DNA of 64,000 nt. Source: Endozoicomonas montiporae CL-33. GTDB lineage: Bacteria > Pseudomonadota > Gammaproteobacteria > Pseudomonadales > Endozoicomonadaceae. The translations under genes and the position numbers were made by a program. The DNA is taken from assembly GCF_001583435.1 (NCBI RefSeq), contig NZ_CP013251.1:5097215-5161214 (forward strand), read 5' to 3'. The notes beneath the pieces were generated by a model. That model saw nothing but the letters and a program-made list of their open reading frames with translations. It was not told the origin of the DNA and searched no databases. Shown here one piece after another: positions 1 to 64,000 of this stretch (positions are counted from its first letter, which is position 1; each line of letters opens with the position of its first letter).

Positions 1-249
1 CTTGATGATTCGTAGAGGGTGCGTAACTCCAGTTATTAACAGACATAAAACGACTTATGCCTGTTAATCCAAAGCCTGTGCAACACAGTGGTCAAGAAGG
101 ATACTAAGCGAACAAAACCTGATAGATAATGACTCACATCAACCCATAGTTAACAAACTGTAACAGCAGCTTAAGTTTTTTAATGCATGCCCTTTATCTC
201 TCAAGCCTTATTTCATTCGCTATTGATTCACTATTGATTCACTATTGAA
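1..249. other. No gene seen at left edge
   Basis: No convincing coding region is visible. An 11-bp unit beginning CTATTGATTC is repeated two and a half times at about 222-252, just past the end of the porin gene that follows. The stretch may be the upstream region of a gene outside the window. Confidence 0.5.
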
Positions 250-1557
250 TTACCACCAGGTTTCCATGTTGAAGCCGAAGATCAGCTCATTTTTCTTCTC
301 TTTATCAATAGCTGTAGCAGTGCCATAACGATAGGTATCACCATTCCCATTAAAGCGATCCCACTCATCCGTCTTTCTAGCGTAGGTCACGAAAGCCCGC
401 AATGATGGTCGAGCCCAAACGCCTTTGCCTGCCTGAAATATCTGGGCAAGGGTAATCTTGGACATTTCATTGGTTCCTGCACCATTCTGTGCTTTGACCG
501 ACTCATAACCCACTTCCAGTGCAGTGGCCATGGTATTCGACCATTGGTATTGAGGTCGGGCGCCAATACTGAACCATTTCTCACCGTTCTTGTTATCCAG
601 TCGCTTATCCTGATAGGCGACGTTGTACATAATCTCAACGTCTTTTGATACGTTCACTTCACCATGATTGAACACACGCCAGCTATGACCGTCGTGATCT
701 TCGCCAATACTGTATTTACGATCAGAACCACCTTCAGCACTCATCAGGCCACCAGCCAGACCATCAACACCATACTGGAATGCGAATGTGTTGTTACCAT
801 GCGCCCAGCCCTGTCGATACACGGTGGAAAGCATGTAGCCTGAGTCCGTGACATTCTGACCTGGTTCTGTCTTGAATTTTGTATTTTGTGCAATGACATA
901 GTTCACACCCACCACCAGATCAGCCGAATCACTGAGCTGAATATCACTCACACGCAAGTCTATATTGTGTAGTGTTCGTCTATCTATTTCGACGCCATTT
1001 TCATCCTTCCTTGAGTCAGGGCTTGAATCCGGAGACATCCAAGCGATCTGGGCATTACCAAAACCAATATTCCAGTTTTCAATACCAATACCGGTACTGG
1101 ATGTATCCCAGTATTTGATATCCGCCAGATGCACTTCATGGCGACGATAAAAACGCTCACCGATCCAGACAGAAGCATCCGGCTGGCTGGCAAACAGACC
1201 ATGACCGGCTGACCACATCTGAATCGTACTGACATCCCCCCAGTCTTCACCGCTACCAAGCATCAAAGTCGTATCAAAGTAGGTGTCACCATCGCGCCAG
1301 AGATCCATGGAGACACCGGCCTCCCACCAGTTCAGCTCATTACCCAGACGGTAATTACCATAACCCTGTCCGGCACGAACGACATCGTTACGCTCGCCTT
1401 TCCCGCCATTATGGTCATTATTGTTGGTATAAAGAGTACCCCATTTGGCATAGCCCATAGTCTGGATATTCTCAATACCAAAGTTGGCATGAGCCGCAGT
1501 AGCCGAGCATAAAACCGCTAAAGAAACTGCGTTAGCAAGAAGTGTCTTTTTTAACAT
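250..1557 (-). CDS. LamB-type maltoporin family carbohydrate porin
   Basis: This encodes an outer-membrane sugar-selective beta-barrel of the LamB family. From the ATG at 1557 it is 435 aa, normal for LamB. An upstream in-frame GTG at 1566 adds three residues but has no better ribosome site. The N-terminus MLKKTLLANAVSLAV is a signal peptide ending near AHA-N. The mature start GIENIQTMGYAKWG and the barrel-type tail FGFNMETWW (aromatic last residue) fit the family. It lies downstream of the alpha-galactosidase gene on the same strand, 290 bp away, so it probably feeds galacto-oligosaccharides to that pathway. The maltose specificity of E. coli LamB should not be assumed here. Confidence 0.85.
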   Translation of the reverse strand: MLKKTLLANAVSLAVLCSATAAHANFGIENIQTMGYAKWGTLYTNNNDHNGGKGERNDVVRAGQGYGNYRLGNELNWWEAGVSMDLWRDGDTYFDTTLMLGSGEDWGDVSTIQMWSAGHGLFASQPDASVWIGERFYRRHEVHLADIKYWDTSSTGIGIENWNIGFGNAQIAWMSPDSSPDSRKDENGVEIDRRTLHNIDLRVSDIQLSDSADLVVGVNYVIAQNTKFKTEPGQNVTDSGYMLSTVYRQGWAHGNNTFAFQYGVDGLAGGLMSAEGGSDRKYSIGEDHDGHSWRVFNHGEVNVSKDVEIMYNVAYQDKRLDNKNGEKWFSIGARPQYQWSNTMATALEVGYESVKAQNGAGTNEMSKITLAQIFQAGKGVWARPSLRAFVTYARKTDEWDRFNGNGDTYRYGTATAIDKEKKNELIFGFNMETWW

Positions 1558-1847
1558 AGATATCACTAAATTATGTGTGTGTTTTGGCGTGTTGTAATAA
1601 ACCGGTTATCCAAACCCATTCCAGAGTTTGAACGTTGGATAAAATCAATTTGACCAGTCAATTTGATACTGACTGGCAATATTGGTGCATTAACAAAAGG
1701 TATTCATTTTCAAGGCACTGAAAAATATTCAGCCATACTGATTCATTTAGAAAATAGCAAAACCGTATTTGTTAATGAGTCATGTATTTACGGTTAATTC
1801 AATTTTCAACCCGACAAACAACATGACTCATTATGAATCGATACCGT
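1558..1847. promoter_or_regulatory. Upstream region of the LamB-type porin
   Basis: The 290 bp between the porin and alpha-galactosidase genes contain two inverted repeats: TTATCCAA...TTGGATAA at about 1604-1643, and CCAGTCA...TGACTGG at about 1654-1676. Such a long spacer suggests a separate promoter for the porin. No palindrome like the lac operators at 8667-8890 was seen here. Confidence 0.35.
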
Positions 1848-3968
1848 TTAAACCCCGGTTATACGAATCAACAAAGAACTTTCCGGCTGCAAAACAGGCA
1901 TCATTAATCCAACCTGCCCTAACAGGGCACCACTCATCGTTACTGTTTCCGTCATCCAGGGCGGACACTGTTTCATGTAAATATCTGTTGAACTGTTTTC
2001 CAGCACTTCTACCTTGTAGGTCGTGTCCGGATTCAGGCCCGGTATTTTCACAGGAGCAGCCAGCGCATATTCGGACATTTTGAATTGTGAATACATCAGC
2101 ACCGCTTCCTGCTGATTCTGACTGACCACGCCCCATGCCTGGGTCTCTTTCACATCGGTGTCGCAACGGAAATGCTGCCCCGTATGCAGAAGACCACGGA
2201 AAGACTTGTGCAATGCAATGTATTTGGCAAATGCCTGCTTTTCTTCCTCTGATGCACTGGCAGGATCCAGCTCAACACCCATATGCCCAAACAATGCCGT
2301 GATGCCCCGGAAATGGCTGTTATGCTGACGTCCCGTGGTATGGCAAAGCTTCGCGCCAATATGCGCACCGGTAATTTCCAGCGGGAAGAAATAGCTGGCA
2401 CCGCGCTGAATCGCCTGACGCTCCAGGGCATCGTTACAGTCTGAGGCCCAGAATCGGTGAGTACGACGCAGCACTTCATAATCCACACGACCACCGCCGC
2501 CTGAACAGGTTTCGATTTCCACCAGCGGGTGCTTTTCCCTGACAAAATCTACCAGCCGGTAATAAGCCTCTACCTGACCATGGAAGCCTGCTTTACCCTG
2601 ATGAGTTGGCTGTACCAGTTCCCGGTTCATATCCCACTTGATGTAGCGGATATCGTATTCCGACAACAGTGCGTCCAGTCGTCCGGCAATATAATCAAAG
2701 GCTTCCGGAATTTGCAGGTTCAGCACATACTGATTGCGAATCGTCACCTGATCATAGCCTTCAGTGTGCAGCATCCATTCCGGGTGCTTACGGTAAAGGT
2801 CGGAATCCGGGCTGATCATTTCCGGTTCAAACCAGAGGCCAAACTCCATGCCGTGTTCCTTAACACAGTCAATAATCGGCTGGAGGCCTTCAGGGTACTT
2901 GCCGGTATCCAGATACCAGTCACCCAGCGCCGCATTATCACCATTGCGTCCACGGAACCAGCCATCGTCAATGATAAAACGCTCAACCCCGATTTCAGCG
3001 GAAGCACGCACCATTTTCAGGATGTACTCCGGATCGTGATCAAAATAAATGCCTTCCCAGGTATTCAGGTGAACCGGGCGAACTTTCCCGGGTTCCGGAA
3101 ACGAGACAATTTCGGAGCGGACATGGCGGTGGAAGTTCTGACTGATACCGTTCAGGCCTTCACTGCTGAAGGTGCTGTAGAGGGTAGGCGTTGTATAACA
3201 TTCTCCTGCTGCCAGGGTCATTTCACCCGGCATCAACAATTCACCAGCCTGAAGATAACGACGACCATCGCTCATAGCCTCGGCATGAAAACGATGGTTA
3301 CCACTCCAGCCAAGATGGAAGCCGTAGACACTGCCTGCTGTTTCACTGAACCCCGTATCACCGATCATCATGCCCGGGAAATGTTCGTGAGATGTCCGCC
3401 CGCGGCGATTCTCCAGGGTAAAACCACCACGATCCAGAATCTTTCTTTCCGTCTGGAATTCATGGGTCCAGCGTCCCTGGAAATACTGGATTTCACGGGC
3501 TGCCACCGGCAGTGCCAGGGTGTTGGTCAGTTTCTGCAGCTGGTAAGGTGCGTTGCCTTCATTGGTCAGCTCCAGACGGGATTCCAGAACGTCGGTAGCC
3601 GGGTTCAGCTTCAGGTGCACAGACAGTTTCAGCTCTGCCCTTGGGTCACGGCAGGAAAACACGACACTGTTTTCCTGTTGCAGGACTTCCTCGACCGAAA
3701 ATTCCGGCGACCAGTTATCCCCCTGACGACTTCCCTCCAGACCCGGAGAGGTAAACAGCCCCCGGGCATGCTCGGGACACAGTGACAGCACAGTATCTGA
3801 ATCAATACGGGCCTGGGGTACCGGGCGATGATTGCCGTGAAAATAACTTTCCAGGTCGGTGCCTTCGGGCAGTTTTTTACCCCAGTACAGCATCTCGGGC
3901 AAACGCTGGTCGGCCTTGATGAGCAGACTGGTCGTGTCGGTACTCAGGTGGATTAATGGTTTAGTCAT
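1848..3968 (-). CDS. Alpha-galactosidase, glycoside hydrolase family 36
   Basis: This hydrolyses terminal alpha-1,6-galactose from melibiose or raffinose-type sugars. At 706 aa it matches the tetrameric RafA/AgaA-type GH36 enzymes. An N-terminal beta-sandwich is followed by a TIM barrel. The nucleophile is Asp446 in YIKWDMNRE, and the acid/base is Asp510 in FWASDCND. FIIDDGWF and GLWFEPEM are further family hallmarks. There is no signal peptide, so it is cytoplasmic and acts on imported sugar. It follows the permease gene (67-bp gap with a hairpin) in a leftward lacZ-permease-alpha-galactosidase cluster. Family assignment is firm; substrate range is inferred. Confidence 0.95.
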   Translation of the reverse strand: MTKPLIHLSTDTTSLLIKADQRLPEMLYWGKKLPEGTDLESYFHGNHRPVPQARIDSDTVLSLCPEHARGLFTSPGLEGSRQGDNWSPEFSVEEVLQQENSVVFSCRDPRAELKLSVHLKLNPATDVLESRLELTNEGNAPYQLQKLTNTLALPVAAREIQYFQGRWTHEFQTERKILDRGGFTLENRRGRTSHEHFPGMMIGDTGFSETAGSVYGFHLGWSGNHRFHAEAMSDGRRYLQAGELLMPGEMTLAAGECYTTPTLYSTFSSEGLNGISQNFHRHVRSEIVSFPEPGKVRPVHLNTWEGIYFDHDPEYILKMVRASAEIGVERFIIDDGWFRGRNGDNAALGDWYLDTGKYPEGLQPIIDCVKEHGMEFGLWFEPEMISPDSDLYRKHPEWMLHTEGYDQVTIRNQYVLNLQIPEAFDYIAGRLDALLSEYDIRYIKWDMNRELVQPTHQGKAGFHGQVEAYYRLVDFVREKHPLVEIETCSGGGGRVDYEVLRRTHRFWASDCNDALERQAIQRGASYFFPLEITGAHIGAKLCHTTGRQHNSHFRGITALFGHMGVELDPASASEEEKQAFAKYIALHKSFRGLLHTGQHFRCDTDVKETQAWGVVSQNQQEAVLMYSQFKMSEYALAAPVKIPGLNPDTTYKVEVLENSSTDIYMKQCPPWMTETVTMSGALLGQVGLMMPVLQPESSLLIRITGV

Positions 3969-3997
3969 AGTGCAGCGTACATAATAAAATCAGTGAA

Positions 3998-4030
3998 ACA
4001 GGCACTTCCCGGATGAGGGGAAGCGCCTGT
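3998..4030 (-). terminator. Intercistronic hairpin between permease and alpha-galactosidase genes
   Basis: On the leftward transcript a 13-bp stem (ACAGGCGCTTCCC paired with GGGAAGTGCCTGT, one G-U pair) has a loop of about 7 nt. No uridine run follows, so it is more likely a processing or mRNA-stability hairpin than a full terminator. Confidence 0.55.
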
Positions 4031-4035
4031 GTTAA

Positions 4036-5403
4036 TCAGGCATAGGAAGCGTTGTTAGCGTCAACGTTGTCCTGAAAACGCTTGTCCAGACGATAGGTCT
4101 TCTTGTAAATCAGTGCGCTCAGGCCAACCAGAATCGCCGGTACCAGCAGCATCAGAACCTTCAGCCCCATAACGGTATCCGGTGTCTGGATTTCGTTAGC
4201 AACGTAGCCAACCAGAGTCAGGCCGGAACCGATCAGGAAGCCCGCCATGGCACCGGCTGCTTTTACCAGCATGGTTTGAACCGAGAAAATGACACTTTCA
4301 CTGCGCATGCCTGTTTTCTCTTCGCCGTAGTCCACAACATCCGCCAGCATGACGGTAGACAGGCCGTTAAACAGACCATTACCAAACTTCATTGCAGCAC
4401 CGGCGATACCCACCAGAATGGCACTCTGTGGTGCAATCACGCTACCCATGTAGAGAACGGCACAGCACAGAATCGGGAAGCCACACGCCAGGGGCCACAT
4501 AAAGCGACGGTTAACCACTTTGGAAATCCATGGGAACAGGAAGATACCGGTAAATTCGGCAGCACCGGCAACCAGCATAAACATCGGGAACAGTGCTGGC
4601 TCACCAATAGCGTAAGAGAAGTAATAGATACCAAAGCCGCCGATCAGCTGCATGGCGATATTAAACGACAGAACAAAACCAATCAGGGACTTCAGCTGAT
4701 CGTTTTCACCAATGATCTTTTTAACGTCACGGATAGTAAACTTCTCTTTGGCTACTTTGCCGGAGTCTGTCTTTTCCTTAACCCGGAAGAAAACCAGCAA
4801 GGCACTGGCAATAAACAGAACCGCAATGCCGATACTCGCCAGGAAGAAGCCCTGCCCCTGATCACCACCGCCCAGAATGCCAACGGTATAAAGGCCATAA
4901 CCACCAACCAGCGTCCAGGCAATGCTGGCGAAAATACGCGGCCAGACCACCAGATGTTCGCGCTCGGAACGTTCAGAAGACAGTGAAGGAATAATGGACC
5001 AGTAAGGAATATCCATAATGGTGTACGTCACACCCCAGAGGATATAGGTCAGCGCGGCATAAATATACACAAAGGTTCCGTCATAACGGTGTGCACTGAA
5101 CAGCATGATCAATACGACAGCGTTAATCAGTGTTCCGATCAGCACCCATGGGCGGAACTTGCCAAAACGGGACCGGGTATTATCCACAATCATCCCCATC
5201 AGAGGATCAGTGAACGCATCAATAACCCGGGCGACCAGAAACAGTGTGCCCACAAACGCTGCAGAGAGACCGACGACATCGGTGTAATAAAACATCAAAA
5301 AGATATAGATGGGTGCACAACCAAAGTCTTTACCCAGGGCTCCCAGCCCGTAAGAAAACTTGGTGCCCAGCGATATATGCTGGTTTTTAGCTTGCGTACT
5401 CAT
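4036..5403 (-). CDS. GPH-family galactoside:cation symporter (MelB/LacS-like)
   Basis: This is a twelve-helix inner-membrane sugar symporter of the glycoside-pentoside-hexuronide family. From the ATG at 5403 the product is 455 aa. That start is preferred because GGGGGT lies about nine bases upstream; the longer reading uses a TTG at 5421. Near the N-terminus, FSYGLGALGKDF and ARVIDAFTDPLMGMIVDNTRSRFGKFRPW are the classical GPH signatures, including the Asp residues of the cation site. It sits between lacZ and the GH36 alpha-galactosidase, so lactose and/or melibiose are likely substrates. It is unrelated to MFS LacY. Confidence 0.9.
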   Translation of the reverse strand: MSTQAKNQHISLGTKFSYGLGALGKDFGCAPIYIFLMFYYTDVVGLSAAFVGTLFLVARVIDAFTDPLMGMIVDNTRSRFGKFRPWVLIGTLINAVVLIMLFSAHRYDGTFVYIYAALTYILWGVTYTIMDIPYWSIIPSLSSERSEREHLVVWPRIFASIAWTLVGGYGLYTVGILGGGDQGQGFFLASIGIAVLFIASALLVFFRVKEKTDSGKVAKEKFTIRDVKKIIGENDQLKSLIGFVLSFNIAMQLIGGFGIYYFSYAIGEPALFPMFMLVAGAAEFTGIFLFPWISKVVNRRFMWPLACGFPILCCAVLYMGSVIAPQSAILVGIAGAAMKFGNGLFNGLSTVMLADVVDYGEEKTGMRSESVIFSVQTMLVKAAGAMAGFLIGSGLTLVGYVANEIQTPDTVMGLKVLMLLVPAILVGLSALIYKKTYRLDKRFQDNVDANNASYA

Positions 5404-5566
5404 TACCCGTTTTACCCCCAAAAAAGTGATAAGTAACCTTCATCTCTCACCAGACGGAATGGTGAAAAAAGAATTCTGTGATCGCGATCTTGAATAGCGA
5501 CTGTAGATAGTGACAGTAAATAGCGACCGGGAATCACCTGAAGCGGTGACCCCGGTCCCACACAAC

Positions 5567-8644
<3,078 letters not shown>

Positions 8645-8666
8645 TTACTCTGTAATCAGTCGCTCT

Positions 8667-8680
8667 ATGTAACGTTACAT
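8667..8680. promoter_or_regulatory. LacI-family operator 1, upstream of lacZ
   Basis: ATGTAACGTTACAT is a perfect 14-bp palindrome with the central CG typical of LacI-family operators. It sits only 22 bp upstream of the lacZ start codon, within the probable leader. Two 15-bp relatives lie at 8802 and 8876. Confidence 0.8.
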
Positions 8681-8801
8681 TCAATCTAACCGGATCAATG
8701 CAACAGCACTGCACAGGCCTGACCAAACCAGGGTGCCCATACTTTTTCAGAAGCGATCATAAACACAAGTGCAGACGAACATACTGACACAGATCAACTT
8801 C

Positions 8802-8816
8802 ATGTAACGTTTACAT
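8802..8816. promoter_or_regulatory. LacI-family operator 2
   Basis: ATGTAACGTTTACAT has the same half-sites as operator 1, with one extra T. Its centre lies about 135 bp from operator 1 and 74 bp from operator 3, close to 7 helical turns for the latter. That would allow looping by a tetrameric repressor. Confidence 0.8.
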
Positions 8817-8875
8817 AAAGATGGTAACAAAATCTAAAAAGCCTATATAAAAGCCTATAAAAAAGGGCTTATATA

Positions 8876-8890
8876 ATGTAACGTTTACAT
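8876..8890. promoter_or_regulatory. LacI-family operator 3
   Basis: This site is identical in sequence to operator 2 (ATGTAACGTTTACAT). It lies about 250 bp upstream of the divergent regulator gene, so it may serve both directions. Confidence 0.8.
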
Positions 8891-9063
8891 TTTTGGTTCC
8901 GGATATAGCCAATTCCAGTGATGCAGCCGCTCGTCGAGGCTTAACATTTTTTATCAGAACAAAATCCGGCAAAGAGACTGAAAAGCTGTCGTTTTGATAA
9001 CCGGCATTGGTTTGCAACCGTATACTTCGGAAGGTATAAAGCACCAAATCAGGCAATACCCGG

Positions 9064-9082
9064 CTATTCTCGGACAGCCTCC
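9064..9082. repeat. Solitary MITE end (right half)
   Basis: CTATTCTCGGACAGCCTCC is identical to the right inverted repeat of the MITEs at 16361, 23141 and 29020. No matching left end lies nearby, so this is a relic. Confidence 0.8.
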
Positions 9083-9137
9083 CGGCGGATTGGCCGAATC
9101 AAGTGCCGACTATAAAACTAATGGTTAATGGAAAAGT

Positions 9138-10142
9138 ATGGTTTCGATAAAGGATGTTGCCAGAGAGGCCAATGTGTCTACGGCAACCGTATCAAGGGTG
9201 ATCAATCGCCAGTCGAATACAAGCAGTGCAGCGACCACTGCCGTTCATCAGGCTATTGCCAAACTGGGTTATAAGACCAGTAGTAATAAACAGTCAGCAA
9301 ATATGATTGGCGTCATGGTTTCTGATGTATCCGAACCTTTTTTTGGTCAGATACTGAAAGGAGTAGAAAGTGTCGCCCAAAAAAACGACAAAAGACTTCT
9401 TGTTTTGAGCAGTCAATACAGTGTCGAGACTGAACGGCAGGCCATTAAACAGTTAGTGAGTTACTGTGATCATGCCATCATTCACAGCAAATGGCTGACT
9501 GATGACGAACTGATTGAGTATGCCAGTCAGATACCGGGACTGATTCTTATCAATCGTTACATCAAATCAATTCGTCATCGCTGTATTGCACTGGATAATG
9601 TCCACGGTGGTTACATTGCAACGAGACATCTGTTGAACAAAGGCCACCGGAACATCGGTTGTTTATGCTCTGAACAGGATATAGACGACGCTGTTGATCG
9701 ATTGGCAGGTTATAAACAGGCATTGACTGAATTCGGTCTTACTATTGATGAGCAGTTTATTTCTTCCTGCTATCCTTCGGAAGAAGGCGGAAGGCTGGCG
9801 ACTTATAACCTGCTTGCCAAAAAGCTGCCCCTGACAGCGATTGTGTCGTACAACGATATTATGGCAGCAGGAGCTCTGGCGGCTCTTGCGGAAAACGGAA
9901 TCAAGTGCCCGGACAATATATCCGTTGTCGGATTTGACGACCTGATCATCGCAGGCTACCTGAATCCAAAGCTCTCTACTGTGCGCTATCCTGCTGCCGC
10001 CATGGCGGAACAGGCTGCCAGGCTGTCGCTAAAACTGACTGGACAGAATGAATCGGATCAATCGTCATTCATCCGGGAACATATCCTGATCCCCTCCTTT
10101 GTTAAGCGCAACAGTACTTCTGTATGCAGTACCCAAACCTGA
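9138..10142 (+). CDS. LacI-family transcriptional regulator of the lac-type cluster
   Basis: This is a 334-aa DNA-binding repressor. The N-terminal helix-turn-helix (SIKDVAREANVSTATVSRVIN, residues about 3-23) is followed by a GalR/GalS-like periplasmic-binding core starting near IGVMVSDVSEPFF and containing VGFDDLIIAGYL. It is divergent from lacZ, with three matching operators between them, which points to local control of the beta-galactosidase operon. By sequence it looks closer to GalR/GalS than to E. coli LacI. The effector is probably galactose or a galactoside, by inference. Confidence 0.9.
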   Translation: MVSIKDVAREANVSTATVSRVINRQSNTSSAATTAVHQAIAKLGYKTSSNKQSANMIGVMVSDVSEPFFGQILKGVESVAQKNDKRLLVLSSQYSVETERQAIKQLVSYCDHAIIHSKWLTDDELIEYASQIPGLILINRYIKSIRHRCIALDNVHGGYIATRHLLNKGHRNIGCLCSEQDIDDAVDRLAGYKQALTEFGLTIDEQFISSCYPSEEGGRLATYNLLAKKLPLTAIVSYNDIMAAGALAALAENGIKCPDNISVVGFDDLIIAGYLNPKLSTVRYPAAAMAEQAARLSLKLTGQNESDQSSFIREHILIPSFVKRNSTSVCSTQT

Positions 10143-10217
10143 GAGGCGTTGTGTGGCTCTTCAATTTTTTACTCACCCTGATTTTTTGTAGACAGAACCA
10201 TGACTATTGATTATTTG

Positions 10218-10243
10218 TTGAAAATTTTGAAAACATTTTCAAC
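10218..10243. promoter_or_regulatory. Candidate operator and promoter ahead of galE
   Basis: GTTGAAAAT and ATTTTCAAC form a perfect 9-bp inverted repeat. Nested inside is a TTGAAAA-CA-TTTTCAA palindrome at 10227-10242. A -35-like TTGACA follows at 10245, but no clear -10 box lies at normal spacing. The site differs from the ATGTAACG operators, so a different regulator may act here, perhaps the GalR-like protein encoded at 15137. Confidence 0.5.
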
Positions 10244-10321
10244 ATTGACATAAATCAAATTATCGAGTTGTTCACTACGTTACGATATTCACAACTTTAA
10301 ACAAGTACGGACAATAATGAC

Positions 10322-11338
10322 ATGAGCATTCTGGTCACAGGTGGAGCAGGTTACATTGGCAGCCATACATGCCTTGAGCTTTTGCAGGCTGGATATGATG
10401 TTGTTGTCGTTGATAATTTATGCAACGCCAAGGAAGAATCCCTGAAACGAGTATCACACCTTGCTGGTCGTGAAATTGTTTTTAAAAATGTAGATATCCG
10501 CGATATTTCAGGGCTGAGAAAAGTCTTTTCATCCTATCCCATTGAAGCTGTCGTTCATTTTGCAGGCTTGAAGGCAGTGGGCGAATCAACCCGGCTGCCA
10601 ATGAAATATTATGACAACAATGTCAATGGTACTCGCTGCCTGCTGGAAGTCATGAATGAATTCGATGTACGTCATCTGGTCTTCAGCTCATCAGCCACCG
10701 TCTACGGAGATCCGGAAACCGTTCCTGTCCGTGAAGATTCCCCTACTGGCACACCAACCAATCCTTACGGGCGCACCAAACTGGTTGTCGAGGACATGCT
10801 GAAAGACCTGTATGTGTCTGACAACCGCTGGAACTTTAGCCTGCTACGCTATTTTAATCCGGTTGGCGCGCACGAAAGCGGCATGATCGGTGAAGACCCT
10901 AATGGCATTCCCAACAACCTGATGCCATTTATTGCCCAGGTAGCTGTTGGCAAGCGTGAGCTGCTGAATGTATACGGCGGTGATTACCCGACAGAAGACG
11001 GCACTGGCATTCGTGACTATATCCATGTTGTCGATCTGGCTGAAGGGCATCTTGCAGCTCTGAAAACCCACTGGAGCGATACCGGCGTTCACACTTACAA
11101 CCTGGGTACCGGAAATGGCAGCAGCGTATTGGAAATGCTGAGTGCTTTTGAAGTCGCCTGTGGCCACAGCATTTCCCATAAAATTGTCGAACGCCGTCCG
11201 GGGGATATTGCCGAATGCTATGCAGACCCATCCTGCGCCAACGAAAAGCTCGGCTGGAAAGCCTCCCGAACTATTGCGGAAATGACCGCTGACACCTGGA
11301 AATGGCAAACCTCAAATCCAGATGGCTACAGCGAATAG
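10322..11338 (+). CDS. galE: UDP-glucose 4-epimerase
   Basis: GalE interconverts UDP-galactose and UDP-glucose using bound NAD. At 338 aa it equals E. coli GalE. The Rossmann motif TGGAGYIGSH lies at residues 6-15. The catalytic Tyr149 and Lys153 lie in NPYGRTK, and the catalytic Ser is in FSSSATVYG. It is the first gene of a rightward galE-galT-galK operon; galT begins 21 bp after its stop. Repeats upstream (10218-10243) suggest repressor control. Confidence 0.98.
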   Translation: MSILVTGGAGYIGSHTCLELLQAGYDVVVVDNLCNAKEESLKRVSHLAGREIVFKNVDIRDISGLRKVFSSYPIEAVVHFAGLKAVGESTRLPMKYYDNNVNGTRCLLEVMNEFDVRHLVFSSSATVYGDPETVPVREDSPTGTPTNPYGRTKLVVEDMLKDLYVSDNRWNFSLLRYFNPVGAHESGMIGEDPNGIPNNLMPFIAQVAVGKRELLNVYGGDYPTEDGTGIRDYIHVVDLAEGHLAALKTHWSDTGVHTYNLGTGNGSSVLEMLSAFEVACGHSISHKIVERRPGDIAECYADPSCANEKLGWKASRTIAEMTADTWKWQTSNPDGYSE

Positions 11339-11356
11339 AACGAATAAAGGAAGTAA

Positions 11357-12418
<1,062 letters not shown>

Positions 12419-12446
12419 CAGGCACTCTTTACAGAAATTAAGAGCC

Positions 12447-13595
12447 ATGGATATGAAACAACAATTAACTGCCCTGTTTGAGAAAACCTTTGGAGCACAG
12501 CCCGAGTTATTTTATCAGGCTCCGGGACGGGTCAACCTGATTGGTGAGCACACCGATTATAACGACGGTTTTGTACTGCCCTGCGCCATTGACTACCAGG
12601 CCATCATTGCAGCTACCCCAAGAGACGATCAGAAGATTGTTGTAACAGCGGCAGCTTTTGACGGACAAACCACCGAATTTGAACTGGCCCTGCCCATTGA
12701 GTCCAGTGAAAACGCCAGCTGGAGCAACTACGTCAGAGGCGTGGCAACCGCTCTGCTGGAACGGGGACTGGAGCTGAAGGGTGCCAATATGGCAATCATC
12801 GGTAACGTACCTCAGGGTGCCGGGCTGTCATCATCTGCCTGCCTGGAGGTTTGCGCCGGGTTGGCATTGACACGCATGGCCGGTCATGATGTCAGTCTGA
12901 AAGACCTGGCTTTAATTGGTCAGGAAGCTGAAAACCAATTCGTTGGTGTTAACTGCGGCATTATGGATCAGATGGTGTCAGCCCGTGGTGAGGAAGGCCA
13001 CGCCATGCTGCTGGACTGCCGAAGTCTGGATACCCGCTCGGTTGCAATTCCGGAAGGCGCCGCAGTAGTGATTATCAACTCCAACAAACAGCGTGGGCTG
13101 GTTGATTCGGAATACAACACTCGTCGTCAACAGTGTGAGGCCGTAGCCAGACATTTTGAAGTGAAGGCTCTCAGGGACATCAGTGTCGACATGCTGGAAG
13201 CCCGTAAAGACGAGCTTGATGAAGTGGCATATCGCCGGGCTCTTCATGTGGTAACAGAAGACGTCAGAACCCTGGAAGCTGCGGAAGTGATGCCAAAGGG
13301 TGACCTGAGACGTATGGGTGAGCTGATGGCTGCGTCCCACGCATCCATGCGGGATGATTTTGAAATTACGGTGCCCGAGATTGACGCCATTGTCGATATC
13401 GTCAAGGCAGTCATTGGCGACGAAGGCGGCGTTCGCATGACCGGTGGCGGCTTTGGAGGTTGCGTGGTTGCCCTGGCTCCGGAAAGCAAGATTGAAGCGA
13501 TCAAACAGGCCATTGATAGCCACTATAAAACCATGACCGGACTGGTCGCTGATATTTATGTCTGCAAGGCCAGCCAGGGTGCCTCTGTGCTCTGA
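12447..13595 (+). CDS. galK: Galactokinase
   Basis: This GHMP-family kinase phosphorylates galactose at C1. It is 382 aa, the same as E. coli GalK. The signature GRVNLIGEHTDYNDGFVLP lies near residue 28. The ATP loop is in PQGAGLSSSAC, and the third GHMP motif is MTGGGFGGC. The C-terminus YVCKASQGASVL aligns with the E. coli end, so the gene is complete. Its TGA stop lies inside the first bases of the structured RNA repeat that starts at 13590. Confidence 0.98.
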   Translation: MDMKQQLTALFEKTFGAQPELFYQAPGRVNLIGEHTDYNDGFVLPCAIDYQAIIAATPRDDQKIVVTAAAFDGQTTEFELALPIESSENASWSNYVRGVATALLERGLELKGANMAIIGNVPQGAGLSSSACLEVCAGLALTRMAGHDVSLKDLALIGQEAENQFVGVNCGIMDQMVSARGEEGHAMLLDCRSLDTRSVAIPEGAAVVIINSNKQRGLVDSEYNTRRQQCEAVARHFEVKALRDISVDMLEARKDELDEVAYRRALHVVTEDVRTLEAAEVMPKGDLRRMGELMAASHASMRDDFEITVPEIDAIVDIVKAVIGDEGGVRMTGGGFGGCVVALAPESKIEAIKQAIDSHYKTMTGLVADIYVCKASQGASVL

Positions 13596-13907
13596 CTCTC
13601 CCCGCCCTATCGGGCGAGGGTTCTTGATCGCTCAAGAACGTTTCTGTTTCACAGTTCGTTGCTCAGGGAGCAGGCTTGGTTATCGCATAAAAGCTCCGCA
13701 GCGGGAGCTTTTACGATGGCGAATCAACCCATGCTCCCCAAGTCTCACACAAACTCCGCAGACTTGACATCCCGTGTGCCCCACGGTAGGTCTACAAGAG
13801 ACAGAAGCAAGAGTAGCAAGCTACGTACAAATACTCAACCGGAACGCTCTGCGTTCCCGCCTTATATCACCGCCCGATTGGGCGATGCTTTACGGCGAAA
13901 CTGGTAA
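13590..13907 (+). ncRNA. Structured RNA repeat, copy 1 (~318 nt)
   Basis: This is a stretch of about 318 nt with a second copy at 43192-43511. Hairpins seen: CCCGCCC/GGGCGAGGG (13601-13620), TTCTTGA/TCAAGAA (13621-13638), AAAAGCTCC/GGGAGCTTTT (13689-13712), CCGTG/CACGG (13772-13786), GTAGC/GCTAC (about 13813-13824), GGAACGC/GCGTTCC (13841-13857) and CGCCC/GGGCG (13871-13884). Between the copies, two stems show full base-pair swaps and others keep pairing by G-U wobble, so the RNA fold is under selection. No transposase or nuclease gene accompanies it. HEARO/omega-RNA remnants of IscB/TnpB elements are a possible relative by size and mobility, but I could not confirm this. Strand is inferred from the flanking genes. 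Confidence 0.7.
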
Positions 13908-13916
13908 CAGAAACCC

Positions 13917-13952
13917 GACAATAAAAAGGTATCTGCAACCCTTTTTATTGTC
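13917..13952. repeat. Strong hairpin with 13-bp perfect stem
   Basis: GACAATAAAAAGG at 13917 pairs perfectly with CCTTTTTATTGTC ending at 13952, around a 10-nt loop. It directly follows the structured RNA repeat and may be a 3' stabiliser or terminator for the gal transcript. Confidence 0.7.
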
Positions 13953-13954
13953 TT

Positions 13955-13988
13955 ATACCAATTCATGTTTAGAAGACGGAATTGGTAT
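13955..13988. repeat. Dispersed 34-bp hairpin element, copy 1
   Basis: ATACCAATTC (13955-13964) and GAATTGGTAT (13979-13988) form a 10-bp stem around a loop reading ATGTTTAGAAGACG. Diverged relatives occur at about 16584-16613 and 35432-35465. Confidence 0.7.
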
Positions 13989-14007
13989 TAATAGCTTCCC
14001 ACGACTC

Positions 14008-14034
14008 ACGCCGGTTCTGACCGGCGTTTTTTTT
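14008..14034 (+). terminator. Intrinsic terminator between galK and galM
   Basis: ACGCCGG and CCGGCGT form a 7-bp GC-rich stem with a 6-nt loop, followed by a run of eight T. It would end the galE-galT-galK transcript, yet galM starts only 18 bp later. Confidence 0.88.
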
Positions 14035-14052
14035 CTACTTTTTGTGCTGACT

Positions 14053-15108
14053 ATGACAATCAAACAAGCGTATTTTGGTCAAACTTCACGAGGTGAAACG
14101 GTTACCCGCTACACCATGACAAACGCTCAGGGAACTGAGGTGTCGATTCTGAATCTTGGTGGTATTATCCAGAGCCTGAAAACGGCGGATAAGAACGGTC
14201 ACTTTGCGGATATTGTGCTCGGTTGTGACAGTGTTGCTGACTACGAACATCAATCAGCCTATCTCGGAGCCCTGTGCGGCCGTCATGCCAACCGAATCAG
14301 GGAAGGTCAGTTAGTCATTGATAGCAGGCGCTATCAACTGGCCTGCAACAATGGCCCCAACCATTTACACGGTGGTAGTCGTGGGTTTAATGAGCGCATC
14401 TGGTCTGTCAGCGCAGAGCATAACGATTCTGAATCCCGACTGATTCTGCGTTATCAGTCACCCGACGGTGAAGAAGGTTATCCGGGTAATCTGGACTGTG
14501 AGGTGACCTACTGCCTGAATAACCGGGATGAACTGACTATCAACTATCGCGCTGTTACTGACAAGACAACCGTCGTAAACCTCACCAACCATTCTTATTT
14601 TAATCTTAAAGGCTCAGGCAATTGCCTCGAACATGAGGTGCAGTTATTTGCCGACTGTTTTGTCCCTGCCAATGCCTCATCAATTCCACTTGGCGAGATA
14701 CGCCCAGTCGCAGGAACACCTTTTGATTTCACAGAACCCAAGATGATCGGTCAGGATATAACGGCTGATGATCTTCAGCTATTACAAGCTCGTGGATATG
14801 ATCATACCTGGGTATTGAATCAGGACAATTCTCCAATAAAACAATGTGCCATAGTCAAAGACCCCGGGAATGGTCGCCGACTGACCGTTAAAACCACTCA
14901 GCCGGGTGTGCAGTTTTATACGGGCAATTTTCTGGAGGATATCCCCGGAAAAGCAGGGCGCCGGTATAACCAGCAGGATGGTTTCTGCCTGGAAACCCAG
15001 CACTTTCCGGATGCCCCTAATCAGCCCGATTTTCCGTCAACCGAACTGAAGCCTGACGAAACATACCATCACACAACGGTGTTTGCTTTTGATCTATGGA
15101 CAGACTGA
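14053..15108 (+). CDS. galM: Aldose 1-epimerase (galactose mutarotase)
   Basis: GalM interconverts alpha and beta anomers of galactose, supplying the alpha form to galactokinase. From the ATG at 14053 it has 351 aa, normal for the family. A longer in-frame reading from 13774 runs through the RNA repeat and terminator and is rejected. Catalytic motifs include GALCGRHANRI, NGPNHLHGG and the NHSYFNL segment with its conserved His. The C-terminal catalytic Glu lies in FCLETQHFPDAPN. No good ribosome site is visible, and a terminator lies just upstream, so how it is expressed is unclear. Confidence 0.95.
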   Translation: MTIKQAYFGQTSRGETVTRYTMTNAQGTEVSILNLGGIIQSLKTADKNGHFADIVLGCDSVADYEHQSAYLGALCGRHANRIREGQLVIDSRRYQLACNNGPNHLHGGSRGFNERIWSVSAEHNDSESRLILRYQSPDGEEGYPGNLDCEVTYCLNNRDELTINYRAVTDKTTVVNLTNHSYFNLKGSGNCLEHEVQLFADCFVPANASSIPLGEIRPVAGTPFDFTEPKMIGQDITADDLQLLQARGYDHTWVLNQDNSPIKQCAIVKDPGNGRRLTVKTTQPGVQFYTGNFLEDIPGKAGRRYNQQDGFCLETQHFPDAPNQPDFPSTELKPDETYHHTTVFAFDLWTD

Positions 15109-15136
15109 AGGTAAACGGGGATTCAGTGCCTCTTTG

Positions 15137-16150
15137 TTACAACTGCCGAACGGACTCCCGGCTAACGATCTCGGGCGCAAACTCGAGAAGAGGGCTGCCT
15201 GAGTCTAATCCGTCACACAGTGACAGTGCCAGCTCTGCGGACTGTGCCGCCATTTCTTCAATGGGATAACGTACTGTAGAAAGCTCGGGGTTCAGGTATT
15301 TTGCCAGCAAAACATCATCAAAACCTAACACAGAGACATCCGCAGGTACCTGAATTTTCTTTTCCCTGAGAGCGGTCATACAACCGGCTGCCATAGCGTC
15401 GTTATAAGCAAAAATTGCGGTAAAATCGACCTTTCGCTCCAGAAGCTCCAGTGTGCCCAGATAACCGCCTTTTTCATCTGGCTGATTATCTGCCACCAAC
15501 TTGCGATCCGGCATAATCCCGTGACTGATCAGTGCTTCCTGATAACCTTGCAATCGTTTTCGTGAATCTTCCAGCTCAAGGTGTCTGGATTCAGCGCCAC
15601 GGGATAAAAACGCAATACGCTTGTGCCCATGTTCAATAAGGTAGCGGGTTGCCATTTCACCCGCCTTAAGATTATCCAGGTGAATGCATCGTCCTTCAAA
15701 GCCATGAATAAAACGATTAATCAACACTGCAGCAGGCTGAGACTGCAACAGCTCCATCACATGGTAATCCGCCAGGGATTTAGTATGTACAATCAGGGCG
15801 TCGCAGCGCCGTTCGATTAATGAGCGAATCGCTTTATGTTCCTGTTCAGGATTATGGTGTCCGGCATTGATTAACAGCTGCTTACCATGAGCATTTGTCA
15901 CCTTTTCAACCCCTTTCATCATCAGGCTGAAAAACGGGTCCCCAAGATCGCCGACCACCAGACCAATGGTATCCGACTTCTGATTGACCAGTGCCTTGGC
16001 GAAGCTGTTAGGCTTATAGTCCAGCTCAGACATCGCCCGCAAAACGGCTTCTTTTTTCTTGTGGACAACACCAGCACTGTTATTGACAACACGTGACACT
16101 GTGGAGATGGAAACCCCTGCCAGTCGGGCAACATCTTTTATATTCGCCAC
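15137..16150 (-). CDS. LacI-family regulator, GalR/GalS-like
   Basis: This is a 337-aa repressor. The helix-turn-helix at residues about 3-25 reads IKDVARLAGVSISTVSRVVN, followed by a sugar-binding core beginning IGLVVGDLGDPFF and containing VLGFDDVLLAKYLNPELSTV. It converges on galM with a 28-bp gap. It resembles the regulator at 9138 throughout, so the two are probably ancient paralogues. Control of galETK is a reasonable guess. A palindrome at 16189-16203 just upstream could be an autoregulatory site. Confidence 0.88.
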   Translation of the reverse strand: MANIKDVARLAGVSISTVSRVVNNSAGVVHKKKEAVLRAMSELDYKPNSFAKALVNQKSDTIGLVVGDLGDPFFSLMMKGVEKVTNAHGKQLLINAGHHNPEQEHKAIRSLIERRCDALIVHTKSLADYHVMELLQSQPAAVLINRFIHGFEGRCIHLDNLKAGEMATRYLIEHGHKRIAFLSRGAESRHLELEDSRKRLQGYQEALISHGIMPDRKLVADNQPDEKGGYLGTLELLERKVDFTAIFAYNDAMAAGCMTALREKKIQVPADVSVLGFDDVLLAKYLNPELSTVRYPIEEMAAQSAELALSLCDGLDSGSPLLEFAPEIVSRESVRQL

Positions 16151-16188
16151 TTTGAACCTCTGAAGCCAAGACCTTAATAGTCATATTG

Positions 16189-16203
16189 TGCCAGAATCTG
16201 GCA
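16189..16203. promoter_or_regulatory. Candidate operator upstream of the GalR-like gene
   Basis: TGCCAGAATCTGGCA is a perfect 7+1+7 palindrome 38 bp upstream of the regulator start codon, inside a looser CATAT...ATATG repeat. Its sequence is unlike the lac operators. Confidence 0.4.
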
Positions 16204-16360
16204 TCGATATGCTGCCATCAGTCAATACTCTGAAAAGGTTTACAACATGAATGACTGAAAAAGGCAAAATATATGGGGATACTTCAGAGTAGCCATCACG
16301 ATTTGGTTATCTTGAACCGACCCACAAGCGAACTGGACGGTTATTTGAGAACACTCCCTA

Positions 16361-16567
16361 GGAGTCTGTCCGAGAATAGTCTGCCCTACCGGCAACTGCT
16401 CCTGCGTTGCCCTAGCTCCGGCATCCATGCCGTCGTGCGGTCGTAGTAAATTGGTCTGAAAATCCGCTTTTGTTCGTCAAATAGCTCGCTATTCTCCTCT
16501 CAAAACCGAATTTTTATCCTCAATTTTCTACGATCCTCGCTACGGGCGCTATTCTCGGACAGCCTCC
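16361..16567. mobile_element. MITE, full copy 1 (207 bp)
   Basis: The 19-bp inverted ends are GGAGTCTGTCCGAGAATAG (16361-16379, one mismatch) and CTATTCTCGGACAGCCTCC (16549-16567). There is no coding capacity. The copy at 29020-29226 is nearly identical throughout and has the same length. TA flanks both sides here, hinting at IS630/Tc1-like TA targeting. Confidence 0.85.
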
Positions 16568-16583
16568 TACGTGTAGTGCACTT

Positions 16584-16613
16584 ATACCCGTTCCATTTTC
16601 TAAACATGAATTG
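16584..16613. repeat. Dispersed 34-bp hairpin element, degraded copy
   Basis: In reverse complement this reads like the 13955-13988 element (loop core ATTCATGTTTAGAA), but one arm has changed so pairing is weaker. Confidence 0.5.
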
Positions 16614-16763
16614 CTGTTAATGCATCATTCCTGAAAATTATCAAACCGTAGACCTCTATTTTCTGGAAAAATTCACACCTCGCACAAAAAAACTGATCCA
16701 GATCAAAAAATATTTCACAGGTTCCCGCACACTGAAGGGTATAACAATAAAAAGGAGGTCTTC

Positions 16764-18221
16764 ATGACTACAGCTACTTCTGCCTTCACCCGTGGTGCGC
16801 CCGGATTATCCTACTGGGCCTCACTGTTTGCCGGTCCCATTATCTTATTTATGACCATTATTACCCCGCCACCTCAGGGCATGACACAGGACGCCTGGTA
16901 CATGGTTGGTGTTGCAACCCTGATGGCTGTCTGGTGGGTTTCAGAAGTGGTGCCCATTCCGGTAACAGCGCTGATCCCCATGGTTGTGGTGCCATTGCTC
17001 GGCATTGCCAGTATTCGCGAAGTGACAGCCCCTTTTGCCAACCCCACCATCTATCTGTTCTTTGGCGGATTCATGCTCGGCATGGCAATGGAACGCTGGG
17101 ATCTGCATAAGCGCATTGCCCTGAACATCATGCTGACAACCGGGGTTAAACCCAGCCGTCAGGTTGCTGGTTTTATGTTTGCCACGGCATTTCTAAGTAT
17201 GTGGGTATCCAATACCGCCACCAGCGCCATGATGTTACCCATCGGGCTGTCGGTAGCGGCAATGATGAAAGGTACGGATGAAAATAAAGAACGCTTTGCC
17301 AAAATGCTGTTACTGTCTATAGCTTACAGTGCCAGTATTGGCGGCCTTGCGACGCTGATCGGCACGCCCCCCAATGCTCTGCTGGCCGCCTTCCTTAATG
17401 AAACGTATAACATTGATATCGGTTTTGCCCAGTGGATGATGGTTGGACTGCCCATTTCGTTCATGATGCTGGTTGCCACCTGGTGCTGGCTGACCAAAGT
17501 CAGCTTCAAAATAGACGACACTGAAAGTCCTGATGCCCGCAGTGTTCTCAGGGGGCAGTTGGACGACCTGGGACCACTGACGCGTGGTGAGAAAACCATT
17601 GGGATCATTTTTGCCCTGACCGCCATGGCGTGGATTTTCCGCCCCTTGCTCAAAGGGTATGTGCCAGGCTTATCGGATGCCGGCATTGCGGTGGCAGCGG
17701 CTATCAGCCTGTTTATCGTTCCGGTGAATCGCGATGAACGCATTTACGTTCTCACCTGGGACAAGGCGACCCAGATTCCATGGGGTGTGCTTCTGCTCTT
17801 TGGGGGCGGCCTGACACTGGCAGCGCTGATCAAATCAACAGGTCTGGCGGACTGGATTGCCGATGCCATGAGCATTGTTGGCGGCCTGCCTATCCTGCTG
17901 GTCGTTGCTTTTGTTGTAACCGTGATTATTTTCCTGACGGAGCTGACCAGTAATACCGCCACCGCCGCAGGTTTTTTACCCCTGATGGGCGCACTGGGTG
18001 TTTCTCTGGGCATCGACCCGATGATGCTGGCCGTCCCGGCGGCACTGGCAGCCAGCTGTGCCTTTATGATGCCGGTTGCCACACCACCCAACGCCATTGT
18101 CTTTGGTTCAGGCAAACTGGAAATCTCGGATATGATCAAGGCAGGATTTGCCCTGAATATTATTGGTGTGATTCTGGTGACTCTGACAGGTTACTATCTG
18201 GCTTCAGCTGTTTTGATTTAA
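16764..18221 (+). CDS. DASS-family (SLC13) sodium:dicarboxylate/anion symporter
   Basis: This 485-aa inner-membrane transporter belongs to the divalent-anion:sodium symporter family. Both hairpin signatures are present: WVSNTATSAMMLP in the first half and LTSNTATAAGFLPL in the second, the Ser-Asn-Thr motifs that bind sodium and carboxylate. IGTPPNA and ATPPNAIVFG are the matching Pro-Pro loops. A strong AAGGAGG precedes the ATG. Likely substrates are succinate, malate or fumarate, but specificity cannot be read from sequence. It is monocistronic and ends at the terminator at 18236. Confidence 0.92.
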   Translation: MTTATSAFTRGAPGLSYWASLFAGPIILFMTIITPPPQGMTQDAWYMVGVATLMAVWWVSEVVPIPVTALIPMVVVPLLGIASIREVTAPFANPTIYLFFGGFMLGMAMERWDLHKRIALNIMLTTGVKPSRQVAGFMFATAFLSMWVSNTATSAMMLPIGLSVAAMMKGTDENKERFAKMLLLSIAYSASIGGLATLIGTPPNALLAAFLNETYNIDIGFAQWMMVGLPISFMMLVATWCWLTKVSFKIDDTESPDARSVLRGQLDDLGPLTRGEKTIGIIFALTAMAWIFRPLLKGYVPGLSDAGIAVAAAISLFIVPVNRDERIYVLTWDKATQIPWGVLLLFGGGLTLAALIKSTGLADWIADAMSIVGGLPILLVVAFVVTVIIFLTELTSNTATAAGFLPLMGALGVSLGIDPMMLAVPAALAASCAFMMPVATPPNAIVFGSGKLEISDMIKAGFALNIIGVILVTLTGYYLASAVLI

Positions 18222-18235
18222 ATTGAGAGCGATAG

Positions 18236-18263
18236 AAAAGCCATGCTAACCAGCATGGCTTTT
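18236..18263. terminator. Bidirectional terminator
   Basis: AAAAGCCATGCT and AGCATGGCTTTT form a perfect 12-bp stem with an AACC loop. The A-rich and T-rich flanks allow use in both directions. Confidence 0.9.
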
Positions 18264-18270
18264 CGCATCA

Positions 18271-18483
18271 TTACTTTGTAAAGTTTTCCGCTAATTGGGT
18301 CAGGGCTTTAAAGTCGCTACTATCAGAATCTGCTCCGCCCTCTGCACTTTCCAATGACTTCTTCAATTGATCTATATATAGATATTCTTCTCTTTCACGC
18401 CTGTTTGTTTTGCTTTTAATACCCGAAGCTGCATCCTGATCTCCTTTATTGGGACCAGGGATGTCCAACACAACGGCAGCCAC
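18271..18483 (-). pseudogene. Possible 3' remnant of an unrecognised gene
   Basis: The open frame encodes about 70 aa, ending LTQLAENFTK. No ATG is available: the frame is entered by a GTG at 18483 and stays open for only about 20 further codons upstream, to a stop near 18540. Composition (GDQDAASG, KTNRREREEY) looks protein-like. It sits against a terminator on the proper strand. I do not recognise the family, and a truncated gene is more likely than a working one. Confidence 0.3.
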
Positions 18484-18587
18484 ATAACCAGTGTTTTCAG
18501 ATAATCCACCTAAACTCTTTTCAACAACATCCTGTTCTTTTCAAAGACTATTCTGATAGTAGAGACAAAATTTTTTATAGAGAAGTT

Positions 18588-18610
18588 CCAGCAACCGTCC
18601 AGGTTGCTGG
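18588..18610 (-). terminator. Hairpin downstream of udp
   Basis: CCAGCAACC and GGTTGCTGG form a 9-bp stem 43-65 bp beyond the udp stop. The T-tract on the minus strand is weak and offset, so termination is only probable. Confidence 0.5.
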
Positions 18611-18652
18611 ATAAGGGAACTACTTAACCGTCAAGATTATTTCTGACTTCTT

Positions 18653-19423
18653 TCACTGCTGATCCAGAAGCAAATCAGCGGCATTCACCACCACCCTGAC
18701 CGCTCTGGCTTCAGCCTCGGCAATTTTCGACTCATCAGGTATTTCCTGACGGGTTCGGTTCACGATCACAGCAGCGACACAGCCAGCTTTTAATCCGGAG
18801 GCCGCACACATGGTAAGCAATGTAGCCGATTCCATTTCGTAGTTCAGCACGCCAAGCGCCTGCCACTCTTCCATAGAGCCCCGAAAACGGCGGATAACAT
18901 GCCCTGTCACAGTATCGTAACGTTCCTGCCCGGGATAAAACGTATCAGACGATGCAGTAATGCCCACCTGATAATCCGCTGATTCAGAACGAACGGCAGA
19001 CACCAGCGCCTCGGTGCATTCAAATGAAGCAACCGCAGGAAATTCCATAGGGGCAAAATGAGTGCTGGCACCATCAAGACGGACTGAAGCATTGGTGACA
19101 ATCAGACTTCCGGGTTCGATATGTTCCTGAATGGCTCCCGTAGTGCCCACCCGTAGAAAGGTTGTGATACCCAGCTGAGCCAGCTCTTCTACAGCGATAG
19201 ACGTTGATGGCCCGCCAATGCCGGTAGAACAGACGACAACCGGTTTACCATTCAGCTCAGCCAGCCACGATGTATATTCCCGCACACTGTTGAGAAATAT
19301 CGGGTTATCCATCTGACTGGCAATGCGTTCAACCCGGGCAGGATCGCCGGGAACAATAGCCAAACTGGCTCCCTTTAGCTGGTCACGGGTAATGCCAAGA
19401 TGAAAAACGGTATTCGCAGGCAT
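18653..19423 (-). CDS. udp: Uridine phosphorylase
   Basis: This cytosolic enzyme cleaves uridine with phosphate to uracil and ribose-1-phosphate for pyrimidine salvage. The product is 256 aa (E. coli 253). Family motifs in order are [13 protein letters not shown], the phosphate-site [26 protein letters not shown], and [13 protein letters not shown] for the ribose site. The start is supported by AGGAG about nine bases upstream. It is probably transcribed alone; the next leftward feature is a hairpin at 18588. Confidence 0.96.
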
Positions 19424-19528
19424 CTGATGAACTCCTGTAGAGTGTTATCAACGCCTATGAGTATTGTTGGTATTTGCGTTTTCTGCACTGCTTAACGTCA
19501 AACAATGCAGAACTACACAGCCCGATGG

Positions 19529-20539
19529 TCAGGTCAGTTTGACCAGCATTTTTCCCGTATTTTTGCCCGAGAACAACCCGATAAAGGCTTCAGGCGCTTC
19601 TTCAATTCCCTGATACACGGTTTCTTTCCAGCTGACTTGTTCAGCCTGAATCCACTGCGCCATTTCCTGAACAAAGGCAGGGTAGCTATCCCAGTGATCG
19701 GTGACAATAAAACCCTGAACCTTAAGTCTTTTAACCAGAATCTGAGCCAGATTAGCCGGACCGGGTGCAGGGGCTGTCGCGTTGTATTGATCAATCATTC
19801 CACACAACGCAATACGACCATGATCGTTCATTACATCAAGCAAAGCTTCGAAGTGTTCACCGCCAACATTTTCAAAATAAACATCAATGCCATTGGGGCA
19901 ATGCTTTATGATGTCGGAACGAAGGTTGTCTGTCGTCTTGTAATTCACCACGGCATCAACGCCAAGCTCGGACATCAGATAATGCGCTTTGGCATCAGAG
20001 CCAACACTACCCACCACACGACAGCCTTTTAACTTGGCAATCTGGCAGACAATGGAGCCAACCGCACCGGAAGCCGCCGATACAAAAACATGGTCGTCTT
20101 CTTTCAGTTCACCAATGTTCAGCAGCCCTGTATACGCTGTCATTCCCGGCATTCCCAAAACCCCCAGAAATGCCTGCACCGGCACTCCCATGTCTGGCAA
20201 TGGCTGTAAGTCTGAACCGTTACTGACGAAATATTCTCGCCAGCCATTCATATGAGCCACCTTGCTCCCCACCGCAAAAGCCGGGTTATCAGACTCTATG
20301 ACTTCACCAATGGCACCGCCATCCAGCACTTCACCCACAGCGAAAGGTTCAACGTAGCTTTTCTGTTCCGTCATACGACCACGCATGTACGGATCAACAG
20401 ACATCCAGAGGTTTTTTACCAGCACTTCACCTTTTTTTATCTTGGCAAGCGGTGTACGAACCAGTTCAAAATGCTCTTCAGAAGGGATACCTTCAGGGCG
20501 TTGCCGAAGGTGGATGGCTTTATTATTTTCTATAGACAT
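19529..20539 (-). CDS. NADPH-dependent MDR-family oxidoreductase (CurA-like)
   Basis: This is a zinc-independent medium-chain reductase of the leukotriene B4 dehydrogenase/CurA group, which reduces the double bond of alpha,beta-unsaturated ketones. From the ATG at 20539 it is 336 aa. That start is preferred over a GTG at 20554 because GGAG lies nine bases upstream. MSVDPYMRGRM is the family signature, and the NADP fold includes VSAASGAVGSIVCQIAKLKG. The cellular substrate is unknown. Confidence 0.9.
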   Translation of the reverse strand: MSIENNKAIHLRQRPEGIPSEEHFELVRTPLAKIKKGEVLVKNLWMSVDPYMRGRMTEQKSYVEPFAVGEVLDGGAIGEVIESDNPAFAVGSKVAHMNGWREYFVSNGSDLQPLPDMGVPVQAFLGVLGMPGMTAYTGLLNIGELKEDDHVFVSAASGAVGSIVCQIAKLKGCRVVGSVGSDAKAHYLMSELGVDAVVNYKTTDNLRSDIIKHCPNGIDVYFENVGGEHFEALLDVMNDHGRIALCGMIDQYNATAPAPGPANLAQILVKRLKVQGFIVTDHWDSYPAFVQEMAQWIQAEQVSWKETVYQGIEEAPEAFIGLFSGKNTGKMLVKLT

Positions 20540-20600
20540 ACCGATTAGCTCCACAGGCTGAACCCGTCAAGCGTACTTTGCTTCTTGAGCAATTACACGA

Positions 20601-21515
20601 CTAATCTTTATTTTTTTTACGGGCTCTTGGGTGTGCCTTGTCGTATACATCGGCCAGATGTTGAAAATCCAGGTGAGTGTAAATCTGGGTGGTAGAAATA
20701 TCACTGTGCCCCAGCAATTCCTGAACCGCCCTGAGATCGCCACTGGACTCCAGCATATGACTGGCAAATGAGTGCCTGAGCATGTGGGGGTGTACCGAAG
20801 TGGGCATGCCCTGCTCCTGCGCCTGTCGTTTAACCCGGTTTTGCACCTGTCGCTGACTGATACGCTCACCCTGCTTCGACAAAAACATCGCCTGCTCGTC
20901 TTTGACCGGAAACGTTGCCCGAACTGTCAGCCATTGCTTAACCGCATTTCTGGCTTTACTGCCAACCGGTAATAAACGTTCCTTACCGCCTTTGCCCAGA
21001 ACTTTGACCTGCTGATACTCTTCTTTAAAACTCTCAAGATTCAGTCCGACCAACTCGGACAGTCGTAGTCCTGAGGAATAAAACAACTCCAGCATGGCCT
21101 GATCTCTCACCACCAGCGGATCATCGTCACTGTTTTCCAGTAACGCATGCATCTGATCGGTGTCGAGTGTTACGGGTAGTTTTCTTGAGGCTTTAGGCGC
21201 TGACAGACCTTTGGCGGGATTACCTTCAACCACTCCCTGACGGTTAAGGTAGCGAAACAGGCTACGAACAGAAGACAGCAACCTCTGCAGGCTTTTACTC
21301 TGTAAACCCTGACGGTGCAATTCCGCCAGCCAGTACCTGAGTCGTTTTTCCGAAATATCAGACCATGAAAAGAGTGCTTGCGCTTCCAGCCAAACCGTCA
21401 GTTTGGCCAAGTCACGGGTGTAAGCCGACAGTGTGTGGCGGGAGCTGTTTTTCTCGAATTTCAGATAATCCAGAAACGCATCAACATCCTGCTGAAAGGG
21501 TGTTTTTGGCTGCAT
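20601..21515 (-). CDS. xerC: Tyrosine recombinase XerC
   Basis: XerC acts with XerD at dif to resolve chromosome dimers. It is 304 aa with an N-terminal SAM-like domain followed by the catalytic domain. Catalytic residues are visible as Arg in SSGLRLSEL, Lys in LGKGGKERLLP, His-x-x-Arg in HPHMLRHSFA, His in LGHSDISTTQ and Tyr in IYTHLD. It overlaps the stop of the DUF484 gene by one base. The order lptM-lysA-dapF-DUF484-xerC is the standard gammaproteobacterial one. Confidence 0.97.
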   Translation of the reverse strand: MQPKTPFQQDVDAFLDYLKFEKNSSRHTLSAYTRDLAKLTVWLEAQALFSWSDISEKRLRYWLAELHRQGLQSKSLQRLLSSVRSLFRYLNRQGVVEGNPAKGLSAPKASRKLPVTLDTDQMHALLENSDDDPLVVRDQAMLELFYSSGLRLSELVGLNLESFKEEYQQVKVLGKGGKERLLPVGSKARNAVKQWLTVRATFPVKDEQAMFLSKQGERISQRQVQNRVKRQAQEQGMPTSVHPHMLRHSFASHMLESSGDLRAVQELLGHSDISTTQIYTHLDFQHLADVYDKAHPRARKKNKD

Positions 21516-22258
21516 CAGATAAACCGGCTTAACACACGACAGAGTACATCACTTAAATACCCCAGAAACAGGTTACCCATGGATGCCCTGAAGTGATTTT
21601 CATCACGACTGCCCAGCGCCACCACACCCACCGAATCGGGAAAGTTCAGGGGAGACAGCGCCACAGAGCCAATATTGGGGTGATCATTGGGAAACAGAAA
21701 TTCCAGTTCTTTTTCTGCCAGACGCCCGCACACCACCTTCTGGCCACCGTTCAGGTTCACCAGCAACTCACCCAGTACCGAGTTGGCAATATCGGGGTTT
21801 TCAGTACGAACCGGGCTCTCTACAGGCTCTTTATTAAACAGAATCAGGGCATGAAACTCGACACCAAAGTCGTTTTCCAACCCATCACGAAGGGTTTCTG
21901 TAACCTGCTCCAGATCGCGGCTTTCGATCAATGCCAGAACCAGACGGCGGGAGCTGTCAAACAGCCGGTCGTTATCGTGAGCAACACTGATCAGACGATT
22001 CAAACGTTGTTTTAACTCGTCATTACGCTCACGGAGCAACATCAGCTGTCGTTCATAAAGGGAAATGGCAGAGCCGCGCTGATGGGGAAGGCTTAACGAC
22101 ATCAGCAGATCATCCTGTCCCATAAAAAAGTCAGGATTCTGCTGCAGATACTCAGCCACTTCTGCAGAAGTCAGCTCATCAAGCGGTTTCTTGTCAGACT
22201 CGTCACTGGAAAGTGTCGGAATGGCTGCGCTGGACTCAGGAGTGGCTGAATCGGTCAT
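21515..22258 (-). CDS. DUF484 family protein
   Basis: This is a 247-aa soluble protein conserved between dapF and xerC in many gammaproteobacteria. The middle ([17 protein letters not shown] onward) is the family hallmark. A predicted coiled coil ([21 protein letters not shown]) is followed by a GAF-like domain. The function is not established in general. It overlaps dapF by 4 bp (ATGA), so translation is likely coupled. Confidence 0.93.
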
Positions 22259-23085
22259 AAGCGGGTTTGTCCTTCAAATACCCTGGAAGCAGTTCCAGTC
22301 ATAATAACGGAGTGACCTTCACCCGGCCAATGAATGTTCAATGTGCCTCCGGGCAGATTGACCCGAACGTCATCACCCAGCAGCCCTTGCAATTGCCCGG
22401 CCACCACGGCGGCACAGGCACCGGTGCCGCAGGCCAGAGTTTCACCAACGCCCCGCTCAAATACCCTGAGGTTGATCTCGGCTTTATCGAGAACCTGCAT
22501 AAACCCGACATTACAACGTTTAGGAAAACGTTTGTGTTGTTCAATAACAGAGCCCAGCCGCTCAACAGGCGCACGATTCACATCGTCTACCTGCAAAACC
22601 GCGTGAGGGTTACCCATGGAAACAGCGCTGACTTCATATTCTTCACCATCAATGCGCAGATCGTAGGTAGGCCGTTGCTCCTGCGCCCTGAAGGGAATAT
22701 CTTCCGGCACTAAACGGGGCACACCCATGTCTACCGACACTTCACCATTGGCAAGAATATTCAGCTCAATATTGCCACCAGCGGTTTGCACATGAATCGT
22801 ATCCCGACCAATGAGCTTTTTATCCCTGACAAATTTGGCAAAACAACGGGCACCGTTGCCACATTGCTCTACTTCGCTGCCATCGGCATTGAAAATACGG
22901 TAACGAAAATCCATATCCGGATCGGTGGGTGGTTCCACAATCAACAGCTGGTCAAAGCCCACGCCAAACTGACGATCTGCCAGTCGGCGAATTTTATCCG
23001 TGGGCAACCTTACCGACTGAGTGACCATATCGACCACCATGAAGTCGTTACCCAGCCCATGCATTTTTGTAAAATGTAACAGCAT
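22255..23085 (-). CDS. dapF: Diaminopimelate epimerase
   Basis: DapF converts LL- to meso-diaminopimelate for lysine and peptidoglycan synthesis. It has 276 aa. The two catalytic cysteines are in [14 protein letters not shown] and in [13 protein letters not shown], and [12 protein letters not shown] is the usual N-terminus. A MITE (23141-23301) now separates it from lysA, so a promoter may have been lost or gained there. Confidence 0.97.
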
Positions 23086-23140
23086 AAAAACTCGTTCTGT
23101 CCTTCCGGTGGTTCAGGCTTTTTATCAGGCTATTGCGCTA

Positions 23141-23301
23141 GGAGGCTGTCCGAGAATAGACTGCCCTACTGCGGTGACAGCAAATTGGTCTAAAAAATCG
23201 CTTTTGTTCGTCAAATAGCTCGCTATTCTCCTTACAAAACCGCTTTTTCATCCTCAATTTTCTGCCATCCTCGCTACGGGCGCTATTCTCGGACAGCCTC
23301 C
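23141..23301. mobile_element. MITE, full copy 2 (161 bp), fused to the 3' end of lysA
   Basis: GGAGGCTGTCCGAGAATAG (23141-23159) and CTATTCTCGGACAGCCTCC (23283-23301) are exact inverted ends. Compared with the 207-bp copies it lacks about 46 bp after the left end. Its right end is read in frame by lysA and provides the last 15 codons and the stop. Confidence 0.88.
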
Positions 23302-24543
23302 TGGCATAGTTTCCGGCGCCAGCTGTTCTGCAATGGTTTCACGACGTCGAACCAGATGCATCTGATCACCATCCACCAGAATTTCAGCACAGCGGTTACG
23401 GCTGTTGTAGTTCGAACTCATACCAAAACCATAAGCCCCTGCTGATTTCACCGCCAGCAGATCACCCTCTGCTATTCGCAACGCCCGGTCTTTGCCAAGG
23501 AAGTCACCGGTTTCACATATTGGCCCTACAATATCGCAAACCAGTGCTTCTTTACTATCATCGGGTCGAACGGGATCGATACCATGCCAGGCACTGTAAA
23601 TAGACGGACGCAGCAAGTCATTCATGGCGGCGTCCACTACGGCAAAATTCTTGTGATCTGTGCGTTTGATCAGCTCCACCTGTGTCAGCAAAATCCCTGC
23701 CTGACCGACAATCGATCGACCAGGTTCAACCACCAGTTTCAGGTTTCGTCCTTCCAGCCGTGCCTTCACTGTATTGAGATAATCCGAAGGTGTCGGAGGC
23801 GTTTCATCGTTGTAGGCGATGCCCAGCCCGCCACCGATATCAATATGCTTCAGCTCGATCCCCAGTTGTTTCAGGTTATCAACGAGTAACAGCAAGCGAT
23901 CCAGAGCGTCGATAAAGGGCTCACCGTTGGTCAGCTGGGAACCGATGTGACAATCGACACCAACAACATCGATGTTCGGCATTTCGGCTGCCCGCTGATA
24001 AACCGTCTGCGCGCGATTGATATCAATACCAAACTTGTTGTCCCGCAATCCGGTTGATATATAAGGATGGGTCTGGGCATCAACATCAGGGTTCACCCGC
24101 AGTGACACCGATGCCAGTTTGCCCATGGATTCAGCGATCTGCTGAATGCGTTCCAGCTCGGTTTCTGACTCAACGTTAAAACAATGAACACCGACTTGCA
24201 GAGCGCGCTGAATTTCATGGCGCTGTTTTCCTACCCCCGAGAACACCACTTTGGCCGGATCACCGCCCGCTGCCAGAACCCGTTCCAGCTCACCCACGGA
24301 AACAATATCAAACCCGGCACCCAGATTGGCCAGAATATTCAGAACCGCCAGATTGCCATTGGCTTTTACGGCATAAGCAATCAGGTGAGGAACATCGTAC
24401 AAAGCCTCTTTATAGGCTTTATAGCCTGCTTCCACCCCTGCACGGGAATACACATAGGCGGGCGTACCAAACTGCCCGGCGATGGAAGAAGCTGCCACCT
24501 GTTCGGCGTGCAGCTCTCCCTCTCGATAGGAAAACCAGTCCAT
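23254..24543 (-). CDS. lysA: Diaminopimelate decarboxylase with MITE-derived C-terminus
   Basis: LysA makes lysine by PLP-dependent decarboxylation of meso-diaminopimelate. It has 429 aa with an alanine-racemase-like barrel and a C-terminal beta domain. The PLP lysine is in YAVKANGN, and HIGSQ, DIGGGLGI, EPGRSIVG and ICETGDFLG are the substrate and cofactor loops. SAGAYGFGMSSNYN is intact. The last 15 residues (GGCPRIAPVARMAEN) come from the inserted MITE, replacing the natural tail after LAPETMP. All catalytic segments precede the joint, so the enzyme is probably active. Confidence 0.95.
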   Translation of the reverse strand: MDWFSYREGELHAEQVAASSIAGQFGTPAYVYSRAGVEAGYKAYKEALYDVPHLIAYAVKANGNLAVLNILANLGAGFDIVSVGELERVLAAGGDPAKVVFSGVGKQRHEIQRALQVGVHCFNVESETELERIQQIAESMGKLASVSLRVNPDVDAQTHPYISTGLRDNKFGIDINRAQTVYQRAAEMPNIDVVGVDCHIGSQLTNGEPFIDALDRLLLLVDNLKQLGIELKHIDIGGGLGIAYNDETPPTPSDYLNTVKARLEGRNLKLVVEPGRSIVGQAGILLTQVELIKRTDHKNFAVVDAAMNDLLRPSIYSAWHGIDPVRPDDSKEALVCDIVGPICETGDFLGKDRALRIAEGDLLAVKSAGAYGFGMSSNYNSRNRCAEILVDGDQMHLVRRRETIAEQLAPETMPGGCPRIAPVARMAEN

Positions 24544-24586
24544 GAATCTGTATTATCTCTTGTTATTTACTGGCGTTGTGGACACT

Positions 24587-24706
24587 TCGTAGGTTGGGAC
24601 GAGCGAAGCGACCTCCCAACACGGGTAGTTGATTCAAACACCAGAGCCTGATGTAGAGCTACGTCACCGTGTTGGGAGGTCGCGTTCCGCTCGTCCCAAC
24701 CTACGA
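24587..24706. repeat. Hairpin repeat of GTAGGTTGGGACGA type, copy 1
   Basis: TCGTAGGTTGGGACGAGCG at the left is the reverse complement of the right end, giving a 120-bp inverted element with an inner CCTCCCAACACGG/CCGTGTTGGGAGG pair. It lies between lptM and lysA. Shorter or diverged copies occur at 29836 and 37243. Confidence 0.85.
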
Positions 24707-24760
24707 CATTTGTTTTTAGTAAGAACAAAGGTACACAACATAAACGACTAATTTAAAAGC

Positions 24761-24913
24761 TTACTGCTGTGTGAATTCAGGGGCAGTGGCGTCTTTCGGC
24801 AGCTCACTATTGGGTAGATACAGGTCACCTTTCTGCCCGCACCCTGCCAGCATGAAGGTACAAAAAACCAATGCCGTCATTGCTTTTATTGTTCGTTTAA
24901 AAGGCGCTGTCAT
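24761..24913 (-). CDS. lptM: LptM/LppL-type small lipoprotein upstream of lysA
   Basis: This is a 50-aa lipoprotein, short enough to be missed by length cut-offs. A signal peptide (ALVFCTFM) ends in the lipobox LAGC, with Cys25 as the lipidated residue. It is followed by GQKGDLYLP, the diagnostic motif of the YifL/LptM family. In E. coli LptM helps mature the LptD lipopolysaccharide translocon in the outer membrane. The position just upstream of lysA and opposite cyaY is the conserved one. Confidence 0.9.
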   Translation of the reverse strand: MTAPFKRTIKAMTALVFCTFMLAGCGQKGDLYLPNSELPKDATAPEFTQQ

Positions 24914-25031
24914 CAGGAGTTCCCTTTTAAAATCCGCTTTATCGTCGATCCCGACAGTATAACTGTGGAACCTGTCCGGACTCTAGGGAATAATCGTAAT
25001 CAATCTTAAATGATGCGTATCAGAGAAAACG

Positions 25032-25349
25032 ATGAACGAAAACCAGTTTAACCAGAAACTTGATGAACTGATGATGGCGATTGAAGACGCCATTGAAGAG
25101 CAGGAACTGGATATTGACTATGAAACTTCAGCCGGGATTCTGACCCTGACCTGCCCGAACAACAGCCAGATTATTCTCAGTCGGCAGACACCGCTGTTGC
25201 AACTCTGGCTGGCCGCCAAAAGTGGCGGGTTTCATTTTGATTTTGATGCGGGTAAGGGTGAATGGGTGTGTAAAGGAGAGCTATTGATAGAGGTATTAAA
25301 CCGGTGTTTATGCGACCAATGCGGAACCCAGACTACTATCGAGCTGTGA
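25032..25349 (+). CDS. cyaY: Frataxin-like iron-sulfur protein CyaY
   Basis: CyaY binds iron and modulates IscS-dependent Fe-S assembly. It has 105 aa with the acidic first helix (DELMMAIEDAIEEQELDIDYE) and the beta-sheet core LWLAAKSGGFHFDF. It is divergent from lptM-lysA, as in other gammaproteobacteria. The 3' half from about 25177 is repeated almost exactly at 26343-26490, but the last nine or so codons differ (CGTQTTIEL here, CEKSIALKL in the copy). Confidence 0.93.
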   Translation: MNENQFNQKLDELMMAIEDAIEEQELDIDYETSAGILTLTCPNNSQIILSRQTPLLQLWLAAKSGGFHFDFDAGKGEWVCKGELLIEVLNRCLCDQCGTQTTIEL

Positions 25350-25422
25350 TTGCCATAAGGTCAGTTGTCTAATTTATTTTTTATACTATTTTTATCCTTA
25401 AGGGTACTATAATGGTATAAAA

Positions 25423-25695
25423 ATGAATCATCATCAATTTGAATACGATGAAGCTAAAAGTCTGACAAACAAGGATAAGCATGGTATCGACTTCGATGAA
25501 GCAACTGCTCTCTGGGATGACAGTAAGCTCGTTTGCCTGCAGTCGAAAGTGATAACTGATGAAATTCGCCTGCTGTTCATTGGCCAAATAAGGACAAAAC
25601 ACTGGACTGCAGTAGTCACAAAACGCGGAGATAACCTCAGAATTATATCGGTGCGTCGATCCAGAAAAAACGAGGTGAGTATTTATGAAAGCTAA
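25423..25695 (+). CDS. brnT: BrnT-family toxin
   Basis: This is a 90-aa type II toxin of the BrnT (DUF497) family, RelE-fold ribonucleases that stop translation. The family opening FEYDEAKSLTNKDKHGIDFDEA and the closing RIISVRRSRKNE are clear. It overlaps the antitoxin start by 11 bp. A TATAAT box and TTATAC/GGTATAA repeats at about 25383-25421 form a likely autoregulated promoter. The pair sits inside a tandem-duplicated region between cyaY and a porin remnant, so it was probably acquired. Confidence 0.85.
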   Translation: MNHHQFEYDEAKSLTNKDKHGIDFDEATALWDDSKLVCLQSKVITDEIRLLFIGQIRTKHWTAVVTKRGDNLRIISVRRSRKNEVSIYES

Positions 25696-25906
25696 AGACT
25701 TAGATAAAAAGTTTGATGACGGTGAAGACGTTCTGGAATATTTTGATACTGAAAACCCTCAGAGACCCAACCTTGAGGCAAAGAGAGTCAATATTGACTT
25801 CCCGGCATGGGTTGTTGATGAGCTGGACAAAGAAGCCAACATCATTGGTATCAGCCGTCAGGCACTGATTAAAACCTGGATTGTTGACAGAATAAGACAC
25901 CATTAA
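25685..25906 (+). CDS. brnA: BrnA/CopG-like antitoxin
   Basis: This is a 73-aa antitoxin. The C-terminal half (RVNIDFPAWVVDELDKEANI, ISRQALIKTWIVDRI) is a ribbon-helix-helix DNA-binding domain. The acidic N-terminal half (DKKFDDGEDVLEYFD) is the likely toxin-binding arm. Toxin-first gene order and overlap are typical of brnTA. The complex should repress its own promoter upstream of brnT. Confidence 0.82.
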   Translation: MKAKDLDKKFDDGEDVLEYFDTENPQRPNLEAKRVNIDFPAWVVDELDKEANIIGISRQALIKTWIVDRIRHH

Positions 25907-25930
25907 CAGCTAATGTAACGCTGCGTGAAT

Positions 25931-25965
25931 AAAAAAGCTCCTGAGCTTTCACCCGGGAGCTTTTT
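25931..25965. terminator. Terminator between brnA and porin remnant
   Basis: AAAAAGCTCC at the left and GGGAGCTTTTT at the right form a stem with A- and T-rich flanks. It is convergent and can work in both directions. A related hairpin lies at 26524-26556 beside the intact porin. Confidence 0.8.
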
Positions 25966-26005
25966 CATCAGACACAACCGTGACTACTGCTAACTGATCT
26001 TCCGA

Positions 26006-26332
26006 TTAGAAGTAGTAGCGAGCCTGTACGGTGTAAGTGTCGTCTTTTTCTTTCTTGCCTTTGAAGCCAGTCTCGTAGTCACGCTTCCATTCGAAAGCGA
26101 ACTGCATTGGACCAGTGGTGTAAACCGGAGCAAAAGCAAAGGTTTTCTGCATGGCGTTGGAAGTGTCGCCGTGCGCCTTTTCCTTGTCGCCAACCAGACG
26201 CTCGAAAGAGGACTGAATAGCCAGACCTTCAGTGATCATGCCCAGTTCATACTGACCAAACACCTCGAAGCCTTTGGACTTGCCAGCCAGACGAGAAGGA
26301 CTGCTTGGGTTTACTTTACGGCTGTTGATCAT
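26006..26332 (-). pseudogene. 3' remnant of an OmpC/OmpF-like porin gene
   Basis: The 108-aa reading frame matches the last third of a general porin, including TTGPMQFAFEW and the terminal VQARYYF. It has no signal peptide and less than a third of the length. Its upstream end abuts a partial cyaY copy at about 26338. It aligns with the end of the intact porin gene at 26596, but only at roughly 40% protein identity, so it derives from a different paralogue. Confidence 0.8.
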
Positions 26333-26337
26333 TCTTT

Positions 26338-26511
26338 CTCAGTCGTCAGACGCCGCTGTTGCAACTCTGGCTGGCCGCCAAAAGTGGCGGGTTTCATTTT
26401 GATTTTGATGCGGGTAAGGGTGAATGGGTGTGTAAAGGAGAGCTATTGATAGAGGTATTAGACCGGTGTTTATGCGACCAATGTGAGAAGTCAATCGCTT
26501 TGAAGCTATAG
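26338..26511 (+). pseudogene. Partial duplicate of cyaY (3' half)
   Basis: From about 26343 to 26490 the DNA repeats cyaY 25182-25325 with only a few mismatches. The reading frame is kept (LWLAAKSGGFHFDF and CKGELLIEVL appear) and ends CEKSIALKL before a TAG. There is no start. It marks the joint of a tandem duplication. Confidence 0.85.
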
Positions 26512-26523
26512 TAGTTTGAAAAG

Positions 26524-26556
26524 AAAAAGCTCCGCAGTTTTCACTACGGAGCTTTT
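26524..26556. terminator. Terminator of the porin gene
   Basis: AAAAAGCTCCG and CGGAGCTTTT flank a 12-nt loop. It lies 40 bp beyond the stop of the leftward porin. Confidence 0.8.
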
Positions 26557-26595
26557 GAGACACTGTTCAAGACAGCTACTTAACCAATCAAACGA

Positions 26596-27702
26596 TTAGA
26601 AGTAGTAGCGAGCGTTGAAGGAAAAGATGTTGTCATTTTCTTTCTTGCCAGCTGCATTCTTGCTGTCGTTTTGGTCGTACTGAACACCAAACATCATTGG
26701 GCCAGTCTGGTACTTAACACCGATAGAAGCAATTTTCAGCTCTTCTTTGGTCTTGGCACCGGAAGCATCCTTGTCGAAGTCCAGGTTCTGGTAAGCACCA
26801 AATACTGCCAGACCGTCAACCAAGCTGCTCAGAGCATAGCTGGCGTACAGGTCAGTTGCTTTTGCTTTTTCAGCAATAAGGCCGCTCTTCAGGGAAGCGT
26901 GATGCTTGAATTCACCGTAGTTGAATCCGACATACAGATCTTCGTGGTCAAACTTCACACCGAATACGTGTGCTTTAGCACTGTCGCCTGCGTGATTGAT
27001 GTGATCTGGCTTAGTATCACCTTGAGTGGTTTTATTAAAGCGAGCCTGACTATAGGTATAACCCACAGATAAGCCCATTGGCAGGTCGTAGCTTACCGCA
27101 ATCTGTGACGCGCCTGTTTTACGGTTCCACTGTTGGAAGTAGTCAATCTGATCAGCATCTTTCAGGGTTCTTGTGTCACTGCTTTTCAGCTGATATTGCA
27201 GACCAATGTTCAGACCACCAAAGGTATTGCGGTAAGCGAACGCATCGTCAGCACGACCAGTACCGTGGATTCCACCATCACCATTCAGACCATCGTAGAT
27301 ACCGATAGCGATACCACCGTTGAACAGCAGGTTATCGGAAGCCCAGTTAGCTACGTCAGAGTATACAGACCATTGTTTACCAGCAGTCAGAGCACCAAGC
27401 TCGCTGTGATCCAGACCAACGTAACCCAGACGGTTACCGAATACATTTTCTCCAGACTTGGCAGTTGGATCAAAGCTCCACTCAGCAACACCGATAGCAG
27501 TCAGTTCGCTGCTCAGCTTGTGGCCGAATTTGAAGTTGATACGAGAACTGTCGTTACCCATTTCTTTGTTGTCGTCATTGGTGGTAACACCAATACGACC
27601 ACCGATGCTCAGGCTGGTGGTGTCGTCGTTATAGACTTCCAGGGCCATTGCCTGACCGGCAACGAGGGATGCTACTACTGTGGCAAGCAGTTTCTTCTGC
27701 AT
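26596..27702 (-). CDS. General outer-membrane porin (OmpC/OmpF type)
   Basis: This trimeric 16-strand porin allows passive diffusion of small solutes. From the ATG at 27702 (AGGAG six bases upstream) it is 368 aa. A 21-residue signal peptide (MQKKLLATVVASLVAGQAMA) precedes LEVYNDDTTSLSIGGRIG. The tail FNARYYF with terminal Phe is the BAM recognition signal. It is preceded by almost 600 bp without genes and has a strong terminator, so it is likely an abundant, separately regulated protein. Confidence 0.92.
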   Translation of the reverse strand: MQKKLLATVVASLVAGQAMALEVYNDDTTSLSIGGRIGVTTNDDNKEMGNDSSRINFKFGHKLSSELTAIGVAEWSFDPTAKSGENVFGNRLGYVGLDHSELGALTAGKQWSVYSDVANWASDNLLFNGGIAIGIYDGLNGDGGIHGTGRADDAFAYRNTFGGLNIGLQYQLKSSDTRTLKDADQIDYFQQWNRKTGASQIAVSYDLPMGLSVGYTYSQARFNKTTQGDTKPDHINHAGDSAKAHVFGVKFDHEDLYVGFNYGEFKHHASLKSGLIAEKAKATDLYASYALSSLVDGLAVFGAYQNLDFDKDASGAKTKEELKIASIGVKYQTGPMMFGVQYDQNDSKNAAGKKENDNIFSFNARYYF

Positions 27703-28285
27703 TGCTAACTCCTGACTAAATGCGTTGTGTGGCAAAATACAGCCGCTAGTTATTTGTTAAGTACAGGATCGTGAATCAACCATCCCTGCACAGCGGCAGT
27801 GAGGCGATTATGAATAGCATCTTGTACGAGCGTCACATCACTAAAACAGATACCCCGATTCCCAAAAATAATTTCCTCTCGGATAACACCTACAAAAGGC
27901 AACAGATGTAAGAAGAAGAGCACACAAACCGGACAAGATGCCTACCCGAGAGCGCCTAAACCATAAAGCCTGAATATTGTTACAGTGTAAAACCTTCAGT
28001 AAAAGGTCATAACCATGTATGAAAAATCACCAACTGTGGTGTTTTTTTACGGGCAGGGTGTAATTTTTTGTGATTTTGAAAGATTTTTACTCACAGTTTT
28101 TGTCACATTTTTGTCATAAAAAGGACACTGATAAGGTATTATCAGGAATCATTCAAAACGCGATCAAAAACATTCCTCATTCGTCGTTTAATTTCAAAGA
28201 GTGACACTACCGGATGATATCAAATGCCCGATAGTGATCGTCTTAAAAGCAGTTTTACATTACGCTGACATTTTCATGACAGAAG
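27703..28285. promoter_or_regulatory. Long intergenic region upstream of the porin
   Basis: There is no supported protein gene in 583 bp of AT-rich sequence. A small hairpin CACCA-ACTG-TGGTG followed by seven T lies at about 28027-28047 on the plus strand, although no plus-strand gene precedes it. This leaves room for a small RNA or a long regulated leader. An imperfect hairpin at 28204-28235 may serve tenA. Confidence 0.4.
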
Positions 28286-28981
28286 TCAGAATGAGCAGTT
28301 GATTCCCATATCCCAGAATCCGATTTCCAGACGTGTTGCTTCCTGAAAGGTTTTCTGCAACGACACCAGACGTTTTTCTGTAAAGCGGGAGGATGCGAGT
28401 CGTTCTATCGTTTCTACTGTCTTCACCGAGCCCGCCAGAAACTCATCACTGCCATAGGTCTGAATCCAGTCCCAGTAGGGATTGCCTTCCTGCTGTGTAT
28501 TCGGATCGTTAATCAAACGTTCGCCAATTTCTGCGTACCCCACCGAACAGGGAGCCAGTGCCACTTGCAAATCCAGAATATCACCAGCCATACCTCGTTC
28601 CAGAACATAACGGGTGTACGCCATGTTGGCCCGGGCTTCAGGTACCTGAATAACGTCCTGCTCGGTCAGCCCCCAGACTTTGCAATAGTTCAGGTGTACG
28701 CTGGTTTCAGCCAGCACACCGGCTACACCGGCCGAAGCAGCTCGCATATCTTCAGGGTTATCGGACTTGTACACCGCCAGAGCGTAAGCCCGGGCATAAT
28801 GAAGCAGAAACAGGTAATCCTGTTGCAGGTAATGCTTGAAAGACGCCAGCGGCAATGTGCCATCACCAATACGCTGGACAAACTCATGGTGACAATAGGC
28901 ATGCCAGTCATCCTTGCAGGCAGACTTTAATTGTCCGAACAGTGTGCTCGGATCGTAGAAAATCGACGTATCAACACTCAT
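28286..28981 (-). CDS. tenA: TenA aminopyrimidine aminohydrolase (thiaminase II)
   Basis: TenA salvages the pyrimidine part of degraded thiamine to HMP. It has 231 aa and is all-helical. The catalytic Cys lies in ALAPCSVGYAEIG, and HYLQQDYLFLLHYARAYALA and NPYWDWIQTYGSDEF are family hallmarks. No TPP riboswitch motif is present: only 38 bp separate the start codon from a MITE at 29020. Its native promoter has therefore probably been displaced, or lies within the MITE. Confidence 0.94.
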   Translation of the reverse strand: MSVDTSIFYDPSTLFGQLKSACKDDWHAYCHHEFVQRIGDGTLPLASFKHYLQQDYLFLLHYARAYALAVYKSDNPEDMRAASAGVAGVLAETSVHLNYCKVWGLTEQDVIQVPEARANMAYTRYVLERGMAGDILDLQVALAPCSVGYAEIGERLINDPNTQQEGNPYWDWIQTYGSDEFLAGSVKTVETIERLASSRFTEKRLVSLQKTFQEATRLEIGFWDMGINCSF

Positions 28982-29019
28982 TGTTGCACCTTTTACAGAT
29001 AGGCTATGGTAATTGGCTA

Positions 29020-29226
29020 GGAGGCTGTCCGAAAATAGTCTGCCCTACCGGCAACTGCTCCTGCGTTGCCCTAGCTCCGGCATCCATGCCGTCGTGTGGT
29101 CGTAGTAAATTGGTCTAAAAATTCGCTCTTGTTCGTCAAATAGCTTGCTATTCTCCTCTCAAAACCGAATTTTTATCCTCAATTTTCTACGATCCTCGCT
29201 ACGGGCGCTATTCTCGGACAGCCTCC
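29020..29226. mobile_element. MITE, full copy 3 (207 bp)
   Basis: The ends are GGAGGCTGTCCGAAAATAG (29020-29038, one mismatch) and CTATTCTCGGACAGCCTCC (29208-29226). Its interior is nearly the same as copy 1, indicating recent activity. It separates the divergent tenA and ftnA genes. Confidence 0.87.
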
Positions 29227-29313
29227 TGGAGTCTCGGCATTTTAAGGAATAAAGCCGTTGGGGCAACTGGATTTACGTTCTATAATCGCACAGCAAACCA
29301 GAAGGAGTTCCTT

Positions 29314-29826
29314 ATGCTCAGCCAAAAAATGATTGATAAACTGAACGAGCAGATTAACCTGGAGTTTTACTCTTCCAACCTGTACCTGCAAATGGCCTCA
29401 TGGTGCGAGGCACAGGGCCTGGACGGCTGCTCCTCATTCTTCAGAAAGCACGCTCAGGAAGAAATGCAGCACATGCAGAAACTGTTTGATTATGTCAATG
29501 AAACCGGAGCCATGGCAATTCTGGGGGCTATTGATGCACCACCTCATGAATACACATCCGTTCGCCAGGTGTTCGAGCTGACCTATGAGCATGAGTGTGA
29601 GGTGACCCGCAGCATCAACACGCTGGCTCATACCGCATTTTCTGAACAGGATTTCAGTTCATTCAATTTCCTGCAGTGGTATGTAGCTGAGCAGCATGAG
29701 GAAGAAAAACTGTTCAAGTCCATTCTCGACAAGATCGATATGATCGGTACGGAAAGCAACGGCTTGTATTTCATTGATCAGGAAGTAGCAAAAGCCCAAA
29801 CCGCGGCTCACGCACCAAGAGCCTGA
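29314..29826 (+). CDS. ftnA: Bacterial ferritin
   Basis: This iron-storage protein forms a 24-mer. The 170 aa make a four-helix bundle. Ferroxidase ligands are visible as the Glu in QINLEFYSSNLYLQMASW, the Glu-x-x-His in AQEEMQHMQK, and the Glu/Gln pair in WYVAEQHEEEKLF. AAGGAG seven bases upstream supports the ATG at 29314. A hairpin repeat follows its stop by about 10 bp. Confidence 0.95.
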   Translation: MLSQKMIDKLNEQINLEFYSSNLYLQMASWCEAQGLDGCSSFFRKHAQEEMQHMQKLFDYVNETGAMAILGAIDAPPHEYTSVRQVFELTYEHECEVTRSINTLAHTAFSEQDFSSFNFLQWYVAEQHEEEKLFKSILDKIDMIGTESNGLYFIDQEVAKAQTAAHAPRA

Positions 29827-29835
29827 TCAATATAC

Positions 29836-29871
29836 GCAGGTCGGGACGAGTAAAGCGACTCCCAACCTGCG
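29836..29871. repeat. Hairpin repeat of GTAGGTTGGGACGA type, short copy
   Basis: GCAGGTCGGGACGAGTAAAG is followed by CTCCCAACCTGC. This is the minimal form of the 24587 element and could act as a terminator for ftnA. Confidence 0.7.
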
Positions 29872-29902
29872 CTTTCAAAAGTGATCGTTTTGAACGCAAC
29901 GC

Positions 29903-30571
29903 CTACGCCAGCTGTAAAACTTTCTCCACCAGCTTTTCAATACCCTCTGCGGCTTCACTGATGCGATTTGCCAGCATATAGGCAGGCGTCGTCACCAGTT
30001 TGCGTAATTCGTCCACCACAATATCGTCCACAGCACAGTTAACGTGCTTAACGCCTGTCGCTTCCATTGCGGCAGCGGTTTCGGCATCGTTACCAATGGT
30101 GGCTTGCACACCTTCACTGAAGATTCGCCCCGCCATTGCCGGTGCAATGCACATTAACCCTATTGGCATGCCTTCGTCGACAAACGCTTTGGTGATGGCC
30201 AGCACATCAACCTGAACCCGTACTTCAGCACCGTTAAATGCAAAGTCAGACAAATTCTTGGCTGCACCAAAACCGCCGGGCAGAATCAGGGCGTCATAGT
30301 CTTCGACATGCAATGACTGTATTGGTTTGATTTCACTGCGGGCAATGCGGGCAGATTCAACAAGAACATTGCGCTCCTGCTCCATTTCATCGCCGGTACA
30401 ATGGTTGATCACGTGATGCTGCGGAATGTCCGGAGCAAAACACCGGTAGTCTGCTCCCTGACGATCCAGAGCCAGCAACGTAAGAACCGACTCATGAATT
30501 TCTGCACCATCGTACACACCACAACCAGACAGAATGACAGCGACTTTTTTGCCTGTACCTGTTTGACTCAT
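29903..30571 (-). CDS. elbB: ElbB-type glyoxalase (DJ-1/PfpI superfamily)
   Basis: This is a class I glutamine-amidotransferase-fold protein of the ES1/ElbB family, linked to isoprenoid synthesis and with weak glyoxalase activity in E. coli. The ATG at 30571, eight bases after GGGGGAAG, gives 222 aa; a GTG at 30577 is less likely. ILSGCGVYDGAEIHE, LILPGGFGAAKNL and GLMCIAPAM (nucleophilic Cys) are the family motifs. It stands alone between ftnA and a degenerate lipoprotein. Confidence 0.93.
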   Translation of the reverse strand: MSQTGTGKKVAVILSGCGVYDGAEIHESVLTLLALDRQGADYRCFAPDIPQHHVINHCTGDEMEQERNVLVESARIARSEIKPIQSLHVEDYDALILPGGFGAAKNLSDFAFNGAEVRVQVDVLAITKAFVDEGMPIGLMCIAPAMAGRIFSEGVQATIGNDAETAAAMEATGVKHVNCAVDDIVVDELRKLVTTPAYMLANRISEAAEGIEKLVEKVLQLA

Positions 30572-30691
30572 GCTCACTTCCCCCTTCTTAAATTCAGAAC
30601 GGAATATAAATAATATGCCCTCTGCGAATGAGAGTCAGCAAAGGGGTGAAGATAGATTAAATATAACCATGCACTCACATACGATTCCGCA

Positions 30692-31240
30692 TTATGGAAC
30701 CACTACTTCCCCACGCGCATAAACGACACGCTGAGAAGAACCTGAACTGAACCCGCAGTAGCCTTTGACCTTGCAATAAGTCAGCGGGTCGGCCACCAGC
30801 GAGAACGTGACTGCTATTGGCAGAGCGACTGAAGTAGCAATTACCCACCCGCTATCGTCCCCTTCTAACGCTGCTAACCCCGTGCTACCAAATGGCTCAA
30901 ACCCTGTCAGAGCCGTTGAACCTGTATCAAAAGAAGGTTCGCACATTCCGGTGAGGCCGCTTGATTATGAACCGATGTAATCCTGACAATGCCCGTATCA
31001 GGCACAAAAAAATCCGGTTCCATCACATCCAGTGGTTTGAAATTTTCATTGAACTGGCAAAGCATTTCCCGGTGTGACGCACTGATATTTTCATTACGCA
31101 CACTCATCATGCTGGCGCAGTGCGCACTTGGGAAATAAGCCCTTGGCACCATGGGAACAGTAAGACTTTGAGCAGGCAAATAACGAGAGAAATGACAGAA
31201 CTACCAGCAGGAGACTACAGCAGGCTTTGTTTATAAACAT
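30692..31240 (-). pseudogene. Frameshifted putative lipoprotein gene
   Basis: Three overlapping minus-strand frames look like one broken gene. The first starts at ATG 31240, with a signal peptide (CCSLLLVVLSFLSL) and lipobox LFAC, and stops at 31094. The second (about 31179-30907) carries ASHREMLCQFNENFKPLDV and TGIVRITSVHNQA. The third ends at 30692 with GYCGFSSGSSQRVVYARGE. Two shifts are needed to join them. I recognise no family. Sequencing error is an alternative explanation. Confidence 0.45.
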
Positions 31241-31396
31241 GATTAATCATTATGTTTGGATAAAATCCGAGCAATACTAGTCAAAGAAGACTGGCCCGAC
31301 AGACATTTAATCCTTTTCAGTAAAAGCAGCTGACTAAACTGAAATGGCATAACCGGCAACCTGCCAGACATCCACATTGAACGGCGGATAATACGT

Positions 31397-32593
31397 TTGA
31401 AAAGACTGATCATCATCCACTCTGTGGTCTTGTCAGCCCTGATGCTGGGAACCGGCATCATTGCCGGGTGGTGGTTGCATCATCAACAGCCCCAATCAGT
31501 CAGTCAAAACAGTAGCAACCCGTCATTTCAGCTCAAATGGCACAATCCCCATTCGAACCCGGGCACATTTCACGTCACAGAGCCTCTCTGGAACAGTACC
31601 ACCACGGAAGAACTCTCCATGTTTTTAATGGCTCTGGACGAAAACCGCATTGATGATGCGCTGGTGATTTACCAGCAGAATGAGCGATCAGGTTCCGCCG
31701 TCTTCAACCTCTTACAGCAAAACCTGAAAGAATGGTTAAGCCAGCAGGATGCACAAATAAGCATCAGTGTTCTTGAACGCATCACCCAGCATTATTATCA
31801 GGACGAGCGACTACTGACTCAGCTTGTCAGCCTTTATGAACATCAGGGCAGGCTGGAACCCGCCATTGTTACCCTGATCAACTTAAAAAGCTTTACAGAT
31901 AATAGTGATACGCGCTCAGGCCTTGATGAACGCATTCATCTTCTCAGCCGAACATTTTTCAACCAGCAGCTACAGCTGGACCAGTTGGAAACACTGCTCG
32001 CACTGTTTCAGCGCCTGTCTGCCCAGGAAATGGATTACGGTTTTTACCGATTTGCCCTGTCCCAGATTTATCTGGCAACCGGTGATAACGGCAGCGCCAT
32101 TCGCGAGCTGGAAGTCCTGCAAACCCATTCAGAGTTTGGACGACAAGCTTCGCAACAACTGATGGCGCTATTGCCTCCGCCACCGGTGGACGAGGAGGAA
32201 GAGCTTCCCGCCAGTGCCATTGCCCTGACGCCCAGAGGGGGACATTTTCTGGTGGACGTTTCTGCGGGTACCAAAGAAACCGTGAGGCTTCTCATCGACA
32301 CCGGCGCCAGCCTTACGACCCTGCCTTCTGAATTCCTGCAGAGGTTACGCCGGAAAAAACTGGCAGCCCGGGTCGGGCATACACATCTGAAAACAGCCGG
32401 AGGCGAACAGTTCGCCCCCATCTATCTATTAAAAGAGCTGCATATTGGTCACTTTATCGTTCGAAATTTGCAGGTGGCCGAACTGGATCTTTTCGAGCTA
32501 GGATCTGAAGGGTTGTTGGGAATGGACGTTCTGAGCCAGTTCCGCTTTCACCTTGATCAGGACAAAAGTACTCTGACCCTGCATCAAAGGTAA
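31397..32593 (+). CDS. Membrane-anchored retropepsin-like aspartic protease with TPR-like region
   Basis: The 398-aa protein has an N-terminal signal anchor (VVLSALMLGTGIIAGWWL), a helical repeat region (about 75-265) and a clan AA aspartic protease domain. The protease domain has the single active site LLIDTGASLT near 300 and the flap-side GLLGMDVLSQF. One motif per chain implies dimerisation, as in retroviral proteases. The start is a TTG at 31397 after GGCGGAT; the next ATG would remove the anchor. The C-terminal domain probably faces the periplasm. The substrate is unknown. Confidence 0.82.
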   Translation: MKRLIIIHSVVLSALMLGTGIIAGWWLHHQQPQSVSQNSSNPSFQLKWHNPHSNPGTFHVTEPLWNSTTTEELSMFLMALDENRIDDALVIYQQNERSGSAVFNLLQQNLKEWLSQQDAQISISVLERITQHYYQDERLLTQLVSLYEHQGRLEPAIVTLINLKSFTDNSDTRSGLDERIHLLSRTFFNQQLQLDQLETLLALFQRLSAQEMDYGFYRFALSQIYLATGDNGSAIRELEVLQTHSEFGRQASQQLMALLPPPPVDEEEELPASAIALTPRGGHFLVDVSAGTKETVRLLIDTGASLTTLPSEFLQRLRRKKLAARVGHTHLKTAGGEQFAPIYLLKELHIGHFIVRNLQVAELDLFELGSEGLLGMDVLSQFRFHLDQDKSTLTLHQR

Positions 32594-33184
32594 CACTTTG
32601 CGAACCACCACCTATACGTGTTACCCGAAACGCCAAACGTAGCAATCTGCCCGACACAGGTAACACAATTCACACCTTTAAAGCCTGAAGTCAAACACCA
32701 GATTCTCGCTATTACATTGATTTAAAAGATTTTTATAAAAGCTGGCACGCAAAGTGCCCTACAGACCACAAACAATAACAATAAAAGCAGCCCGTCTAAT
32801 AACAACAATAAGGGCGCGGCGAGTTGATTGTTTTACAGGATGACACCTTTTCAGCCAGTAAAATTATCGGCTTTCCAGTTACTCAGTGTGCTGACAACAA
32901 TAATAAGAATGAGCATTGCTGAATACAGGGGAATTGACTTCCCCTGTTTTTCTTTTTATCCCCTGCCCGCCTGCTCCTGCAACAACTTTCGCCCAACCAG
33001 CCAGTTACCGGCTGTTTGAACCCATTGCACAATGCTATGATGTATCCACAATGGCATTGCCTGCTAGGAGGCTGTCCGAGAATAGACTGCTCTCATTCGT
33101 TAAAAACGCTCTCTGAAGCATTTTCGCGAATCAAATGCCAGACCAACAATCCGAACTTAACCAAGGCTTCATGCAAAACTCACC
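32594..33184. other. Intergenic region upstream of pcnB
   Basis: No supported gene is seen in 590 bp. It contains AAC/AAT-rich tracts (about 32766-32815) and a solitary left MITE end at 33067-33085. Small frames here show nothing recognisable. Confidence 0.5.
33067..33085. repeat. Solitary MITE end (left half)
   Basis: GGAGGCTGTCCGAGAATAG is identical to the MITE left end, including the preceding CTA found in other copies. The sequence beyond it is unrelated and no right end follows. Confidence 0.8.
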
Positions 33185-34774
33185 ATGTTAAGCACCTCTA
33201 TCATGGCTCTGGTGCTGGCCCTTACTCTTGCTTTTACAGCTATGCTCTTCTGGCGCAGGCAGAAAAGGGAAAACCAACCACAGGATGTTCCACCTGAAAC
33301 CAGCTCACAGGAAATTTTCTCCGATACCGGCTCAACCGGTGATCTGACTATGCAGAATCGTGCTCATAAACATCATGATGGTCACCATCGTGGCAGGGGC
33401 AAAAAGGGTAAATGCCGCCCGGTCAGCCTGACCAACAGCCCTGACCGTCAGGTCATTCCAAGAGACCATCATCCCGTATCACGACGGGAAATCAGCGATA
33501 ACGCCCTGAAAGTACTGCACCGACTGACCAGCAACGGCTTCGACGCTTATCTGGTGGGCGGCTGTATTCGCGATATTTATTTTGATCTTCACCCCAAAGA
33601 CTTTGACGTTGCCACCAATGCAACGCCCGAACAGGTTCGTCGCCTGTTTCGCAACTCCCGGGTGATAGGCCGACGCTTCAAGCTGGTTCATGTGCTGTTT
33701 GGGCGTGAAATGATTGAAGTGGCTACCTTCAGAGCCAGTCACGACAATAACGCCACCAGTCAGGAGCATGGCCGGGATAAGTCCCACCATTCAGATTCGG
33801 GTCGAATCCTGCGTGATAACGTTTACGGCTCCATGGAAGACGATGCTTTGCGTCGGGACTTCACAGTCAATGCCCTGTATTACGATGCGCGCGATTTTAC
33901 CGTGGTGGATTTCTGCAACGGCGTGCAGGACATCGAAGACGAAGTACTACGCCTGATCGGTGACCCGGTCACCCGCTACCACGAAGATCCGGTGCGAATG
34001 CTGCGGGCGCTTCGCTTCAAGGCAAAACTGGATTTCACCATTGATCCGGAAACGGCTGACCCGATTTTCGAATTGGGACATTTGCTGCGGGATATTCCAG
34101 CCGCCCGCATGTTTGACGAAATACTGAAACTGCTGCAATCCGGCAAAGGGGTCAGAACCTTTGAACTGCTGCAAGAGTACGGTTTGCTGAAACACCTGTT
34201 TTCGGCCACCAGCCATTGTCTGGAAGCCGGTGATGACTACTGTGAAGAACTGATCTACAGTGCTTTGCGCAGCACCGACAAACGCATTGTCAAAGATCGT
34301 CCGGTCACGCCAGCTTTCCTGTTTGCAGCACTGCTGTGGGGGCCTTTGCAACGTCAGTTCCGTGATTTACAGGAGCAGGGCATACCGCCCGTGCCTGCCA
34401 TGCAGCAGGCAGCGATGATTGTTCTGGATAATCAATGTGCCCATACCGCAATCCCCAAACGTTTCACCATGACTATTCGCGATATCTGGGACATGCAGTA
34501 TCGTCTGGAACGCCGCCAGCCCAAGCAGATTGACGGACTTCTGGCACATCCCAAATTCCGCGCGGCTTACGACTTTCTGGTACTTCGGGAAGAGTCCGGC
34601 GAGCAACTGGACAACGCCGGACAGTGGTGGACCGACATTCAGGATGGCAATGAGCAGGGTCGCAACGAGATGATTCGTTCCCTCCGTAACCAGCCTGGCG
34701 GCAATGGTCGTAAACGACGCCGTCGTCGCCAGCCCAGAAAACGCTCTCCACAGAACAGGAATCCGGAGTCATGA
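33185..34774 (+). CDS. pcnB: Poly(A) polymerase I with unusual N-terminal extension
   Basis: PcnB adds 3' poly(A) tails that promote RNA decay. The nucleotidyltransferase core holds LVGGCIRD and KDFDVATNATPEQV (metal-binding Asp pair). RRDFTVNALYYD and RYHEDPVRMLRALRF follow, and a basic tail (GRKRRRRRQPRKRS) binds RNA. The 529 aa exceed E. coli (465). The first ~30 residues are a hydrophobic helix then WRRQKRE, not usual for PcnB. The next ATG, at 33350, would remove it. Neither start has a clear ribosome site. It overlaps folK by 4 bp. Confidence 0.93.
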   Translation: MLSTSIMALVLALTLAFTAMLFWRRQKRENQPQDVPPETSSQEIFSDTGSTGDLTMQNRAHKHHDGHHRGRGKKGKCRPVSLTNSPDRQVIPRDHHPVSRREISDNALKVLHRLTSNGFDAYLVGGCIRDIYFDLHPKDFDVATNATPEQVRRLFRNSRVIGRRFKLVHVLFGREMIEVATFRASHDNNATSQEHGRDKSHHSDSGRILRDNVYGSMEDDALRRDFTVNALYYDARDFTVVDFCNGVQDIEDEVLRLIGDPVTRYHEDPVRMLRALRFKAKLDFTIDPETADPIFELGHLLRDIPAARMFDEILKLLQSGKGVRTFELLQEYGLLKHLFSATSHCLEAGDDYCEELIYSALRSTDKRIVKDRPVTPAFLFAALLWGPLQRQFRDLQEQGIPPVPAMQQAAMIVLDNQCAHTAIPKRFTMTIRDIWDMQYRLERRQPKQIDGLLAHPKFRAAYDFLVLREESGEQLDNAGQWWTDIQDGNEQGRNEMIRSLRNQPGGNGRKRRRRRQPRKRSPQNRNPES

Positions 34775-35280
34775 CCAGGGCTTACATCGCACTGGGCAGC
34801 AACCTGGAAAATCCGGGCTTGCAACTGCAACGAGCCGTCGATGAGATCGATAGCTCGACAGGCATACAGGTGACCGGTTGCTCAAAGCTTTACCAGAGTG
34901 TGCCGCTGGTTGCAGAACAGGTACCGGAAGGTCAGCCAGACTACTGCAATGCGGTGGTAGAAGTGGAAACCACACTGCAACCCATTGAATTACTGGATGC
35001 CGTGCAGACCATAGAAAAAAACCATGGTCGTATACGTTCGGTACGCTGGGAGCCTCGCACGCTTGATCTGGATATTTTATTGTTTGGCAATGAAACCATC
35101 GACAGCGAGCGGCTGACGGTTCCTCATTACCAGATGCATGTACGCAACTTTGTCCTGTGCCCTCTGCACGACATCGCCCCGACCCTGTCGATGCCTGATG
35201 GCAGAAGTATCGCGAACCTCTTGCAGGTCACAGGTACGGCAGGACTACAGATGATTGCCGATCAATATCCGTGGTTTTAG
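34771..35280 (+). CDS. folK: HPPK, 6-hydroxymethyl-7,8-dihydropterin pyrophosphokinase
   Basis: FolK performs the pyrophosphoryl transfer before dihydropteroate synthase in folate synthesis. It has 169 aa. YIALGSNLENP, the catalytic loop RVRWEPR-like segment (IRSVRWEPRTLDLDILLFG) and VPHYQMHVRNFVLCPL are diagnostic. It starts within the end of pcnB (ATGA overlap), in the usual pcnB-folK-panB-panC order. Confidence 0.96.
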   Translation: MTRAYIALGSNLENPGLQLQRAVDEIDSSTGIQVTGCSKLYQSVPLVAEQVPEGQPDYCNAVVEVETTLQPIELLDAVQTIEKNHGRIRSVRWEPRTLDLDILLFGNETIDSERLTVPHYQMHVRNFVLCPLHDIAPTLSMPDGRSIANLLQVTGTAGLQMIADQYPWF

Positions 35281-35431
35281 CCTGATTCTTGCAGTGTCTG
35301 GCAATGCGACTTTGATAAACCGTTGCACTGCCAGATACTGCGAACTGACACATCGCAAAGCTTTCCGTATAATCCCCGCCTGAACCAATTACTTCGGAAA
35401 TACAGCGCCCATCAATGACAGTTGAGTACTG

Positions 35432-35465
35432 ATACCCATTCAACCTTCTAAAGATGAACTGGTAT
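35432..35465. repeat. Dispersed 34-bp hairpin element, copy 3
   Basis: In reverse complement it reads ATACCAGTTCATCTTTAGAA and then a GAATGGGTAT arm, matching the 13955 element with mismatched arms. It lies in the 215-bp gap between folK and panB, probably within the panB leader. Confidence 0.55.
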
Positions 35466-35495
35466 TACACTGATGGCTGCTTAAGGTCTTAACAG

Positions 35496-36290
35496 ATGGC
35501 TAAAGTTACCCTGCAAACACTGGCAGCAAAAAAAGAGTCCGGTGAAAAATTTGCCTGCCTGACTGCATACGATTCCACATTTGCAAATATCGTCAGCACT
35601 CAAGGGGTTGAAGTCATCCTGGTAGGAGACTCACTGGGTAATGTTGTCCAGGGAGAAGACACCACCCTGCCCGTGACCGTTGATGATATGTGCTATCACA
35701 CCCGTTGTGTTGCAAAAGGCAATGAAGATTCCCTGATCATGGCAGACCTGCCGTTTGCCTCTTACCATGATGTTGATCAGGCGATCATGAACTCGGCACG
35801 CCTGATGCGTGCCGGTGCCGACATGGTCAAACTGGAAGGCGAAGGCTGGCTGCCACCGATTGTGACCCGACTGCGTGAGCAAGGCATTCCGGTCTGTGCA
35901 CATCTCGGATTAACGCCCCAGTTTGTCAATGTACTGGGCGGATACAAAGTTCAGGGGCGCGAAGTCGATCGTGCCAATGCCATGATTCAGGCAGCTATTG
36001 ATCTGGAAGCGGCCGGTACCGCTTTGCTGTTGCTGGAATGCGTGCCAGTCAGCCTGGCGCGTGAAATCACCAGAGCCGTTTCCATTCCTGTGATCGGCAT
36101 TGGAGCCGGTGCCGATACAGACGGTCAGATTCTGGTGAGCTACGATATGCTCGACCTGACACCGGGCCGCAAAGCACGCTTTGTTAAAAATTTCATGGAA
36201 CAGGCAGGCTCCCCCCGGGGAGCTGTTGCCAACTACGTCAAAGAAGTAAAAGACGGCAGTTATCCGGCAAAAGAGCATTGCTTCAATTAA
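35496..36290 (+). CDS. panB: 3-methyl-2-oxobutanoate hydroxymethyltransferase
   Basis: PanB makes ketopantoate from alpha-ketoisovalerate and methylene-THF in pantothenate synthesis. It has 264 aa. [29 protein letters not shown] (metal-binding Asp), KLEGEGW and [14 protein letters not shown] fit the family. Its stop lies in the first unit of a 13-bp triple repeat. panC follows 69 bp later. Confidence 0.97.
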
Positions 36291-36315
36291 TTGCTTCAAT
36301 TAATTGCTTCAATTA
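36277..36315. repeat. 13-bp tandem repeat, three units
   Basis: ATTGCTTCAATTA is repeated exactly three times from the last codons of panB into the spacer before panC. Each unit contains TAA in the panB frame or nearby, so slippage would not lengthen PanB. It changes only spacer length. Confidence 0.9.
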
Positions 36316-36359
36316 ATAGTGTCAACCAAGACCTTTGGAAGGTGTTTCAGTCAAGCATT

Positions 36360-37211
36360 ATGAAAACCGTTCATACAATCTCTGAAGTTCAGGCTGCGGT
36401 AGCGGCGTTAAAGGCAGAAGGCAAACGTGTTGGTTTTGTACCCACCATGGGCAACCTTCACGGCGGACACCTGACACTGGTCGAAAAGGCCAAAGAAGCC
36501 TGCGACGTGGTCGTGGTCAGCATTTATGTGAACCCGCTGCAGTTTGGTCCTAATGAAGATTACGACTCCTACCCCAGAACCATGGAGCAGGACAGTCAGC
36601 TGCTGATGGATCACGGTGTTGATATTCTGTTTGCCTGCCAGACCACCGAGATCTATCCGGAAGGCAGCGAGAACCATACCCATGTGTCTGTTGATATTCT
36701 GGACGGTATGCACTGCGGAAAAAGCCGCCCGGGCTTCTTCACAGGCATTGCAACGGTGGTGACCAAACTGTTCAATATCGTGCGCCCGGATGTGGCGGTA
36801 TTTGGCGAGAAAGATTTTCAGCAGCTGACGATCATTCGCAAAATGGTGCGGGACATGTGCATGCCCGTGGAAATCATTGGCGCTGCCATTGCCCGTGAAG
36901 CCACCGGACTGGCCAAAAGTTCGCGTAACGGGTATCTGACTCAGGAAGAGCGGGAAGTGATTGCCCCTACCCTGCATCAGTGCCTGCAGGATGCCCGTAA
37001 AGCAATTATTGCCGGCGAGCGAGACTATGATCTGCTGCGCCGCAATGCCTTTGCCAAACTGGCTGAAGCAGGGTTCAAACCCGACTACTTTAATATCAGC
37101 AGCACCCTGACGCTGTTGCCAGCAGGTGCTGAAGATCAATCGCTGGTGATTCTGGCGGCGGGCTACCTGGGCAAAGCCCGACTGATCGACAACCTTGCGT
37201 TTGATCTCTGA
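36360..37211 (+). CDS. panC: Pantothenate synthetase
   Basis: PanC joins pantoate and beta-alanine with ATP. From the ATG at 36360 it is 283 aa, the usual size; an upstream TTG-started frame is spurious. PTMGNLHGGHLTLV carries the HxGH nucleotide motif. FGEKDFQQL and the ATGLAKSSRNGYL segment (KMSKS-like) complete the active site. It is co-transcribed with panB. Confidence 0.97.
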   Translation: MKTVHTISEVQAAVAALKAEGKRVGFVPTMGNLHGGHLTLVEKAKEACDVVVVSIYVNPLQFGPNEDYDSYPRTMEQDSQLLMDHGVDILFACQTTEIYPEGSENHTHVSVDILDGMHCGKSRPGFFTGIATVVTKLFNIVRPDVAVFGEKDFQQLTIIRKMVRDMCMPVEIIGAAIAREATGLAKSSRNGYLTQEEREVIAPTLHQCLQDARKAIIAGERDYDLLRRNAFAKLAEAGFKPDYFNISSTLTLLPAGAEDQSLVILAAGYLGKARLIDNLAFDL

Positions 37212-37242
37212 TTTGTAATTACTGTATTTCTTCGTACAAAAC

Positions 37243-37333
37243 TGTAGGTTGGGACGAACGAAGTGACTCCCAACACGGAAGCTCAATTCAAGTCACCGTG
37301 TCGAGTGTCGCATACGCTCAACCCAACTTGCAG
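37243..37333. repeat. Hairpin repeat of GTAGGTTGGGACGA type, copy 3
   Basis: CTGTAGGTTGGGACGAACGAAG at the left and CTCAACCCAACTTGCAG at the right form the outer arms. The inner pair CAACACGG/CCGTGTCG is preserved. It lies between panC and pgi. Confidence 0.75.
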
Positions 37334-37378
37334 CTAACGACTCTCTAAACCAACGAGCTACACCCACGAGGTTTAACT

Positions 37379-39043
37379 GTGAGCACTCATTCATCTCCGA
37401 TGACCCCTCTGAGTCATCTCTCCTCTTCTGACAAGCTGGTCGAACTGCAAAAGCAGCTGGCTGGTACTCATCTGCGCGACCTGTTTGACGCTGACAAACA
37501 GCGTTTTGACAAGTACACCATGGAAGCTGCTGGTCTGTTTCTGGATTACTCCAAAAACCTGATTAACGACGATGTTCTGGCAAGCCTGACCAAAATGGCT
37601 GAAGAAGCCAAGCTGCCAGAAGCCATCAAAGCCATGTTCTCCGGTGAAAAGATCAACAACACTGAAGGCCGTGCCGTACTGCACACTGCTTTGCGCTATT
37701 TTGGCAAAGACCCGGTGATGGTCGATGGCAAAGACGTTATGCCAATGATCCGTGACACCCACAAGCGCATGAAAGAGATCACCCAACAGGTGCACAAAGG
37801 CGAGTGGAAAGGTCACACCGGCAAGCCGGTTAAGCACATTGTGAACATCGGTATCGGTGGTTCCTATCTCGGACTGAAAACCGCCATCAATGCCCTGACT
37901 CCTTACCACGTGAAAGGTCTGGAGCATCACTACGTTGCTAACATCGACCCGAACGAAATCTCTGAAGTACTGCGCAAGATCGATCCGGAAACCACTCTGT
38001 TCATCGTGGCATCCAAGTCTTTCGGTACTCTGGAAACCCTGCAGAACGCTCAGGCTGCCCGCAAGTTTATGCTGGATCAGGGCTGTGCCGAAGCTGATAT
38101 TCGCAAGCACTTTGTCGCCATTTCCACCAACCTGAAAGCCATCGACGAGTTCGGTATTGCTCAGGAAAACACCCTGCCACTGTGGGACTGGGTGGGCGGT
38201 CGTTACTCTCTGTGGTCCACCATTGGTCTGATGATCAGTCTGGTGGTTGGCTTCGATAACTTCGAACGCCTGCTCAAGGGTGCTGGCGACATGGACAACC
38301 ATTTCAAAACCGCACCACTGGATCAGAACATGCCGGTGCTGATGGGTATGCTGGGCATCTGGTACCAAAACTACTTTGGTGCCGAGTCTCACGCAGTAAT
38401 CTCTTACGATTACTTCCTGCGTGATTTCCCGGGTCACCTGCAGCAGATGGATATGGAATCCAACGGCAAGCGCACCACTCTGGACGGCAAAACCGTTGAT
38501 TACCAGACAGGTGCCGTTATCTGGGGTGGCACCGGCACCAACGATCAGCACGCTTACCACCAGCTGCTGCATCAAGGTACACGACTGATCCCTGTTGATT
38601 TCGTTGCTCCGGCCACTTCTCACAACCCGCTGGGTGAACAGCACCCATGGCTGTTTGCCAACGCGGTCGCACAGAGTCAGGCGATGATGCAGGGCAAAAC
38701 CATGGAAGAGATCCGCGACGAAATGCTGGCTGCTGGCGTGGCTGCTGAAGACGTTGAACGTCTGACGCCGCACAAAGTGATTCCGGGTAACCGTCCAAAC
38801 AACATGATTGTGCCTGAGAAAATCACTCCGGAAGTAGCTGGCGCACTGATCGCACTGTACGAACAGAAAGTGTTTGTTCAGGGCGTGCTGTGGCAGGTGA
38901 ACTCTTTCGATCAGTGGGGTGTGGAGCTCGGTAAAGTACTGGGTAACCGTGTTTACGATCGTATCACCGAAAAAGGTGCAACCTCCGATCAGGACAGCTC
39001 TACCAACGGTCTGGTCAATCGCTTCAAGCAGTTTAATGTCTGA
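37379..39043 (+). CDS. pgi: Glucose-6-phosphate isomerase
   Basis: Pgi interconverts glucose-6-phosphate and fructose-6-phosphate. It has 554 aa from a GTG at 37379, supported by CGAGG about eight bases upstream. NIGIGGSYLGLKTA, VASKSFGTLETLQNA, GGRYSLWSTIGL (Arg and Glu of the active site region) and the C-terminal QGVLWQVNSFDQWGVELGK are family signatures. It follows a repeat element and ends at a strong terminator, so it is probably monocistronic. It links the galactose pathway to glycolysis. Confidence 0.98.
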   Translation: MSTHSSPMTPLSHLSSSDKLVELQKQLAGTHLRDLFDADKQRFDKYTMEAAGLFLDYSKNLINDDVLASLTKMAEEAKLPEAIKAMFSGEKINNTEGRAVLHTALRYFGKDPVMVDGKDVMPMIRDTHKRMKEITQQVHKGEWKGHTGKPVKHIVNIGIGGSYLGLKTAINALTPYHVKGLEHHYVANIDPNEISEVLRKIDPETTLFIVASKSFGTLETLQNAQAARKFMLDQGCAEADIRKHFVAISTNLKAIDEFGIAQENTLPLWDWVGGRYSLWSTIGLMISLVVGFDNFERLLKGAGDMDNHFKTAPLDQNMPVLMGMLGIWYQNYFGAESHAVISYDYFLRDFPGHLQQMDMESNGKRTTLDGKTVDYQTGAVIWGGTGTNDQHAYHQLLHQGTRLIPVDFVAPATSHNPLGEQHPWLFANAVAQSQAMMQGKTMEEIRDEMLAAGVAAEDVERLTPHKVIPGNRPNNMIVPEKITPEVAGALIALYEQKVFVQGVLWQVNSFDQWGVELGKVLGNRVYDRITEKGATSDQDSSTNGLVNRFKQFNV

Positions 39044-39065
39044 TTGATTGCCGGGTTGATATAGT

Positions 39066-39093
39066 AAAAACGGAGCCTGATGGCTCCGTTTTT
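39066..39093. terminator. Terminator of pgi (bidirectional)
   Basis: AAAAACGGAGCC and GGCTCCGTTTTT form a 12-bp stem with a TGAT loop. It also serves the convergent coiled-coil gene. Confidence 0.92.
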
Positions 39094-39127
39094 ATTTCTT
39101 CGATGAATGCATCAATACACCATCGAG

Positions 39128-39493
39128 TTAAGCACCAAAGTGTTGCTTAGCCAGAGCTTCAATAACAGCTTTGTTTTCTTCTCCCAGCTGTGCATACAAA
39201 TCATCTACAAACTTCTTTCTGGCGGCTGTTTCAGCTATCAGCTGGTGCTGAGTTGCTTTCAAGTCATCTCGTATTTGTTCATCATGCTTAAACTTAAGCT
39301 TCAGATCCAACAACTGCTTGTTCTCTTCAGCATAAGCTCGTTCAGCTTGATTGATCTCAGCCAGCATTTCCTGTTCCTGATCAACAAGCTTCTGTTCAAG
39401 CTCAAATACTTGCTGCTTTGTCTGTTTAAGATCTGCTTGAAGAACCTCGTTACTATTATCACCGGATTCATAAGCTTCCAATTTAGACTGCAT
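39128..39493 (-). CDS. Small coiled-coil protein of unknown function
   Basis: The 121-aa protein is almost wholly predicted coiled coil: heptads run from VLQADLKQTKQQVFELEQKL through LLDLKLKFKHDEQIRDDL. There is no signal peptide or cysteine. It is divergent from add (70-bp gap) and converges on the pgi terminator, which supports a real transcript. I do not recognise the family. Confidence 0.6.
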   Translation of the reverse strand: MQSKLEAYESGDNSNEVLQADLKQTKQQVFELEQKLVDQEQEMLAEINQAERAYAEENKQLLDLKLKFKHDEQIRDDLKATQHQLIAETAARKKFVDDLYAQLGEENKAVIEALAKQHFGA

Positions 39494-39563
39494 AACCTGA
39501 ACTTTAGACTTACGTCATATTCCCTGCAATACTGCGCCTACGACACTAAAAAGAGCCAGTTCA

Positions 39564-40556
39564 ATGATCGACAAGTCCATCCCGTTAACCGACATTCACC
39601 GCCATCTAGACGGCAATATCCGTCCGGAAACCATTCTGGCACTGGGGCAACAACACAACCTGGAACTGCCCGCCAATACGCTCGAAGACCTGATTCCTCA
39701 TGTTCGTGTACTCAGTAACGAGCCTGACCTGGTCAGCTTTCTGACCAAACTGGACTGGGGCATCAAGGTTCTGGCGGATTACGATGCCTGTCGCCGTGTT
39801 GCCTATGAAAACGTTGAAGACGCCCTGAACGCACAGATTGACTACGCGGAACTGCGTTTCAGCCCCTGGTACATGGCAATGACCCATAACCTGAACCCTG
39901 AAGGCGTGGTAGAAGCGGTGATAGACGGGGTAACGGCTGGCAGTCGTGACTTTGGTGTCAAAACCAACCTGATTGGCATTATGAGTCGCACGTTCGGGCA
40001 GGAAGCCTGTCAGAAAGAACTGGATGCCTGCCTTGCTTTTAAAGACAAACTGGTAGCCATTGATCTGGCGGGTGACGAACTGGGTAAACCCGGCGAGCTG
40101 TTTACAGACCACTTCAGGCAGGTTCGTGAATCAGGTTTGAATGTGACTGTGCATGCAGGCGAAGCTGCTGGCCCCGAAAGCATGTGGCAGGCCATTAACG
40201 ATCTGGGTGCCACGCGCATTGGTCATGGCGTTAAAGCGATTTCCGACCCGAAATTAATGGACTATCTGGCAGAACATAACATCGGCATCGAGTCCTGCCT
40301 GACCTCCAATATTCAGACCAGCACCTTCCCGGATATTGCCTCTCATCCATTGAAGGCATTTCTGGATCACGGCATTCTTGCCACCATTAATACCGATGAC
40401 CCAGCCGTAGAAGGTATTGAGCTGCCCCATGAATACGAAGTGGCTGCACCAGCCGCGGGTCTGACTCCGGCCGATATCCGCAAGGCTCAGGAAAACGGAC
40501 TGACGATTGCTTATCTTTCCGAAGACGAAAAGCAACAACTGAAAGCCAACTGTTAA
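39564..40556 (+). CDS. add: Adenosine deaminase
   Basis: This zinc enzyme deaminates adenosine to inosine. It has 330 aa. Zinc ligands are in [20 protein letters not shown] (His, with the catalytic Glu nearby), and the late Asp in [20 protein letters not shown] contributes the catalytic His. The 3' end and following ~130 bp are repeated at 41993-42130, at the joint of a tandem duplication. Confidence 0.96.
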
Positions 40557-40679
40557 TATTTTCACGGCAGGTTATATGAACGCCACATCCATATAACCTA
40601 CTGTCGTTTGTGCTGGATATATTTCAATCCTGTGCCAACCTCATACCTCCTAAATCAATGAGTTGAGAAGGTTGTAAGG

Positions 40680-41699
40680 ATGAGATTCAGATCATTTCTG
40701 ATAGCAGCATCGTTGTGTATTGCTTTTCCTACTGTTTCTGCTGCCGATGTATTTTCCTGTCCTGATACTGATGAAATAACAATGATAAGAAATAACATGG
40801 AAAATACCCCTAGCTACAAAAAATGGCAATCAAACCTGCAAACTCCAACAAAAGGTATGCCAGAGGTACTCGCCACAGCCAAATACGAAAGCAATGGGGA
40901 GAACGACAAAACAGAAAGCCTGCACAGCAGCGATATGCCGTTTAAAATCCACTTTGTTGAAGCGGTTTACAGTAGCGCTATGACTTACACCTGCTACTAC
41001 GAAGCTGACCGCCATGATCTCAAAGGCTTGTCCGTTTCGTTGCGCCTCAGTGAGGCCTACATCCCTGGTTCAATTTACCTGCCACTACTGCTGGAGACTT
41101 CAGGCAAGCACTGGATCACGAACAAGCAGGATCACTGGACTGAGTACATGGAAGCAACATACAAAGTATGTAGTAAATCCGCAAAGGATTGTGCTTTCCA
41201 TCTGCCACGGGTCGCTGCCAGATCAAACGTCGAAACGCCTAAGCCTTCAAATCAGGCCGCTTCATTTCGCATCCATTTATCTCTTGCTCCTGACCCCACC
41301 CGCTTCGGAAAGGGGTTGTATCTGAAACAATTAAATTCAACCGAATACCAGTTTTTAGAGCCATTCGAAGGAAAAGCAATCAATGGTACTGGTATCACTC
41401 TGGTTGATAGCGACTTCTTTGTTGATATCAATGAGTACACCAAAGCCAGAGAAGGTAATCAGGACAATCAGGAATGCGACGTACACTCGAAATCTGCTGC
41501 CAAATGTTCCTGTTCTTCCGAAAACCTGAAAGCAGCGGTTAATGCCAATGGGCATGTTGTGCTGGATTTATTCGCAGCTTACAAAGAGGACTCATTCACG
41601 GTTGCCAAAGCGGATTGCAACCTGTTTTTTATCCCTGAGTTAACTGAAGAACATGAACCACATGACCATTCCATAGAACAAAATAAGGAAGAATTGTAA
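40680..41699 (+). CDS. Secreted protein of unknown function, paralogue 1
   Basis: The 339-aa protein has a signal peptide (FLIAASLCIAFPTVSA) and a cysteine-containing periplasmic or exported body. Shared with the neighbour at 42130: ADVFSCPD near the N-terminus, SLHSSDMPFKIHF, SAKDCAFHLP, DINEYTKAREGNQDNQEC and KCSCSSE. The even set of conserved cysteines suggests disulfides. The tail is His/Glu-rich (EEHEPHDHS). I recognise no domain. It was duplicated with the end of add and the start of acs. Confidence 0.8.
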   Translation: MRFRSFLIAASLCIAFPTVSAADVFSCPDTDEITMIRNNMENTPSYKKWQSNLQTPTKGMPEVLATAKYESNGENDKTESLHSSDMPFKIHFVEAVYSSAMTYTCYYEADRHDLKGLSVSLRLSEAYIPGSIYLPLLLETSGKHWITNKQDHWTEYMEATYKVCSKSAKDCAFHLPRVAARSNVETPKPSNQAASFRIHLSLAPDPTRFGKGLYLKQLNSTEYQFLEPFEGKAINGTGITLVDSDFFVDINEYTKAREGNQDNQECDVHSKSAAKCSCSSENLKAAVNANGHVVLDLFAAYKEDSFTVAKADCNLFFIPELTEEHEPHDHSIEQNKEEL

Positions 41700-42129
41700 A
41701 CACTTAGCCTGAAACAACATCATCCGGGAGAGGGGTCACTCTGAGACCTCTCCCGCTTTAAATTTTTCCAGACAGCTGCATCCCCACTTCTATACTGGTT
41801 GATCTTTCACCAAGAGATTCAGCCAATGTCTGATACGAACATCTATCCGGTTCCTGACCACTTTCAGCAAGCCTGGATGACACTCTGAAAAATTAGGTAT
41901 CAGTCGGGGTGATCGCATCTGCATCTATATGCCTATGATCCTCGAGGCAGTCTTTGCCATGCTGGCTTGCGCCAGAAGCGGAGCGGCTCATACTGAAGTC
42001 AACTGTTAATATTTTCACGGCAGGTCATATCAATGGCAAATCAATATAGCCTGCTGTCATTTGTGCTGGATATATTTCAATCCTGTGCCAACCTCATACC
42101 TACTAAATCAATGGGTTGAGGAGGTTGTA
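41700..42129. other. Joint of a tandem duplication (acs fragment, then add tail)
   Basis: From left to right: a copy of the acs leader (about 41760-41825), the first 20 codons of acs, an internal acs piece, then from about 41993 a copy of the end of add and its downstream spacer. Nothing else is coded. Confidence 0.85.
41826..41992 (+). pseudogene. Decayed 5' fragment of acs
   Basis: The frame opens as in acs ([15 protein letters not shown]) and then stops. A deletion follows, and from about 41914 the DNA matches acs 44033-44120, including the stretch for RVCIYMPMI with several substitutions. It ends abruptly where the add tail begins. Confidence 0.85.
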
Positions 42130-43197
42130 ATGATTAGATTCAGACCGTTCCTGATAGCAGCATTGTTGTGTATTGCTTTTCCTGCTGCTTCTGTTGCCAG
42201 CGTGTTTTCCTGCCCTGATGTTGATGAAATAACAATGACGGAAAATAAAGATGCACCTGACGACCGTCGATGGCAGGCCAGCCTGAAAAAACTGCCAAAA
42301 GGTATGCCTGCACTGTTTGCCAATGCCAGATTCATATCGAATGGAAAGTATGCTAAAGACTCCGGAGCAACGAAGAGTCTGCACAGCTCGGATATGCCTA
42401 TTAAAATTCACTTTCATGGAGCAATGTACCTTGATGACTCAACACTGACTTATGCATGCGCTTACATCGCTGATAACTCTGATTACTCAGGTCTGTTAAT
42501 TTTACTGCAACTCAGTGACATCTACATTCCGGAGTCTAATGAGATGCCCTTATTACTGATGCCTGCTGGCAAACACTGGCAACGTTACATTAACCATAGG
42601 GGAGCTTTGGAAGAGTCTATTACATTCAAAGCGTGCGAAAAATCTGCGAAGGATTGTGCTTTCCATCTACCATGGGGTGCTGTCAGATCAAAGACGGATA
42701 CTCCCAATAAATATGAAGGTAAAGAAGCATTATTAATCCAACTAATAGCAGATCCTTACCCCTATTATACCGATGACGACGATTGTGTTTCTTATAATCA
42801 AAACATCTTTAAAACGTACTTTTCTGAGTCAAATTCAGTCCAACATAGTCTTATAAATGGATTAAGAGAAAGCACCACATTTAATTACGCTCAAATCGAT
42901 CTGTATGATCACGGTTATATCGATATTAATGAGTTCACCAAAGCCAGAGAAGGTAACGAAGACAATCAAAAGTGCAACTTAGACTCGAGGCCTGTTGCTA
43001 AATGCTCCTGTTCTTCCACAAACTTCCTGAAAATGGCTAATGCAAAAAAAGGGCATGTTATGGTGGATTTATTCGCTGCTTACGACGATAAACACAAGGC
43101 GACCAATGCGGCTTGCAGCCTGTTTTTCATACCTGGTTCAACCAGACAGCCATTATTACCACACAAACATTCTGAAAGGCATGGTGGAGAACTCTGA
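42130..43197 (+). CDS. Secreted protein of unknown function, paralogue 2
   Basis: From the ATG at 42130 (GGAGG 8 bases upstream) the product is 355 aa; a longer reading from 42061 is rejected. It has a signal peptide (FLIAALLCIAFPAASVA) and the same pattern as paralogue 1: SVFSCPDVDEITM, SLHSSDMPIKIHF, SAKDCAFHLPWG, DINEFTKAREGNEDNQKC and KCSCSST. The middle (about 195-260) is diverged and longer, so the copies are not recent. Its TGA stop falls at the very start of structured RNA copy 2. Confidence 0.8.
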   Translation: MIRFRPFLIAALLCIAFPAASVASVFSCPDVDEITMTENKDAPDDRRWQASLKKLPKGMPALFANARFISNGKYAKDSGATKSLHSSDMPIKIHFHGAMYLDDSTLTYACAYIADNSDYSGLLILLQLSDIYIPESNEMPLLLMPAGKHWQRYINHRGALEESITFKACEKSAKDCAFHLPWGAVRSKTDTPNKYEGKEALLIQLIADPYPYYTDDDDCVSYNQNIFKTYFSESNSVQHSLINGLRESTTFNYAQIDLYDHGYIDINEFTKAREGNEDNQKCNLDSRPVAKCSCSSTNFLKMANAKKGHVMVDLFAAYDDKHKATNAACSLFFIPGSTRQPLLPHKHSERHGGEL

Positions 43198-43511
43198 CTC
43201 TCCCCGAACTTTCGGGCGAGGGTCCTTGATCGCTCAAGGACGTTTCTGTTTCACAGTTCGTTGCTCAGGGAACAGGCTTGATTATCGAATAAAAGTTCTA
43301 CAGTGGGAGCTTTTACGATGGCGAATCAACCCATGCTCCCCAAGTCTCACACGAACTCCGCAGACTTAACATCCCGTGTGCCCCACGGTAGGTCTACAAG
43401 AGACAGAAGCAGAGTAGCAAGTTACGTACAAACACGCAAACGGAATGCTTTACGCATTCCCGCCTTATATCCCCGCCCGCATTGGGCGAGGCTTTACGGC
43501 GAAATTGGTAA
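43192..43511 (+). ncRNA. Structured RNA repeat, copy 2 (~320 nt)
   Basis: This is the counterpart of 13590-13907, roughly 85-90% identical by eye. Stem changes keep pairing: TCCTTGA/TCAAGGA (43223-43240) against TTCTTGA/TCAAGAA, and GGAATGC/GCATTCC (43442-43460) against GGAACGC/GCGTTCC. In the AGTTCT and GTTAC arms, G-U pairs replace standard ones. The first hairpin is rebuilt as CCCGAA/TTCGGG. Both copies begin CTCTGACTCTCCCCG and end near TTTACGGCGAAAYTGGTAA. It sits between the secreted paralogue and acs. Confidence 0.7.
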
Positions 43512-43646
43512 AATCTCCGTATTTAAATAGCCGGGGAGGCTGTATAACTCAGGCAGCAACTCCCACAGTCAATTGAGTATAAATTTTTCCGGATAGCTGA
43601 ATACCCGCTTCTATACTGTTTGATCTTCAACCAAGAGATTTAGCCA

Positions 43647-45596
<1,950 letters not shown>

Positions 45597-45615
45597 AAAA
45601 GCTCCGGTACACAAT

Positions 45616-46323
45616 ATGGATATTCTGATCACAGGTGGTAATGGCGGTATTGGTCTGGCAATGGTACAAGCCATTCTGAATACCATGCCTGATGCCACTG
45701 TTCATGCCACCTGGCGATCAAAGGAGCCAGAGTTTCAGCATAATAACCTTGTCTGGCATTCGCTGGACCTGACCGATGAGTCACAGATAGAAAACCTGTC
45801 CAAGAGGCTTTCAAAACTGGACTGGCTAATAAACGCTGCCGGGCTTCTGCACAATCAGACTCACATGCCTGAAAAAACCATACAGAGCATTGAGTCTGAT
45901 TTCTTTCTTGAAAGCCTGAAAGCCAACACACTTCCCAGCCTGTTGCTCGCGCGATATTTTCAACCCGCCCTCAAGCAGTCTGAAGACAGTCGTTTTGCCG
46001 TCATTTCAGCCAGAGTTGGCAGTATCTCGGACAACTATCTGGGAGGCTGGATCAGTTATCGCTGCGCCAAAGCCGCCCTGAACATGGCATTGAAAACGAT
46101 CAGTATTGAATGGAAAAGAACCGTTCCAAAATGCACTGTTCTGGCACTGCATCCGGGCACAACGAACACCCCGCTTTCCAAGCCATTCCAAAGGAATGTG
46201 TCGCCGGAAAAATTGTTCAGCCCTGAGAAATCCGTTCAACAGCTATTGAACGTTATTAAAACGTCGTCGTCTGATAGCACAGGACAGTTTCTGGCTTACG
46301 ATGGAACCGAACTACCTTGGTGA
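45616..46323 (+). CDS. Short-chain dehydrogenase/reductase
   Basis: This is a 235-aa Rossmann-fold NAD(P)-dependent oxidoreductase of the classical SDR type. The cofactor motif TGGNGGIG lies at residues 6-13, INAAG near 75, the catalytic Ser in AVISARVGSIS and Tyr-x-x-x-Lys in YRCAKAALNMA. It resembles CsgA/C-factor-like SDRs. It is probably co-transcribed with acs. The substrate is unknown. Confidence 0.85.
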   Translation: MDILITGGNGGIGLAMVQAILNTMPDATVHATWRSKEPEFQHNNLVWHSLDLTDESQIENLSKRLSKLDWLINAAGLLHNQTHMPEKTIQSIESDFFLESLKANTLPSLLLARYFQPALKQSEDSRFAVISARVGSISDNYLGGWISYRCAKAALNMALKTISIEWKRTVPKCTVLALHPGTTNTPLSKPFQRNVSPEKLFSPEKSVQQLLNVIKTSSSDSTGQFLAYDGTELPW

Positions 46324-46369
46324 TGCTGGTCACCAGCAACAAACTGGTGACAACAGCAGAAAGAGTTCG

Positions 46370-46936
46370 TCAGAACTGATACTGCAGGCCAACACTGATC
46401 AGATGTTCTCTAGCTTTTTTACTGGTTGTATAAACACCAAACCGGGGCTGATCAAACTGATTGTATCGATAGTCGATCCGGGCTGACATTCTCTCATCAA
46501 ACCGGAAGCGCCCACCAAACCCCAGTGACCAACCATTTTTATCCTGACTGAAGCTGGCATTGTTGGCAGGCTCTTTGAGTTTGAACTCACTTCTGACCAG
46601 TCCTGCCCGTCCATAAAGGTCAATGCTTTGAGTTACTGGTACTCCCACAAGACCACTGATACCGAGAATGTTCTGCTTTTCATACTCTGGATGCCTCGAC
46701 TTCATGGTCGCTTCATTCCAGATAAAATCCGCTTCTGCGGCAATAAACAGTGACGGGAAACTCAACTCATAACCGGCGTAAGCACCGTAACTGAAGAAGT
46801 TTGACTGACGGGAAGTGCTGACGTTGGACAAATCGCCCTTGATCATCGAAGTGCCGATTTGCCCACCGACATAAAGCCCGTTGGCGGAGACCGGAAGCGA
46901 TGCGCAGAGGAGTAATACTGTGGAAATTTTCCTCAT
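46370..46936 (-). CDS. Small outer-membrane beta-barrel protein
   Basis: The 188-aa product has a signal peptide (MRKISTVLLLCASLPVSA) and an eight-strand barrel pattern (GLYVGGQIGTSMIKG, GAYAGYEL, LYGRAGLVRSEF, WSLGFGGRFRF, ISVGLQYQF). The terminal Phe is the BAM signal. It is OmpA/OmpW/Ail-like in size, with no periplasmic domain. The function is unknown; adhesion or surface protection are common for such barrels. Confidence 0.8.
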   Translation of the reverse strand: MRKISTVLLLCASLPVSANGLYVGGQIGTSMIKGDLSNVSTSRQSNFFSYGAYAGYELSFPSLFIAAEADFIWNEATMKSRHPEYEKQNILGISGLVGVPVTQSIDLYGRAGLVRSEFKLKEPANNASFSQDKNGWSLGFGGRFRFDERMSARIDYRYNQFDQPRFGVYTTSKKAREHLISVGLQYQF

Positions 46937-47051
46937 CTCAGTTTCCTTCCTTTATTGCTGGTCGTTTTATGGGAAACTGAGATTAATGAAACAATACTGC
47001 CTTTCAGGCTGCACTGATGTAAGGCAATCTTTCCGTCGATCAGGCGGCTTC

Positions 47052-47369
47052 TTATCCGCCTGATCGTTTGGCGTCATAACCTTCTTTTTTCAGTACATCA
47101 ACCATAACGTCCACATGGTCGCCCTGTAATTCAATGTTGCCATCTTTAACAGAACCGCCACCGCCTGCCCGTTTTTTCAGTTTTTTGGCAAAGGCTTTCA
47201 GGTCATTACCTGCCAGCGGCAGACCACTGATAACCGTTACCGTTTTTCCGCCGCGTCCTTTTTTTTCCGGACGCACACGGACATTACCATCACCGATGGT
47301 TGCCTGTTCAGGCTTCTCTTCTTTTACACGACCAACGTCGGTTGAATAAACCAGTCTGCTGTTGCTCAT
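47052..47369 (-). CDS. yciH: SUI1/eIF1-like translation factor YciH
   Basis: The 105-aa protein has an N-terminal tail (SNSRLVYSTDVGRV) and the SUI1 fold (KTVTVISGLPLAG, LKKRAGGGGSVKDG, IELQGDH). YciH is reported to affect start-codon fidelity. It lies 10 bp downstream of the HD hydrolase gene. A 10-bp-stem hairpin (GATCAGGCGG/CCGCCTGATC) overlaps its stop codon. Confidence 0.93.
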   Translation of the reverse strand: MSNSRLVYSTDVGRVKEEKPEQATIGDGNVRVRPEKKGRGGKTVTVISGLPLAGNDLKAFAKKLKKRAGGGGSVKDGNIELQGDHVDVMVDVLKKEGYDAKRSGG

Positions 47370-47379
47370 CGTTACTTTC

Positions 47380-47973
47380 CTAAGGTTTCAACCAACCTTT
47401 CTCTACCGCCAGATCAATCTGGCTTAATGCATATTCATGAAGCTCGGGAGCCACGCTTTCCAGATACTGGTTGCGCTTCAGCACTTGGGCACGACTGATG
47501 GAATGCTTTGACCAGCTGCCGCCATTATTGTCCATATTCTGCAGCAGAGGCAGCATGCAATCCATGGCTTTGGCAAAACGGGCGTCGTGGGTTTCCAGAG
47601 CCTCAAACTCCTGCCACAGTGCCATGACATAATCCCGCTGACATTCTGGCAGCAAGCCAAACAACCGCTCAGCGGCTTTGATTTCTTTATCTTCCTGACC
47701 CGCCACCTGATTGGCATCAAACACGAACGCATCACCGGCATCAATTTCGACAATATCGTGAATCAGCAGCATGATCGTCACACGATGAATATCCACCGGC
47801 TTAGACACATAATCCACCAGCAACGTCGCCATCATGGCAATGTGCCAGCTATGCTCGGCACTGTTTTCCTGTCGGCTGTTTTCCGACTTCACCATGGTCT
47901 GACGGTACACCGACTTGAGTTTATCTAATTCATTTATAAACTCGATTTGCTGCTTCAGGTTCTCAGCAGACAT
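47380..47973 (-). CDS. HD-domain hydrolase (YfbR-like 5'-nucleotidase family)
   Basis: This is a 197-aa metal-dependent phosphohydrolase. Metal ligands are in EHSWHIAMM (first His), LLIHDIVEIDAGD (His-Asp) and a later Asp near AKAMDCMLP. It is similar in layout to YfbR/HDDC2 5'-deoxynucleotidases, so nucleotide turnover is likely. It is transcribed together with yciH. Confidence 0.85.
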   Translation of the reverse strand: MSAENLKQQIEFINELDKLKSVYRQTMVKSENSRQENSAEHSWHIAMMATLLVDYVSKPVDIHRVTIMLLIHDIVEIDAGDAFVFDANQVAGQEDKEIKAAERLFGLLPECQRDYVMALWQEFEALETHDARFAKAMDCMLPLLQNMDNNGGSWSKHSISRAQVLKRNQYLESVAPELHEYALSQIDLAVEKGWLKP

Positions 47974-48088
47974 AAGGCTCCTTACACACGATTAATTAAA
48001 CACTATTCATTCAGGAATCATTTCAGGAAGTATTCCGCAAAGGCTTTGCTGACTCACATACACAGAAAGCCTTTGCGGTTGGCGGGGC

Positions 48089-49210
48089 TCAGCCCTGCTC
48101 TAACAGACGACGCAGGTCGATGATTGCGGCATTAGCGCGGGAAATATAATTCGCCATAACGAGGGAGTGATTAGCCAGAATGCCAAAACCACTGCCATTC
48201 AGAATAACCGGACTCCAGACAGTATCCTGAGTGGCTTCCAGCTCACGAATGATCTGACGCAGGCTGACGGTGGCATTTTTCTTTTCCAGCACATCGGCAA
48301 AGTCTACTTCTACCGCTTTCAGTAAATGGATCAGCGCGTAAGCCGTACCACGACTTTCATAGAAAACATCATCAATTTTGTTCCATGGTGTTTTCACATC
48401 CACCACATCATCTGCGGATGTTGATTGTTGCGCCGCTGCATCGCCAGCCAGATCCGTGTTCAATCTTGGTTTCCCAACACTGGCACTCAAACGCTGGGAC
48501 AGACTGCCAAGACGGGTTTCCACATCAGCCAGCCAGCGGGTCAGGTTATCTGCCCGGGCATAGAACTGTGCGGGGTCATCCTTGCGTGGCAAACGGTTCA
48601 TATAGCTTTCCAGCTTCTCGATGCCACGACGATACTCTTTTTCACTGGATGGCAGAATCCAGCTTTTGGAATCGAAGTTAAACTGTGGCTCGGCAATCGC
48701 AAGGTCGGCATCTTCACGGGACTGAGACTGCGAACGGCTCATATCCTTACGCAGAGCCCTTGCCATATCCCGCACCTGAATCAGAACACCCAGTTCCCAG
48801 TTCGGCATATTATCGAGAAACACACCGGGCGGCATAATGTCATTGCGGATATAACCACCGCGTTTGGTCAGCAGGGTATCTGCCAGACGGTACAAAGCTG
48901 CAGTGGTGGTATAGCCGGTAACGACTTCACCGCCATTGGCTTCGGCCAGCAGCTCTGCATTTTCTTTCACCGAAAAAGGCTTGGGAGGAATGCTCCAGTA
49001 AATACCCAGAGCAGAGTAAAAAATCACAATAACAGCCAGAATGCCTGCCGCGCCCCTGCCACTGACTTTTCCTTTGATGGCACTCAGTGAATTCGCAAAG
49101 GCACCTGAAAAACTGCAACCTTGTAACTTACTGCCTGACTCGCCACTTAACTTGCCGGTTATTTTCTGCATTGTTGTAGAAATGCGCTCTTTGATCTCAT
49201 CCAGAGCCAT
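48089..49210 (-). CDS. DUF2333 family membrane-anchored protein
   Basis: The 373-aa protein has one transmembrane helix at about 55-73 (AAGILAVIVIFYSALGIYW) and a large C-terminal, probably periplasmic, domain. LADTLLTKRGGYIRNDIMPPGVFLDNMPNWE is a highly conserved family stretch. DUF2333 proteins have no fixed function. It follows lapD by 67 bp on the same strand, so it may belong to that transcript. Confidence 0.88.
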   Translation of the reverse strand: MALDEIKERISTTMQKITGKLSGESGSKLQGCSFSGAFANSLSAIKGKVSGRGAAGILAVIVIFYSALGIYWSIPPKPFSVKENAELLAEANGGEVVTGYTTTAALYRLADTLLTKRGGYIRNDIMPPGVFLDNMPNWELGVLIQVRDMARALRKDMSRSQSQSREDADLAIAEPQFNFDSKSWILPSSEKEYRRGIEKLESYMNRLPRKDDPAQFYARADNLTRWLADVETRLGSLSQRLSASVGKPRLNTDLAGDAAAQQSTSADDVVDVKTPWNKIDDVFYESRGTAYALIHLLKAVEVDFADVLEKKNATVSLRQIIRELEATQDTVWSPVILNGSGFGILANHSLVMANYISRANAAIIDLRRLLEQG

Positions 49211-49277
49211 AATGTCCTCACCACCATTCCAGCCGTAAGGCGCATTATCCTCTATTCATGCACGGAGGGCGAGTGTT

Positions 49278-51230
49278 TCAGAGCCTCTGTGGCCGACCGA
49301 GATAATATCCCTGACCACCCTGAACGCCGAGTTCCTGCAGTTGTAACCAGTCTTCTTCCTGTTCAACATCCTGCGCCAAGAGCAGAATATCGCGACTCTT
49401 TGCCAGCATGGCCAGCGTCCGGATATAAAACTGGTTACCCTGATTGTTGCAGAGCCCACGCACAAAACTGCCATCGACCTTGATGTAATCGAGCTCCAGC
49501 TCATGCAGGCTGGTGATGGAACGACTGGCAATACCGAAATGATCGATAGAAAAACGGCAGCCGGTTTTCACCAGTCGCCTGACAAGATAGGGCATTGCTT
49601 CACCCGCCATCACCAGAGTTCGCTCGGGAACTTCCAGTATCAACCTGGCTGTCACATCGGGTACGGCATTTAACGTTTCCAGTAACCAGCCTGTAAATCC
49701 GTCATCCAGCAAAGAGCGCGGAGAGAGATTGACACAGTAACGCGTCTTGCCATCATCTTTGCGCATATGCACGATCAGTGTTTCAACCACCAATTTGTCA
49801 AAATCGGCATGGAGATCAAACCGTTCCACCATAGGCAGAAAAGCTTCTGCCGGAGCCAATTCTCCCAACAGCCGGAGGCGGGCAAACACTTCTCTGAAGA
49901 CAGATTTTCGATCAGTGTTGTAAACGGTCTGAACAAACAGCTCGACTTCCTGCCCTTTCAATACCTGTTTTAACGACTCCTGCCAGTTACCCTCACTCCA
50001 GTGGTGATAGGGCTGATCATGACTGCCATCGACTTGTTTCACTTCCCAGCCGCTTCTTCCGGACTGATGCTGAAGCCCCCGGAGCAACCGGTCTGATTCC
50101 TGAATGATTTCCTCTGCATTGGTTCTGCCCACATGGGTTACCGTTGCAATGTGCAGGCGATCCTGACCGTCCTCACTCAGAAAGAAAGGCAATGAAGCCA
50201 TTGCCCGAAAGCAAGCTTCAGTGACCCGTCGGCTTTGCTCCAGATCACAGGCAGGGACAAAGACACAAAACACCGTACCACTGCGCCGACCGACCACCGC
50301 TTCCGGCCAGGTCTCAACCGTTCTGCTGATTCGACCGGCAATATCCACCAACAGCAAATCAGCCGCATTCCGGCCATTCTTCTTGTTAAAGCCATCCAGC
50401 CCGGAAATCTGTGCCATTAACAAAGCACCGCCAGATTCGCCACGCTCTTCATCCTGCAAAACATTAGCAATGCGGTCATCAAAAGCCCGGCGGTTCAAAA
50501 TACCCGTGAGGGCATCTTTGACCGAGCGTTTGCGCAACTCTTCGGTGAGCATCATTTTTTCGGCAAACTGTTCCTCCAGATTGCCTGCCATACGGTTCAT
50601 TGCCTCAACCACACGGCGCAGATCTTTGTTTTTTGGCAATACATTCTGCTGAACAAATGATCGCTCACAAATAGCGTTTGCCTGTTTTTCCAGTTTTTTC
50701 AACGGACGAAGAGTTACGTTAAGAAGAAGGTTCAGCCCCAGAATCGCCAGTAAGAGTCCTCCACCAAAGAGCAATAAACCATGCAGAGTCTTACTCCACA
50801 AACTCCGATAGGCATTACCCGGATGACTCGCCACAAAAATAATGCCTGCCGGCATCCATCCCCGGTTCACTTCGGACGCCACCATGGGAGCTTCAAGATT
50901 AACCAGTTTGATAAACCACACTGGCACATCATCCAGCCGCAGTTCATGCTGACTGCTCGCAATCAGGTTGCCATTTTGATCAACAAAACGGATCAGACGG
51001 TAATAACCCCTGTCAAACACCACATCCACCAGAGAATCTATAGCCGCTTTATTGTCAGGCTCGGTGGTTGCAATCGCCACTCCAAGAGACGTAGCCGTGT
51101 CCTGAGCGTGGGACTCCAGCTGATCCTGCAAATAGCTGCGGGCATCAATGATGTTCATGACAAAACTGCCCGAAAACAGCAGAAGCAGCAGGATTGTCAG
51201 ATACAGCGCCAGTTCCCTGATTAAAGTCAT
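49278..51230 (-). CDS. lapD: LapD-like c-di-GMP receptor
   Basis: This is an inner-membrane receptor that, with c-di-GMP bound, sequesters the protease LapG and so keeps a giant adhesin on the surface. It has 650 aa: TM1 (about 7-28), a LapD/MoxY periplasmic domain, TM2 (about 150-172), HAMP, then degenerate GGDEF and EAL domains. The GGDEF site reads RSGTVF, and the EAL motif reads EVFARL, so both are likely inactive and ligand-binding only. The start overlaps lapG by ATGA. Its partner gene is broken here. Confidence 0.9.
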   Translation of the reverse strand: MTLIRELALYLTILLLLLFSGSFVMNIIDARSYLQDQLESHAQDTATSLGVAIATTEPDNKAAIDSLVDVVFDRGYYRLIRFVDQNGNLIASSQHELRLDDVPVWFIKLVNLEAPMVASEVNRGWMPAGIIFVASHPGNAYRSLWSKTLHGLLLFGGGLLLAILGLNLLLNVTLRPLKKLEKQANAICERSFVQQNVLPKNKDLRRVVEAMNRMAGNLEEQFAEKMMLTEELRKRSVKDALTGILNRRAFDDRIANVLQDEERGESGGALLMAQISGLDGFNKKNGRNAADLLLVDIAGRISRTVETWPEAVVGRRSGTVFCVFVPACDLEQSRRVTEACFRAMASLPFFLSEDGQDRLHIATVTHVGRTNAEEIIQESDRLLRGLQHQSGRSGWEVKQVDGSHDQPYHHWSEGNWQESLKQVLKGQEVELFVQTVYNTDRKSVFREVFARLRLLGELAPAEAFLPMVERFDLHADFDKLVVETLIVHMRKDDGKTRYCVNLSPRSLLDDGFTGWLLETLNAVPDVTARLILEVPERTLVMAGEAMPYLVRRLVKTGCRFSIDHFGIASRSITSLHELELDYIKVDGSFVRGLCNNQGNQFYIRTLAMLAKSRDILLLAQDVEQEEDWLQLQELGVQGGQGYYLGRPQRL

Positions 51231-51617
51231 GGTTTTGTCCCTGTTTTCGGTCCGGGTTTTCTGGTCTCGTCTTTAGGCGTCTGGCTTAAATCATCATCCA
51301 GTTCCGAGCCCAGCCGTTCCCTCAATTCCATCCATAAACTGATCCGGTCAGCCTTGCCGACTCTTACACCTTTACCTCGCTGGCGGGAAATCCACAAGCC
51401 ATCACCATTAAAGTTATAAACCGGCTTCAAGTCTTTGCGTTCACTGGCAGGCAGGATTTTGCCCTCAAGGTTATCCAGTACCAGAGGCTCCTGTCCGGTC
51501 TTTGGGTAATACGTCAGCACCATATGCGCCTGATCGATTCTTAACGCTTTAACATACGTAATCCGCAACCGTTCATCAGCTACTCCCAGCTCCCTGAGGG
51601 TAAAATATTTGGCAATG

Positions 51618-51625
51618 GAAAAGTC
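51618..51625. repeat. Target-site duplication, left
   Basis: GAAAAGTC directly precedes the IS left end and is repeated exactly at 52481-52488 after its right end. Eight bases is within the 8-10 bp range usual for IS1 elements. Confidence 0.92.
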
Positions 51626-51704
51626 GGTAGTGGCACAGTTCTGTGATTCTAGCCCTGTCTGCTAAAATACGACATTCGGCAACTTTGAAAAATGCGGTTT
51701 AAAA

Positions 51705-51986
51705 ATGTGCCTTACGCAAGTCCTCTGTACAACATGTGGCAGTAACCAAGTTCGGCCTTTCGGATACAGCACTCATGATGTTCCACGATACTATTGCTGT
51801 AATGACAAATGTGAAATCAAAACCTTCATGCTTGAATATCGCTACAAGGCCTGTGAGCCTGGCGTTAAAGAAAAAATCATCGATATGGCAATAAATGGCA
51901 GCGGAATCAGGGATACAAGTAAAGTACTCGGAATAAGCAAGACAACAGTAATAAAGACTCTAAAAAAAAAGAAAGCGGTCTGGTAA
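51705..51986 (+). CDS. insA: IS1 InsA-like protein
   Basis: The 93-aa zinc-finger/HTH protein carries CTTCGSNQVRPFG with paired cysteines, YYCCNDKCEIKTF, and KIIDMAINGSGIRDTSKVLGI, closely matching IS1 InsA. In IS1, InsA binds the ends and represses transposition. A run of nine A (51962-51970) near its end is the likely frameshift site to InsAB'. Confidence 0.9.
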   Translation: MCLTQVLCTTCGSNQVRPFGYSTHDVPRYYCCNDKCEIKTFMLEYRYKACEPGVKEKIIDMAINGSGIRDTSKVLGISKTTVIKTLKKKKAVW

Positions 51987-52462
51987 AGGTCAACCCAAAT
52001 ATTCAAACTATTGATCTCAAGTCAGATGCAATTATTCATGTAGGGCTTGTCTGCCAAGAGGCTGAGCTAGATGAGCAGTGGTCGTATGTTCATGATAAAT
52101 CGAACCAACGCTGGCTTTGGTATGCTGTTGATCACGCTACAAATACCGTGCTTGCTTATGTTTTCGGAAAACGGAAAGATGAAGTTTTTAAAGAACTCAA
52201 AACACTTCTGAAGCCATTTGGTATTAATAAATTTTACACCGATGATTGGGGAGCCTATGAGCGACACCTTGATGAAAACATGCATATTATTGGTAAAGCA
52301 AACACTCAGAAGATAGAGCGTAAAAACCTTAATTTTCGGACTTGGATTAAACGGTTGGCCAGAAAGACAATTTGTTTTTCAAAGCTCGAAAAGATGCACG
52401 ATATTGTTATTGGATTATTGATTAATAAAGTTGAGTTTGGGGTCAATATTCACGCGATATAA
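51705..52462 (+). CDS. insB: IS1 transposase InsAB' made by -1 frameshifting
   Basis: Slipping back one base at the A9 run (51962-51970) joins InsA to the downstream frame through KKKESGLVKVNPNIQ. The fusion carries a DDE-type catalytic core: Asp in AELDEQWSYV, Asp in FYTDDWGAYERH and Glu in QKIERKNLNFR. This follows the standard IS1 expression scheme. The downstream frame runs to 52462, close to the right end. Confidence 0.88.
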
Positions 52463-52889
52463 CAGTTCTGGCCCACTACCGAAAAGTCCTCGCAATCACC
52501 ACCACCACTGGCAAGAAACTCAACAGGGGTCGCCCAGAAATCCTCTTTACCCCAGTGCTCCAGATCCGTGACAAACTCCAGACGGTTGAAGAAAATATTC
52601 ACTTTCTCCAACTTTTCCATCTCTCTCAGACTTTGGCTGTTCTGAATCAAATCCTGCCAGGCGTGCATACGCCTGACCGCCATTTCGCCATAGAGCTTCT
52701 GTACATTGTCCAGCAGTTTTTTACTCACATAAAACTCGCTGGCCACCGCCAGAGAGAGAGTACACACCACAAAAAAATTGAATATAAATCGAGCTAGCAT
52801 GACGAGCCGGAATAAGCGCCAGTGATCCACCTTAAGATATGCTTTCGGCCAATCAGTCGATTTTTATAAAGTTACATGAAATCAGAGGG

Positions 52890-52919
52890 TTGGCGTTGAG
52901 GCGTTTATATGCTTATAAT
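52890..52919 (+). promoter_or_regulatory. Promoter of tRNA-Ile2
   Basis: TTGGCG (52890-52895) and TATAAT (52914-52919) are separated by 18 bp, and the tRNA begins 14 bp after the -10 box. Confidence 0.7.
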
Positions 52920-52932
52920 TCACAACCGCTGT

Positions 52933-53009
52933 GGGCCCATAGCTCAGTTGGTTAGAGCAGTCGACTCATAATCGATTGGTCGCAGGTTCAAGTCCTGCTG
53001 GGCCCACCA
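52933..53009 (+). tRNA. ileX: tRNA-Ile2, anticodon CAT (lysidine type)
   Basis: It is a 77-nt cloverleaf with an encoded CCA end. The acceptor arms are GGGCCCA/TGGGCCC, and the anticodon loop is CTCATAA, giving CAT. The anticodon arm and variable loop (CGACTCATAATCG, TTGGTCGC) match tRNA-Ile(CAU) rather than elongator or initiator tRNA-Met. TilS would convert the C34 to lysidine to read AUA. Its 3' end is the likely attachment site of the integrated element to the right. Confidence 0.93.
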
Positions 53010-53017
53010 TACAGAAT

Positions 53018-53056
53018 AAGCCTTGTAGAGTTATTGAACACTCACAAGGCTTTTTT
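53018..53056 (+). terminator. Terminator of tRNA-Ile2
   Basis: AAGCCTTGT (53018-53026) and ACAAGGCTT (53044-53052) form the stem, followed by more T. The loop contains a further AGT/ACT pair. Confidence 0.85.
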
Positions 53057-53305
53057 GTTTCTGTAAATGCGCCCACCTTTGCGCCCTCTTTGTGTCGGGC
53101 TGTAGCGGTATCACAAGGGAATCTAAAAGCTGTAATTATTCAGCTACTTAGCTGCTTATACTCCCTGCCTGCTATGAGCCACACACTTATACTCATATTT
53201 GAGTAAAAGCCTAAATAACATCAAATTGACCTTGCCATTATCTGCGCCTCCTTTGCGCCCCTTTAGCTATCCCAATCATTTTAAAAAAATGAAAACACGT
53301 AGGGT

Positions 53306-53335
53306 AGGTAGCCCCAGAAACCCCTAAAAAGTCTT
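53306..53335. repeat. 30-bp direct repeat, copy 1
   Basis: This 30-bp sequence, starting AGGTAGCCCCAG and ending AAAAAGTCTT, is identical to 56741-56770. A looser inverted relative lies at about 63085-63128 beside the integrase end. Confidence 0.85.
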
Positions 53336-53375
53336 AGCCTTTATCAATATCACCAAGGCTACAAAAGCCAAGACT

Positions 53376-53455
53376 TCAAAGCTGGTGGATTTTTAACAGT
53401 ACAGGATAGTCCACCAGCCAACAGAATAATTTTCAAAACACACAGGGTGGCTACC
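53376..53455 (+). pseudogene. Relic of an integrase 3' end
   Basis: Read on the plus strand it gives SKLVDF and a stop. It continues with DNA closely matching the reverse complement of about 63105-63190, the end of the integrase gene (TKLVDF) and its flank. It is in the opposite orientation to the intact integrase. This is probably a remnant of an older related element at the same tRNA. Confidence 0.7.
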
Positions 53456-53551
53456 AGTAAGAACCAGTAAAAAGTATTCTTGTTGTGCCTGCTCTGACCC
53501 ACTCCATCAGCAAATTGATAACTGCTCAGTGTTCAGGTGGGTAAGGATCAT

Positions 53552-53562
53552 AAAACCGTATA
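53552..53562. promoter_or_regulatory. AAAACCGTATA site, left end of element
   Basis: The same 11 bases occur twice at 61621-61653, next to alpA. A possible binding site for AlpA or another element-encoded regulator. Confidence 0.4.
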
Positions 53563-53573
53563 TCTGGTTTCTT

Positions 53574-53593
53574 AAACTAGGATTTCCTAGTTT
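53574..53593. repeat. 20-bp palindrome
   Basis: AAACTAGGA-TT-TCCTAGTTT is a perfect inverted repeat with a two-base centre. It is AT-rich and 12 bp from the AAACCGTATA site, so it may be part of a regulatory or recombination region. Confidence 0.6.
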
Positions 53594-54299
53594 GATTCAT
53601 CTGATCGGGTGGAGAGTCAGACTACAGATTTGTAGACCGGCCTACAGGTGGGTAGGGGTGGTTGTATCTCTAGAGTCTTCATAGCCCCGGACCACTGCCC
53701 CAGATATATTTTCATCTGTCCGGACAAGATATTTTCAGGAAGTTTAAGGAAGTTCTATCAAGCATTGCTGTAGCCCAGTATTTACAGGGCTTAATGCTTT
53801 TTAGAGTGATTGGAAGATAAGAGGCTATCCCGGACAAGTCGGACAACAAAACTACACAGGGTAGGGGCTGTCTTTATCTCTGGAGCCTATAGAGTGCCGG
53901 ACCACTGCCCCAGTTAGATTTTTATATTGCCACTTCAGAAATTTTGGGTTGCTGGTGGTTTGGTAGGTTCTTTCTAACCAAAGTGAGGCGGGTGGGAATG
54001 GTCGCGGGAATTTTGGTGTGGATGGGTCTGCTGTAGTCCGTTTCCGGTTCCGCTCTTCTGAATGGGTAAAAGCCCGTAGTTGCTGGCCTTGCGTCAAAAT
54101 CAAAAGCGGAACCGGGTAGCTCAATCAGCCTGTTTCCTATCTTGGCTATACAGGATCGGTAACATTTCCCAATGACGTGTAACCGCACACAGAGACAAGG
54201 AATGCTCCAGTAACTAACCTTCTGTGCCTATCTCGAAACAACCAAAAACTGCGACAGAGCCTCCCCGTCGAAACAATCAAGTCGCGATCTTTTGCCCAG

Positions 54300-54536
54300 C
54301 TAATCAATAATGCCGTGGTCTTTCTTTACCTGCTCTATCCACTGACTGTATTGCTCTGCGCTGCGCCTGTTTGCTTCTGCCTGCTGTTTCCTTCTGGCTT
54401 CACTTATAGTCTGGGCTTTCTGTCTGACCTTTACCTGCTTCCTCATTCTGTACGCTCGCTGTCTACATGAGTCAGAGCAATAGCGGCGGGATAGTCGCCC
54501 TTGAAGATCGGTTTTGCAGCTCTGGCACTGTGCCAT
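54300..54536 (-). CDS. Small zinc-ribbon protein of the element
   Basis: From the ATG at 54536 it is 78 aa. CQSCKTDLQG and RYCSDSCRQRAYRMRK provide two CxxC/CxxxC pairs of a zinc ribbon like those in many phage-encoded small proteins. The rest is basic and helical (KVRQKAQTISEARRKQQ). A longer reading from 54596 is possible. It is the last gene of the element's leftward series. The function is unknown; nucleic-acid binding is plausible. Confidence 0.65.
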   Translation of the reverse strand: MAQCQSCKTDLQGRLSRRYCSDSCRQRAYRMRKQVKVRQKAQTISEARRKQQAEANRRSAEQYSQWIEQVKKDHGIID

Positions 54537-54633
54537 TTTTGTGTCTCTCTCTGACTGGTTACTGTAACGGGGGTAAATTTTTAATTTCGCGCACATAAAA
54601 ATCTAACTAGGGCGGTGGTCCTGCTGCTATAGG

Positions 54634-55029
54634 CTATAGAGATTCGTTTACCCCCCTCCCCCTTGCTGTCGCTCTGGCTCCTTCTCTGCCAGTCTTCACA
54701 GCATGACAACGACGGCAAAGTGTTTGTAGGTTGCTTAGTTCGTCCGTTCCACCACTGGCCTTGTTAATGATGTGGTCAACAATGTTACCCGGCTCGATCC
54801 TGCCTTCACGCATACAGGACTGGCAAAGGTAACTGTCTCTCTGTAATGCCTGCTTGCGTAGTTTTTCCCAGGCTGAACCGTAACCGCGCTTGTGTCGGTT
54901 GCCCTGCCGACTCTGTCGTTTCTGCCATCCGCTTTCGGTCTTCTGGTGTTTTTCACAGTAGCCTGACTTGTGGGTAGTGGTACCCGGGCAGAGTGGCTGA
55001 CGACAGGCTCGCTTTAGTCGTGCTGGCAT
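54634..55029 (-). CDS. HNH endonuclease of the phage type
   Basis: From the ATG at 55029 (GGAGAG upstream) it is 131 aa. YLCQSCMREGRI, VDHIINKASGGTDELSNLQTLCRRCHAVKTGRE is a complete HNH motif with paired zinc cysteines. Such nucleases often sit next to terminase genes and assist DNA packaging. No terminase follows here, so in this element it may act in packaging by a helper phage, or as a defence or mobility nuclease. Confidence 0.85.
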   Translation of the reverse strand: MPARLKRACRQPLCPGTTTHKSGYCEKHQKTESGWQKRQSRQGNRHKRGYGSAWEKLRKQALQRDSYLCQSCMREGRIEPGNIVDHIINKASGGTDELSNLQTLCRRCHAVKTGREGARATARGRGVNESL

Positions 55030-55521
55030 TGTGTTATCTCTCCTTGCTTGTTCTTTTTCGTCAGTGTCGTCAGGTCTCAGCCCAGCAACCACGGGGAATA
55101 CCCCCACCTGCTGCTGACGACCATAGGACCCCGAAATTTACTCAAAACCCGCGCTCTCCGTCTCCCCGTGGAGATAAAAAATGATACAGGGTCCCATCAG
55201 TTATTTCTGACGGTGCTATGTGGCTTCAGGTTGTTGTATCAGTGTCTTGTGTAGTGGTTGATATGAAACCGCCAGTCTTTCACCACACAGACAGGTTACT
55301 GCTCTTGGTCAATGCCTCCAAGCCCTGTATTTAAAAGGGGTTACGGCTTTTGACTCATGCCCTTACTGCTCTACTGGTTGTTAATCTGTCCAGCCTGTTT
55401 GGTTGCCGTTTAGAAGATAACAATTAAACAACAACCACCTTCCGGAAAGTTTCATAAATAGCCAGATTTCGCGCCACAGTAGACCCGTAATGCCGGGGTG
55501 CTGGAAAGAACCTATCTAAAG
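55030..55521. other. Non-coding stretch between HNH and HTH genes
   Basis: No supported gene is seen in about 490 bp. The phrase AGCCCTGTATTTA at about 55320 resembles AGCCCAGTATTTACAGGGCT near 53771, so another short dispersed repeat may be present. Confidence 0.4.
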
Positions 55522-56391
55522 TCAGTTGGTTAACAATAAGCTGTTCGGTTTATCAATAAACTGTTGATACGACACACCGTAGCGGCTTAACCAATCCTGC
55601 TCTAAACCTGATAACGTCTCTTCAAGCTCCCGTTTCTCTTTGCGATCCTTCCTTACCAATTCATCAGGAACCGAACCACCAGCCCAGTGAGCGGCAAACT
55701 GTGAAGCCATGCCACAGAACCGGATACGGTCACGGGTTTTCTGTATCTGGCCTGATAGTCTTGCTGCTTCAAAATCAAAACCTTCAGGCGCATGTTTCAC
55801 ATAGTCATTAATGACTGACTCAGTGATAACGGTTTGAATGATCTTTGCCCTGATCGGGTCGAAAGGGTTACAGCCTGAAAGAAAATCAATCAGTTCCTCT
55901 CGTTTGTAGTAGCCGATCTGGTGGACAATATCGCTATTGTCCTGCTCGCTATCCGTCACCCTTATTTCATACAGTCCACCAGCAGACTGAGCCAATGTAT
56001 CCAGCCTTTCAGCCTCCTGTTCTGTTATCTGTCCGTGTTCCACATCAAACCAGAAATCACAAAGCGTTGGGTCTGTACGATCAATGGTCAGTACCGGCAT
56101 ATAGTCCAAGACAAAACCAGCCTTAGTAATGGTTGTATACAAGCTGGCTGTTTGCTGTTGTGCGAATAACCCAGCCTGCCGCATTAATACACTGTCGTCG
56201 GTATAGTCTGGTTGTGCCCCTTGTGCCCCCTTCTGAAAACCACAAGAGCGGCTACGATCATTTAGACCCTCTCGGGTAATCACTCGTCTGATACTGGTGG
56301 CTGACTTAAAACCCATCTGTCGGGCAATGGACTTGTAACCGTTCCCCTCCTGATAAAGCCTGATAGCTTCCTGTATCTGGTCTGGCTTCAT
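55522..56391 (-). CDS. Helix-turn-helix protein of unknown function
   Basis: From the ATG at 56391 (AAGGGG six bases upstream) it is 289 aa. The N-terminus (IQEAIRLYQEGNGYKSIARQMGFKSATSIRRVITREG) is a Hin/resolvase-like HTH. The remaining ~240 residues show no catalytic motif I know. A 21-bp repeat of the type TTGTGCCCCTTGTGCCCCC occurs over its ribosome site (56393-56413) and again inside the gene (56212-56232). That suggests autoregulation. Confidence 0.65.
   Translation of the reverse strand: MKPDQIQEAIRLYQEGNGYKSIARQMGFKSATSIRRVITREGLNDRSRSCGFQKGAQGAQPDYTDDSVLMRQAGLFAQQQTASLYTTITKAGFVLDYMPVLTIDRTDPTLCDFWFDVEHGQITEQEAERLDTLAQSAGGLYEIRVTDSEQDNSDIVHQIGYYKREELIDFLSGCNPFDPIRAKIIQTVITESVINDYVKHAPEGFDFEAARLSGQIQKTRDRIRFCGMASQFAAHWAGGSVPDELVRKDRKEKRELEETLSGLEQDWLSRYGVSYQQFIDKPNSLLLTN
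56212..56232. repeat. TTGTGCCCC-type 21-bp repeat, internal copy
   Basis: This copy is identical to 56393-56413, 181 bp away, and each is itself made of two TTGTGCCCC units. It lies inside the HTH gene and is read there as KGAQGAQ. Confidence 0.8.
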
Positions 56392-56392
56392 A

Positions 56393-56413
56393 TTGTGCCC
56401 CTTGTGCCCCCTT
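56393..56413. repeat. TTGTGCCCC-type 21-bp repeat over the HTH gene ribosome site
   Basis: The repeat covers the AAGGGG ribosome site of the HTH gene, so a protein bound here would block expression. It is read out of frame relative to the internal copy, so it is not simply a repeated peptide. Confidence 0.7.
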
Positions 56414-56459
56414 GTATCGGGCAAAAATAACCGGGCATAGATAACCCGGTGTAGCTGGT

Positions 56460-56825
56460 TTATTGCTGCCTTTGTTGTTGCTGGTATGGGTGTTGACTGT
56501 GAAGCCTTGTCATTGGTCTGAAAGGTTGCCAGTTCTGGCTATTACCGTTTCGGTACTCCCCCTCGATACACAGCCCCAGCTCGGTATCATTGGTTAGTCT
56601 GGTAATTCTTACCTGAGTGGCTGGCACTCCCAAAAATGAAGCCAGCATATTAATTACCGCCCACTGATTTGTTATGAATCGTTGTTCAGCATGAATAAGC
56701 ACTGTTGTTCTCCCCCTGAAAAATGAAAAACGTACAGGATAGGTAGCCCCAGAAACCCCTAAAAAGTCTTTAAGGGGGTTTTCAGGGGGTCTTACCCCTG
56801 TAGCTTTTCTAATCTGTCTGTTCAT
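56460..56825 (-). CDS. Small element protein of unknown function
   Basis: The 121-aa product has a plausible middle (TVLIHAEQRFITNQWAVINMLASFLGVPATQVRITRL) and a Gln-rich tail. It overlaps the upstream DUF3987 gene by 17 bp, which fits tight packing. Residues about 17-33 (PLKDFLGVSGATYPVRF) are coded by the dispersed 30-bp repeat, so the N-terminus may have been created by that repeat. I do not recognise a family. Confidence 0.5.
   Translation of the reverse strand: MNRQIRKATGVRPPENPLKDFLGVSGATYPVRFSFFRGRTTVLIHAEQRFITNQWAVINMLASFLGVPATQVRITRLTNDTELGLCIEGEYRNGNSQNWQPFRPMTRLHSQHPYQQQQRQQ
56741..56770. repeat. 30-bp direct repeat, copy 2
   Basis: This copy is identical to 53306-53335 and lies within the coding region of the 121-aa protein. 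Confidence 0.85.
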
Positions 56826-58377
56826 CTGGTAAGCAGTACGGGTTTATATGGTAGGTAACAGAAGGACGACCGCGCCCTTTTATCTCTTCTTTGACCAAGT
56901 AACCGTGAAGCTCCAGCCACACTAAAGCCTGCTCCCGGTCATTATGTTCGGTGAGTCCTACCCATCCTTTGTTTTTCAGGTGAGTCATTTTGAAAGTGCG
57001 GGGTAGTTTATCTAGCCGGTCTTTCAGTATTCGCGCCCCTGCCAGTGGATCATCAGCCAGTGCGTAAACCCTCCGGGCGTGAGTCTCCAGCACATCACAC
57101 CAGCGAATAGCCATTTCTGCTGAGTCCTTGTTAATGCTTCCTGCTGCCCCGTACCGGACAACGTGAAACACAAGGGCCAGTGAAGGCATGAGAGACGGAA
57201 ACTTACCAAGGTGGCTCTCTATCTGTAGGCTGATAGCATCCCCAGTAATGCGAGCCATCAGACCACAATACCAGGCGTTAAATATCTGCTGTGCCTGATT
57301 GTCAAACCTGAGCGCGAGCCTGTCCTCTTCTTCTGGCTGGTACTCGATGTCGTTTAATCGCTGGAATACCTGAAACGCTTTTTCCTTGTGGGCTTTGTTG
57401 GGTATCCGGTCAACGAAACGAAATACCCCTTTGTCGGGATAAACCATTAACTGAAACCGTTCTACCAGTCCGTCATCACCTGCCCCCTCGCGTTGTGACA
57501 ATAGCAGGGGTAATAACTTACCGGGTTGAATACCTCCCAACAGGGATACAGTGTTTGAAGGAATATAAACATCATCACGGGTGATACGGTCATAACTGAA
57601 TGTGCCGTCACCGTTGAAAGCTTCCAGCCAGAACGCTCTGTCCTGCTGCCGGTCATCCCGGTTAAGCCCAGCGATCCAGCCGGACAGCTCGTCACGGAAC
57701 AGCAGTAAACCCCACGGGTTTTCAGACAACAGAATACCCAGCTTCTCTACAGTAGCGTCATTGACTATATAGCGTTGGCTGACAGGTTGTTCAGGGTCTC
57801 CCGAGTCATCCATTAACAGGGCTTCAGCGGCTTTCAGGTCGCCTTTTTTAACCAGAGTTGCGGCTTTCTTTTCAGCCTCTTTGGTTGCCATCTGGCTTAA
57901 CTTGTCTTGTGTCCGATACCGCTTTAGTCCTTCCTGATATTCGCCTCTTGCCACAGCTTCCAGTCTGTTTAATGGAGAGGTAGCGGATTTGATGACGGGT
58001 GTTTTTTTCTGGCTTGGCCTGCCAATACAACAGCCCCACAGGTTAGGAATAATAGCCCAGTCATCATATTGCTTTGGTTTTACACTGACCTTTCGACCAA
58101 TCAGACTCGCCAGTGCGGTTACGGCAGAGACAGCGGCATAATCAAAGGGCGCATTGTCCATACGTTCCACTATGTCCACCAGCCAGCCTGATAACTCCTC
58201 TGGAACCATATCAGGCGTTATCGGTTTGACGGGTAACAGGTCGTTTTTAATGGGCTTCAGTTCAGGCCAGTCTAAAACGGGTTGGTTCTGGCTGGTGGTT
58301 ATGCCACTTTGCCGAATAGCTTCTGATACATCGTCTGGCTGAATAATAGCGACTGCTGCCTTGTCACATAGAGCCAT
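56809..58377 (-). CDS. DUF3987-family replication protein
   Basis: From the ATG at 58377 (GGAGGG seven bases upstream) it has 522 aa. GCCIGRPSQKKTPVIK is a Walker A-like loop. LLLFRDELSGWIAGLNRDDRQQDRAFWLEAFNGDG is the conserved DUF3987 centre with its Walker B-type acidic residues. The family replaces the helicase half of primase-helicases in satellites and plasmids. It overlaps the primase gene by 14 bp, so the two likely form the element's replication module. Confidence 0.85.
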   Translation of the reverse strand: MALCDKAAVAIIQPDDVSEAIRQSGITTSQNQPVLDWPELKPIKNDLLPVKPITPDMVPEELSGWLVDIVERMDNAPFDYAAVSAVTALASLIGRKVSVKPKQYDDWAIIPNLWGCCIGRPSQKKTPVIKSATSPLNRLEAVARGEYQEGLKRYRTQDKLSQMATKEAEKKAATLVKKGDLKAAEALLMDDSGDPEQPVSQRYIVNDATVEKLGILLSENPWGLLLFRDELSGWIAGLNRDDRQQDRAFWLEAFNGDGTFSYDRITRDDVYIPSNTVSLLGGIQPGKLLPLLLSQREGAGDDGLVERFQLMVYPDKGVFRFVDRIPNKAHKEKAFQVFQRLNDIEYQPEEEDRLALRFDNQAQQIFNAWYCGLMARITGDAISLQIESHLGKFPSLMPSLALVFHVVRYGAAGSINKDSAEMAIRWCDVLETHARRVYALADDPLAGARILKDRLDKLPRTFKMTHLKNKGWVGLTEHNDREQALVWLELHGYLVKEEIKGRGRPSVTYHINPYCLPDEQTD

Positions 58378-59365
58378 CTTTAAGCCCTCCACTGGCAAGA
58401 TAAAAATCAGAAAAATCGGTTCCGTTGCTGGTGGCCTGTACCTGAGTTGGCAACAACACTGCCGCCCCAATCGCTTCAGCCGCTTTCAGGGCTTCAGACA
58501 GTCCGGGGTTATCGGGTTGGTGGGTGTCATTGTCAGCCGCCACAATTAAACGACTGTCAGGGTTCTGTTCTCTGGCGATCCGGGCGACAGCTTCAAGGTT
58601 GCCTTTCCCCATAGCTGCGTAAACTCTTACCGCTTGGTTATCCATCAGGTACAGGCTTGCCCCTGTTGCCCAGCCTTCACAGATATACACTGTCCAGCTT
58701 TCACCGCCGAAACGATGATAAACCCCATCACGTAGACCACCAGCAAGAGACAGCTTTCTTCCTTCCGGTGTAATGCGCTCCAGATTAACCAGCTTGTGAC
58801 CATCAATGTATAAAGCCACCAGCAGTAAGCGGCCTTGCTGATACAGCCCCAAGGGTGGGAGCTGCTTTCTGACAAGGTAAGGGTGGTTCGGGTCTGCCGG
58901 TTGTGCGTCAGCCAGAATACCCGGCACTGTAGCGGCTACCTGTTGTTGTCTGTTCCGCTTTCGTGCTGCTTCCTGCTTCTGCCTTTTCTGGCGTTCCTGC
59001 TTTCTGGTTTCCATTAGTCCAGCTAAACGGGCTTGCTCTGCCAGTTCTTCAGCTTCACTTTGATAAGGCTTGCGCTCGATGCCCAGATACCGGCCTACCT
59101 GTTCGACGGCTTCAGGAAAACGACACTCCTGCATTTTCATAACCAGACTAAACCCGTCACCTGATCCGCAATGACGACAGAAGTAATTGCCATTGTCTGC
59201 GCTTTTAAATTCGTAACGGTCTCTGCCGCCACAATGGGGACAGGGAATATTGCGCTTACGTGGGTTTACCTCGTTATCAGTCAGCCCACACACGGCCTGT
59301 AAGATGCTATCCCACTGACCACCAGCCGCCAGCTTTACCCGTTCGGTGTAAATATGCGCTTTCAT
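58364..59365 (-). CDS. P4-type DNA primase (zinc finger and TOPRIM)
   Basis: The 333-aa protein begins with a zinc finger (IPCPHCGGRDRYEF and YFCRHCGSGDG) typical of the P4 alpha N-terminus. A basic, charged linker follows. A TOPRIM domain has the Glu in VYICEGWATGASLYL and the Asp pair in LIVAADNDTHQ. It would lay primers for element replication, with the DUF3987 protein as helicase partner. It overlaps both neighbours by a few bases. Confidence 0.9.
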   Translation of the reverse strand: MKAHIYTERVKLAAGGQWDSILQAVCGLTDNEVNPRKRNIPCPHCGGRDRYEFKSADNGNYFCRHCGSGDGFSLVMKMQECRFPEAVEQVGRYLGIERKPYQSEAEELAEQARLAGLMETRKQERQKRQKQEAARKRNRQQQVAATVPGILADAQPADPNHPYLVRKQLPPLGLYQQGRLLLVALYIDGHKLVNLERITPEGRKLSLAGGLRDGVYHRFGGESWTVYICEGWATGASLYLMDNQAVRVYAAMGKGNLEAVARIAREQNPDSRLIVAADNDTHQPDNPGLSEALKAAEAIGAAVLLPTQVQATSNGTDFSDFYLASGGLKDGSM

Positions 59366-59604
59366 TGGCTGGCCTCTTTGCTCTCTTCTGACTCTTCGTG
59401 AAGCCTACAGGCGAGTAAATCCAGTGAGCGACAGTGATACTTTAATGACTCTGCTATGTAAGTCAGTTCAGTACTGGTCAGCCTTCCGCTCATGCCACAT
59501 TCAACCGATACCAGCTCCTCTGACAACAGGCGAGCCAAGCCATAAGCCGGACTGCTGTTATCGTTTAACCCCTTGGTGATTTCTGCCAGCTTATAATTGT
59601 TCAT
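59362..59604 (-). CDS. Small element protein, unknown
   Basis: The 80-aa helical protein overlaps the primase start and the stop of the gene before it by 4 bp each, a sign of coupled translation. Visible features are an acidic tail (EESEESKEASQ) and the segment LARLLSEELVSVECGMSG. No family is recognised. Confidence 0.65.
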   Translation of the reverse strand: MNNYKLAEITKGLNDNSSPAYGLARLLSEELVSVECGMSGRLTSTELTYIAESLKYHCRSLDLLACRLHEESEESKEASQ

Positions 59605-59807
59605 GCTCTGGCTTCTCCTAGCTTGTTATTAGTTTCTTTCAGGAGTTCGATTAATACGCGGTAAGCTGCTTTGGCTTCGTCGTGCTGTTGCTGCCAGTAC
59701 TGGCGGGTTTTCTCGCTGGTATACTGGCCTCTGGCGTAATGATTCGCTTCAACCTGCTGCGTATTCAGGGCTACAAGGGCAATCTCAAGGGCTTGCTTGC
59801 GGTTCAT
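59601..59807 (-). CDS. Small element protein, unknown
   Basis: From the ATG at 59807 (GGAGG nine bases upstream) it is 68 aa, mostly helical (RKQALEIALVALNTQQVEA, EKTRQYWQQQHDEAKAAYRVL). It overlaps the next genes by 4 bp at each end. No family is recognised. Confidence 0.62.
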   Translation of the reverse strand: MNRKQALEIALVALNTQQVEANHYARGQYTSEKTRQYWQQQHDEAKAAYRVLIELLKETNNKLGEARA

Positions 59808-60040
59808 GGTCGCGCCTCCAACTGGATCTTTTCCAACAGGTTCCAAGTGCGCGACTTCATTAATTCTCGCTGCGCCAGCTTTGCGTACTTCTTGTCTTCG
59901 TCGGTCAGTTGGTTGTAGCTGTACTCCAGAATCAGGGACAGCTCACGTAAGGTGCGGATAATGGCTTCAAGCTGCCGCTCAGTGAGAACTATGGTGATTT
60001 CGCGGCTCTGGTCTTTCGGGTGGCGGGTTAAAAGTCTCAT
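59804..60040 (-). CDS. Small element protein, unknown
   Basis: From the ATG at 60040 (GGAGGG eight bases upstream) it is 78 aa. ITIVLTERQLEAIIRTLRELSLILEYSYNQL looks like two helices after a short strand. It lies in the same overlapping series as its neighbours. No family is recognised. Confidence 0.62.
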   Translation of the reverse strand: MRLLTRHPKDQSREITIVLTERQLEAIIRTLRELSLILEYSYNQLTDEDKKYAKLAQRELMKSRTWNLLEKIQLEARP

Positions 60041-60042
60041 GA

Positions 60043-60741
60043 CTAAACCCTCCAGCCACATACAACAGCATTAAGCCTACGGGCTTCTTTTCTGGCTTGC
60101 TGGTGAGAGTTAAACGACAGGACAATGTAACCACGTACACGACGGTTACACAGGATTGGTGAATGACCTTCAAGTAAGGCAAGACGGCAGGTGATAGCCA
60201 TAGGACAGTCTCCTTGTATTGTGGAGCCTGTCACCCAGAGTGATAATTCTGATTTGGTGACAGGACTGAAAGGGTTATCACCACCGGCATACAAGGAAAC
60301 CGGCCTACCCGAAGGTAGCCCCTTCAGCCCTGCCATAAACTGGTAGGTATGCTGAAAATCTGGCAACAAAAAAGGACGATAAGCGTCCTGTTGCGCCTTG
60401 TATAATACCGGGGTGATAATCCGGGTTACAGATTTTGCTGTAACGCTAATTACATTACCGTAACGTTCCATTACTGGCAATTGGTAATTTAAATATAGGC
60501 TGGTGGTTTGTCCTTCCTCTTGCCCTTGCTGGCTGTTTTTCTTGTGTTGTTCTTTGTGGTGTTCATGCTCCGCAAACCCACATAGCACAAGGGTTACCCT
60601 CTGTTGCTCTTTTGGTTGCTCATCACTGGGCAATACTCGCCCCCTGACGGTTATGTCATTTAACATCTCATCACCTGAACTTGAATGCGCCAGAGTAGCA
60701 AGGGGACTTTTCTCCCTTTGGGACTTCTTACCCCTTTTCAC
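60043..60741 (-). CDS. Ash/Icd-like phage-satellite protein (tentative)
   Basis: The 232-aa protein has a poorly structured, charged N-terminal third (EHEHHKEQHKKNSQQGQEEG). Its middle reads FMAGLKGLPSGRPVSLYAGG, which resembles the Ash family motif of P4-like prophages. The end (CRLALLEGHSPILCNRRVRGYIVLSFNSHQQARKEARRLN) resembles host division inhibitor Icd-like proteins. Both traits go with P4-type elements. The assignment is from memory of the families and is tentative. Confidence 0.5.
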   Translation of the reverse strand: MKRGKKSQREKSPLATLAHSSSGDEMLNDITVRGRVLPSDEQPKEQQRVTLVLCGFAEHEHHKEQHKKNSQQGQEEGQTTSLYLNYQLPVMERYGNVISVTAKSVTRIITPVLYKAQQDAYRPFLLPDFQHTYQFMAGLKGLPSGRPVSLYAGGDNPFSPVTKSELSLWVTGSTIQGDCPMAITCRLALLEGHSPILCNRRVRGYIVLSFNSHQQARKEARRLNAVVCGWRV

Positions 60742-60781
60742 TGTTAGCTACCCTGTATGTTTTCTGAATCGAAGATTGCCG

Positions 60782-61177
60782 TTAGCTGGCTTGTTCATGG
60801 GGTACAGTGTCGGGGAATTGATCCACCAGCATTGAAGCAAGGTCATTGCTTAGTGGTTCGGCCCCCCGTTTCACACGGTATTGATTCAGGTGGTTAAGTG
60901 CTTCTCTGGCTGCTTTACGATCTGGCAAGCGATAGCGTTTAAAGTTGGCCTGATCACCATCTTTACGGGTGTAGGGGTCTTGGTGGCGAGCAATAACAAT
61001 GCCCTGCTTACCCAGTCGTGAAACGTCCGTGTTTAGGCAACTGCTCCAGAACAAACCGGGTTGATGCTGGAAGGGATAGCCTTTGTACGGGCTGGCAACT
61101 TCAATCTGACGTAAGCCCTTCAATCCTGTTTCAAGAAAAGCATACAGGCTGTTTTCTAATTTCGTTGGCTGCTTCAT
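60782..61177 (-). CDS. Small element protein, unknown
   Basis: From the ATG at 61177 (AAGGAA eight bases upstream) it is 131 aa. The middle (SRLGKQGIVIARHQDPYTRKDGDQANFKRYRL) resembles a winged-helix wing-and-turn pattern, but this is weak. It lies between alpA and the Ash-like gene, where satellites often encode replication or copy-number regulators. No family is recognised. Confidence 0.58.
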   Translation of the reverse strand: MKQPTKLENSLYAFLETGLKGLRQIEVASPYKGYPFQHQPGLFWSSCLNTDVSRLGKQGIVIARHQDPYTRKDGDQANFKRYRLPDRKAAREALNHLNQYRVKRGAEPLSNDLASMLVDQFPDTVPHEQAS

Positions 61178-61242
61178 AATGATCATTCCTTGTGAGGTAG
61201 CGGGCTTTCCGGTGGGGGACTGGTCGCCCGTTGTCCTTGCCT

Positions 61243-61485
61243 TCATGCGGCTTCTGTCTGACGTTGCTTTTCCCAGTGTTCGAGTAAAGACTGCTTCCAA
61301 CGAACACAGCGCGGTCCCATCTGTACCGGCTTTGGAAAATTCACATTGTCGTCATTCATCCAACGATATAGAGTCGTGTTGCCAATTCTGTAACGGCCTA
61401 ATACCTGCTGTCGGGTGAGATACAATTCTGACTGTTGTCTGATTGCTGGCTGGTGGGTCTGGTTGGACTGTGCTTGAGTATTCAT
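61243..61485 (-). CDS. alpA: AlpA-family excisionase/regulator
   Basis: This is an 80-aa MerR-like winged-helix protein from the ATG at 61485; a start three codons upstream is possible. LYLTRQQVLGRYRIGNTTLYRWM is the HTH, and FPKPVQMGPRCVRWKQSLLEHWEKQR is the typical AlpA ending. AlpA proteins activate int or direct excision in P4-like elements. Two AAAACCGTATA sites lie 135-170 bp upstream. Confidence 0.88.
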   Translation of the reverse strand: MNTQAQSNQTHQPAIRQQSELYLTRQQVLGRYRIGNTTLYRWMNDDNVNFPKPVQMGPRCVRWKQSLLEHWEKQRQTEAA

Positions 61486-61620
61486 GCGTAGCATCCGTGT
61501 CTGTTAAACCGTAGTTACAGATAGCCATGCTATGCGGGGGAAGGTACGTTTTTTTGGTGAAGCTTCCCGTGTTGTGCTTTGACTATCCACGGGAATGAGA
61601 CTAAGAGGGTCAGGACTGAA

Positions 61621-61655
61621 AAAACCGTATAATTCGGATAAAAAAACCGTATACG
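61621..61655. promoter_or_regulatory. Pair of AAAACCGTATA sites upstream of alpA
   Basis: AAAACCGTATA occurs at 61621-61631 and 61643-61653, 22 bp apart (about two helical turns). The second extends to the palindrome CCGTATACGG. The same 11 bases lie near the element's left end at 53552. A binding site for AlpA or another element regulator is likely. Confidence 0.55.
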
Positions 61656-61659
61656 GAAA

Positions 61660-62514
61660 TTAGTTGTACTCCTGTATCAGTTTCAGTGCTTCTGATATTT
61701 TTCGTTCGGAGCTTTTCAGGTATCTGTCTTTTTTGAACCGCTCTAACAGTACATCCCTTATGCTTTCGGCTGAAATTCTACCTGATGAAAGTTTCATTTT
61801 CTTACGCTCCAACGGCCTTTTTCCAGTGTCATCCAATTCGGCTAAAACTGTTACCAATGCCCCTATAATTGTTAAGTATGACTCTTTTGTTCTATCAGAA
61901 GGTTCGACGCTTTCACCCTTTTCAGGCAGAAACGATATTTGCTTCTGATGATCAATCAAACATTTTTCTACATAGCTTGATATTTTTGAAAAAAAACTAA
62001 CGCTATATTCGTCGTCTGGAGACTCTTCATCAATGCTGCTGTAACTACCTTTAAAGGCATTTATATAAACAGACAATACATCCCGTGTAATTCTTATTTC
62101 TCGCCCAATGTGATAGTCCATTTCAAGAAATAAGTCTTGTAAATCTTCCGTCCAATAATCCGATAGAGTATAACCTTTGCTCTCTATCCACTGTCCTAAA
62201 TCCCACGGCGAGATAAAAATTTCAGATAATTCTGGTTCATGGTAATCATTAAATAAACCTTTTTGAGAATAGAAATTATCGGAGTTTATATCGCCCTCTC
62301 GCAAAGCCTCCAATAGTTCATCTTGAATCTTTTCTCTTAAGTGGCTCGTATCACTTAAAAATTTTTCGGTAAACAAATCTTCAAAAGATTTTATAGTAAG
62401 TTCGTCAATGTTAGGACTATAGGCGCACTCCCTGACAACAAGGGTAACAGCGTCTTTCAAGGAAAGAATCTGATCCTGAGAAGCTCCAACGTCTTCAAAA
62501 TTATCTACTAGCAT
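61660..62514 (-). CDS. Cargo protein of unknown function
   Basis: From the ATG at 62514 it is 284 aa. Its base composition is clearly more AT-rich than its neighbours, a sign of separate acquisition. It is acidic and mostly helical, with SPWDLGQWIESKGYTLSDYWTEDLQDLF in the middle and SAESIRDVLLERFKKDRYLKSSERKISEALKLI at the end. There is no signal peptide, membrane helix or recognised catalytic motif. It lies between alpA and a toxin-antitoxin pair, the usual cargo position in satellites. Confidence 0.7.
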   Translation of the reverse strand: MLVDNFEDVGASQDQILSLKDAVTLVVRECAYSPNIDELTIKSFEDLFTEKFLSDTSHLREKIQDELLEALREGDINSDNFYSQKGLFNDYHEPELSEIFISPWDLGQWIESKGYTLSDYWTEDLQDLFLEMDYHIGREIRITRDVLSVYINAFKGSYSSIDEESPDDEYSVSFFSKISSYVEKCLIDHQKQISFLPEKGESVEPSDRTKESYLTIIGALVTVLAELDDTGKRPLERKKMKLSSGRISAESIRDVLLERFKKDRYLKSSERKISEALKLIQEYN

Positions 62515-62608
62515 CACTGCCTCCAGTGATACCCACAAACTGATAGGCCAGACAAAGCGGGTGGGTTATCCGCTCTTTCGGGTACGCTTCCCTAGTCCAG
62601 CCAAACGC

Positions 62609-62869
62609 TTAACGGTAAACCTCTTTACGGTGGCCCACCTTCACAACTTCGATTAGCAGTTGTCCGTTGTGTATCTGGTACACGATCCGGTAATCACCAG
62701 ACCTTACCCGGTATGTGTGTTCTGTCCCTGCCAGTTTCCGGCATCCGTCCGGGTGCGGATCGTCTGTCAGTGATTCAGCAAGAGCCACCAGCTTAACGAC
62801 TGCTGCCTTTGGTAGCTTCCTGAGTTCTTTCTGTGCTGACTTCTTCCAGCGTAATGCGTACCGCCTCAT
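62609..62869 (-). CDS. relE: RelE/ParE-superfamily toxin
   Basis: This is an 86-aa mRNA interferase-like toxin. The sequence RWKKSAQKELRKLPKAAVVKL and the core GTEHTYRVRSGDYRIVYQI, then VVKVGHRKEVYR, is the classical RelE fold with its Arg, Tyr and His residues. It overlaps the antitoxin stop by 4 bp, in antitoxin-first order. Confidence 0.9.
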   Translation of the reverse strand: MRRYALRWKKSAQKELRKLPKAAVVKLVALAESLTDDPHPDGCRKLAGTEHTYRVRSGDYRIVYQIHNGQLLIEVVKVGHRKEVYR

Positions 62870-63063
62870 AGTTTGCCGTCTGCTTTCAGAGACTTAATAA
62901 GCTCCTCATGGGATACAGTCTCTTCTTCCCGGCGTTCTGCTACGGTTGCCAAATCCTCAAGGTCTTCTAAAAGTTCTTGATACTGACCAACCGGCAAGAC
63001 GACAGATACACGGTTGCCCTGATCGTCTGTAATGTATTGCGGTTTCTGTTGTCTGACTGGCAT
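62866..63063 (-). CDS. Antitoxin of the RelE-like toxin (Phd/RelB type)
   Basis: The 65-aa protein has an N-terminal DNA-binding strand-helix region (QYITDDQGNRVSVVLPVGQYQELLEDLED) and a charged tail that would wrap the toxin. The phrase VVLPVGQYQELLEDLEDL is typical of Phd/RelB partners of RelE toxins. It helps keep the element in the population. Confidence 0.87.
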   Translation of the reverse strand: MPVRQQKPQYITDDQGNRVSVVLPVGQYQELLEDLEDLATVAERREEETVSHEELIKSLKADGKL

Positions 63064-63131
63064 TGTGTTTTGCCTCTATCTTGATAAAGCCACTTTCTAG
63101 GGGTTTTAGGGGTGTCCTACCCTATGTGTTT

Positions 63132-64000
63132 TTATAAATTACTTTGTTGGCTGGTGGACTGTTTGTACTGTTCAAAATCCACCAGCTTTGTATTCTCGCC
63201 CTTGATAATTTTTTCAAGTAAAGCATCGTAACGCTTTAACGCTTCCCGCTTTTCTGGCAAGCGGTCTGAATGGTCATAGTGTTTACTTTCAATACTTCCA
63301 TCCTCCCGACTCTGTAACAGAAAGCGTTGCTCTTGCAGAACCCGGCTTTCAATCAGCAAATTCGTAGCGGTTGTGCGAATATCCTTAGCCGTGAAACTTT
63401 CCGGCAACTCTTCGCCTTTTGCCTTGGCTTCTGCCTCCAGATAGAAACAATAGTCCCTAATCCTGTGACTGAAAGTAGAAATATTAATAGGGCCCCTACC
63501 ATTAGCACTGAAAGGCCATTCAAAGTTACCTGATATTATCGCTACCTCTTCCAGAATACTGACAGCCCTGTTAGTCAGTGGCATAACCCGCTTTTTAGGA
63601 ATACCGCCTTTCCCCTTGCGCTCGATAAACGTAAACGTTCGTCTGTTAAAGTCTATGTCTGACCACTTACACTGTCGTAACTGCTCCGGTCTATTGCCTG
63701 CTGTAGCCAACATGAAACGTAGTAACAAGCCGTATATAGGCGATCTGTTACTTAATATTGTGCTGAAGTCATGCCATAGCCGGTGTATTTCTTCGTGTGA
63801 CAAATAGCGGTCTCTGACCCGTTCGTAGTCTGTTTGTCTTGGTACTGCTGCTACAGGGTTGTGCTCAATTAGAAAACGCTTACCGTGTGCCAATTGTTCA
63901 CGGGGATCATTATCAGCTTTCATTCCGTATTCATAAGCGGCGTGTAGGTAGCTTCTTAACCGGTTGCTGGTGGTCGTTATCCCTTTCTCGATCATGCGTC
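63132..64000 (-). CDS. int: Tyrosine integrase of the element (5' end outside the window)
   Basis: At least 289 codons of a site-specific recombinase are visible; the frame stays open through the right edge, so the N-terminal arm-binding part is missing. Catalytic Arg is in LATAGNRPEQLRQCKW, a Lys in ERKGKGGIPKKRVMPL, Arg in FTAKDIRTTATNLL (with Lys in place of the usual first His) and Tyr in ESKHYDHSD. Its 3' flank is repeated in inverted form at 53376-53455 near the tRNA. It is expected to insert the element at tRNA-Ile2. Confidence 0.9.
   Translation of the reverse strand, partial: RMIEKGITTTSNRLRSYLHAAYEYGMKADNDPREQLAHGKRFLIEHNPVAAVPRQTDYERVRDRYLSHEEIHRLWHDFSTILSNRSPIYGLLLRFMLATAGNRPEQLRQCKWSDIDFNRRTFTFIERKGKGGIPKKRVMPLTNRAVSILEEVAIISGNFEWPFSANGRGPINISTFSHRIRDYCFYLEAEAKAKGEELPESFTAKDIRTTATNLLIESRVLQEQRFLLQSREDGSIESKHYDHSDRLPEKREALKRYDALLEKIIKGENTKLVDFEQYKQSTSQQSNL

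Follow-up and report, generated by a model that had tools for sequence, protein, structure and literature searches.

The repeat of about 318 nt that occurs twice in a 64,000-nt stretch of the Endozoicomonas montiporae CL-33 genome (the window, by which the whole of the analyzed stretch is meant) raises the question of what kind of molecule its conserved structure belongs to, and of how an element with no evident gene of its own could be maintained. A sequence-only reading had described the repeat and its compensatory base changes and had proposed either a stand-alone relative of the HEARO/omega RNAs or a new class. The repeat is real and lies where it was reported, with 91% identity between the copies over 318 nt; its borders required correction, since the mobile units occupy 13592-13903 and 43194-43507 and the last four bases of the interval first assigned, GTAA, are the insertion target.

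TnpB is an RNA-guided DNA-cutting enzyme related to the CRISPR nucleases, and its omegaRNA, as known from ISDra2, takes its guide from the flank of the element, the TAM being equal to the target. The best explanation overall, which we consider probable, is that the repeat is a tnpB-less IS200/IS605 mobile element that has kept both ends and a minus-strand omegaRNA scaffold, and that borrows TnpA and TnpB. The support for it in the sequences consists of homology of the core to tnpB 3' ends, termini in common with tnpB elements, a covarying fold, a possible pseudoknot, a promoter-like start and flanks that differ between copies.

Copies, borders and insertion sites

The following features define the two insertions.

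13592..13903 (312 bp), minus strand: ORF-less element of probable IS200/IS605 type, copy 1; borders from copy 2, relatives and the empty galK end of genome G003
43194..43507 (314 bp), minus strand: ORF-less element, copy 2; from the genome search and comparison of the copies
13904..13907, minus strand: target/TAM TTAC (GTAA on the plus strand) of copy 1; from the flank common to type A copies
43508..43511, minus strand: target/TAM TTAC of copy 2; from the alignment of element ends and flanks
12447..13595, plus strand: galK (Pfam), its native stop CTG TAA replaced by the element-supplied CTC TGA
42061..43197, plus strand: ORF upstream of copy 2, with the element's TGA as its stop; no Pfam match

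Nowhere else in the 5.43 Mb genome was a full-length copy found; another six matches correspond to one end each. No ORF of at least 100 amino acids lies wholly within either element in the ORF list, and the ORFs that overlap the elements extend past them. Each insertion lies 3' to a fixed tetra- or pentanucleotide that is not duplicated, which is the pattern of IS200/IS605 elements, the target being TTAC in the copies designated type A and TTTAT in those designated type B. The flanks differ from copy to copy. For copy 1 the uninterrupted site is available for comparison: galK of G003 (L187) has no element and ends in CTG TAA, and the joined flanks of copy 1 reproduce this end; the joined flanks of copy 2 also give CTG TAA. 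Both copies have the properties by which PATEs are recognized, in that they are short and ORF-less, have palindromes near both ends and do not duplicate the target.

Native stop codons recur as insertion sites, the TAA of the target being exchanged in register for the TGA of the element (NNG TAA to NNC TGA). This is seen at 13592 and 43194 in the window and at L149 (=L098), L155 (=L105, orthologous to L100), L013 (=L049), L014 (=L057), L156 (=L106), L116 and L135. Of 56 distinct ends of ORF-less and tnpB elements together, 9 have at least 100 open codons before the site in the stop frame, compared with 22 of 671 target sites in the window (Fisher p = 2.7e-4), where the background is a single window and the element ends are related to each other; in the other two frames the corresponding counts are 3 of 56 and 177 of 671. 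Two other short features were found elsewhere in the window by the Rfam search, a C4 antisense RNA at 60253-60340 (minus strand) and a tRNA at 52933-53006 (plus strand). C4 antisense RNA and tRNA are known from P1/P4-like phages.

Homology to the 3' ends of tnpB genes

A core of 177 nt is present in 12 of the 37 genomes of the family. A BLAST match to it in another family of the order (genome G264, locus L118) is the 3' end of a tnpB gene, where the last tnpB codons and the end that follows them align colinearly with the core on its minus strand, without the enlarged apical hairpin. A covariance model of the core, R1, was built from 11 ORF-less copies together with the tnpB-linked L118 and searched against all 37 family genomes, matches in the 10 genomes of the genus being counted at E <= 0.001. 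It gives 40 matches in these 10 genomes, of which at least 22 span the 3' end of a tnpB gene in the same orientation: 9 of 9 in G007, 7 of 18 in G003, 5 of 9 in G008, 1 of 3 in the host genome and 0 of 1 in G009. The remaining 18 lie away from every tnpB place among those listed; the sequences listed for them contain no tnpB, and some are fragments. The host-genome match at a tnpB gene (L010) is modest, at 36 bits and E = 1.2e-5, and the host's other full tnpB element, L009, gives no R1 match, its omegaRNA region holding an insertion. Six of the G003 copies have identical R1 scores, which suggests that they moved recently.

In wider searches R1 matched 8 of 390 genomes of the order and 9 of 369 of the class, the host genome included. 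Cores occur in G638 (eight copies), G735 and G523, which are genomes of one family, and in G475 and G605, which are genomes of another; in all five the enlarged stem with GCTTGGTTWTCGC is present and the ends are different, and within the fetched loci none matched either of two tnpB queries. Further matches in the class occur in G427, G613 and G673. The eight G638 copies show 90-98% identity to L225 over about 340 nt and lie at different places. Among the tnpB loci listed, none has the enlarged apical stem. Pieces resembling an omegaRNA with neither tnpB in view nor the enlarged stem were also seen, at L168 (G013), L160 (G028) and L055/L056 (G003).

The scaffold motif AAGYCTGYGGAGYTYGTGTRAGAC was found in 30 stretches among 84,980 genomes, and in no viral contig. 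By tblastn, tnpB is found in none of the 12 Endozoicomonas stretches (L199 and L221 have less than 150 nt upstream), and it lies just upstream of the motif in 9 of 10 Vreelandella/Halomonas stretches, L220 being the one with none; in seven of these nine the protein match stops about 5 nt before the motif. Eight stretches belong to Anoxychlamydiales, two of them with tnpB, four with the motif at the very end and two (L207, L208) with apparent tnpB remnants. The occurrence of tnpB or its remnants with the motif in Candidatus Anoxychlamydiales (L203, L212, L207, L208) suggests transfer between phyla.

The proposed connection with omega RNAs is thus supported in its TnpB form, given the homology to tnpB 3' ends, the position at the element end, the possible pseudoknot and the common ends, and is unsupported in its IscB/HEARO form. 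Judging from these comparisons, the repeat very probably belongs to the ORF-less elements of IS200/IS605 type and has a TnpB-type scaffold on its minus strand.

Element ends and resident tnpB types

Four partial end matches in the host genome flank a pair of elements, each about 1.3-1.5 kb long and with one intact minus-strand tnpB (L009, L010). The earlier statement that no transposase or nuclease gene is present is true only inside the element. The left end of the window element is the tnpB 3' side of L009 and L010. Read on the tnpB strand, short elements of type A start after TTAC and finish in GTCAG, and type B elements, which are relatives in other species, start after TTTAT and finish in GTCAA; L010 follows TTTAC and L009, as read from its sequence, apparently follows TTTAT. 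The end type of the ORF-less element equals that of the resident tnpB in all seven genomes typed for both (type A in G000, G016 and G025; type B in G003, G008, G013 and G021), the tnpB typing being based on close relatives of the L010 tnpB, with 1-5 copies per genome. Outside these seven are G007, which has tnpB of both types and a broken ORF-less fragment only, G009, whose copy has no clear ends, and G023 and G024, whose tnpB was not typed. That the core remains the same where the end type has changed is an argument that something maintains it.

Several other arrangements of the ends were observed. G003 has, as type A pieces, two of about 50 nt that consist of ends only (L283, L284), with the left and right hairpins fused and no core, and one type A left end with no tnpB in its stretch. 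The host genome contains another two-copy repeat of about 400 bp (L011, L012), which has only the right end of the window element in common with it. In G638 the copies L225, L232, L239 and L266-L270 are about 340 bp long and have other ends (CCGTTCTCCGAAACTTACC...), with no close TnpB.

The predicted scaffold and its start

The predicted parts of the RNA are as follows.

13592..13802 (211 nt), minus strand: predicted TnpB-type omegaRNA scaffold, copy 1; from R1 homology to tnpB 3' ends, covariation, fold (z = -6.4) and extent
43194..43404 (211 nt), minus strand: predicted omegaRNA scaffold, copy 2; from R1 homology and extent
13572..13591, minus strand: predicted guide of copy 1, in the galK 3' end; from its position directly 3' of the scaffold
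43174..43193, minus strand: predicted guide of copy 2; from its position
13778..13780, minus strand: stem-1 loop GGC, possible 5' partner of a pseudoknot; from the reading of stem-1 loops
13594..13596, minus strand: GUC at scaffold positions -5 to -3, possible 3' partner of the pseudoknot; the same positions as used in ISDra2 in the available text of PMC10097598
13666..13738, minus strand: long central stem, corresponding to stem 3 with an enlarged apical hairpin; none of the tnpB-linked relatives listed has it
13810..13838, minus strand: promoter-like TTGAGT-17-TACTCT, copy 1; from the pattern in aligned ORF-less elements
43411..43439, minus strand: promoter-like TTGCGT-17-TACTCT, copy 2; from the same pattern

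Because the scaffold terminates at the element end, the flanking gene would serve as the guide. At the other end of the RNA, all 15 aligned ORF-less elements have the pattern TTG[ACT][GC][TGC], a spacer of 16-18 nt (17 in 14 of the 15) and TANNNT, the last of these stopping 19-22 nt short of the end of AGA[TC]CT. In shuffled regions the pattern occurs in 0.36 of 15, and on the other strand in 0 of 15, figures that are suggestive only, because the pattern was chosen after the sequences had been viewed and the sequences are related. The position of the pattern places the predicted RNA start at about 13802 and gives the scaffold its length of 211 nt; a scaffold of this extent folds with z = -6.4 relative to shuffles.

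Fold, covariation and strand

The stems named by the sequence-only reading are present, and the repeat folds far better than its shuffles on both strands (z = -6.9 on the minus and -6.2 on the plus strand; on neither did any of 100 shuffles fold as well). That reading took the plus strand; the minus strand is most likely the RNA strand. The consensus fold is the more stable on the minus strand, at -68.8 against -51.9 kcal/mol; the G-U and C-A cells in the 48 pairs common to both strand folds, at 10 against 12, point to neither strand.

Covariation was measured in a wider alignment. It comprises 19 cores, 10 from Endozoicomonadaceae and 9 from two other families, over 39 pairs, and has 93.3% standard pairs and a covariation of 0.456, compared with 0.218 +/- 0.012 in shuffles, none of 500 of which reach it. 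Six controls with a slid structure give at most 0.135, a margin that is inflated because the 39-pair structure was built from the alignment on which it was evaluated. Stricter measures are weaker: 19 pairs are changed on both sides compared with 14.9 in shuffles (4 of 500 reach 19), and there are 47 further pair types compared with 45.8 (177 of 500 reach 47).

Pairing between the stem-1 loop and the element end was examined at 55 loci, of which 14 gave no stem, 8 gave a wrong stem and 33 were readable. At least three pairs are possible at all 33, as read by eye without a chance control and with many of the loci being close copies of one another. Fifteen loci pair GGC with GUC (the middle pair being G-U), four, L168 among them, pair GAC with GUC, and L118 alone pairs GGC with GCC; eight pair GUUC with GAAC and one GUUG with CAAC; L268 and L270 have pairings of this kind with one wobble, and L227 and L241 form three of four pairs. 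In both type A and type B elements the 3' partner occupies positions -5 to -3. A terminal pseudoknot of the ISDra2 type can therefore form, on the evidence of these base pairings, with compensated versions in different lineages.

At L101, L105, L112 and L058 the long stem contains inserted small palindromes rich in GC (GGGGCCGCCTAGGC and GGGGGCGCCTAGCCCC, for example), in one arm or in both. L105 has one in each arm, and the orthologous insertion L100 has none.

Candidate partners

The host genome contains two full-length tnpB elements, L009 and L010. The L010 TnpB matches solved TnpB structures (8bf8, E = 7e-70) and has three Pfam TnpB domains. The residues D, E and D, which we take to be catalytic, are kept in its alignment to 9yyg. 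There are ten matches to Y1 transposases in the host genome, and when their surroundings were compared with the element ends the best result was a 17-nt match of 94% (E = 0.1), at two loci; none of these Y1 loci is a tnpA locus with clearly matching ends.

In G638, which has eight copies, the L118 TnpB query gives no match. This genome has six PF07282 (TNB-domain) matches, two of the fetched loci having a 474-aa frame of a different kind, and a comparison of its element ends with three of the six loci gave a 14-nt match only (E = 0.1) and no credible common end. One species of the genus, G002, has 85 tnpB matches.

Alternative explanations

The core might instead be a passive relic, in which case the element would be a PATE, a deletion derivative that keeps its ends for TnpA, with the omegaRNA region hitch-hiking without function. 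The available text of PMC7290912 describes a PATE-like element that retains the final 58 nt of tnpB and the whole RE, no close TnpB is found in G638, and the coreless ends-only pieces of type A in G003 indicate that a core is not required for such elements to exist. Against it, the core with its compensated stems has been kept in three families, even where the end type has changed, and 15 of 15 aligned elements have a promoter-like start; we consider this explanation unlikely. The structure could also be selected as single-stranded DNA, for TnpA or for another step of transposition, as the terminal palindromes of the TnpA kind and the wobble counts, which favour no RNA strand, would allow; the core, however, is internal to the elements, shares homology with the 3' ends of tnpB and is able to form the omegaRNA pseudoknot, which makes selection at the DNA level alone quite improbable.

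If the repeat encoded a stand-alone small RNA with some other job, antisense regulation of the upstream galK and of the ORF at 42061-43197 would be an example, and in both copies the minus-strand promoter-like sequence does point into the 3' end of the upstream gene. Different genes lie beside the copies, however, and many copies do not adjoin a long gene in that frame, so that such a role is very improbable. An IscB-type omegaRNA (HEARO), for which there is a general resemblance only, is scarcely credible: the Rfam search that the sequence-only reading recommended returned no family at the gathering score in either copy and nothing credible up to E = 1, HEARO included, and the relatives are linked to tnpB. 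The Rfam matches below the gathering scores, with E of 0.58-0.79, are to HPnc0580 (twice), HgcC and mir-4887.

Proposed mechanism and implications

A tnpB-less element that lacks a protein gene and has a TnpB scaffold may make use of TnpB produced elsewhere in the cell. Transcription from the promoter-like sequence would produce the scaffold together with about 16-20 nt of flank as the guide, and the TnpB of a resident tnpB element would load this scaffold in trans. When TnpA excised the element, TnpB would cleave the donor site left empty (TTAC and then the flank), and repair after the cut would restore the element copy, so that the element would borrow TnpA for its movement and TnpB for its retention. 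Whether the scaffold RNA is made and used in trans by resident TnpB we regard as evenly balanced on the sequence comparisons; the absence of the enlarged apical stem from all tnpB-linked relatives listed and the lack of a close TnpB in G638 count against it. The broader proposal, that these are long-lived guide-RNA-only transposons which have their own promoter and enlarged stem, use resident TnpA and TnpB, and have their ends and targets re-matched to the tnpB type of the host, is tentative, and we place it somewhat short of an even chance.

If the guide-only reading is true, these would be selfish elements whose sole cargo is a guide RNA securing their own retention. Should the scaffold work in trans, a single TnpB could be shared by many guide-only elements, an arrangement that would parallel in nature a nuclease served by numerous separate guide loci and might be a halfway stage to CRISPR-like systems. 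A compact, naturally separate guide RNA would also be available for comparison with the tnpB-linked ones.

Comparison with known systems

A literature search by titles and the beginnings of abstracts, in which the omega sign is unsearchable, recognized no tnpB-less omegaRNA elements of this kind, and their absence is not shown by such a search. Mobile ORF-less relatives of IS605, the PATEs, are already known, one of them with a whole RE; the window element is therefore an ORF-less form of an established kind, and the earlier suggestion of a new class was too strong. What is apparently new, as far as the sequences indicate, is a lineage of ORF-less elements that has an enlarged apical stem of its own, extends over three gammaproteobacterial families and has ends matching those of the resident tnpB (7 of 7 typed).

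The available text of PMC10097598 describes for ISDra2 a scaffold at the element end whose bases -5 to -3 pair with the stem-1 loop, together with a stem 3b that is flexible and unresolved. The window element resembles ISDra2 in the position of its scaffold and in the pairing open to its stem-1 loop, and differs from it in the absence of tnpB, in having a promoter-like start of its own and in the length of the scaffold, predicted as 211 nt compared with 116 nt, with an enlarged apical stem and more terminal hairpins. The enlarged hairpin sits where ISDra2 has stem 3b.

PATEs, in the available portions of PMC3119063 and PMC7290912, are short elements with no ORF, palindromes near their ends and no target duplication, related to IS605/IS1341, and the window element shares all of these features. 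In the same texts they appear as fused ends or single remnants, whereas the present elements have retained a covarying omegaRNA core in three families; the whole RE of the PATE-like element mentioned above may, by analogy, hold an omegaRNA.

A further comparison is within the host genome, where the IS1341-type, tnpB-only elements L009 and L010 have their ends and the 3' half of the omegaRNA in common with the window element, and differ from it in having an intact tnpB and a short stem 3. A guide RNA apart from its nuclease gene has parallels in other systems. Stand-alone IscB omegaRNAs reportedly occur in Ktedonobacter, and IStrons without tnpB exist, in which the guide RNA is likewise separate from the nuclease gene; the former belong to another nuclease family than the one considered here, and the latter are intron-bearing elements.
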